Origin: an uncultured Gimesia sp.
Lineage (GTDB): Bacteria; Planctomycetota; Planctomycetia; Planctomycetales; Planctomycetaceae
Reading direction: 5' to 3'
Length of the DNA: 35,374 bases
Assembly: GCF_937910335.1 (NCBI RefSeq)
Contig: NZ_CALEMX010000350.1
Coordinates: forward strand, 1 to 35,374
Positions 1 through 35,374 of this stretch are shown here, piece after piece (position 1 is the stretch's first letter; the number at the start of each line of letters is the position of its first letter). The notes beneath the pieces were generated by a model. The model was not told the DNA's origin. It did no database searches and saw only the letters and a list, made by a program, of their open reading frames with translations. The translations under genes were made by a program, and so were the position numbers.

Positions 1-143
1 TTTGACGGTTATGCCGATAACTCCTTCAGATACTAATACTTCATGTCCGAAATATGACTTAGCGGTAGTACTTTGCGCGCAGGTGAAGTGGCGTCAATTT
101 CAGAACGAAATTTATTCTAAAAGTAAGTTTGAGGCTGGTGTAT

Positions 144-716
144 ATGGAACAGGATAGTAAACCAATTTCAGAATCTCCGTTAGAAACAACCGATTGGAGA
201 TTATTGCAAAATAATGAATGTGTCGAACAGATTGATCTACTGATTAGGACCGCGCATTTAGCCAGGTCGGCTTTGAACAATACTTTTGCACAACTGGATA
301 TCAATGAAGTGCGCTACTCAGCGCTGAAGGTCATTGTTGCCGTGAATGAAACGGGATGTTCGCAATCGGAACTTGCACGCAAACTCGGGCAATCTGAATC
401 GAATATCTGCACGCTGATTGAACGCATGGAAGGTGATCAATTAGTGATCCGAGAGCAGTCAAAGAAAGATCGTCGCAAACGCGTGCTGCAGGTAACTGAT
501 CAGGGATTACGTCTTCTGGAACGGGTCAAAACCTGTCATGGAATGGTATCACATCGTCTGCTGACATCCTTAAATTCAGATCAACGTCGTCAACTGACCG
601 GCATTCTGCAGGCCTTGCTCAAGTCGGCATATACGCAACGCTCTCAACGCGAAACCGTAAAAACATTTCAGGACGTTTCCAGTCCCTATCCATTCCAGGG
701 TTTTCCTGCGGCTTAA
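144..716 (+). CDS. MarR-family transcriptional regulator
   Basis: A 190-residue winged-helix DNA-binding protein. The central part shows the MarR layout: a recognition-helix segment (SELARKLGQSESNICTLIER, about residues 75-95) followed by a basic wing (SKKDRRKRVLQVTDQG), flanked by helices for dimerisation. MarR proteins usually repress nearby efflux or stress genes and let go on binding small phenolic or toxic ligands. I chose ATG 144 because GAGG at 131-134 sits 9 bases before it; a TTG at 129 would add five residues but overlaps that site. It lies 64 bases ahead of a four-gene tripartite efflux operon on the same strand, so local control of that operon is a reasonable inference. The last 30 or so residues are polar and look unstructured. 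No clear operator palindrome is visible in the 143 bases upstream, which are cut by the window edge. Confidence 0.92.
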   Translation: MEQDSKPISESPLETTDWRLLQNNECVEQIDLLIRTAHLARSALNNTFAQLDINEVRYSALKVIVAVNETGCSQSELARKLGQSESNICTLIERMEGDQLVIREQSKKDRRKRVLQVTDQGLRLLERVKTCHGMVSHRLLTSLNSDQRRQLTGILQALLKSAYTQRSQRETVKTFQDVSSPYPFQGFPAA

Positions 717-780
717 TTATTTAACAAACATCACTCTGACGATTCCAAACTTCAAAATAAATTACTGTAACGGATTTTTC

Positions 781-3570
781 ATGCGACGCACAAAACCGTT
801 TTCATTTTGTGATTATCTCAAACCATTTTATACGATGGTCTTGATCGTATTCGGAATGGTAATGCACGCCGGTTGTTCTCCGACATTCTGGTTTGATCAA
901 GCGAATAAGGACACGTATGAAATTCTCGCTGAGAATGCGAACGACCCTGCATGGCAGGTCCCTCGATTTGATGTAGAACCTGATCCGCGCAGTCGATTTT
1001 ATGATCCCTATGATCCCAACCATGAACCGTTGCCACCCGATGACCCTGCTGCCAATGTTTATATGCACTGGTTGCAGTGTAAAAAGGGGTATCAAAGCTG
1101 GCATAAACTGGGGCGGGCATTGAGTATCGAAAATCCCGACTGGCTGGTACAGTATGGCATCAATCCGGAATTGAGCGCAGAAATTGCTGCTTCAGGCAAT
1201 GCACTGCAGGGCACCCAGTTGCCGGCGCTCAATGAGATCACACTGCGTGAATCCATAGATATTGCCAACATTAATAGTCGCGAATATCAATTTCAAATCG
1301 AAAACCTGTTTCTAGCAGCGTTAGATTTAACCTTCGGGCGGTTTCAGTTTGACGTGCGTTATCTTGGCGTCGGGGGACAAAACCCAACAGCCGATCTCAA
1401 CCGACGACGCCGACAAAACGGTTCGCAGGAATTGAATTTAGCCAGCCGAATTGGCATCAATCAGGTACTTCCCACCGGTGCACAATGGGCTGTCGAAATT
1501 GCCAATAACACACTCTGGTTATTCTCAGGTTCCAATCAAACCAATTCCGTCAGTCTACTCTCTTATTCTCTCGTACAACCTTTATTATTAGGCGCGGGTC
1601 GCAAGGTCGTGCTGAATAATCTGACACAGGATGAACGGAATGTGTTGTATCAGACTCGAACCCTGGCCCGGTTTCGAAAAGAATTCTTTACCGATACAGT
1701 AGCCGGCGGCAATGGTTTTTTGCAGTTGCTGCAACAGCTTCAGGTCATCAACAACGAGCGGGGTAATATCAAACGCCTCGAACGTCAGGTCGAAATTCTT
1801 CGGGCGCTCTCTTCACAGAAGCCGAAAGTACAATCGGAACGACTGGATCAGCTGCCTCCAAACTGGAACCTTCCTCCGGAACTCGTAGACAAACTGGAAT
1901 TTGATGATGAAAAACGCATGCTCTCCTGGAATGGAGAGATGACCGAAGAACAGGAAAAACTTCTACTGGCTTTAAGCGATGAAGAAGACTATCAGACAAC
2001 CGTCAACGAGTTAGTTCAGCGCATCCGCACGGAAGTCGTGACATTAGATGTGGCACAGTTGGAATCTCAATTAGCACAGTCGATCAATAGCCTGCGAACA
2101 ATAGAACGTATTTTCCAGGATTCGTTGGGAAGTTTCAAAATTTTTCTCGGTTTGCCTCCCAATATGCCTATGAGCATTGATGACTCACTCTTGAAACCTT
2201 TTGAGTTGATCGATCCCATTCTGCCTCAAATTGAACAGGAAATCTATGATTATGTTGAGGTCTGGGCGCAGGTTTATGTAGAAGACTGGGAAGATCCAAA
2301 ACTAGTGCCCCCCACAACGGCAGAGTTAAAGCATGTGGTGGAAGGTCTGCAACAACTGTTGAGTAAACTAAAAACAGATGCTGTCATGACCCTGGAGCAG
2401 GACATCAAAAATGTAGAACTGTTGCTGGGTGATAATCAGGAAGGGGTATCAGAAGAGCTTCTGGCATTACGCAAACGTCGTTTCCTGTCAGACGAAGATC
2501 GAAACCGTGTTCGTCAAAGTACGCAGAATGATATACGGTTGTACTCGGGGGTTCGCAAAGAAATCCAAAACATACAGAGTCGTCTTGATGGACTGAAAAG
2601 TTTTCTCAGTGAAGACAAATTATCGAATGACCAAAAAAAGAAAATCGTCCTGGAGATGGCAAATCTGCGGGAAGATATGCTGCGAACCTCCCAGGGGATG
2701 CAGGTGATTGAAATCGGCCTGCGGGTGGAAATGATTACCCTGGAACCATTTATGATGGATCCAGCAGAGGTGGTTCGGATAGGTCTTGATAATCGGCTGG
2801 ATCTGATGAACCAGCGTGGTTTCGTGATGGATGCACGAAGATTAATGGAAGTGCGGTCTAATTCTCTCGAAGCGGTGTTAAATGTCGTAGTCGATGGAGA
2901 TGTCAGCACTCCTCTCGGCCAAAATAAACCATTGGATTTCAGCAGTAGTCGTGCAGGATTTCGTGCAGGTGTTGAATTTACAGCTCCCTTATCACTGGTA
3001 CAAGAGCGAAATGCCTACCGGGAGTCTCAAATAGATTACCAGCGACAACGGCGTGATTTTATGGCAGCCGAAGATACAACGAAGTTTGAAATTCGCCGAA
3101 GTTGGCGTCAACTCTCGGCCTTGCGTCAAAATTTCGAAACATCCCGGGTTCAGATTCGTTTAGCAGCTTTACAGTATGATAATGCAGTCGAGTCGACTAC
3201 AGATCCCAAAAAGGCAGGCGGAAATCAAGGCAATAATCAAGGCTTAAATTTGTTAAATGCGTTACGTACAGTATTATCCGCACAAAACAGTTTAATCAGT
3301 AACTGGGTAAATTATGAACAAAACCGACTTAACATCTATCGCGATATGGGTATTATGGAGATAGATGAAAATGGAATTTGGAAAGACGATTTCTACCAAC
3401 ACCGCGCGGGAAGAACCAAGCCCACCCATGAGCACCGCCAACCCCCCCCAGGACCAGCTGAAGCAAGAGTCGTTGCAGACGAAGCCATCCAACAAGTTGT
3501 CTTCCGACCTGCAGCAGAACTCAACAGCATCGCCACAGACAATGAAAACTCACCGAAAACTACCCAGTAA
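781..3570 (+). CDS. TolC-like outer-membrane efflux protein (large)
   Basis: Outer-membrane channel of a tripartite efflux pump, 929 residues, about twice the usual TolC length. The N-terminus has a hydrophobic segment ending HAGC (Cys32), a probable lipoprotein signal though with an atypical His at -3. After a roughly 115-residue extra N-terminal region, a first TolC-type repeat starts near residue 150 (ITLRESIDIANINSREYQFQ) and a second near 675 (VVRIGLDNRLDLMNQRGFVM), each with beta-strand stretches and long helices. Between them, about residues 315-660, lies an expanded, highly charged helical insert with coiled-coil character. The C-terminal tail after about residue 865 is proline-rich and overlaps the next gene's frame. 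The downstream membrane-fusion, ATPase and permease genes make a MacAB-TolC-like pump likely. The ribosome site before ATG 781 is weak. Family call is firm; substrate unknown. Confidence 0.9.
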   Translation: MRRTKPFSFCDYLKPFYTMVLIVFGMVMHAGCSPTFWFDQANKDTYEILAENANDPAWQVPRFDVEPDPRSRFYDPYDPNHEPLPPDDPAANVYMHWLQCKKGYQSWHKLGRALSIENPDWLVQYGINPELSAEIAASGNALQGTQLPALNEITLRESIDIANINSREYQFQIENLFLAALDLTFGRFQFDVRYLGVGGQNPTADLNRRRRQNGSQELNLASRIGINQVLPTGAQWAVEIANNTLWLFSGSNQTNSVSLLSYSLVQPLLLGAGRKVVLNNLTQDERNVLYQTRTLARFRKEFFTDTVAGGNGFLQLLQQLQVINNERGNIKRLERQVEILRALSSQKPKVQSERLDQLPPNWNLPPELVDKLEFDDEKRMLSWNGEMTEEQEKLLLALSDEEDYQTTVNELVQRIRTEVVTLDVAQLESQLAQSINSLRTIERIFQDSLGSFKIFLGLPPNMPMSIDDSLLKPFELIDPILPQIEQEIYDYVEVWAQVYVEDWEDPKLVPPTTAELKHVVEGLQQLLSKLKTDAVMTLEQDIKNVELLLGDNQEGVSEELLALRKRRFLSDEDRNRVRQSTQNDIRLYSGVRKEIQNIQSRLDGLKSFLSEDKLSNDQKKKIVLEMANLREDMLRTSQGMQVIEIGLRVEMITLEPFMMDPAEVVRIGLDNRLDLMNQRGFVMDARRLMEVRSNSLEAVLNVVVDGDVSTPLGQNKPLDFSSSRAGFRAGVEFTAPLSLVQERNAYRESQIDYQRQRRDFMAAEDTTKFEIRRSWRQLSALRQNFETSRVQIRLAALQYDNAVESTTDPKKAGGNQGNNQGLNLLNALRTVLSAQNSLISNWVNYEQNRLNIYRDMGIMEIDENGIWKDDFYQHRAGRTKPTHEHRQPPPGPAEARVVADEAIQQVVFRPAAELNSIATDNENSPKTTQ

Positions 3571-5419
3571 AGCAAAGCTGCTGTTTTATACAGTAATTGT
3601 TTTGGGGATTACGGTGCTGCTCGTCCCTGCGCTGCGAAAGCCTGTCTTATCTTCTTTCTCTTCCGGAAAGAAGAAAGATATGACCTATATAACTGATCTG
3701 GCAACAAAAGGGCCTTTTCGTGTCACGGTAACTGAGCGCGGCCAACTCGACAGCTTGAATAACGTCACACTCACCAGCAAAGTCAAAGGTTATACAACGA
3801 TCCTCAGCATTGTTCCTGAAGGCACGATGGTCAAAGCGGGAGAGCAGGTGTGTTTGCTTGACTCTGCGCTGCTGGTTGATAAAGAAAAGCAGCAACAAAT
3901 TCAGGTGACACAGGCAGACGCCACTCTAAAACAGGCTGAACTGAATGTTGACATTCAGAAAACGCAAAATGAGAGTGACAACGATGCAGCGAAGCTTGCC
4001 TGGGAACTGGCAATACTTGATCGGGATAAATTTTTGAAGGGAGAATCGCAACGCGATTTGAATGTCAAACAGGGGGCCATCACCAAATCCCGGGAAGACC
4101 TGAAACGTGCCGAAGAAAACTTTGAGTTTTCGAAACGGATCGCGAAGAAAGGTTATAAAAATCAGAATGATGTGGAAGCAGACCGCATTACTGTTGTGAA
4201 AGCAGAGATCGATCTTGAGATTGCAAAAGAAGATCTGAAAGTTGAAAAAGATTATGTTCAGGAACGCAAGCGTAAAGAATTAGAGGCTGACGTCAAAGAA
4301 AAAGAAAGGAATATGACTCGGGTTAAAAATAAAGGGGATGCGACCCTAACCCAGTTTGAAGCCAAGCTCAAAGCGAGCCAGTTAACTTACGAAGTTGAGA
4401 AGAGTGAACTGGAACGAATGTTGGAACAGATTGATTCCTGTAAACTGATCGCACCTCAAAATGGACAAGTCGTTTATGCCAATCAGGGCAGCAGTCGTCG
4501 TGGCAATGGCGAAGATGTGATTGAAGAAGGGACTCAAGTCCGTGAGCGTCAGGCCATTATTCAATTGCCCGATTTCTCGCTGATGAAAGTCGATGCACGG
4601 ATTCATGAATCTAAAATCAGTTTGATTAAAGAACAGTTGCCGGTTGATATACGCGTTGATGCCTTTCCTGAAGAAATTTACACGGGTGTTGTTGACCAGA
4701 TTTCTTCCGTCCCGATTTCCTCTAACTGGATGCGTCCCGATCTGAAAGAATACAAGGCGACGATCAAAATCCTGCCGAACGGGGCTGATATTACCAAGCT
4801 GAAACCCGGCTTAACTGCGGAAATCGAAATTCGAATCGAGGAAAGAGATGGTGTCCTCCAGGTTCCCGTGCAATCGGTAATCACCATCGGAGAGAACCGG
4901 TACATTTTTGTGATTTCCGAAGAGGGCAACCCTGTCAGAAAATCAATTAAAATCGGGCAAGCCAGTGATACGATGATCGAAATTCTGGATGGGATCAAAA
5001 CTGGCGAAGAAGTGATTTTGAATCCTCGAACACACTTTGCTGATGAACTGATTGAACTGGAAGAACAATTGTCTCTGGAAAAGAAAGAGCAGGCGTCTAA
5101 GCAAGCTCCCGGTCAAGCGAGGCAGAAATCTCCACCGTCCGGAAAACCCGGAAAACCATCAGGAAAATCAGGAAAATCAGGAAAATCAGGAAAGCAACCC
5201 GCCGGAACGAAAAAATCAACCGGAGGTGCTGCCGGGTTTGTGAAACGCTTCGATAAAAATTCTGATGGCAAAGTTTCCAAAGAGGAAGTACCAGCGGCAC
5301 TGAAGGAACGCTTCTCCACCATTGATACCAACAAAGATGGATTTCTCAATGCGGGTGAACTCAGCAAGTTGAAACCTCCTTCAGGAGGCGGCAGGCCTTC
5401 GGGAGCCAAACGACCATGA
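3542..5419 (+). CDS. HlyD/MacA-type membrane-fusion protein with C-terminal EF-hands
   Basis: Periplasmic adaptor linking the inner-membrane ABC pump to the outer-membrane channel. From ATG 3542 it has 625 residues: one membrane anchor (about 11-30), a first lipoyl-like half (VTVTERGQLDSLNNVTLTSK), a long charged coiled-coil hairpin (about 110-290), the second lipoyl half (CKLIAPQNGQVVYANQGS), then beta-barrel and membrane-proximal domains ending near 510. Unusually this is followed by a Gly-Lys-Pro/Ser linker (534-551) and two canonical 12-residue EF-hand loops: DKNSDGKVSKEE (571-582) and DTNKDGFLNAGE (595-606), both with Asp/Asn at 1, 3, 5 and Glu at 12. The frame stays open upstream to ATG 3365 and 3371; GGAG at 3357-3360 is 10 bases before 3371, so a 206-base overlap with the channel gene is possible. 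I prefer 3542 because it leaves the usual short cytoplasmic tail. The stop overlaps the next ATG. Confidence 0.9.
   Translation: MKTHRKLPSKAKLLFYTVIVLGITVLLVPALRKPVLSSFSSGKKKDMTYITDLATKGPFRVTVTERGQLDSLNNVTLTSKVKGYTTILSIVPEGTMVKAGEQVCLLDSALLVDKEKQQQIQVTQADATLKQAELNVDIQKTQNESDNDAAKLAWELAILDRDKFLKGESQRDLNVKQGAITKSREDLKRAEENFEFSKRIAKKGYKNQNDVEADRITVVKAEIDLEIAKEDLKVEKDYVQERKRKELEADVKEKERNMTRVKNKGDATLTQFEAKLKASQLTYEVEKSELERMLEQIDSCKLIAPQNGQVVYANQGSSRRGNGEDVIEEGTQVRERQAIIQLPDFSLMKVDARIHESKISLIKEQLPVDIRVDAFPEEIYTGVVDQISSVPISSNWMRPDLKEYKATIKILPNGADITKLKPGLTAEIEIRIEERDGVLQVPVQSVITIGENRYIFVISEEGNPVRKSIKIGQASDTMIEILDGIKTGEEVILNPRTHFADELIELEEQLSLEKKEQASKQAPGQARQKSPPSGKPGKPSGKSGKSGKSGKQPAGTKKSTGGAAGFVKRFDKNSDGKVSKEEVPAALKERFSTIDTNKDGFLNAGELSKLKPPSGGGRPSGAKRP
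5141..5194 (+). repeat. Short tandem repeat encoding a Gly-Lys-Ser/Pro linker
   Basis: Nine-base units of GGAAAATCA (three perfect copies at 5162-5188) with diverged copies on either side (GGAAAACCC, GGAAAACCA, GGAAAGCAA). In the reading frame they encode repeated Gly-Lys-Ser or Gly-Lys-Pro and form the flexible basic linker between the adaptor domains and the EF-hand pair. Perfect short units of a multiple of three can expand or contract without a frameshift, so length variation between strains is likely. Confidence 0.85.
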
Positions 5420-6129
5420 GGTTGGCTGCTCAAGTTGTCGACCTCACCAAATTCTATGATCTGGGCTCCGTTGTGGTAAAAGCATTACGGGGCGTCTCAA
5501 CAGACTTTCCAGAAGGTGATTTCGTTGCCGTTATGGGATCTTCCGGGAGTGGGAAAAGTACGCTACTCAATCTCTTGGGAGCACTCGACCGTCCCACCAG
5601 CGGCCAGTATTTTCTGGGAGGCCGTGATGTCTCCACGCTGGATGATGATGAACTTTCGGCGATGCGGAATGACATGATAGGATTCATCTTTCAGTCGTTC
5701 AATCTGATTGCACAATATTCAGTTCTGGAAAATATCGAAGTCCCCTTGTTGTATCGAGCTGGCTACCCTCCTATTGGACGCGCAGAACGGGAATGGTGCC
5801 TGGAACTGGCCAATATGGTAGGCTTAGGCGATAGAACCGATCACCGTCCGTTTCAGCTATCCGGTGGGCAACAGCAGCGCGTTTCGATTGCGCGAGCGCT
5901 TGTGAATGATCCTCAGATTATCCTGGCAGACGAACCAACGGGTAACCTGGATTCCACAACAGAAGCCGAGATTATGGACATTCTTCACAAACTGAATGAG
6001 GATGGACGTACTATTATTATGGTGACTCACGAACCGAGTATCGCCAGGCAAACCAAACGTCAGATTACTATGAAAGATGGTCTCATTGAAAACGAGACGC
6101 TGATCAAACAATCCATCCCCACACGTTAA
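5416..6129 (+). CDS. ABC transporter ATP-binding protein (MacB/LolD type)
   Basis: Cytoplasmic ATPase of 237 residues that powers the adjacent permease. All nucleotide-binding motifs are intact: Walker A GSSGSGKST (41-49), Q-loop near FQSFNL (about 92-97), signature LSGGQQQ (148-154), Walker B IILADE (168-173) with the following PTGNLDS D-loop region, and the H-loop in VTHEP (near 203). Sequence and length fit the MacB/LolD/FtsE group of mechanotransmission ABC systems rather than classic importers. ATG 5416 overlaps the adaptor's stop codon (ATGA), the usual sign of translational coupling. The permease follows after 44 bases. Substrate cannot be read from the sequence; drug, peptide, lipoprotein or siderophore export are all known for the family. 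Confidence 0.96.
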   Translation: MRLAAQVVDLTKFYDLGSVVVKALRGVSTDFPEGDFVAVMGSSGSGKSTLLNLLGALDRPTSGQYFLGGRDVSTLDDDELSAMRNDMIGFIFQSFNLIAQYSVLENIEVPLLYRAGYPPIGRAEREWCLELANMVGLGDRTDHRPFQLSGGQQQRVSIARALVNDPQIILADEPTGNLDSTTEAEIMDILHKLNEDGRTIIMVTHEPSIARQTKRQITMKDGLIENETLIKQSIPTR

Positions 6130-6173
6130 CCATCCTTGTACTTGCTTAATTTCGTTTCACTCAGGTCACTAAC

Positions 6174-7514
6174 ATGACTCACATTATTCGCATTGTTCGA
6201 CTCGCGCTGAAGAGCTTATTGCTCCATAAGCTGCGGTCCGGACTGACGATGCTGGGAATTGTGTTTGGAGTCTTTTCTGTGATCGCGATGTTGGCGATTG
6301 GCGAAGGCGCCAGCGCGCAGGCCCAAAGACAGGTTTTGGAACTGGGGGCCACGAATGTGATTGTCCGCAGTGTCAAACCTCCGACTGAAGTCGTGCAGTC
6401 ATCTTCGGGCAGCCGCGTTTTGTCTTATGGATTATTGAGATCAGACTATAAAATTCTGACCAATACAATACCCACCATCACGAAGGCGGTACCGATACGT
6501 GAAGTAGACAGAGAAATTCGCCATCTCAAAGAATCCATGAATGCACGTGTCGTCGGTTGCACTGCTGATTATCTGGAAATGAATCATCTGACTTTGTCAC
6601 AAGGTCGATTCCTGACGAACAGTGATCAGGAAAACTTATTGAATGTCGCTGTGATCGCCAATGAAGTTGCCAATATCTTATTTAAGTTCGAAGACCCCGT
6701 CGGGAAATCCATTCGCATTGGCTCAATGTATTACACCGTGGTCGGCGTTACAAAAGATCGTACCGCCTCTGCGGCAATTGGGGGTAGTCTGTCCGGTCAG
6801 GATTACAACAAAGATGTTTACGTCCCCATCAAGACGCTGCAAGCGCGCGAAGGGGATCTTGATATCAAAACTCAAGCCGGCAGTAATACGGCTGAGCAGA
6901 TTGAACTACACCAGATTACTCTGCGCGTGAATGATAAAGACGCGGTGCTCTCGACCGCTGAGGCAATTCGTGAAACCCTGGAGCAAACGCATCCGCGCAC
7001 CAAAGATTATGCCGTTGTCGTTCCCCTGGAATTACTCAAACAGGCAGAACAGATTCGAATGATCTTTAATGTCGTATTAGGATCAATCGCCGCCATCAGT
7101 CTTGTGGTAGGTGGCATCGGGATTATGAATATCATGCTGGCAACGGTTACAGAACGAACAAGAGAAATCGGCGTGCGTCGCGCACTGGGAGCCCGTCAGA
7201 GTGATATTGTCGAACAGTTTCTTACAGAGACCATCGTGTTGGCTGGTTCGGGTGGATTAATTGGTGTTGTGTTTGGATTACTCACGCCTGTGACATTCCT
7301 GGGAATTCAATGGTTTGTTCAAAATTTCGTCATGGAAGGCAATACGGCTGGTTCTGATGTCGGCCGAATGTTCTTTGACTTGCAACCGCAGATCGCCTTC
7401 TGGAGCCTGCCGGTCGCCTTTGGTATTTCTGTGACGATCGGAATTCTTTCCGGAATTTATCCAGCGATCTCTGCCGCCAAGCTTGATCCCATTGAAGCAC
7501 TTCGACACGAATAA
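6174..7514 (+). CDS. ABC transporter permease, MacB/FtsX family
   Basis: Inner-membrane subunit of 446 residues. It has the MacB topology: one membrane helix near the N-terminus (about residues 20-45, [20 protein letters not shown]), a large periplasmic domain (about 50-285), and a C-terminal FtsX domain with three membrane helices starting near 295. The motif [20 protein letters not shown] followed by [12 protein letters not shown] is diagnostic for MacB-like permeases. The ATPase is a separate upstream gene, unlike E. coli MacB where both are fused. It closes the operon; the next plus-strand gene starts about 200 bases on. MacB-type pumps convert ATP hydrolysis into periplasmic movement that pushes substrate through the adaptor and outer-membrane channel, matching the two upstream genes. 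Confidence 0.95.
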
Positions 7515-7722
7515 CAGATCTGCTTTCTCTCTGGCCGTTGAATCTGAAGTTCGATCCTGTTCAACTCATCACTCAATCTTGATTGGTTTCGTGAATTTTC
7601 GACTCTGAACTGTTCCACTGCAAAAAGTAGGGCCTACAATAGGTATGTACTCTTTCAGAGAAGCACTCGATCAAATTGAATCCTACCTAAAATCGCCAAC
7701 CAAAAAACGTGGAGAATCTGGT

Positions 7723-9816
7723 ATGCCCGGAAAGCAAGTATTTCTGAATCGATCTCATTTCATAGCTTCAGGCTTCTTTTTAGCGATCACCAGTATTCTT
7801 CTCTGCGGTTCGTCTCTCCTGGCAGATGAAAAGACGCCTGCGAAAGAATCGAAACAGTCTGAAAAAACTTCCCCAGAGAAAAAAGAGGTGATTGAAAAAA
7901 ATCCCTTTCCGAATCGGCCAGCGGCTCCCAGTCTGGATGGCGGGAAAGAATGGTTGAACACATCAGGTGAGATCACACTAAAAGACCTGCGAGGCAAAGT
8001 CGTCCTGATCGATTTTTGGACATACTGCTGCATTAACTGCATGCACGTCTTGCCCGATCTGGCTTATCTGGAGAAGAAGTATCCCAACGAACTGGTGGTG
8101 ATCGGTTGCCATTCCGCCAAATTCGAAAATGAAAAAGATACGGACAATATTCGCCGTGCGATTCAACGTTATGAGATCAAACACCCGGTCATCAACGATT
8201 CCAATATGACGGTCTGGCGAAAATATGGAGTGCGCGCTTGGCCTTCGATGGTACTCATTGATCCGGAAGGTAAATACTGCGGGCATTTGTCCGGAGAAGG
8301 GAACCGCGAGATTCTTGTGAAGGTCCTGGATCAACTGATCGCATATCATCGTGCCAAAGGAACGCTTGACGAAACCCCCTTCCAGTTTGAATTGGAGTCA
8401 GCCAAATTAAAACCGACTCCTTTAAAGTTCCCCGGTAAACTCCTTGCGGATGTACCACATCAGCGACTCTTTATTTCCGACAGCAATCATAACCGGATTG
8501 TGATTACCTCACTTGACGGAAAGCTGATTGACGTCATCGGCTCGGGGCAAATCGGTAAAAAAGATGGTGACTACAAAACAGCCTCCTTTGATCATCCACA
8601 AGGCATGGCACTGGTCGGAAATACATTGTATGTGGCTGATACGGAAAACCATATGATTCGCACCGTGGATCTCTCCAAGAAAGAAGTACAGACACTGGCG
8701 GGAACCGGCGAACAGGCTCGCCATCGTTCTCCAGGTGGGAAACTCAGAGAGTTGGCTCTCAACAGTCCGTGGGCATTAGCGGAAATCAACGGCGTACTCT
8801 ATATCTGTATGGCAGGACCACATCAGATCTGGTCGCACAAACTCGGTTCGGATCAAATCGGCGTATATGCCGGTTCAGGTCGTGAAGATATTACCAACGG
8901 TTCTCTGGAAGCATCCGCATTTGCTCAAACGTCTGATATCACCGTTGATGGCGATCTGTTTTACGTCGTAGACAGTGAAGGATCTGCAGTTCGAAAAGTA
9001 GATACCAAACAGAAAAATGTGACAACAATTGCGGGTACATCCGATCTGGAACGCGGCCGATCCCTGTTCGAGTTTGGTGATAAAGATGGTATCGGTGAAA
9101 AGTCGCGCTTGCAACATCCACTGGGAGTTCTTTATGACAAGGGCCGCCTGTTCGTGGCTGACACTTATAATCACAAACTCAAAACCATCGATCTTAAAAC
9201 GAATGAGGTCAAAACGTTCCTAGGGACCGGTAAAGATGGCGCTGCGCTGAATCCTGTTGAATTCTCAGAACCCTCAGGCCTGGCACTAGCCGGAGATCGA
9301 CTGTTTGTCGCTGATACGAATAATCATCGTATTTGTGTCGTGAACCTGAAAGATAACAAAGTCAGTGAATTCAAAATACAGGGCTTATCCCCACCAAGTC
9401 CTCCGAAAAAAACGGATAACAGTTTTGCCGCCACCGGGAAGCAATCTTTAACCGTTCCCCCACAAAAGCTGGCAGCCAACAGTCCACTCAAAATCAGTGT
9501 AGTTCCTAAACTACCTGCCGAATTTAAACTGTCCCCTCTGGCGCCGGCGAAGTTTTCTTTCAAATCAGACACAGATGCACAAGGAACTGTATTGAAAGGA
9601 AAGGCTAAGGTTGCAGGAGATCAAATCGTGATCGAACTTCCTGCTCTGAAAAATCAAGAGGGAACCTATTTGTTAAATCTACGTTTTGGATACTGCCGGG
9701 ATGGAGTCGGCGGGTTGTGTAAACAACATACCGCACAGTGGAAAATCCCGATACAAATTGAAGCTAACGGAAAAACGAAGCAGATTGCACTCGCGTTGGA
9801 TCTTTCGAAAGACTGA
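7723..9816 (+). CDS. Secreted thioredoxin-like/NHL-repeat protein (NHLRC2 type)
   Basis: A 697-residue exported protein. I chose ATG 7723 because GGAG at 7711-7714 is 8 bases upstream; the longer frame from 7645 starts right beside a possible -10 box (TACAAT, 7635-7640). Order: signal peptide (about 1-35), Lys/Glu-rich linker, TlpA/ResA-like thioredoxin fold (about 62-220) with active site C-C-I-N-C (Cys103-Ile-Asn-Cys106), then six or so NHL beta-propeller repeats (about 240-560; repeated VADTxNHxI-type motifs), and a C-terminal beta-rich domain (about 590-697). The domain order and the CCINC motif are those of the animal protein NHLRC2. The role in bacteria is unknown; periplasmic thiol-disulfide chemistry guided by a propeller is plausible. 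A strong terminator follows, so it is probably monocistronic. Confidence 0.88.
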   Translation: MPGKQVFLNRSHFIASGFFLAITSILLCGSSLLADEKTPAKESKQSEKTSPEKKEVIEKNPFPNRPAAPSLDGGKEWLNTSGEITLKDLRGKVVLIDFWTYCCINCMHVLPDLAYLEKKYPNELVVIGCHSAKFENEKDTDNIRRAIQRYEIKHPVINDSNMTVWRKYGVRAWPSMVLIDPEGKYCGHLSGEGNREILVKVLDQLIAYHRAKGTLDETPFQFELESAKLKPTPLKFPGKLLADVPHQRLFISDSNHNRIVITSLDGKLIDVIGSGQIGKKDGDYKTASFDHPQGMALVGNTLYVADTENHMIRTVDLSKKEVQTLAGTGEQARHRSPGGKLRELALNSPWALAEINGVLYICMAGPHQIWSHKLGSDQIGVYAGSGREDITNGSLEASAFAQTSDITVDGDLFYVVDSEGSAVRKVDTKQKNVTTIAGTSDLERGRSLFEFGDKDGIGEKSRLQHPLGVLYDKGRLFVADTYNHKLKTIDLKTNEVKTFLGTGKDGAALNPVEFSEPSGLALAGDRLFVADTNNHRICVVNLKDNKVSEFKIQGLSPPSPPKKTDNSFAATGKQSLTVPPQKLAANSPLKISVVPKLPAEFKLSPLAPAKFSFKSDTDAQGTVLKGKAKVAGDQIVIELPALKNQEGTYLLNLRFGYCRDGVGGLCKQHTAQWKIPIQIEANGKTKQIALALDLSKD

Positions 9817-9842
9817 ATGATCGTTTTGCATCGAAATTTAAC

Positions 9843-9886
9843 AACGGTTATTTGTCTCTCAAGTGATTGACAAATAACCGTTTTTT
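9843..9886 (+). terminator. Rho-independent terminator after the thioredoxin/NHL gene
   Basis: A perfect 14-base inverted repeat (AACGGTTATTTGTC at 9843-9856 and GACAAATAACCGTT at 9869-9882) with a 12-base loop, ending in a run of six T (9881-9886). It lies 27 bases past the stop codon of the thioredoxin/NHL gene and separates it from the 2TM protein gene. This is one of the clearest intrinsic terminators in the window. Confidence 0.93.
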
Positions 9887-9997
9887 GTTGATAGAACACT
9901 GGTATGAGCTGAGAATGTCAGAATTGCATATTCAAAAACCAAGCTGTTTCTATTGAGATGACTCGAGTATTAATTTATGGCGACAGGAGTTACCGTT

Positions 9998-10270
9998 ATG
10001 GTTGAGAATCAAAAAAACTATCAACGGGCCAAAGACCGCGTCGAAAAAAAGATCGGTTTTATGATTCATGCCGGTATCTATTTTGTCGTGAATGCGGGTT
10101 TAATAACGTTAAACCTGACACGATCTCCGGAAAAACTCTGGTTCATCTGGCCATTGGGAGGCTGGGGGATCGGACTGTTTTTCCACGCGATCAAAGTATT
10201 TGGTCACGCCAGCGCAGCGAGCTGGAAAGATAGAATGATTGAGAAAGAGCAATCAAAGCTCGATCAATGA
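9998..10270 (+). CDS. Small 2TM-domain membrane protein
   Basis: A 90-residue protein with a basic cytoplasmic N-terminus and two membrane helices: about 20-40 (FMIHAGIYFVVNAGLITLNL) and about 47-66 (LWFIWPLGGWGIGLFFHAIK). The H-x(3)-YF-VVN pattern and the WPLGGWGIGLFFHA motif match the small 2TM-domain family found in bacteria, sometimes attached to histidine kinases. I chose ATG 9998 because AGGAG at 9985-9989 is 8 bases before it; an ATG at 9977 would swallow that site. It is followed after 25 bases by a copper-type P-ATPase on the same strand, so the two may be co-transcribed. Its molecular role is not known. Confidence 0.85.
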   Translation: MVENQKNYQRAKDRVEKKIGFMIHAGIYFVVNAGLITLNLTRSPEKLWFIWPLGGWGIGLFFHAIKVFGHASAASWKDRMIEKEQSKLDQ

Positions 10271-10295
10271 ACTTCTTCAGTTAAAATGAAATAGG

Positions 10296-12659
10296 ATGAG
10301 CATGACCGCCATTGATCCGATTTGCCATATGGAAGTAGACGAGTCCCAAGCACTCAAGGAAACCATTGATCATCAGACTTGGTACTTCTGCAGTCAGGGT
10401 TGTCGTGACAAATTTCTGGCGCAGCATCTTGATACCAACGAGTCGAAGCCCGCAGACAAATCAGAATGTTGTCATCATCCCGGTCATCAGCATGAGAATG
10501 CTGATTCAAAGCCAGTAACGAAAGAGAAGGGGGCGTTACCACCTGGAACGATTTATTCCTGTCCGATGCATCCCGAAGTGGAGCAGCAGGGACCTGGAAG
10601 TTGTCCCATCTGTGGCATGGATCTGGAACCACTGATGCCTCAAAAGGAAGATTCGCCCGAAGAAGTGGCAGAGTATGAATTGATGGCCCGTCGATTCTGG
10701 TTGGCCCTGGTCTGCGGCTTACCGGTCTTTCTCCTCGCAATGCTGCCGATGACAGGCCTCCCCGTTCATCAATGGATTCCTCTCAAAGTCTCAGGATGGC
10801 TCCAGTTCCTTCTCAGTACGCCTGTCTTGTTCTGGGCCGGCTGGCCTTTATATGAACGCGCCTGGCGTTCTATTCGCAGCTTGAATCTCAATATGTTCAC
10901 CCTGATCGGCATCGGAACGGGAACCGCGTATGTTTACAGCGTCATTGCGCTCCTCTTTCCCGGAATCTTTCCCGAATCCTTTCGGCAGGCAGGTACGGTG
11001 GAGCTTTACTTTGAGGCGACCGTGGTGATTACCGTCCTCGTCTTATTGGGACAGATGCTGGAATTGAGGGCCCGCAAGCGAACCAATAGTGCCATTCAGG
11101 ATTTACTTTCTCTGGTGCCACCAACGGCGTTCCTGATGATCGAGGGTAAGGAACAGGAGATTCCTTTAGAAGAGGTGCAGGTGGGAAATCTGCTACGCGT
11201 GCGTCCGGGTGAAAAAGTTCCCGTCGATGGTGAGATTCACGAAGGGAAAAGCCTGATTGATGAATCGATGATAACGGGTGAATCGGTGCCCGTTTCAAAA
11301 GAGCAGGGGGCAGAAGTGATTGGAGGCACCGTGAATCAGACGGGTTCTTTCATCATGGAAGCACGGAAGGTAGGCAGTGATACGCTGTTGTCGCAAATCA
11401 TCCAAATGGTTTCCAGTGCACAACGCAGCCGCGCTCCTATTCAGCGCGTGGTTGACACAATTGCCGCCCGCTTTGTCCCGATGGTATTATTGATTTCTAT
11501 CGTGACATTTCTGCTCTGGAGTTGGCTGGGTCCTGAACCGCGATTTGCGTATGCGTTGATTAATGCTGTGGCAGTCCTGATTATCGCCTGTCCTTGTGCA
11601 CTAGGATTGGCCACACCGATGTCGATTATGGTGGGTGTGGGACGGGGCGCGAAAAGTGGAATTTTGATTAAAAATGCCGAAGTCCTGGAGACACTGCAAG
11701 CAGTCGATACACTGGTCGTCGACAAGACAGGGACTCTGACGGAAGGGAAACCAAAGCTCACAGAATGCATCACAGCCGGCGCGTTTAATCAGTCAAATCT
11801 GTTGCAACTGGCCGCTTCCGTGGAACAGCAGAGTGAACACCCCCTCTCGCAGGCTGTTGTGCTGGCTGCGAAAGAGCGAGAGCTGGCACTGCTGACGGTT
11901 ACCGATTTTGACTCAGTGACCGGCTCTGGCGTCAAAGGTGAAGTGGATGGGAAACCAGTTCTGATCGGTAGCGCCGGGTTTCTGAACGAACAATCGATCA
12001 TCATCAACGAGGAACTCATGTCAAACGCCAACCGACTCCGTGAACAGGGACAGGGCGTGATCTTCGTAGCCGTCGCGGATGAGTTAGCAGGTCTTCTATC
12101 TGTTTCCGATCCGATTAAGGAAACGACTCCGCAGGCGATTGAAAAGCTGCATCAACTGGGACTGAAAATTGTAATGTTAACGGGCGACAATGAAAAAACA
12201 GCGCATGCCGTGGCGCAGTCGTTAAACATCGATGAAGTGGAAGCGGGTGTGAAACCGCTGGATAAATACGAGAAAATCAAAACACTGCGTGCAGCGGGCC
12301 ATAAAGTAGCGATGGCCGGTGATGGAATTAATGATGCCCCTGCGCTAGTCGAAGCCGATGTGGGAATTGCCATGGGCACGGGGACGGATATTGCCATTGA
12401 AAGTGCCGAGGTAACTTTAGTAAAAGGGGATTTGATGGGTGTGGCGGAATCCATTTACTTAAGTCGTCTGGTGATGCGCAACATTCATCAGAATCTGTTA
12501 TTTGCCTTTGGCTATAATGCATTGGGAATCCCCATAGCCGCCGGGATTCTCTATCCGTTCTTCGGTTTACTATTGAGCCCGATGATTGCCGCCGCCGCCA
12601 TGAGCTTCAGCTCCATTTCGGTCATCGCCAATGCTTTGCGACTCAGAACACAAACCTGA
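10296..12659 (+). CDS. Copper-translocating P-type ATPase (P1B-1), YHS + HMBD N-terminus
   Basis: A 787-residue heavy-metal efflux ATPase. In place of the usual ferredoxin-like metal-binding domains it has a YHS domain (about 5-45, [10 protein letters not shown] and YFCSQGC), a His/Cys-rich stretch (CCHHPGHQH, 58-66) and a heavy-metal-binding domain (88-112, [20 protein letters not shown]). The core is intact: A-domain TGES (328-331), membrane metal site C-P-C (432-434), phosphorylated Asp476 in DKTGT, the SEHP motif near 515 and GDGINDAP in the hinge. CPC with the YN and M-S-S motifs in the last helices points to Cu(I), possibly Ag(I). ATG 10296 or ATG 10302 could start the protein; AGGA at 10292-10295 better suits 10302. 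It follows the 2TM gene and ends 13 bases from a convergent esterase gene. Confidence 0.95.
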
Positions 12660-12672
12660 CTCGATTTCGAAT

Positions 12673-13548
12673 TCATTTCTTTTTTGGCAGGGGTTTATCA
12701 GATTTCTCGCCGCCGACAATGCGTCTGATTTCTTTTAATAACAGATAATGACCGGGTTCAAGCATGCTGCCATGAGTAAAACCGTCCAGTTCAAATAATT
12801 GTACCTGTTTGTGTCCGACCACTTTGAGCAGACGATGCATGTAAGCGTTTTCTTCATAGCGCGTGGGGAATTCCAATTCGCGGTCACCCGTAATCAGCAG
12901 GATCGGCGGTGCGTCTTTGCGGGCGTGAAATAGCGGAGCCATGTCGTCAATAATCGGTTGATCTCGTTCGATACCCATTTCCTCCCGGACCGTCATATGT
13001 GTGATGCAATGCCCGCTATAGGGAATCAAACCTGCAATTTTGTTGGCGTCAATTTTATGCGTGGCTAACCAGCGTTTATCCAGACCGAGCATACTGGTGA
13101 GATAACCTCCTGCAGAATGGCCGGCTACAAATATCAGATCGGGATCGCCGCCATATTCGGCGACATGCTGGAAAGTCCAGGCGACTGCTGCCGCTGCGTC
13201 TTCCAGATAAGCCGGCTTTTTAGCTTTGGGGTATAACCGATAATTGACTGCTACAATGGCAATGCCCTGATTCTTCAGTTCCTCTGGAATGACTTTCTTG
13301 CCCCCCTTTAAGCCCCCACCGTGAAACCAGACCACGGTCGGGTAGTATTTGATTGTTGAGGGATAATAAAAATCAAGTTTGCAGCGCTCGCGCATATACT
13401 CAGTCTGCTGCCGTTGATCTGCATCACGATAAGAGAGATCAGAAAGTGTTTTATAAGTATTCGCATTCTCCTCGGCCTGAATCGTTTGCAATGGGAAAGC
13501 GATTAAAGTGATGAAGTAGAGCAGGTAGCGCAATTGACAGGGTCTCAT
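12673..13548 (-). CDS. Secreted alpha/beta-hydrolase, esterase/lipase type
   Basis: A 291-residue exported serine hydrolase. The N-terminus carries a hydrophobic signal (about residues 8-25, cleaved near IQA-EE). The oxyanion motif HGGG is at 76-79 and the nucleophile elbow GHSAGG has Ser145; GDRELE (Asp near 226) and the His in GFTHGS (near 265) complete the triad. This layout matches the BD-FAE/hormone-sensitive-lipase group that often removes acetyl or feruloyl groups from polysaccharides. It lies 76 bases downstream of a sulfatase gene on the same strand, so joint action on decorated glycans is plausible. The substrate is not determined by the sequence. Confidence 0.9.
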   Translation of the reverse strand: MRPCQLRYLLYFITLIAFPLQTIQAEENANTYKTLSDLSYRDADQRQQTEYMRERCKLDFYYPSTIKYYPTVVWFHGGGLKGGKKVIPEELKNQGIAIVAVNYRLYPKAKKPAYLEDAAAAVAWTFQHVAEYGGDPDLIFVAGHSAGGYLTSMLGLDKRWLATHKIDANKIAGLIPYSGHCITHMTVREEMGIERDQPIIDDMAPLFHARKDAPPILLITGDRELEFPTRYEENAYMHRLLKVVGHKQVQLFELDGFTHGSMLEPGHYLLLKEIRRIVGGEKSDKPLPKKK

Positions 13549-13624
13549 GGTGGTTCCTCTAATGGTCTATTAAAAATTTCAAACGACCAGTGGTTTGTTG
13601 ACTGTCGTTATCCGTGCAGTAGAC

Positions 13625-15169
13625 TCATGATGCATCCCGGCGTTTTTTCAATTCCGGAAAGCGGTCATCAGTATCTCCGGTCTGTTGCTTGAGCTGGCTC
13701 AACCGATGTTTCAAATTCTTAAGAGTGGATTGATAAGCGGGATCCGCAATCACATTCTGCATTTCGCGAGGATCTTTTCGCAAATCATAGAGCTCCCAGT
13801 GCGGGGGTGTGGGAGTTTTGACAGCTCCCGGGGCATCCAGAGGCAGACCATAAAAGAAGATCAATTTAAAATCTTTCGTCCGAATTCCGTAATGCGCGGG
13901 ATTGTCATGATGTGCCATGTGCATCCAATAACGATAATACGTGGCATCAGGCCAGTCCGCGGGAGTGGGCTCGCCTTTCAGAATCGGTAAAAAGGATCGT
14001 CCCTGCATGAACTCCGGCTTCTTGACTCCTGCCATCTCCAATAGAGTAGGTGCAAAGTCGACATTATTGATCATGGTGTCATTTTTGGAATGGGCTTTAA
14101 TCCATTTTGGATAACGTGCAATGAAAGGCATTCGTAAAGATTCTTCATACATCCAGCGTTTATCGATATAGTCATGCTCACCCAGCATAAATCCCTGGTC
14201 TGCTGTGTAGACGATGATGGTATTCTCCAGATCACCAGTCGCTTTGAGATGTTCCACCAGTCGTTTGATATTGTCATCCACGCCTCGTACGCAACGCAGA
14301 AACTTTTTGAGATAACGTTGATATGCTTCACCTGTATATTTTTCAGCCGACAGATTTTCATCGACAAACATGTGATGCCCCATATTTCGCCGTTTGTTTC
14401 GGGGGCCTACCGAAGTACCATAAAGCGCCTGGCCAAGCGGACCATGCTTCCCACGTGTTCGCAGTGATTCCGGTTCCGGAATGGTTACATCCTGATAGAG
14501 CCAGTCATACCGTTCCGCATTTTCAAAATTGTCATGCGGTGCCTTGAAGTGATGCATCAAAAAGAATGGTTTCTTTTTCTGTTTTCGACTCTTCAACCAT
14601 TTGAGTGAGATATCTGTGATCGCATCTGAAGAATGTTTCGAATCATACCGATTCGAGCGAAACTCATTTTTTGGCCATGGCTTGGGACCTCTCACACGAA
14701 AAACAGGATTGAAATAACTTCCCTGCCCGGGCAAAACGGTATAAAAGTCAAATGCGGCTGGCTCTTTCTTAAGATGCCATTTTCCGATCATGGCAGTTTC
14801 ATAACCCGCATCTTTGATAAGCCGTGCCAGATGTTGATGTTCCTCGCCGATGGCGCCATTCAATGTGGTCACTCCGTTGACGTGAGAGTATTGCCCTGTC
14901 ATCAAGGTCGCACGGCTGGGTGTGCAGATCGAGTTTGTACAAAACACGTTCTTGAGCAACATGCCTTCGCTGGCCAGACGATCTAAGGTGGGTGTAGGAT
15001 TGACAACCGCCAACCGGCCCTGGTAAGCGCCTATCGAATGGGCGGCGTGGTCATCTGACATGATGTATAAAATATTCGGTTTTTGTTCCGCTGCTCGAAC
15101 CACAGACGTCGTCATACAGAAAATCGCGATGCTGCACAGAATGAATGAGATAAAATACCTGCTTTGCAT
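13625..15169 (-). CDS. Secreted sulfatase (family S1)
   Basis: A 514-residue sulfatase from ATG 15169; the open frame runs further upstream but the signal peptide (about 1-27, ending VVRA-AE) begins there. The metal-binding start (NILYIMSDDHAAH) and the modification motif C-T-P-S-R with Cys82 are present, so the enzyme should be matured to formylglycine by a sulfatase-modifying enzyme or anaerobic maturase encoded elsewhere. Downstream signatures GKWHLKKE and TADQGFMLGEHDY are typical of the alkaline-phosphatase fold. Planctomycetes use such enzymes to desulfate algal or animal polysaccharides. It is divergent from a second sulfatase with a 229-base shared upstream region, and an esterase follows it. 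The exact substrate is not readable; the Cys-type S1 class is certain. Confidence 0.94.
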   Translation of the reverse strand: MQSRYFISFILCSIAIFCMTTSVVRAAEQKPNILYIMSDDHAAHSIGAYQGRLAVVNPTPTLDRLASEGMLLKNVFCTNSICTPSRATLMTGQYSHVNGVTTLNGAIGEEHQHLARLIKDAGYETAMIGKWHLKKEPAAFDFYTVLPGQGSYFNPVFRVRGPKPWPKNEFRSNRYDSKHSSDAITDISLKWLKSRKQKKKPFFLMHHFKAPHDNFENAERYDWLYQDVTIPEPESLRTRGKHGPLGQALYGTSVGPRNKRRNMGHHMFVDENLSAEKYTGEAYQRYLKKFLRCVRGVDDNIKRLVEHLKATGDLENTIIVYTADQGFMLGEHDYIDKRWMYEESLRMPFIARYPKWIKAHSKNDTMINNVDFAPTLLEMAGVKKPEFMQGRSFLPILKGEPTPADWPDATYYRYWMHMAHHDNPAHYGIRTKDFKLIFFYGLPLDAPGAVKTPTPPHWELYDLRKDPREMQNVIADPAYQSTLKNLKHRLSQLKQQTGDTDDRFPELKKRRDAS

Positions 15170-15398
15170 TGTTGTTCTCGATAAAAAATTTCGCGATAAA
15201 TAATCAGAAATGAAACTGACGAACCCTGTACACACAATTCTTCAGGGTACCGGTTTGCAGAGTTCTCAAAGAAAGAATAGACTGGGATTATATCATCCCT
15301 CATGGGGAGTTTAAAATCTATCAATATACATGATTTTGAGTTTCACCAATTAATACGATCATCAGTGCGGTTCATACTTACTTTTTGGAAATCACAAT
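15170..15398. promoter_or_regulatory. Shared intergenic region between two divergent sulfatase genes
   Basis: These 229 bases separate two sulfatase genes that point away from each other and must hold the promoters of both. The region is AT-rich (for example TCATCCCTCATGG and AATATACATGATTTTG), but I see no strong -35/-10 pair and no long palindrome that would mark an operator. Shared control is suggested only by the arrangement. Confidence 0.4.
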
Positions 15399-17165
15399 AT
15401 GACACATCTTAAATTATTCTGTCTGACTTGCTCCTCCTTCGTTTTAGTTTTATTTAGTAATCTGATATCTGAAGTCCAAGCCGCTGAACACACGAATGTC
15501 ATACTCATCATGACAGACGATCAGGGGGGCTGGGATTACGGATTCATGGGGAACAAAATCCTGAATACTCCCAATCTCGATGCAATGGCCGCCAGCGGTG
15601 CACGCTTGGATCGCTTCTATGTCAGTCCCGTTTGTACTCCCACGCGAGCAAATCTGATGACGGGCCGTTATAACTATCGCACGCGCGCCATCGATACCTA
15701 TATTGGTCGTGCAATGCTCGAACCAGAAGAAGTAACCATCGCTGAAGCATTATCACCTGCCGGCTATGCAACGGGAATCTTTGGGAAGTGGCATCTTGGT
15801 GATTCTTATCCCCTGCGTCCGCAGGATCAAGGGTTTCAGGAAGTGCTCGTTCACCGGGGAGGTGGCATTGGACAACCCAGCGACCCGCCGGAAGGAGCTG
15901 GCAAATACACAGACCCGGTTCTGTTTCATAATGGCGAACAAAAACAGATGAAAGGTTATTGTACCGACATTTATTTTGACAATGCGATGAAGTTCATTCA
16001 GAAAAATGAATCACAGGAGAAACCGACCTTCATGTATATCGCCACGAATGCACCACATGGGCCGTTTCATGATGTGCCCGAAGACTTGCGTAAAAAGTAC
16101 GAAGCGATGGATTTGAACGATGCCTATGGTTTCGATATGAGTAAAAAAAGAAAGAACAAGAAGCAGTTCGACAAAACCTCGCGTATCTTTTCCATGATTG
16201 AGAATATCGATCAAAATATTGGCAAACTCTTTCAGCATCTGAAAAAGATTGGCGCTTACGAGAATACGCTGGTGTTGTTTCTGAATGACAATGGTCCCAA
16301 TGGTCCTCGTTTTGTAGGTTCCCATCGTGGAACGAAAGGCACTGTGAATGAGGGAGGTATTCGGTCTGTGCTACTGGCACATTGGCCCGCTCAGTTGAAA
16401 GCGGGAACCGTCAATGATCGGATTGCCGCCCATTATGATATTTTTCCGACCATCCTTGCAGCGACTGGCGTGCAGAAACCAGAATCATTAGAACTGGATG
16501 GCGTGAACGTATTACCGCTGTTGAAAAATGAAGCAAAAAACTGGCCCGATCGATCTCTCTATCTGCAATGGCATCGCGGCGATCAACCCACGCCACATAC
16601 CAATGCTGCGGTTGTGATGCAGGATTATAAAATGACATTTTCAAAACAGGGCGAACCCGGAAAGTTATTTGATCTCCGAAATGATCCAGCGGAACGCAGC
16701 GATATTGCCAGCAACAAATCAACTTTGGCCAATGAGTTGACGAAGAAATATGATGCCTGGTTTGCCGATGTAAGTTCCACACGTCCTGAGAATTATGCCC
16801 CCCCTCGTATTCATATTGGTAATGCGAAAGAACCAATGACGGTATTAACACGACAGGATTGGCGTTACGCGGGTCACAAGGGAAAAGGCTGGACACGTGA
16901 TGCACGCGGCAACTGGTTGGTGAATGTTGAGCAAACGGGAACCTACGACATAAAAGTGCAATTTACGAAAGCACGAGAACAGTCAGGAACCGAATTGACT
17001 GTCAAAGTGGGAACCGATCAGGTCCAAGCCAAAGTTCCTGCCGACCGTTCAGAATATGTGTTCTCTGACGTCACTCTTCATCAGGGAAAACAAACGATTG
17101 ATGTCATAGTCGTGGAAGATAACCTCACGCGGGGTCCCATGCAGGTTTATCTTACGAAAAAATAG
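15399..17165 (+). CDS. Secreted arylsulfatase (family S1) with C-terminal beta-sandwich
   Basis: A 588-residue sulfatase with a signal peptide (about 1-29, cleaved near VQA-AE). It shows the metal-binding motif VILIMTDDQGGWDYG, the modification motif C-T-P-T-R (Cys79; CxPxR form) and GKWHLGDSYPL. The catalytic domain ends near residue 455. From about 464 to the end there is an extra, beta-rich domain (TGTYDIKVQF..., KQTIDVIVVE) that resembles carbohydrate-binding-like jelly-roll modules attached to planctomycete sulfatases. This may hold the enzyme on the glycan. It differs enough from the neighbouring sulfatase that the two are not recent duplicates, which fits desulfation at different positions. 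No strong Shine-Dalgarno is seen ahead of ATG 15399. Confidence 0.93.
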   Translation: MTHLKLFCLTCSSFVLVLFSNLISEVQAAEHTNVILIMTDDQGGWDYGFMGNKILNTPNLDAMAASGARLDRFYVSPVCTPTRANLMTGRYNYRTRAIDTYIGRAMLEPEEVTIAEALSPAGYATGIFGKWHLGDSYPLRPQDQGFQEVLVHRGGGIGQPSDPPEGAGKYTDPVLFHNGEQKQMKGYCTDIYFDNAMKFIQKNESQEKPTFMYIATNAPHGPFHDVPEDLRKKYEAMDLNDAYGFDMSKKRKNKKQFDKTSRIFSMIENIDQNIGKLFQHLKKIGAYENTLVLFLNDNGPNGPRFVGSHRGTKGTVNEGGIRSVLLAHWPAQLKAGTVNDRIAAHYDIFPTILAATGVQKPESLELDGVNVLPLLKNEAKNWPDRSLYLQWHRGDQPTPHTNAAVVMQDYKMTFSKQGEPGKLFDLRNDPAERSDIASNKSTLANELTKKYDAWFADVSSTRPENYAPPRIHIGNAKEPMTVLTRQDWRYAGHKGKGWTRDARGNWLVNVEQTGTYDIKVQFTKAREQSGTELTVKVGTDQVQAKVPADRSEYVFSDVTLHQGKQTIDVIVVEDNLTRGPMQVYLTKK

Positions 17166-17479
17166 ACTTCAGTCAGAAATCAGTTATTTTCAGGCCTACT
17201 TTCTTGAAGAATCTATGAAAGTAGACCGATCTGGAATGGCCATAGGTGGTGATTCCATTTAACATAAATAAGGAAGACTAAATTATAGGAGATTCACTCT
17301 CTTGACGATTGGTTTCTGCCGATTCTGCTTGATAAAGATCCAGCAGATTGTCAGGGAAAACGTAAAGAGAAAGGTGGAGACTTCAAGAAAAGATTCCAAT
17401 TGAGATGAAACTGTAAATCAATAATCACACCAACCCGCCGATGAATTTGTCGGCCTGCCTCTTTTCATGGAAATGATTA
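17166..17479 (+). other. Gene-poor gap between sulfatase and Tat oxidoreductase
   Basis: This 314-base gap has a perfect 8-base inverted repeat CTACTTTC / GAAAGTAG (17196-17203 and 17217-17224, loop 13) about 30 bases past the sulfatase stop; it lacks a T-run, so it is an RNA hairpin or weak terminator at best. Further on, AGGAG at 17287-17291 precedes TTG 17302, which opens a 33-codon frame to 17403 containing an F-C-R-F-C motif and a basic tail. I regard this short frame as possible but unproven. The remainder should hold the promoter of the oxidoreductase gene; no clear consensus is seen. Confidence 0.4.
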
Positions 17480-18787
17480 ATGCAAAAGAATTCTAATTTC
17501 AGCCGTCGTGATTTTCTTAAGTCAACAACCGCGGGAGCCGCCGCAATTTCTACAGGGGTCTGGACCGGATTCGCTCCAGCTGCTTCCAAATCAGCGAATG
17601 GAAAGCTGAATATCGCCTGCATTGGAACTGCCAATCGTGCTGCAGCAGACATTGATGGCGTTAAGGGTGAGAATATAGTCGCTCTGGTCGATATCGATAG
17701 TAACTACCTTGACCGTGCGTCAGCCAATTTTCCCGGCGCTCGGCGATATGCTGACTATCGGGAGATGCTCGAAAGCGAAGATGGAAAAATTGATGCTGTC
17801 GTGATTGGAACGACCGATCATCATCACGCCCCTGCCTCGATTCGGGCTATTCGGAAAGGCCTGCATGTTTATTGCGAAAAACCACTTACGCATACAGTCC
17901 AGGAAGCTCGCATCATTGCCCAGGAAGCAAAAAAACATGGTGTGGCAACCCAATTGGGGACGCAGGTGCATGCCAGTGATAATTACCGGCGTGTTGTGGA
18001 AATTGTTCAATCCGGAATTTTAGGCGATGTCAATGAGGTTCATGTCTGGGTTGGTAAAGGCTGGGGCGGAGGGGAACTTCCTTCCGATACTCAAGAACCT
18101 CCCAAGAATTTGAGTTGGGATTTATGGCTGGGACCAGCGCCCGTACGGCCCTTTGCCGCAGGCCGCTATCATCCTGCACAATGGCGTCGCTGGTGGCAGT
18201 TCGGTCAGGGAACACTGGGTGATATGGCATGCCATTATATGGACCTCCCCTTCTGGGCCCTGGATTTAAAGCATCCCACACACTGTGAGGCAGAAGGTCC
18301 GGAAGTCCATCCAGAAACCTGTCCACATGGGTTAACTGTGCGTTATCAATTCCCCAAGCGGGGTAAGTTGGTTCCCGTGAAACTGACCTGGTACGATGGA
18401 AACATGATTCCGAAAAAAGTAGCCGGCGAACGGGTTCCCGGAAGTGGAGTCATGTTCGTAGGTACAGAAGGCACAATGTTTGCCAACTATGGTGGTTACA
18501 AATTATTCCCGAAGGAAAAATTTGCTGACTTCAAACCACCTAAGCAAACCATCCCAAAATCGATCGGCCATCATGCCGAATGGATCAAGGCCTGCAAAGA
18601 CGGATCACCAACGACTTGCAACTTTGATTATTCAGGAGCATTAACGGAAGCCGTTCTGCTCGGCAATGTTTCATATCGTGCAAAATCGCCTCTCGAATGG
18701 GATGCCGCGAATCTCAAGGCCACAAATTGTCCCGCAGCCGATAAGTATATCAGCAAAGAATACCGAAAGGGCTGGGAAGTTTCTTAG
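17480..18787 (+). CDS. Tat-exported Gfo/Idh/MocA family oxidoreductase
   Basis: A 435-residue NAD(P)-dependent oxidoreductase with a twin-arginine signal SRRDFLK (residues 8-14) followed by an Ala-rich hydrophobic stretch, so it is exported folded, presumably with its cofactor. The Rossmann start is LNIACIGTANRA, and the family motif E-K-P is near residue 133 (YCEKPLTH). The C-terminal half has the usual beta-sheet substrate domain with LWLGPAP and HPAQWRRWW, a pattern common in the expanded planctomycete set. Members act on sugars or inositols; here a role next to sulfatases in glycan breakdown is plausible. ATG 17480 has only a weak ribosome site but is the only start that gives the full Tat signal. 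It ends 54 bases before a convergent LRR gene. Confidence 0.92.
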   Translation: MQKNSNFSRRDFLKSTTAGAAAISTGVWTGFAPAASKSANGKLNIACIGTANRAAADIDGVKGENIVALVDIDSNYLDRASANFPGARRYADYREMLESEDGKIDAVVIGTTDHHHAPASIRAIRKGLHVYCEKPLTHTVQEARIIAQEAKKHGVATQLGTQVHASDNYRRVVEIVQSGILGDVNEVHVWVGKGWGGGELPSDTQEPPKNLSWDLWLGPAPVRPFAAGRYHPAQWRRWWQFGQGTLGDMACHYMDLPFWALDLKHPTHCEAEGPEVHPETCPHGLTVRYQFPKRGKLVPVKLTWYDGNMIPKKVAGERVPGSGVMFVGTEGTMFANYGGYKLFPKEKFADFKPPKQTIPKSIGHHAEWIKACKDGSPTTCNFDYSGALTEAVLLGNVSYRAKSPLEWDAANLKATNCPAADKYISKEYRKGWEVS

Positions 18788-18810
18788 TTGATCAACGCCA
18801 GAACATCAGT

Positions 18811-18838
18811 CCGGCTCCTCAGATCATGAGTGAGCCGG
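18811..18838. terminator. Hairpin between convergent genes
   Basis: CCGGCTC (18811-18817) pairs with GAGCCGG (18832-18838), and the inner CTCA (18818-18821) pairs with TGAG (18827-18830) across a one-base bulge, giving an 11-pair hairpin with a five-base loop. It lies exactly between the ends of the Tat oxidoreductase and the LRR lipoprotein genes and could stop transcription from both sides. No T-run follows on either strand, so an intrinsic terminator in the strict sense is not shown. Confidence 0.6.
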
Positions 18839-18841
18839 CCT

Positions 18842-19969
18842 TTACTGGCCTTCAATGTACTTCAACTGAATTTCCGTATTCGGTAATTTCTTTTTCAAGT
18901 TGGCGACCCCTTTTTCAGTGACCGCGGTACGTGTCAGCTTTAGATCTTCCAGACTCGTCAAACCTTCCAGGTCAGGCAAACCGGCATCTGTGACCGCAGT
19001 GGAACCAAGATGTAGAAATTTCAGCTGACTCATTCCTTTCAGGTTCTTGAGGCCAGCATTTCCTAATCGAGTGTTGTCCAGATTGAGCCACTGCAGGTTT
19101 GTCAGATCTTTTAAGTGCGCTACTCCTGCATCAGAGAGACCGACGCGCCATAAGTTGAGCTTATTCAATTTGCCGAGTCCAGAGAGATGCTTCATGCCTG
19201 TATCGGAGAGCAGGCTGTTTTCGCTTAAATCAAGTTCGATGAGTTGCGGAATTTTGGTGAGTGCCTCAAGTCCTGCGTCGGAAATTTGGTTTTGTGAAAG
19301 CCGTGTTTTCTTCAGTTTAGGAAATTGTGTTAAGCTGGCCAGGCCTTCATCATCGACGAGAGTTTTTGCCAGATATAACTCTTCGAGTTGATTCAGATCT
19401 TTCAAATGTGCCAGACCATCGCCGCTGACCCAGAGGAAATCGAGCATCAACGCCTTTAATTTCGTCAGTTGGTTAATATCAGCCATCGCATCATCGTCGA
19501 TATCAGAATTTCCTGACAGCCGCAGTGCTTTGAGCTTCGAAAGTCCTGTCAGATGAGAAATGGCTTTGTTATTAAGAGAGCAATCTCGTAAATCAAGATT
19601 TTCCAGTGTTTTGATTTCCCCGACGGGTTCCAATGCGGCATCGGTGATTTTCGTTTCATTCAGGAGTAACGATCGAAGACGAGACAAACCTTCAATTCCC
19701 TGAAGCGCGGCGTCATCAATGGGGGCTTTCCGAAAATCGACCTCGATTACGAAACCATCTTTGTCTGTTTTCAGTTTCGCTCCAGAAACTTTCAACGCCT
19801 CCGCCAGTTTGAGTTCTTCCCCTGGGACTTTCACTTTCGCAGGTGATTTTGCTTTGCTCACTTCGGGCGTTTTATTGGGAGCTGGTTGGTTTTCTGCCGA
19901 CTTCTCAGAACAGCCGACTGCCAGAGACAACAAAAAAACGAGAATCACTGCTTCTCGAAACGGTTTCAT
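18842..19969 (-). CDS. Leucine-rich-repeat lipoprotein
   Basis: A 375-residue lipoprotein: the signal ends in the lipobox L-A-V-G-C (Cys20), followed by a polar linker rich in Lys, Pro and Ala (21-60). From about residue 85 to 365 it consists of about twelve tandem leucine-rich repeats of roughly 24 residues with the pattern LKxLxLxxTxITDxGLxxL, forming a curved solenoid. This cysteine-free, T-D-x-G-L type is frequent in planctomycetes and is presumed to bind proteins or glycans at the cell surface; no enzyme domain is present. AAGGA five bases before ATG 19969 supports the start. It is likely transcribed alone, since 288 bases separate it from the next minus-strand gene upstream. Confidence 0.92.
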   Translation of the reverse strand: MKPFREAVILVFLLSLAVGCSEKSAENQPAPNKTPEVSKAKSPAKVKVPGEELKLAEALKVSGAKLKTDKDGFVIEVDFRKAPIDDAALQGIEGLSRLRSLLLNETKITDAALEPVGEIKTLENLDLRDCSLNNKAISHLTGLSKLKALRLSGNSDIDDDAMADINQLTKLKALMLDFLWVSGDGLAHLKDLNQLEELYLAKTLVDDEGLASLTQFPKLKKTRLSQNQISDAGLEALTKIPQLIELDLSENSLLSDTGMKHLSGLGKLNKLNLWRVGLSDAGVAHLKDLTNLQWLNLDNTRLGNAGLKNLKGMSQLKFLHLGSTAVTDAGLPDLEGLTSLEDLKLTRTAVTEKGVANLKKKLPNTEIQLKYIEGQ

Positions 19970-20257
19970 ATTTCATTCCTTCAATCGTTAGCCTGTATCC
20001 AGGTTTATTGTAGCGTCTCCAGAACCATTCGGTTCGAGTATCTTAGTATCGAATCCTCTATGATTAAAATGGACGCACTCTAGTAGCGAATATCAACTTC
20101 AACACTTAAGTCTACCGTCTTAGGAATTCGCTCTAAACCGATGACAGGGAATCAATTCCATTTTTTTAAGGAATTACCTGCATATCAAGTCACGAATAAA
20201 ATAAATCTCTGTTGTGACGAATAGTGAGTGGGATGATTCGATGTGATTTCAGATTAT

Positions 20258-22321
20258 TTATTTCTGGGTGAGACAAGCAAGGATTTGATTAGAAACTTGC
20301 TTTCCTAAGAGTATACTTCCCGTTGATTTTAAATGAACATCACCCGGTTTTACATTATGCTTTGAGAATTCTGGTGCGATGCATGAGTGCAAGTCATTAA
20401 TCATAATTCCGTTGTTTAGCATGATCGCTTTAGCTGCTGAATTATATTTCTTCTCAATGCCAGCGACGGCTTCCCAGGGGTTATTCTCTGGTATCGGTGT
20501 TGAGTTCGCCCAGATTAGTTTCGCGTCTGTTGACTTCAATGTTTTTATGATCGTTTTCAAATTGGTCTTATATTGATCAAGAGAAATATTTCGAAAGCAG
20601 TCATGTAGTCCCCAGTTAAAATGAATCACATCCCACTTTTGGTGACTGAGCCAATGAGATAAGCGTTGAACTCCATTGCTTGACTGTCCCGCGTTTTCAG
20701 GAATGCGAAGGACGTTCGCCTTGCCAGCCAGTTGTTTTCTGACAGTAACGGTGTAACCAATCGAAATGGAATCGCCAATGAGCAGGACACGCGGCAATTG
20801 GGGATCTTCTTTGACAAACGACATCCCAGGAAGATGTGCATAGTTTTTATCTACTAAAATATCCCAATCAAATTTGTTATATGGTTTATCTGTAGCAGAT
20901 ACTCGTCTTTGTTGATTGAACTTCAGGGCAAAGAGGTCGGCATCTTCCATTGCAAAACGAATTTTAACAGGCTTGCCTGCGAGACTGGCCAGATCTGAAC
21001 CGTTTTTCCATTTCACGATGCGCGCGATATGATCCCCGTAAATGGGTTCGCAATCTTCAATCGTAAAGTCGGGAATAGGCTGACCATGCTCATCTTGAAG
21101 TTCCACCAGAATCTGGCCGGCAGCGCTGGTGGAATAGTTGATCTCCAGTTCATTGCCGACAAACTTGAGTGGTTTTGTCGTCAGCTCTCCTTGTTCAAGC
21201 GGCGCGTTCACGGAAGCGATTCCATCCAGCCGCATCGCATATCGTCGACCACCAGTCAGAAAAAATGACATTTCGGCGGGACCCGTCTGGTGAATACCAA
21301 TGGCTGCATAATTGGCGCGGTTCGCCCATCCACTACTTCCAATTCCAGGTCTAATAAAGGATTGAGTAAATTCACGATTGAACTGGGCACTTCCACGAGC
21401 GCTCATAAAGAGGATGTCTGTAGCAGCCCCACGTTTGACCATGAAACGCGTTGGCAAAGCGAAATAGATATGCGGTGCACGGAAATAAGGTTGAGTACAG
21501 GGTGTGTAAAGATGCTCGTTCGGTAAGTTGGCATGCATCTCGACCAGGGGTGTCCAATTAATGAAGTCCTTGGATGTCGTACGCGCGATACCTCGATAGC
21601 CTTTAATAAAACGGCGGAAGTAACAGACATAAGCCTGTTCATTTTCAGACCAGAACGCATAATTCTGTGAATCAAAATACTTACCCCATTCCTCAGGTAT
21701 GACAGGTTTTTCCTGAAGTTTCTTCCAGTGAATTCCATCGGGAGATACAAACGCCTTGAGGCCGCCGGGACCGCGTCTTTTTTTCACTTCCAGGTGTTGG
21801 TTAGGCTGATAGGCCAACCCTCCCAGAGCCTTGTATTTTTGCTCAGCCGGCACGCCACTCCGCGTATCAATAAAGGGTGTGAAATTATGAGTGACCAGAA
21901 ATTCATTCATCAGGACGACATTGCCTGCCGGGAACGTCGGATGGTCTTTATAGATTCCCAGTTTTGGTTGTATCCAATGAATGGCATCTTTACTTTCAGA
22001 ATAAAGCGTTACCTCGCCATCGTGGTATTGCTCCCAGCCTTTTTTCCAGTGATTTCCCGCTTTCGTATCGCCGCGGTAATAGAATTGAAACTTGTCATCG
22101 GCTTTCAATACTGTCGCGTAATGTCCGTGTGGACGGGCCGGTGAAACGGGGGGCATGAGCTGTGGGGTATGAAGTTTCAATGTCGTGTTTTTCAGGTCTT
22201 CTACAATCAGTCGATCCACGAATAACTCACGCCGTGAACCGATATCGATGATCTTCTCATCGGCAAACAAAACTTCTTGTTGTAGTACTAACAGAATACA
22301 TAGAGCCAGCAATCGTCTCAT
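20258..22321 (-). CDS. Secreted beta-propeller / SGNH hydrolase fusion protein
   Basis: A 687-residue exported two-part protein. After a signal peptide (1-20, cut near LFA-DE) comes a glycosidase-like region (about 25-470) starting IDIGSRRELFVDRLIV, with repeated W-and-G-rich strands (SPDGIHWKKL, SKDFINWTPL) as in GH43/GH32-like five-bladed propellers, and a beta-sandwich piece. From about 508 to the end is an SGNH hydrolase: nucleophile block GDSIS (Ser518), the GLHD block (571-574) and the catalytic D-V-H pair (Asp661, His663). SGNH enzymes of this kind are often carbohydrate esterases. Propeller acids cannot be assigned by eye, so whether that half is catalytic or only binding is open. It lies downstream of a glutamine-synthetase family gene with a 75-base gap. 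Confidence 0.85.
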   Translation of the reverse strand: MRRLLALCILLVLQQEVLFADEKIIDIGSRRELFVDRLIVEDLKNTTLKLHTPQLMPPVSPARPHGHYATVLKADDKFQFYYRGDTKAGNHWKKGWEQYHDGEVTLYSESKDAIHWIQPKLGIYKDHPTFPAGNVVLMNEFLVTHNFTPFIDTRSGVPAEQKYKALGGLAYQPNQHLEVKKRRGPGGLKAFVSPDGIHWKKLQEKPVIPEEWGKYFDSQNYAFWSENEQAYVCYFRRFIKGYRGIARTTSKDFINWTPLVEMHANLPNEHLYTPCTQPYFRAPHIYFALPTRFMVKRGAATDILFMSARGSAQFNREFTQSFIRPGIGSSGWANRANYAAIGIHQTGPAEMSFFLTGGRRYAMRLDGIASVNAPLEQGELTTKPLKFVGNELEINYSTSAAGQILVELQDEHGQPIPDFTIEDCEPIYGDHIARIVKWKNGSDLASLAGKPVKIRFAMEDADLFALKFNQQRRVSATDKPYNKFDWDILVDKNYAHLPGMSFVKEDPQLPRVLLIGDSISIGYTVTVRKQLAGKANVLRIPENAGQSSNGVQRLSHWLSHQKWDVIHFNWGLHDCFRNISLDQYKTNLKTIIKTLKSTDAKLIWANSTPIPENNPWEAVAGIEKKYNSAAKAIMLNNGIMINDLHSCIAPEFSKHNVKPGDVHLKSTGSILLGKQVSNQILACLTQK

Positions 22322-22396
22322 TTTGTCACCTGTTCAACAAAGTTGTAAGTCATAGTCAAAATCACCATTGATCATTCTGATACAAATCAGTGAATT

Positions 22397-23746
22397 TTAA
22401 AAGCGAAATAGATAGGCAGACTGTTCGGCGTCTTCTCCGAGAGAATCGATCATTTCGATTTCAGCCCGTTTCATCGTGATGTAATCAGTAATGCGGCTTT
22501 CTCCAAAGCCGGTTCGCAGCACTTCATCCTGCTCTAATGCAGCCAGTGCTGCACTCAGATCAGTAGGATAGCCTGCCATTCCAAGTGACTGTCGTTCCTG
22601 AGGCGAAAGTAAGGCCGGGTCCGTTAAGACCGGTTCCCCCGGATCGGCTTTGTTCTCTATTCCATCCAGGCCTGCGCAGATAATTCCCGCCAATGCCAGA
22701 TAAGGATTGCATGTCGGGTCAGAAGGTTTAAATTCCAGGTTTACGGTAGCGGATTCCTGTCCTTTGAAACCAGAGGCAGCACGCACGGTTGCTTCCCGAT
22801 TATCAGGTCCCCAGCAGACATAACAAGAGCTCCAGCAACGTTCAACAAAACGTTTATAGGAATTCGTTGTCGGAGCAGTAAACGCCATAAGAGCGGGTGC
22901 ATGCTTCAGAATTCCCGCCATGAAGTGTCGGGCAATTTCTGAGAGAGCATATTCTCCGGAGGAATCGAAAAACAAGTTTTTCTCGCAATTCGAATCCCAG
23001 AGGCTGAAATGTATATGACAACCATTGCCTGCAGAATCTGGCGCTGCCTTGGGCATAAATGAGACACGGAAGTTATTTGCCGACGCGGTACCACGTACTG
23101 TTTCTTTAAACACAACCTGCTGATCAGCGGCTTGCAAACCAGCCTGATGCCGTACTGGAATTTCATGCTGACCGTGGCCCGCTTCCGGGTAGTATTTTTC
23201 CACCATCACTCCCTGTTGTTCAAGAGCGGAAATGATGGGTAACACATAAGGGCTGGCGAGATCCATCGCAGCAGAACTGAAACAGTTCAACTGTTCCAGG
23301 GGCTGCCATGTTTCATTCACATTTTTGAGAATGGTAAATTCATTTTCAAAAGCTGCGCGAATGACCATTCCCTGTTCAGAGAGTTGATTCAGCAATGTCT
23401 TTAACAGACTGCGCGGACAGAGTTCCCAAGGTTGGCCTTTTATCGTTTCTATATCCGAGAGCATTCTGGCATGCCCCGGGAGGTAGGGCAACACCTGAAA
23501 TGTACTTACGTCGGGACGAATGCGCACTTCGCCTACAGGTTGAAATTGACTTTCCTCGGGCAAATGATCAAATACCGTTACCGAAGCCTGTGCCTGGGTC
23601 AGTCCGATTCCGGACTCCAGTATTTCATCAAGACTATCAGGTCGAAATGCTTTCCCGCGTGCGATTCCATCAGGACCGACATAGATGGCACGCACAAGCT
23701 CTACACCCTGTTCCATTAACAGTTTTTTTATCGATTCATGCTGCAT
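22397..23746 (-). CDS. Glutamine synthetase family protein (PuuA/GSI-like)
   Basis: A 449-residue enzyme with the glutamine-synthetase fold: N-terminal beta-grasp part (about 1-105, RAIYVGPDGIARGKAF) and catalytic part with metal ligands in AAFENEF, EAGHGQHE and NGCHIHFSLW (GxHxH), the glutamate-site NSYKRFVE and the NREATVR / EFKPSDPTCNPYLALA blocks. In the last block the usual Arg of ExRxxD is a Lys. There is no Tyr adenylylation loop, and the length fits gamma-glutamyl-amine ligases such as PuuA rather than the main assimilatory enzyme. The likely reaction is ATP-dependent joining of glutamate to an amine or ammonia. No polyamine-catabolism gene sits nearby, so the acceptor is unknown. Its neighbours are a small cytochrome gene upstream and the propeller/SGNH gene downstream. 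Confidence 0.9.
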   Translation of the reverse strand: MQHESIKKLLMEQGVELVRAIYVGPDGIARGKAFRPDSLDEILESGIGLTQAQASVTVFDHLPEESQFQPVGEVRIRPDVSTFQVLPYLPGHARMLSDIETIKGQPWELCPRSLLKTLLNQLSEQGMVIRAAFENEFTILKNVNETWQPLEQLNCFSSAAMDLASPYVLPIISALEQQGVMVEKYYPEAGHGQHEIPVRHQAGLQAADQQVVFKETVRGTASANNFRVSFMPKAAPDSAGNGCHIHFSLWDSNCEKNLFFDSSGEYALSEIARHFMAGILKHAPALMAFTAPTTNSYKRFVERCWSSCYVCWGPDNREATVRAASGFKGQESATVNLEFKPSDPTCNPYLALAGIICAGLDGIENKADPGEPVLTDPALLSPQERQSLGMAGYPTDLSAALAALEQDEVLRTGFGESRITDYITMKRAEIEMIDSLGEDAEQSAYLFRF

Positions 23747-23800
23747 TGTGTGCTCTTTCGAGATGAGGCAGGTCAGCTTATGATCATTCGCAGCGCAGAC

Positions 23801-24241
23801 TTATCTCATCACGACAACGCTTTTCTTGATCTGTTTGTGACAGGCAATGCAGGTCATTGTCAGATGCAGATAACTTAAAGAAGCGCCATCGACATTCTTT
23901 TTCTTCGCGTATCTCGAGACCTCTTTCGCAGCATTGCGGAACTCGGCACTTTGTTGAGCGAAGATCGGCCCTTCTACGACTTGCCACTCAGTGGCATTAC
24001 TCATGTCGATCATTTTTTTCGTTGCTTTCTGGATTAGATCGAAATCTTCCGTAACCAGTCCTTCCAGAACATCTTTAGAGCTGTCCAGTTTCGCCTGCAT
24101 AAATTTTGACACATTCTCTTGAGTGGGGTTTTTTTTAGGCTTCGCCTTTTCTTTAGCGAGCACGGGAGAAAAATAATCCCCCTGATCTCCCAAGCCTCCG
24201 AACAAAATTCCGCAGACGATGATTAATAAAAGACTCCTCAT
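23801..24241 (-). CDS. Small c-type cytochrome, cytochrome c'-like
   Basis: A 146-residue exported haem protein. ATG 24241 is chosen because AAGGAG stands six bases before it and it begins a clean signal peptide (about 1-25); an ATG at 24265 is less likely. The single haem motif C-I-A-C-H (Cys131, Cys134, His135) is close to the C-terminus, and the rest is helical, as in class II cytochromes (c' and relatives) where haem sits on the last helix of a four-helix bundle. The absence of a clear axial Met cannot be settled by eye. No maturation or oxidase gene is near, and its electron partner is unknown. A perfect TATAAT box lies about 45 bases upstream of the start. Confidence 0.87.
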   Translation of the reverse strand: MRSLLLIIVCGILFGGLGDQGDYFSPVLAKEKAKPKKNPTQENVSKFMQAKLDSSKDVLEGLVTEDFDLIQKATKKMIDMSNATEWQVVEGPIFAQQSAEFRNAAKEVSRYAKKKNVDGASLSYLHLTMTCIACHKQIKKSVVVMR

Positions 24242-24286
24242 AATTCGCTCCTTCCAGCTTGCCAATGTGATGGTAACTCTTCTTGC

Positions 24287-24316
24287 ATTATAGTTTAAAG
24301 CGCGGTTTCAGTTTAA
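24287..24316 (-). promoter_or_regulatory. Candidate promoter of the cytochrome gene
   Basis: On the minus strand a perfect -10 hexamer TATAAT lies at 24292-24287. The best -35 candidate is TTAAAC at 24316-24311, 18 bases upstream, matching the consensus at only three to four positions. Transcription would begin near 24280, giving a short leader of about 39 bases that holds the strong AAGGAG ribosome site of the cytochrome gene. Confidence 0.5.
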
Positions 24317-24411
24317 TAATCAGAGTGTTATGGAATTCAAAAAATGTGAGATCGCTCAATTTTATTTAAAATGGCAATCATGCTTAACTTTCCGTTAAAA
24401 CCAAAACCAGT

Positions 24412-24756
24412 TTATTCTCCATTGGGAACAGGTGTGCTGAATATTGTGAGCAAGAGTGAAGCAGTTTCCAGACATTCAACGGCATGAGGTTCGGCTGGGG
24501 GAAGGTGTAACAAGTGCCCCGGGCTGAGTTCATGAGTTTTACCCAGACACTGAAAGATGACACGCCCCTCCAGACATTGAATGATCAGGATTCCCGGGGC
24601 ACTATGGTTGGGGAGCGACTTTCCCGCTTGCATGATGAGACGAATGATTTGCAGCTGGTCGGTTTTGACAAGCGTTGTTGTTTTTATAGACTCCAACTGA
24701 GAGCCTAAAGGGCAAACGTTTATTAATTCACCCGCTCCCGCATGTGAAACAGCCAT
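24412..24756 (-). CDS. Cupin-domain protein
   Basis: A 114-residue single-domain protein with a six-stranded cupin barrel pattern. The two conserved parts can be recognised as LPNHSAPGILIIQCLEGRVI (motif 1, with H-x(n)-G) and PGHLLHLPPAEPHAVECLE (motif 2, ending in the conserved P-x4-H). Motif 1 has only one His, so a metal site may be incomplete. Small cupins bind sugars, act as sensors or have minor enzymatic roles; nothing more specific can be read. ATG 24756 is preceded by AAGGA with 8 bases spacing. The gene stands alone between the cytochrome gene and a cytosolic oxidoreductase gene, all on the minus strand. Confidence 0.82.
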   Translation of the reverse strand: MAVSHAGAGELINVCPLGSQLESIKTTTLVKTDQLQIIRLIMQAGKSLPNHSAPGILIIQCLEGRVIFQCLGKTHELSPGHLLHLPPAEPHAVECLETASLLLTIFSTPVPNGE

Positions 24757-24862
24757 GATCTCATTCCTTCGCTTTAAATTTAGTTTCCAGTTTTATTCTA
24801 CGACGCGGAAGGGAGAGATAATAGACCGGTAGTGAAAAACAGAGTTACTTCCCCAATGGTTC

Positions 24863-25864
24863 CTACTTGATCTGCTGTATGCCTGCTTCCAGAATGACCT
24901 GAGCATTCAGACTCGCGATGGGGCTGCAAAGTTCCCACGGTTCTTCACCAGTTTGCACGCAATGTGCGAAATGTTCGGTGGCAGTCTGTAAGTAGAGCAG
25001 GGGACATTGGACCTTGACCTCTTTACCCAAAGGTTGGTCTTCGGTGGCCAGCATCAATCGCCCTTTCTTTTGTGGTTCAATCATCAAGGTACCTTTTGTG
25101 CCATAAATGGCAGTGGCATAAGCTGTCAGTTTTCCGACCTGTGACCAGGAACCTTCTGCGGTTGCGATTGCTTTCGGATATTGCATTACAATGAGCGCGT
25201 TATCTTCGACGCCGAGAGGTTCTGGCCGATACTGACCGGCGATGCCCGTGATGGATTCGGGTAAACCCAGTAAAACGCTGGAGAGAACACAGCCATAGCA
25301 ACAGTAATCCATCATGGCGCCGGCTCCATTTAATTCCGGGTTAAACAGCCAGTCACAAAAGTAGTCACTACAGCCCAGCTCTTTCGGGCCGGCATGGGCG
25401 GCTCTGTATTTGACTTGCCAGATATCTCCAATCTCACCCGCTTTGGCCATCGTAATGGCGTGTTGCATTTGAGGCCACCAGGTAAATGGCCAATTCACCA
25501 TCAGGCAGACATCCTTTTCGCGAGCCAAAGCAAACATCGCTTCTGCCTGAGACAGATTGGCAGCCATAGGCTTTTCGATCATCACCGGGATTCCCCGTTC
25601 TAACGCGGAAATCGCAAGCTCTGCTCCTGCTTGATTACTGCTGAAAATATAGACGCCATCTAATTCATGCTGTGAAAATAATTCTTCTGGTGTTTCATAA
25701 ACAGGACAGCCATATTCGTTTTTGATACGATCGCGTAACACCTGATTCGTGTCAAAGGCAGCAACAAGTTCTGCGTTCTCGGAATGTTGTAATTGTGGCA
25801 GATGATCCCAGACATGATCGTGGATCATTCCCAGGATGCCGATACGAAGTGGCTGCTTTGTCAT
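24863..25864 (-). CDS. Cytosolic Gfo/Idh/MocA family oxidoreductase
   Basis: A 333-residue NAD(P)-dependent oxidoreductase without a signal peptide. The Rossmann segment begins RIGILGMIHDHVWDHL and the family motif E-K-P is at residues 97-99 (VMIEKPMAANLSQA), with Lys98 the usual catalytic residue. The C-terminal half forms the substrate-binding sheet and includes AMMDYCCYGCVL. Unlike the two Tat-exported paralogues in this window it acts in the cytoplasm. The likely substrates are sugars, sugar acids or inositols. It lies 57 bases downstream of the HIT gene and could be in one transcript with HIT and truncated haemoglobin, though those functions do not obviously belong together. Confidence 0.9.
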   Translation of the reverse strand: MTKQPLRIGILGMIHDHVWDHLPQLQHSENAELVAAFDTNQVLRDRIKNEYGCPVYETPEELFSQHELDGVYIFSSNQAGAELAISALERGIPVMIEKPMAANLSQAEAMFALAREKDVCLMVNWPFTWWPQMQHAITMAKAGEIGDIWQVKYRAAHAGPKELGCSDYFCDWLFNPELNGAGAMMDYCCYGCVLSSVLLGLPESITGIAGQYRPEPLGVEDNALIVMQYPKAIATAEGSWSQVGKLTAYATAIYGTKGTLMIEPQKKGRLMLATEDQPLGKEVKVQCPLLYLQTATEHFAHCVQTGEEPWELCSPIASLNAQVILEAGIQQIK

Positions 25865-25920
25865 TTGTTTTCGTCAATCAATTTATGGAAATGTTTTAAA
25901 ACGGGAAAATAATCTGATCG

Positions 25921-26334
25921 TTATGCCTGAGTGTTGTTCGTCGCAAAAAAATGTTCAAAGGCCTGTTTAATCTCTGCGACTTGATCGTCTGTATAAATTC
26001 GGCTTCCAGCCTGTCCCCACACAGGGGCTGGCCAATAGGGATCATTAAATTTTCTGCCAATCACATGGATGTGCATTTGGCTGACGACATTGCCGAGAGT
26101 CGCGATATTGAGTTTGTCAGGTGAGAATTGATCCTGTATGAACTGCGCGACCAGATTGATCTCTTTTAAAATCGCAGTTTGGAGTTCGAAGGGCAGCTTC
26201 GTAAATTCAATTTCGTCACAGCGTGGTATTAACATGAACCAGTCGACCAGCGAATTGTTCATCAGCAGTAGCGTCGATTCTTCGAGTTCATAAATATGTT
26301 TACTGTCAGCCTGTAGTCTTTCGTCCAGTTTCAT
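25921..26334 (-). CDS. HIT-domain (histidine-triad) hydrolase
   Basis: A 137-residue protein from ATG 26334; the frame continues to a TTG at 26355 without a ribosome site. The triad segment reads Q-M-H-I-H-V-I (86-92): the first His of HxHxHxx is a Gln, while the central nucleophile His88 and the third His90 remain. A Gln at that place is common in one bacterial HIT subgroup that shares the following RKFNDPYWPAPVWG motif, so this is likely functional. HIT proteins hydrolyse or transfer nucleotidyl groups from dinucleoside polyphosphates or AMP derivatives in the cytoplasm. It starts 36 bases after the stop of the truncated haemoglobin gene, so the two are probably co-transcribed. Confidence 0.9.
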   Translation of the reverse strand: MKLDERLQADSKHIYELEESTLLLMNNSLVDWFMLIPRCDEIEFTKLPFELQTAILKEINLVAQFIQDQFSPDKLNIATLGNVVSQMHIHVIGRKFNDPYWPAPVWGQAGSRIYTDDQVAEIKQAFEHFFATNNTQA

Positions 26335-26370
26335 GCTTGAATCCGTTTTTTGCAAAGGGAATTACGAAAA

Positions 26371-26757
26371 TTATTCAGCTTGGTTAATCAGGAAGCTTGC
26401 CATATGTTCAAAAAAGACTTCAAGAGGAAACCTAACCTCAGTTGTGAAGTTTATCTCGTCCATGGCGCTGTTCATTAAAGCGATCCAGCGATCGCGGGCA
26501 CTCTGGTTGATGGTAAAGGGAGCATGTCGCATGCGCAAGGCCGGGTTTCCACGTTCTGTTAAATAACGCTGAGGGCCTCCCAGCCGATAGACGAGGAATT
26601 CCTTCAGGCGATTCTCAGCACCTTGCATATCCTCTGCGGGATACATGGGTTTAAGAATATCATCTGTTTTCACTCTGTTGTAAAAGGCGCTAATCAATTG
26701 TTGTAATTTCTCTTCGCCAATCTGATCAAAAAGACCATCTATCGCTTTAGGTATCAT
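26371..26757 (-). CDS. Group II truncated haemoglobin
   Basis: A 128-residue haem protein of the TrbO/GlbO type. Diagnostic residues are visible: Phe25-Tyr26 (Tyr at B10), the group II stretch YRLGGPQRYLTERGNP (57-72), proximal His78 (F8) in RMRHAPF, and Trp91 (G8) in ARDRWIALM. Tyr B10 with Trp G8 is the hallmark of group II, where the pocket binds O2 tightly or reacts with NO and peroxide. Length is as usual for the family. The gene is at the head of a small minus-strand cluster with HIT and a Gfo/Idh enzyme, and divergent from a secreted hydrolase; 185 bases between them hold both promoters. Ribosome site is weak. Confidence 0.94.
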   Translation of the reverse strand: MIPKAIDGLFDQIGEEKLQQLISAFYNRVKTDDILKPMYPAEDMQGAENRLKEFLVYRLGGPQRYLTERGNPALRMRHAPFTINQSARDRWIALMNSAMDEINFTTEVRFPLEVFFEHMASFLINQAE

Positions 26758-26942
26758 CTGCGCTTCTGTTCCGTATCTTCATGAAAGGAATGGTCTGCTT
26801 ACGTGTTCAAAGAATGGAGCCCATTCTGTTGCTGCTTTACAGTCAGATTATGGTATCTTAGAAACAGATGTAGAAGATTCATACCCAATTGAAGTTTCGA
26901 TAGGATGTAGATTGCAGCCTGATTCTTTTGGAGAAATATAGA

Positions 26943-27989
26943 ATGCGGCACCGGTTCACTTACTTGATATTGTTCGTTGTACTGTCGTGCACATCAGTTT
27001 TGACGGCAGCAGACGCGACAATGCCACGCTGGCCGGGCTTTGAAAAAAGTCCCTGGTTTGAAGAGCAGATTTCTTATCTGCAACTGGAACCGAAAATACG
27101 CGCAATTATTGTCGCTCCACAACCCCAGCGAATCATGCCTGAAAAGCCGAGCCGTGTGATTCTGTTTACGACTCCCAACGGAAGTACCATCGAGCAGACT
27201 TCGGGGTGCCAACAGAAGGAAGGACGCGATTGGCACTATGATATTCAGCATATCGGGGCACAGCACCGGAAATGGCAGTCTCTGAATCAACGAGAAAATC
27301 TGATTTTGGTCTGTCTGGAGGCCCGGGGTTTGAGTTGGCCTCGCTGGCGCGCCTCCCATCCCGATAATCCAAAACTGATTCGAAAGGTTATCGCTGAGAT
27401 TCTGAATGCGATTCCATTGAAGAAACCGCAGATCACACTCGCCTGTCATAGTGGAGGCGGAAGTTTCTTGTGGGGATTTCTCAACGGTTCTGAAACGATT
27501 CCTGAACAGGTAGACCGATTTGTTTTTATGGATGCTAACTACTCGTTCAGTGAGGCCTATGGTCATGGAAAAAAGTTTTTAAACTGGCTCAAGGGAGATC
27601 AAAAACGCACTCTCGTTGTTTTGGCTTATGATGATCGCAATGTTTTGTTTCGCGGCAAAAAAGTGGTGAGTCCCACCGGTGGAACTTTTCGCGCAACGAA
27701 TCGTATGCTGGATCGATTCAGACAGGATCTCAAATTCACAGAAAACAGACAGGGAGAATTTGATACGTATTCTGGTCTTGAAGGACAGATTCGATTGCTG
27801 GTTCATACGAATGACAAGAATCAGATTCTTCATACACGGCTCGTGGGTGAGATGAACGGATACCTCTATGCAGTCACCGTTGAAACGCCAGCAGGCGCAA
27901 AGTTCAGTTTTCTTAATACACCGCGTGTTTATACCAAATGGATCCAACCCGAGCCATTTGAACAACCAGAGAGGGAACACAAAAACTAA
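26943..27989 (+). CDS. Secreted alpha/beta-hydrolase-like protein, function unknown
   Basis: A 348-residue exported protein. ATG 26943 is favoured because GGAG (26930-26933) lies 9 bases before it; the longer frame begins with TTG 26928 inside that site. Signal peptide about 1-23 (cleaved near LTA-AD). The motif L-A-C-H-S-G-G-G-S (nucleophile candidate Ser170) with a preceding strand and following helix matches a serine-hydrolase elbow, and a possible acid lies in VFMDANYS or VLAYDDRN. I cannot place it in a named family; it may be a divergent esterase. The stop codon overlaps the stop of the convergent DinB-family gene by four bases (CTAA). Confidence 0.8.
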   Translation: MRHRFTYLILFVVLSCTSVLTAADATMPRWPGFEKSPWFEEQISYLQLEPKIRAIIVAPQPQRIMPEKPSRVILFTTPNGSTIEQTSGCQQKEGRDWHYDIQHIGAQHRKWQSLNQRENLILVCLEARGLSWPRWRASHPDNPKLIRKVIAEILNAIPLKKPQITLACHSGGGSFLWGFLNGSETIPEQVDRFVFMDANYSFSEAYGHGKKFLNWLKGDQKRTLVVLAYDDRNVLFRGKKVVSPTGGTFRATNRMLDRFRQDLKFTENRQGEFDTYSGLEGQIRLLVHTNDKNQILHTRLVGEMNGYLYAVTVETPAGAKFSFLNTPRVYTKWIQPEPFEQPEREHKN

Positions 27990-28477
27990 AACAGGGGCGG
28001 TTTCCCTAATTTTCGTCTGACGACCGCCCATTGACCGGCGTGCATCATCCAGTGAGTGGACTCGCCGGCGAACACAGAGCCCACGGTTGGCCCCAGATAG
28101 CGAACGGTTTCGGGCGAAGCTTCCATGAGCTGCTGATCACTGAGTTCTGAGAGCACGTTCAAAGTACCCTGACGTTGTTGCTGCATCAATTGGAGATATT
28201 CAGCTTTGGTGAGAAAATCAGCAGGGTTTTCACTGGTTGCGGTTTCTATTGAATATTGTTCTTTAAATCCATCCGGTATTACTGGCATCGAATCGGGGAA
28301 AACTTCTGTTATATGAAAGTGTTCGCTGGATATCAGATGCCCCAGTTGCCAGGCAATATGATTCATTTTTTCAGCAGGTCTGACTAACAGATTTTCATCA
28401 GTCAAATCTTCCAGATAATGATTCACAATATATGTGGGAAGTTCTAATGATACTTTTATATGCTCTGCCAGACTCAT
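27986..28477 (-). CDS. DinB-family protein
   Basis: A 163-residue four-helix-bundle protein of the DinB/YfiT-like superfamily. Candidate metal-ligand histidines occur in the usual places: the helix NHIAWQLGHLISSEHFH (about 44-60) and HWMMHAGQWAVVRRKLG near the C-terminus. Such proteins bind Zn or Ni; several are thiol-dependent transferases, most are uncharacterised. The final GQWAVVRRKLGKPP segment is a recognisable family end. It is cytoplasmic, with no signal peptide. The PIG-L deacetylase gene lies 83 bases upstream on the same strand, and a pairing of DinB-like and PIG-L proteins recalls mycothiol or bacillithiol metabolism, but this is only an association from gene order. Confidence 0.85.
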   Translation of the reverse strand: MSLAEHIKVSLELPTYIVNHYLEDLTDENLLVRPAEKMNHIAWQLGHLISSEHFHITEVFPDSMPVIPDGFKEQYSIETATSENPADFLTKAEYLQLMQQQRQGTLNVLSELSDQQLMEASPETVRYLGPTVGSVFAGESTHWMMHAGQWAVVRRKLGKPPLF

Positions 28478-28560
28478 CGTAAAACTTTCGCATTGAATTT
28501 GAGACAGTGCGCGGAACTGGCTTTAATTCGGGACTTTGATTCACGCTCGAGATCGAAATA

Positions 28561-29256
28561 TTATAAAATTTCTACGGGATACTTTCGGGGTGCCCAGAGT
28601 GCCTCGGCATATTTTACGCGACAAGTCTGACCACGATAGCGGGCCAGTGTTTCTTTTCCCCGTAATGCACCATGCGGTTTTTTGGGATCATACTTAATAT
28701 TTCCCTGGAGGGCCATGTAACGGCCGAGCCAAGTCATTGATTGCTCCCAGTAATCCGAGACATTTACAAAGGTATCTGGTTCAAAGCCGATGGTGTGTCC
28801 CGGGCCGTTGTCGTAGTGATAGATCTTACGGGGGCCTCGAAATCGATCTTCATTGAGAACCCGACCGCCATGATTGAGGGCAATTTTACTTAGTTGTGAT
28901 GCGACCGTATGATCGTGGTGGTGATCGTGCTCCCACAATTGTAATGCGATGTCGGGTTTCAACTCATGTATCGCACCCGCTACCTTTTGTTTCGTTTTTT
29001 CGTTGGTATCAAATTGATGCGACGCGAAATCAAGAAACCGCGTTTCGACGCCATAGTCCTGTGCGATGCTGATAACCGATTTTCTGAAAATGTCTTCACG
29101 ACCTTTGGTGGGGGGCCAGTTGCTGTAGTCGCCAATCAGAATTAATTGCACGACTCGATAGTTTTTCGCCACCGCTTTCAGCATGATTCCGGGAACACCA
29201 TAAACACAGTCATCAAAATGAGCACCAATTGCCAGCAGCGTTTTTTGATCAGCCAT
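28561..29256 (-). CDS. PIG-L family (LmbE-like) deacetylase
   Basis: A 231-residue zinc-dependent deacetylase. The N-terminal Zn motif reads G-A-H-F-D-D (His13, Asp15, Asp16; AHxDD form) and the second site lies in W-E-H-D-H-H-H-D-H (108-116), with the third His in this run. Family members remove acetyl groups from N-acetylglucosamine-linked substrates, such as in mycothiol, bacillithiol or glycan processing. The sequence has no signal peptide, so it acts in the cytoplasm. The DinB-family gene follows and a Tat oxidoreductase is divergent. Homologues with glycan-related neighbours are frequent in planctomycetes. The exact substrate is not determined. Confidence 0.9.
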   Translation of the reverse strand: MADQKTLLAIGAHFDDCVYGVPGIMLKAVAKNYRVVQLILIGDYSNWPPTKGREDIFRKSVISIAQDYGVETRFLDFASHQFDTNEKTKQKVAGAIHELKPDIALQLWEHDHHHDHTVASQLSKIALNHGGRVLNEDRFRGPRKIYHYDNGPGHTIGFEPDTFVNVSDYWEQSMTWLGRYMALQGNIKYDPKKPHGALRGKETLARYRGQTCRVKYAEALWAPRKYPVEIL

Positions 29257-29711
29257 AGTCGTCTTCTCATCTCAGGATGTAAAACAAAAATTATTTTCGC
29301 ATGGAGATCCTTATTTGAACTCCAGCTTTTGATGATACTTACTGCGGCAGCAGATCGCCATCGGAATTGCGAGATTGAATAATGAGAGAGGCAAAAAAAC
29401 AGGAACTTCAATGACTCAGAATTGTCACAGAAAACCTTTCACACACGTGGAAATATCGTTACTCTCGCGCGATGTATACAATGTTGTCTTGCGAGAGGCG
29501 GGTTGCTGTCAAATTTTGTATACGCACCGGTTTACAAAGATTGATCTCTCAAAGTGTTTAGGAATTCGAAGGTGTTTATTCAGCGGAACTCTGCTCATTG
29601 TCTGGACATTGCCGGGAGCGATGCTTAGGATAATATGGTTGTTTCAGCCGGAAATTGAGCCGAAAATCTAAAACGACAACATACTCAAAAACACAGATAA
29701 AAGGATCGATT
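29257..29711. other. Divergent control region between PIG-L and Tat oxidoreductase genes
   Basis: A 455-base gap. It contains two sites of the TGTATACA type: a perfect palindrome TGTATACA (29473-29480) and TGTATACG (29517-29524); viewed together GTATACAA (29474-29481) and TTGTATAC (29516-29523) form an 8-base inverted repeat about 42 bases apart. This looks like a regulator binding pair, similar in style to GntR-type operators, but no regulator gene is near. An open frame from ATG 29411 to 29671 exists on plus but overlaps the sites and promoter and shows no recognisable domain. Confidence 0.45.
29609..29636 (+). promoter_or_regulatory. Candidate promoter of the Tat oxidoreductase gene
   Basis: TTGCCG (29609-29614) and TAATAT (29631-29636) are spaced by 16 bases and resemble sigma-70 -35 and -10 elements. 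Transcription would start near 29643, leaving a leader of about 70 bases before ATG 29712. The TGTATACA pair lies upstream at 29473-29524, a position that suits an activator or a looped repressor. Confidence 0.42.
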
Positions 29712-31010
29712 ATGAGTGAATTCACGCGACGTAATTTTCTTCAAACCAGCGCGGGGGTAATCACCGCGACTTCACTGCTGGGAAATACCTCACGCGCAGA
29801 TATAAATGGAAAAATCAGAGTCGCCGTTTTGGGGGTCCACGGTCGTGGTAAGACGCATATTAAAGCCATTGGGAAAATCGAAGGCGCGGATGTCGTGTTG
29901 ATCTGCGATCCCGATGAGCAGGTTTTGGGAAAGTGCGCAGCCGACTTTGAGAAAAAATACGGTCGCAAGGTTGAAACCGAAACAGACATGCGAAAAGTCT
30001 TTGATCGAGACGACATTGATGTGGTGACGGTGGCGACTCCAAACCACTGGCATTCTCTGGCTACGATCTGGGCATGTCAGGCGGGAAAAGATGTCTATGT
30101 GGAAAAACCAGGCTCACATAATTTGTTCGAAGGCCGCAAAATGATCGAGGCAGCACACAAATATAAGCGCATTGTTCAACATGGAGTACAACTCCGTAGC
30201 CAGCCTGCAATTCAGGAAGCAGTCGAACATATGCGAAACGGGACGATTGGAAAAGTCTATATGGCCCGCGGTCTGGTGTTCCGCACGCGGGCTTCTATCG
30301 GACGCAAACCTGATGAAAAGGCTCCAGCCTATCTCGATTGGAATCTCTGGCAAGGACCCGCGCAGGAGACCAATTTCTCACGACGTTTAGTGCATTACAA
30401 CTGGCATTGGACCTGGGATTATGGAAACGGTGATGTAGGAAACCAGGGAGTTCACGAAACCGATATGTGCCTGTGGGGGCTAGATGTCAAACTTCCTTCA
30501 CAAATCACGGCCATGGGGGGGAAATTTCTGTGGGATGACGATAAGGAAACCCCAGAGTTGCTCTCGACTAATTATTTCTATCCGGATGAAAACAAGATGA
30601 TCCAGTTTGAAGTGCGTCCGTGGAACACGAATACAGAAGATGGCGCGACTGTCGGCAATATCTTTTACGGTTCCGAAGGCTATATGGTCGTCAAGGGATA
30701 TAAATCCTACGAGATCTTTATGGGACAAAAACGAGAACCGGGTCCCAAGAACAGTGGCGATGATCCGGTTGTGGCTCACTTCACAAACTTCCTCGACGCC
30801 GTGCGTTCACGAAAGTCGGAGACTTTGAATGGTCCTGTTGAGACGGCTCATACCAGTTCCGGAATTGCTCACTTGGGCAATATCGCCTATCGGTTGGGAC
30901 GCCAACTCAATTTCAATCCCAAAACGGAACAGTTCGTCAATGATCCCGAAGCAGATAAGTATCTAACGCGACAGTATCGTAAGCCATTCGTTGTTCCCAA
31001 CGAAGTCTGA
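29712..31010 (+). CDS. Tat-exported Gfo/Idh/MocA family oxidoreductase
   Basis: A 432-residue NAD(P)-dependent oxidoreductase from ATG 29712, which has AAGGA 7 bases upstream and starts directly before the twin-arginine signal TRRNFLQ (residues 5-11). The longer open frame from TTG 29655 adds residues unlike a signal. The Rossmann part begins IRVAVLGVHGRGKTHI, the family motif E-K-P is at 131-133 (YVEKPGSHNLFEG), and the sheet domain carries LWQGPAQE and YNWHWTWDYGNGDVGNQG, typical of the exported planctomycete group. Likely acts on a sugar derivative in the periplasm. It shares its upstream region with the divergent PIG-L deacetylase gene, and a terminator lies 37 bases past its stop. Confidence 0.93.
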   Translation: MSEFTRRNFLQTSAGVITATSLLGNTSRADINGKIRVAVLGVHGRGKTHIKAIGKIEGADVVLICDPDEQVLGKCAADFEKKYGRKVETETDMRKVFDRDDIDVVTVATPNHWHSLATIWACQAGKDVYVEKPGSHNLFEGRKMIEAAHKYKRIVQHGVQLRSQPAIQEAVEHMRNGTIGKVYMARGLVFRTRASIGRKPDEKAPAYLDWNLWQGPAQETNFSRRLVHYNWHWTWDYGNGDVGNQGVHETDMCLWGLDVKLPSQITAMGGKFLWDDDKETPELLSTNYFYPDENKMIQFEVRPWNTNTEDGATVGNIFYGSEGYMVVKGYKSYEIFMGQKREPGPKNSGDDPVVAHFTNFLDAVRSRKSETLNGPVETAHTSSGIAHLGNIAYRLGRQLNFNPKTEQFVNDPEADKYLTRQYRKPFVVPNEV

Positions 31011-31046
31011 TCAATGACGACTGACAGAATTTGATATATCTACGAA

Positions 31047-31084
31047 AACAGCACGGGATGATCATTCCGGTGCTGTTTTTTATT
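31047..31084 (+). terminator. Rho-independent terminator after the Tat oxidoreductase gene
   Basis: AACAGCAC (31047-31054) and GTGCTGTT (31070-31077) pair perfectly; within, GGA and TCC extend the stem after a G-G mismatch. The 3' arm runs into a T-rich tail (31076-31084). It ends the plus-strand transcript coming from the oxidoreductase gene. Confidence 0.88.
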
Positions 31085-31106
31085 ACTTCAAGTTGTGAAT
31101 CAAGTT

Positions 31107-31149
31107 GTAAATAAAGAGAGGCTGACCCACGTTCGCGCAGGTCAGCCTC
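31107..31149 (-). terminator. Intrinsic terminator of the candidate small RNA
   Basis: GAGGCTGACC (31118-31127) and GGTCAGCCTC (31140-31149) form a perfect 10-pair stem with a 12-base loop. On the minus strand the stem is followed by TCTTTATTT (31117-31109), a moderate T-rich tail; on the plus strand it is followed by CAGTCTAATTT, a poorer tail. It is therefore best read as the end of a minus-strand transcript, although a second, fail-safe terminator for the plus strand is possible. Confidence 0.65.
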
Positions 31150-31220
31150 CAGTCTAATTTCGTTAGGATCGAGGTGACCCTTACGAGTGGTGGTCGTCTA
31201 TGACAACCCGCCAGCAGTCG

Positions 31221-31262
31221 CTAAGAACAACCACCTTTCTGGCTACAACAATAACTGTCCAC
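31221..31262 (-). CDS. Candidate cysteine-rich 13-residue micropeptide
   Basis: GTG 31262 opens a 13-codon frame ending TAG (31223-31221) that reads MDSYCCSQKGGCS: three Cys, two of them adjacent, plus a Gly-Gly. AGGAGGTGAT (31275-31266) is complementary to the 3' end of 16S rRNA over ten bases, and the GGAGG core is 7 bases from the start, an ideal spacing and the best ribosome site in the window. No minus-strand gene follows for nearly 2 kb, so a classical attenuator leader peptide is unlikely. The peptide may be functional (metal or thiol sensing) or translation may regulate the RNA. A chance start after a strong site cannot be excluded. Confidence 0.4.
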   Translation of the reverse strand: MDSYCCSQKGGCS

Positions 31263-31602
31263 TCAATCACCTCCTATTCTTGGATAAACTCCCTGATTCA
31301 TCATCGGTTTGTAGCTCCAACTAGAACACAGGCTTTAGTCCTATCGCACTGCGTGGGTGCGATACATGATCTAACCTTATTCTTGCAAATCCTTTAATTG
31401 TGGCAATACCTATTTATATTGAATCAATCAAAAATTCGAGGCCCAAAGATAACACGAAGTCGTAACTCATTTAATTTTAATGAGATATGGACTTTATAAT
31501 TCATCGGATTTTCATTGAGAATTACAGGATGCCAGAGAGCAGGTCGATATTGTACTGGTTTCTTGTGTACTGTTACCGGTTCAATTTGAACGAATTTAAC
31601 GG

Positions 31603-33720
31603 CTATTGATCTCCCGGGGCCATGTGTGGTTCAAAAGTGGTACGACCTGCTTTTTCAGCCTGCTTTACAGCAGCGACCGCTTCCTCATACAAAACCTGTT
31701 GGCAGCTTACGATCTTTTTCTCCTTACTGGGAGTGATGCGTTCGTAAACACCTTGACTGTTTAATATGCGGGCTTTGGCGTTATCTTCAAAATAGCTGTT
31801 GAGTATTTTGATGACCTTACGGGAACTTTTTTTATCTTCAATCGGCACCAGTAATTCAACGCGCCGATCAAGGTTTCGTTGCATCCAGTCGGCACTGGAA
31901 ATAAAGACCCGTTCGTCTCCACCATGATAGAAATAGAAAATCCGGGCGTGCTCCAGAAATCGATCAATGATACTGACGACTTCGATATTTTTGCTTAACT
32001 TGGAAACACCGGGACGCAAGCAGCAGATTCCGCGGATATTCAGTTTGATCTTCACACCTGCTTCAGAAGCTTCATACAAAGCATCGATGATTTGCGGATC
32101 GACCAGCGAATTAACCTTAGCCACGATTCGGGCTTTCTGTCCCTGCTTTTTTCGTTCCGTCTCATGCTGAATCAGATCCAGAATTTTGTCCCTCAGGCTG
32201 ATGGGAGCCGCTTCTAGTTTCTGATATTTCTGGGGTTGAGAGTAGCCTGTAATCGAATTAAAAAAGTTGACAGCATCAGAAGCCAATGCTTCATCACAAG
32301 TAAAATAACTGATGTCGCTATAAATTTTTGCGGTGGCGTCGTTGTAATTTCCTGTACCAAAATGGAGATAGCGTTGAATCCCCTGTGGTTCGCGGCGGAC
32401 GATACAGCAGATTTTTGCATGTGTCTTGAGTCCTTTCACGCCGTAAATGACTTGAACGCCGGCATGTTCCAGGTTTTTGGCCCATTCAATATTCCGCGCT
32501 TCATCAAAACGAGCCTTGAGTTCCACAAGGGCTGTTACATGCTTTCCCTGTTCTGCTGCTCGAATCAAAGCAGCTACAATCGGACTGTTTTTACTGGTTC
32601 GATATAAAATCTGTTTGATGGCTAAAACATCTGGATCAACGGCTGCTTCTTCAATCAGTCGGACGATGGGCTCGAAACTTTCATAGGGATGGCAGAGTAA
32701 AATATCCTGCCGGGAGACATTTTCGAACATCGTGATTTCAGGGTCCACGTCGGGACTGGGTTGAGGAGGCCAGGTCTTTGCTTTTTGCGCATCAAATCCG
32801 GAGATGTCTGTCAGCCTCATAAACGCAGTGAGATCCAACGGACCTGGAATACGATAAACGTTTTCGTCCAGCACATCTAATCCACGTTCCAGAAATTCCA
32901 GCGTTTCTATGGAAACATTTTCGGCAACTTCCAGACGAATGCAACCTCCTTTTTTTCGTTGATCCAGCATGTCTTCCATCTGATGCAGCAGGTCGGAAGC
33001 AAACTCATCCTGCAGACTGACATCCGCATTTTTGGTAACACGAAAGGGAATGCTCTCCAGAACATTTTCGCCTTGAAAATAATTTTCAATAAACAGGCTC
33101 ACCACATCTTCCATAGGCAAATATCGATAGCCGCCTTCCGAGGGAAGTGTAATAAATCGAAATTCTGTTCTGCCAAAAGGAATAATTGCAAAGCGATTGT
33201 CAGAATTTTCACTTTTTTCATCTGGTGCCAGACGAACAATCATATTCAATGTCTGATTCATCAGATAAGGGAAATCCATTTCCGGCGTCACTGCCATCGG
33301 GGTGAAGACTGGATAGATCTCATCACGGAAAACATGTTCTACAATGCGTCGTTGAGAGTCGGACAGTTCCTGAGGTTTTGCTCTGTGGAACCCGACTTCA
33401 GCTAGAGCAGGTTCGATTTCATCCAGTAAGCACTGATATTGATCGACCATCATTTGGTGAGCCCGCAAACTGATTGCTTTCAATGTCTTACCGGGTGTCA
33501 TACCTGAAGGATCAGCCGTTGTATTGCCGCTCGTTTTCAATAAATGCAGCCCACCCACGCGGACCATAAAAAATTCGTCAAGATTCGAACTGGTGATCGC
33601 CAGAAACTTCAATCGTTCCAATAAGGGAATCGAAGTGTCATGGGCTTCATCAAGAACTCGTTGATTAAATTCCAGCCAGCTAAGTTCCCGATTCAGATAT
33701 TTTGATGCTTTAGCAGCCAT
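31603..33720 (-). CDS. ppk: Polyphosphate kinase 1
   Basis: A 705-residue PPK1 that reversibly transfers the gamma-phosphate of ATP to polyphosphate at the inner side of the membrane. The N-terminal start YLNRELSWLEFNQRVLDEA is diagnostic, followed by the head domain and two phospholipase-D-like C-terminal domains. The phosphorylated His is His434 in GLKTHAKICC; the second conserved His is in DRFLEHARIFYF (near 590), and LHFGTGNYND is also present. Length is normal. The exopolyphosphatase gene lies 79 bases upstream on the same strand, so synthesis and degradation of polyphosphate are probably encoded in one operon. ATG 33720 is the natural start with a short weak ribosome site. Confidence 0.97.
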   Translation of the reverse strand: MAAKASKYLNRELSWLEFNQRVLDEAHDTSIPLLERLKFLAITSSNLDEFFMVRVGGLHLLKTSGNTTADPSGMTPGKTLKAISLRAHQMMVDQYQCLLDEIEPALAEVGFHRAKPQELSDSQRRIVEHVFRDEIYPVFTPMAVTPEMDFPYLMNQTLNMIVRLAPDEKSENSDNRFAIIPFGRTEFRFITLPSEGGYRYLPMEDVVSLFIENYFQGENVLESIPFRVTKNADVSLQDEFASDLLHQMEDMLDQRKKGGCIRLEVAENVSIETLEFLERGLDVLDENVYRIPGPLDLTAFMRLTDISGFDAQKAKTWPPQPSPDVDPEITMFENVSRQDILLCHPYESFEPIVRLIEEAAVDPDVLAIKQILYRTSKNSPIVAALIRAAEQGKHVTALVELKARFDEARNIEWAKNLEHAGVQVIYGVKGLKTHAKICCIVRREPQGIQRYLHFGTGNYNDATAKIYSDISYFTCDEALASDAVNFFNSITGYSQPQKYQKLEAAPISLRDKILDLIQHETERKKQGQKARIVAKVNSLVDPQIIDALYEASEAGVKIKLNIRGICCLRPGVSKLSKNIEVVSIIDRFLEHARIFYFYHGGDERVFISSADWMQRNLDRRVELLVPIEDKKSSRKVIKILNSYFEDNAKARILNSQGVYERITPSKEKKIVSCQQVLYEEAVAAVKQAEKAGRTTFEPHMAPGDQ

Positions 33721-33799
33721 GTTTAACCTGTTGTAAAAAAACGGAATTTAAAAATTATGGTTGTGAAAAACTCATCAGCACAGTCATTTCATTTGCCTG

Positions 33800-35374
33800 T
33801 TATTTTTTCCTCAACTGGACCTTGAGCCCGAAAACTTCTTCAAACAATGGTCCTTTTTCCACCAGTGCAATCTGTTCCAATGAAACATCTTCGACATGGG
33901 GGATGGAGATAATCAATTTTCCCTGCTTAATATCACATTCGATTTCTTTAACGCGTTGACTATAGGAAGAATCCAACGCATCAGCGACTCGCAGAATGGC
34001 AGCCATTTTGGTGATCGCAATACGATTTAAGCGATCTAATGTGGCATAGCCCGGATGGGTAGCTTTGGGGGAAGCCCTCCGGTGGTAGCGGGCGATTAAT
34101 GAAACCAGCAGCAGATCTGTCTGCCCTAGACCAAATAAATTTCCATTGCTGATTAAGTACATCGAGTGTTTATGGTAGCCACTTTGATTCACATAAATTC
34201 CAATTTCATGCAACAAGGCGGCAGTATATAACAACAGACGATTTCGCAATTCGAGTTTGTGCTCATTTTGCAGTGACTGGAACAGGGTGTCAGCTAGAAA
34301 TGCAACATGTCTGGCGTGTATTTCATCAAAGTCAAATCGCTTACCGAAATCAATGGTCGAACGGATAACCTGTCGATTGAATTCATCCGACCAGTTTTGC
34401 TGGTCTGCCATTTCTTTCAGCAGGCCATCTCGAAAATTTGCCTTGGTGACGTAAATGTGTTTTAACTGATAGGCTTCTGCCAGTTTCGTGTATGCCAGCA
34501 GTGCAGGTCCCAGAGTTTCGGCGTCGGTAAAGGAAAGATGGTAGTTTTGAACAAGTTGGTCTTCGTTTTTTTGTAAAATCTGATCTGTAAATTTGCTAAG
34601 TTCAGATACTTTGATTCGGTCCAGTTCGTCAGGTGAATTGGTAGGGTCAGGAATTTCATCTTCTGGTCGCAATTGGGACAGGGCAAACCTCACATCACCG
34701 CCGAGAACCACTAGTTTAATTGATTTATCACTTGGTACTTCATGTACGATTTGCTCGACAACACGCTCGATTTGATTTTCCATGATCGTACGTTCTTTGG
34801 ATAACGGAACGCGATACCCTTTCAGCATCTCGCGCAAACGCAGCGCCCCGAGTCGATAATTATTTGAGAATAAGACATCTCCATTTTGTACAAGTAAGAG
34901 TTCGGTCGTACCTCCCCCAATTTCAGTGACGATTGTTCGCGCCTCGTCAAGATTTGGCTTTGCTGTCAGATAAGGCCGAATTCCCTGATACGTGATCCGG
35001 TTCACTTCCGCTTCATCCAGAGGTGCAATTTCGAAACCGGTTGCGATAAAGATCCGGTCGGTAAAGACGAGACGATTGTCGGCCTCCCGAACAGCGCTGG
35101 TAGCGACGACGCGAATTTGATCATCGCTGGTAATCTGATATTCATCCAACCGTCGGCGGTAGCTCTTGAGAATTCTTACGCATTCCTCCATCGTCGTTTT
35201 TTGAATGTTACGCATCTGGAATGTGTCTTCGCCGAGAGTCACGGCTTGCGAGAGCTTCTCCAGCGTATTTACGCTTCCGTCCGCTTTGATTTCAGCGATC
35301 TCCATACGAATCGCACCGGTACCGATATCGATGACGGCAATCAAACGATTCGCAACCGTATCGGGGCGACTGGC
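33800..35374 (-). CDS. ppx: Exopolyphosphatase (Ppx/GppA family), cut at the window edge
   Basis: At least 524 residues; the 5' end lies outside. The first in-window start-like codon, TTG 35344, is not the real start because the frame continues open to the edge (reading ASRPDTVANR before LIAVIDIGTG). The actin-like ATPase fold shows phosphate loop VIDIGTGAIRMEI, ATSAVREADN and TEIGGGTTELLLV. From about residue 320 of the visible part comes an HD-like helical domain (ALLHEIGIYVNQSGYHKHS), as in E. coli PPX and GppA. It releases phosphate from polyphosphate ends or converts pppGpp; the two activities cannot be separated by sequence. The companion ppk gene follows directly, which favours exopolyphosphatase. 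Confidence 0.93.
   Translation of the reverse strand, partial: ASRPDTVANRLIAVIDIGTGAIRMEIAEIKADGSVNTLEKLSQAVTLGEDTFQMRNIQKTTMEECVRILKSYRRRLDEYQITSDDQIRVVATSAVREADNRLVFTDRIFIATGFEIAPLDEAEVNRITYQGIRPYLTAKPNLDEARTIVTEIGGGTTELLLVQNGDVLFSNNYRLGALRLREMLKGYRVPLSKERTIMENQIERVVEQIVHEVPSDKSIKLVVLGGDVRFALSQLRPEDEIPDPTNSPDELDRIKVSELSKFTDQILQKNEDQLVQNYHLSFTDAETLGPALLAYTKLAEAYQLKHIYVTKANFRDGLLKEMADQQNWSDEFNRQVIRSTIDFGKRFDFDEIHARHVAFLADTLFQSLQNEHKLELRNRLLLYTAALLHEIGIYVNQSGYHKHSMYLISNGNLFGLGQTDLLLVSLIARYHRRASPKATHPGYATLDRLNRIAITKMAAILRVADALDSSYSQRVKEIECDIKQGKLIISIPHVEDVSLEQIALVEKGPLFEEVFGLKVQLRKK

Follow-up and report, generated by a model that had tools for sequence, protein, structure and literature searches.

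A putative ribosome-responsive small RNA gene built around an obligatory mini-ORF in Planctomycetia

In a stretch of 35,374 nucleotides from an uncultured Gimesia sp. (hereafter the window), we found that a 13-codon ORF forms the middle of what is predicted to be a folded, stand-alone small RNA gene of about 260-265 nt, with its own predicted promoter and terminator. This small RNA has not previously been described. With moderate confidence, we propose that it is a stand-alone structured RNA gene whose core is an obligatory mini-ORF, and that the RNA would respond to ribosomes and act in trans. The ORF had been pointed out in a sequence-only reading of the window; the conserved structured RNA of ~265 nt around it had been missed there.

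The mini-ORF and the RNA gene in the window

The features of the element are listed in Table 1. The Shine-Dalgarno (SD) sequence AGGAGGTGAT at 31275-31266 of the minus strand has an AGGAGG core and is followed by 7 nt and a GTG at 31262-31260, and the 13 codons MDSYCCSQKGGCS run from there to TAG at 31223-31221. When the sequence was read again, the SD, the GTG, the peptide and their positions proved to be exactly those of the sequence-only reading. In addition, AGGAGGTGAT occurs only once in exact form in the window (0.06 expected from shuffles), and its ten bases are the true complement of the 16S 3′ end in one genome of the same genus (GGCTGGATCACCTCCTT). The same 16S 3′ end was sought in the window's own assembly and gave no match.

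Table 1. Features of the predicted RNA gene, with positions in the window
Feature	Position	Strand	Basis or remark
Sigma-70-like promoter, TTGCCA-16-AAGAAT, extended -10	31379..31406	-	TTG...N16...NANNAT recurs in aligned homologs of other genera
Predicted transcript, ~265 nt	31108..31372	-	Start placed from the -10 box; fold stability and conservation in the genus
P1, 5′ hairpin ATCGCAC-CCACGCA-GTGCGAT, conserved CGY in loop	31343..31363	-	Stem covariation
Shine-Dalgarno AGGAGGTGAT	31266..31275	-	10-nt complement of 16S 3′ end; kept in 100/100 aligned homologs
13-codon ORF, GTG to TAG, MDSYCCSQKGGCS	31221..31262	-	Start, stop and frame kept in homologs
AGGTGG inside ORF, 5′ strand of helix S1, also SD-like	31231..31236	-	12 nt before stop
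Ha hairpin GACTGCTGGCGGGTTGTC, loop GGCG matching P1 loop CGC	31202..31219	-	Covariation, loop match
Hb hairpin GGGTTGTC-ATA-GACGACC, mutually exclusive with S1 and Ha	31192..31209	-	Pairing, fold
CCACC, 3′ strand of helix S1	31189..31193	-	Covariation, duplex energies
P3 hairpin CTCGTAAGGGTCACCTCGATCCTAACGA, arm GGGTCACCTC as internal anti-SD	31160..31187	-	SD x P3 complementarity; SD paired in free fold
Intrinsic terminator with 15 pairs, a 4-nt loop and a T-rich tail reaching about 31108	31117..31150	-	Sequence

The gap between 31011 and 31602 holds no other gene, as had been noted. Upstream of it lies ppk1 on the same strand, and the downstream GFO/IDH/MocA gene is convergent. The region 31603-35344 holds ppk1 and, upstream of it in the same orientation, a Ppx/GppA phosphatase gene, the two serving as a pair for polyphosphate synthesis and degradation; in genomes of the genus Gimesia, the RNA directly follows ppk1. 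Between the element and the convergent gene, AAAACAGCACGGG...CCGGTGCTGTTTTTT (31045-31082) makes a second hairpin whose ends are rich in T; it is kept within the genus and looks like the convergent gene's own terminator. Meanwhile, a PIG-L deacetylase gene (Pfam) was found near the element at 28561-29256, and a related gene cluster flanks the loci L112, L115, L129, L160 and L191, where PIG-L was judged from sequence only. Such genes are common, and their proximity to the element may be due to chance.

A DNA search with a 341-nt query around the ORF showed a conserved block of ~300 nt in 16/16 other genomes of the genus (86-98% identity), which starts at the promoter (31406-31379) and ends at the terminator (31150-31117). 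For the predicted transcript, the fold energy is -100.3 kcal/mol (z -5.3), and none of 200 shuffles was as stable. Furthermore, the 55 nt comprising SD, ORF and stop are 99.4% identical in 17 species of the genus, the next 75 nt 87%, and the single variable base of the 55 within the genus falls in the C-terminal S or T codon. Judged from these alignments, the conservation of the ORF at this site is far from chance. Conservation within the genus that lacks synonymous change fits an RNA as well as a peptide, and thus more distant relatives were needed. The window's own genome holds no further copy of the element, its other matches being chance 15-20-mers.

Occurrence of the element and conservation of the ORF

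Using a covariance model built from ten sequences (R1), we found the element in 256 of 397 genomes of Planctomycetia, nearly always as one copy per genome. Among 392 genomes drawn from the phylum, clear R1 matches fell almost only inside Planctomycetia. Matches to the sequence pattern inside coding genes (L061, L062, L063, L111, L117, L130 and others) lacked the layout and were rejected as chance. Meanwhile, the 4227 models of Rfam release 15 gave no family match in the window at the gathering threshold and no RNA family match in the gap at E up to 5, and at the loci of 13 relatives only tRNAs passed the gathering threshold. No planctomycete RNA of like kind was found in the literature searched, subscription papers being outside the search. 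According to a review, only 8 sRNAs are annotated for the whole PVC group (PMC9029176), so that an RNA of this kind may easily have gone unnoticed.

An SD near AAGGAGGTGRT, a start 6-9 nt later and an in-frame stop were present in all of 100 aligned homologs. The ORFs have 10-18 codons, with 86 GTG, 12 TTG and 2 ATG starts and 39 TAG, 35 TAA and 26 TGA stops. The peptides vary, for example MEYDCSSQRGGTA, MEYCCTRQRGGNA, MDSDSQRQRGGNR, MSSDRLSYDSNSQRGGDA and MCSENQGRLA, although QRGG recurs in Planctomycetia. To obtain a null for coding, substituted bases were shuffled among the changed positions in pairs of homologs. Change in frame 0 was more conservative than this null and change in frames 1 and 2 less. 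Since frame 0 alone behaves in this way, translation is supported, and the ORF is very probably translated, as the sequence-only reading had supposed. The frame-0 signal is positive but modest (1871, 1969 and 2205 changes at codon positions 1, 2 and 3). The distance from GGTGG to the stop was 12 nt in 80/99 sequences and 11-15 nt in all. In addition, GGTGG stands in codon phase 0 in most homologs and in phase 1 in one family, where the ORF is shifted on its start side as well as on its stop side.

It had been suggested that the product is a Cys-rich micropeptide that binds metals or senses thiols. The peptides of the genus do hold three Cys, and the majority of those of Planctomycetia have at least one. 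However, in the alignment with relatives the SD and the start were kept and the three Cys codons were not: the peptides have 0-4 Cys, 16/100 have none and 51/100 only one (Cys-poor or Cys-less examples are MDSDSQRQRGGNR and MDYDSSSQHRGGVL), and several peptides of Acidobacteriota also lack Cys. We give this reading hardly any probability.

When 84,980 species were scanned for an exact pattern, 40 stretches matched. Outside Planctomycetota, the full layout was present in Acidobacteriota (Vicinamibacterales), Myxococcota and one MAG labelled Aminicenantes, and the rest lay inside genes. There AAGGAGGTGATCCAGTGGA starts an ORF of 14-15 aa, such as VDDASTCPTEVASS and VDIDCTYTAGEVVHL, and a CCACC or ACTACC further along is able to pair with the AGGTGG of this ORF. 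In both phyla, AAGGAGGTGATCCAG is complementary to the 16S 3′ end over 15 nt. Group models found one copy each in 25/199 genomes of Acidobacteriota and 12/189 of Myxococcota, and the ORFs were intact in all sequences read from them. On loci of these two phyla that had been preselected by motif, R1 scored only 16-26 bits; the layout is shared. The peptides and the codon phase of AGGTGG differ from those of Planctomycetia, and still the stop comes 11-15 nt past GGTGG (13 nt in Acidobacteriota and in most Myxococcota sequences read).

The RNAs of Acidobacteriota with the SD-ORF-AGGTGG layout are L098, L103, L104, L105, L110, L116, L123, L135 and L222-L240. By eye, their upstream hairpin loop (TGGG, AGGGG, GTGGGG) is complementary to the bases just before GCCACC (CCCA, CCCCT, CCCCA), a possible contact parallel to that of P1 and Ha. 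The version of Myxococcota (L099, L100, L119, L133, L244-L254) encodes the peptide M-x-x-D-C-T-x-T-A-G-E-V-V. The ORF peptide of the Aminicenantes MAG (L127) is identical to that of L110 from Acidobacteria, and this may reflect misbinning.

These comparisons bear on whether the gene is simply one for a small protein, that is, whether the peptide of 10-18 aa is the acting product, with the RNA structure doing no more than regulating its translation. Besides the frame-0 signal, the recurrence of QRGG in Planctomycetia, EVASS/EVAAP in Acidobacteriota and AGEVV in Myxococcota is in its favour, as is the L247 sequence of Myxococcota, which keeps EVV despite a GTG to GTT change that breaks AGGTGG. 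Such conservation within phyla could mean that the peptide itself matters. However, Cys and most other residues are not kept, the length varies, the three codon positions change about equally, and across phyla the peptides share little beyond the stretch fixed by AGGTGG. Thus, we consider a small-protein gene unlikely, while allowing it some weight. In the reading that we prefer, the peptide would play a secondary part over deep evolution while being moderately conserved within each phylum (QRGG; EVAS; AGEVV).

Structure and covariation

P1 lies 67-85 nt before the SD, and at least 47 distinct stems occur among the homologs. Its own strands were 95% paired versus 58% for swapped strands, the sites having been picked for pairing, which inflates the 95% somewhat. 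Helix S1 (AGGTGG with CCACC) and Ha, together with P3, showed two-sided changes in 9/18 pairs, and 0/500 shuffles, which ignore relatedness, were as good. Hb takes the same strands otherwise and is 95% paired in its own helix; beside the covarying S1 and Ha, this indicates that both folds are conserved. When duplex energies of own and swapped partners were compared, z was -10 for the ORF 3′ end with the CCACC region and -5.5 for the SD with P3, and two control segments were null. Furthermore, P1 loop CGC goes with Ha loop GGCG, and CGT with GACG, in 88/90 sequences (shuffled maximum 72), and both misses contain CGC. The one true exception to this rule is L092, whose Ha loop reads TGTG and which lacks a recognisable CGY hairpin. 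The match of the two loops is, as far as sequence comparison can tell, the signature of a loop-loop contact.

Four RNA contacts covary, namely P1, S1, the SD with the anti-SD hairpin, and the P1 loop with the Ha loop. The covariation and pairing tests all ignore relatedness; judging from the null controls and from how many distinct stems occur, relatedness is not the whole cause.

In the free fold of the window RNA, the SD is paired on average at 0.81. When the stretch from SD to stop is blocked in the folding model, as it would be by a translating ribosome, the SD and the anti-SD arm are freed and P3 forms. The free-energy model prefers Hb and SD sequestration over S1/Ha in the window RNA, and S1/Ha and the kissing loop rest on covariation, the kiss being outside the folding model. 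That the model does not favour S1/Ha here is, on present modelling, the weakest link of the switch proposed below.

The anti-SD hairpin also brings in the idea of a dual-function or ribosome-binding regulatory RNA. In that case ribosomes, or the SDs of mRNAs, would be direct targets of the super-SD or of the hairpin (GGATCACC, which resembles the 16S 3′ end), and translation of the ORF would be incidental. The 15-nt complement AAGGAGGTGATCCAG of Acidobacteriota and Myxococcota fits this idea, and P3 often reads GGATCACC. However, such an RNA would need no start, frame or stop, and yet these are kept in 100/100 homologs, so we regard it as improbable.

Transcription attenuators and leader peptides of neighbouring genes were considered in the same way. 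Like the element, attenuators and leader-peptide RNAs, including rnTrpL/peTrpL of Sinorhizobium meliloti (PMC7298713), have a short ORF of ~14 codons, a strong SD and a terminator, as well as mutually exclusive hairpins overlapping the ORF end. However, the following gene in the window is convergent, and neighbours differ in identity and strand between families; an all-against-all BLAST found no neighbour gene conserved across families, and synteny only inside a genus or family. The element is a free-standing single-copy gene; none of the families examined has a structural gene with it in cis, and it shows no run of a sensed codon (no fixed run of one codon was found in the 100 peptides). Moreover, its SD is predicted to be sequestered by a 3′ anti-SD hairpin, and its 5′ hairpin to make a loop-loop contact, unlike in attenuators. 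This reading is therefore disfavoured, and we hold it to be very improbable. The sequence-only reading had also doubted a leader peptide, and the terminator behind the ORF and the absence of a neighbour common to the families agree with that.

A proposed ribosome-operated switch

The peptides and the codon phases vary, and yet the stop is fixed after GGTGG, which suggests that the conserved thing is a ribosome reaching a fixed point of a switchable RNA. Thus, we proposed that the RNA probably changes its shape when its very short peptide is translated. While the RNA is closed, the SD and the start codon would be hidden by pairing with the anti-SD arm of P3 and with the CCAC next to it. Once ribosomes have loaded and translated to the stop, AGGTGG would be covered by them, as would the 5′ arm of Ha; P3 would then fold on itself and the 3′ half would adopt Hb, which a ribosome at the stop would leave as the sole choice. 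In this way the RNA would report translation of its own ORF, that is, the availability of ribosomes or of the aminoacyl-tRNAs needed. The output may be an exposed or hidden RNA segment, or the bound state itself, and it would act in trans because no gene lies downstream in cis. The sequence features and their covariation are shown by the analysis, while transcription, translation, the direction of the switch and the trans output are inferred.

Among known RNAs, tmRNA is structured and single-copy, makes pseudoknot-like contacts and holds a short internal ORF that closes with a stop, and the element has all of these in common with it. However, the element has an SD and a start codon and lacks a constant tag peptide, and no Rfam model matched the window or, apart from tRNAs, the 13 relatives' loci scanned. 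Dual-function small RNAs encoding short peptides, surveyed in PMC5521070, are similar in being stand-alone transcripts of sRNA size (predicted here) whose ORF of 10-50 aa shows some coding constraint. However, the ORF of the element is obligatory, its stop falls at a fixed point of a covarying structure, and its peptide changes. The trans-acting rnTrpL/peTrpL shows that attenuator products can act in trans (PMC7298713); unlike in peTrpL and the dual-function sRNAs, the position of the ORF is conserved more than the peptide in the element.

More tentatively, the RNAs of Planctomycetota, Acidobacteriota and Myxococcota may together represent an ancient, unrecognised class of ribosome-operated small RNAs, in which a changeable mini-ORF translated to a fixed stop would be the input of a trans-acting switch. 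When a structured RNA is kept in single copy across a bacterial class, matches nothing in Rfam and holds an ORF that gene callers pass over as too short, it likely does something basic. With models, coordinates and conserved pairs now defined, it can be tested in culturable Planctomycetia such as Gimesia. If the reading as a ribosome switch is true, this would be a regulatory RNA that takes translation itself as its input and works without a gene in cis.
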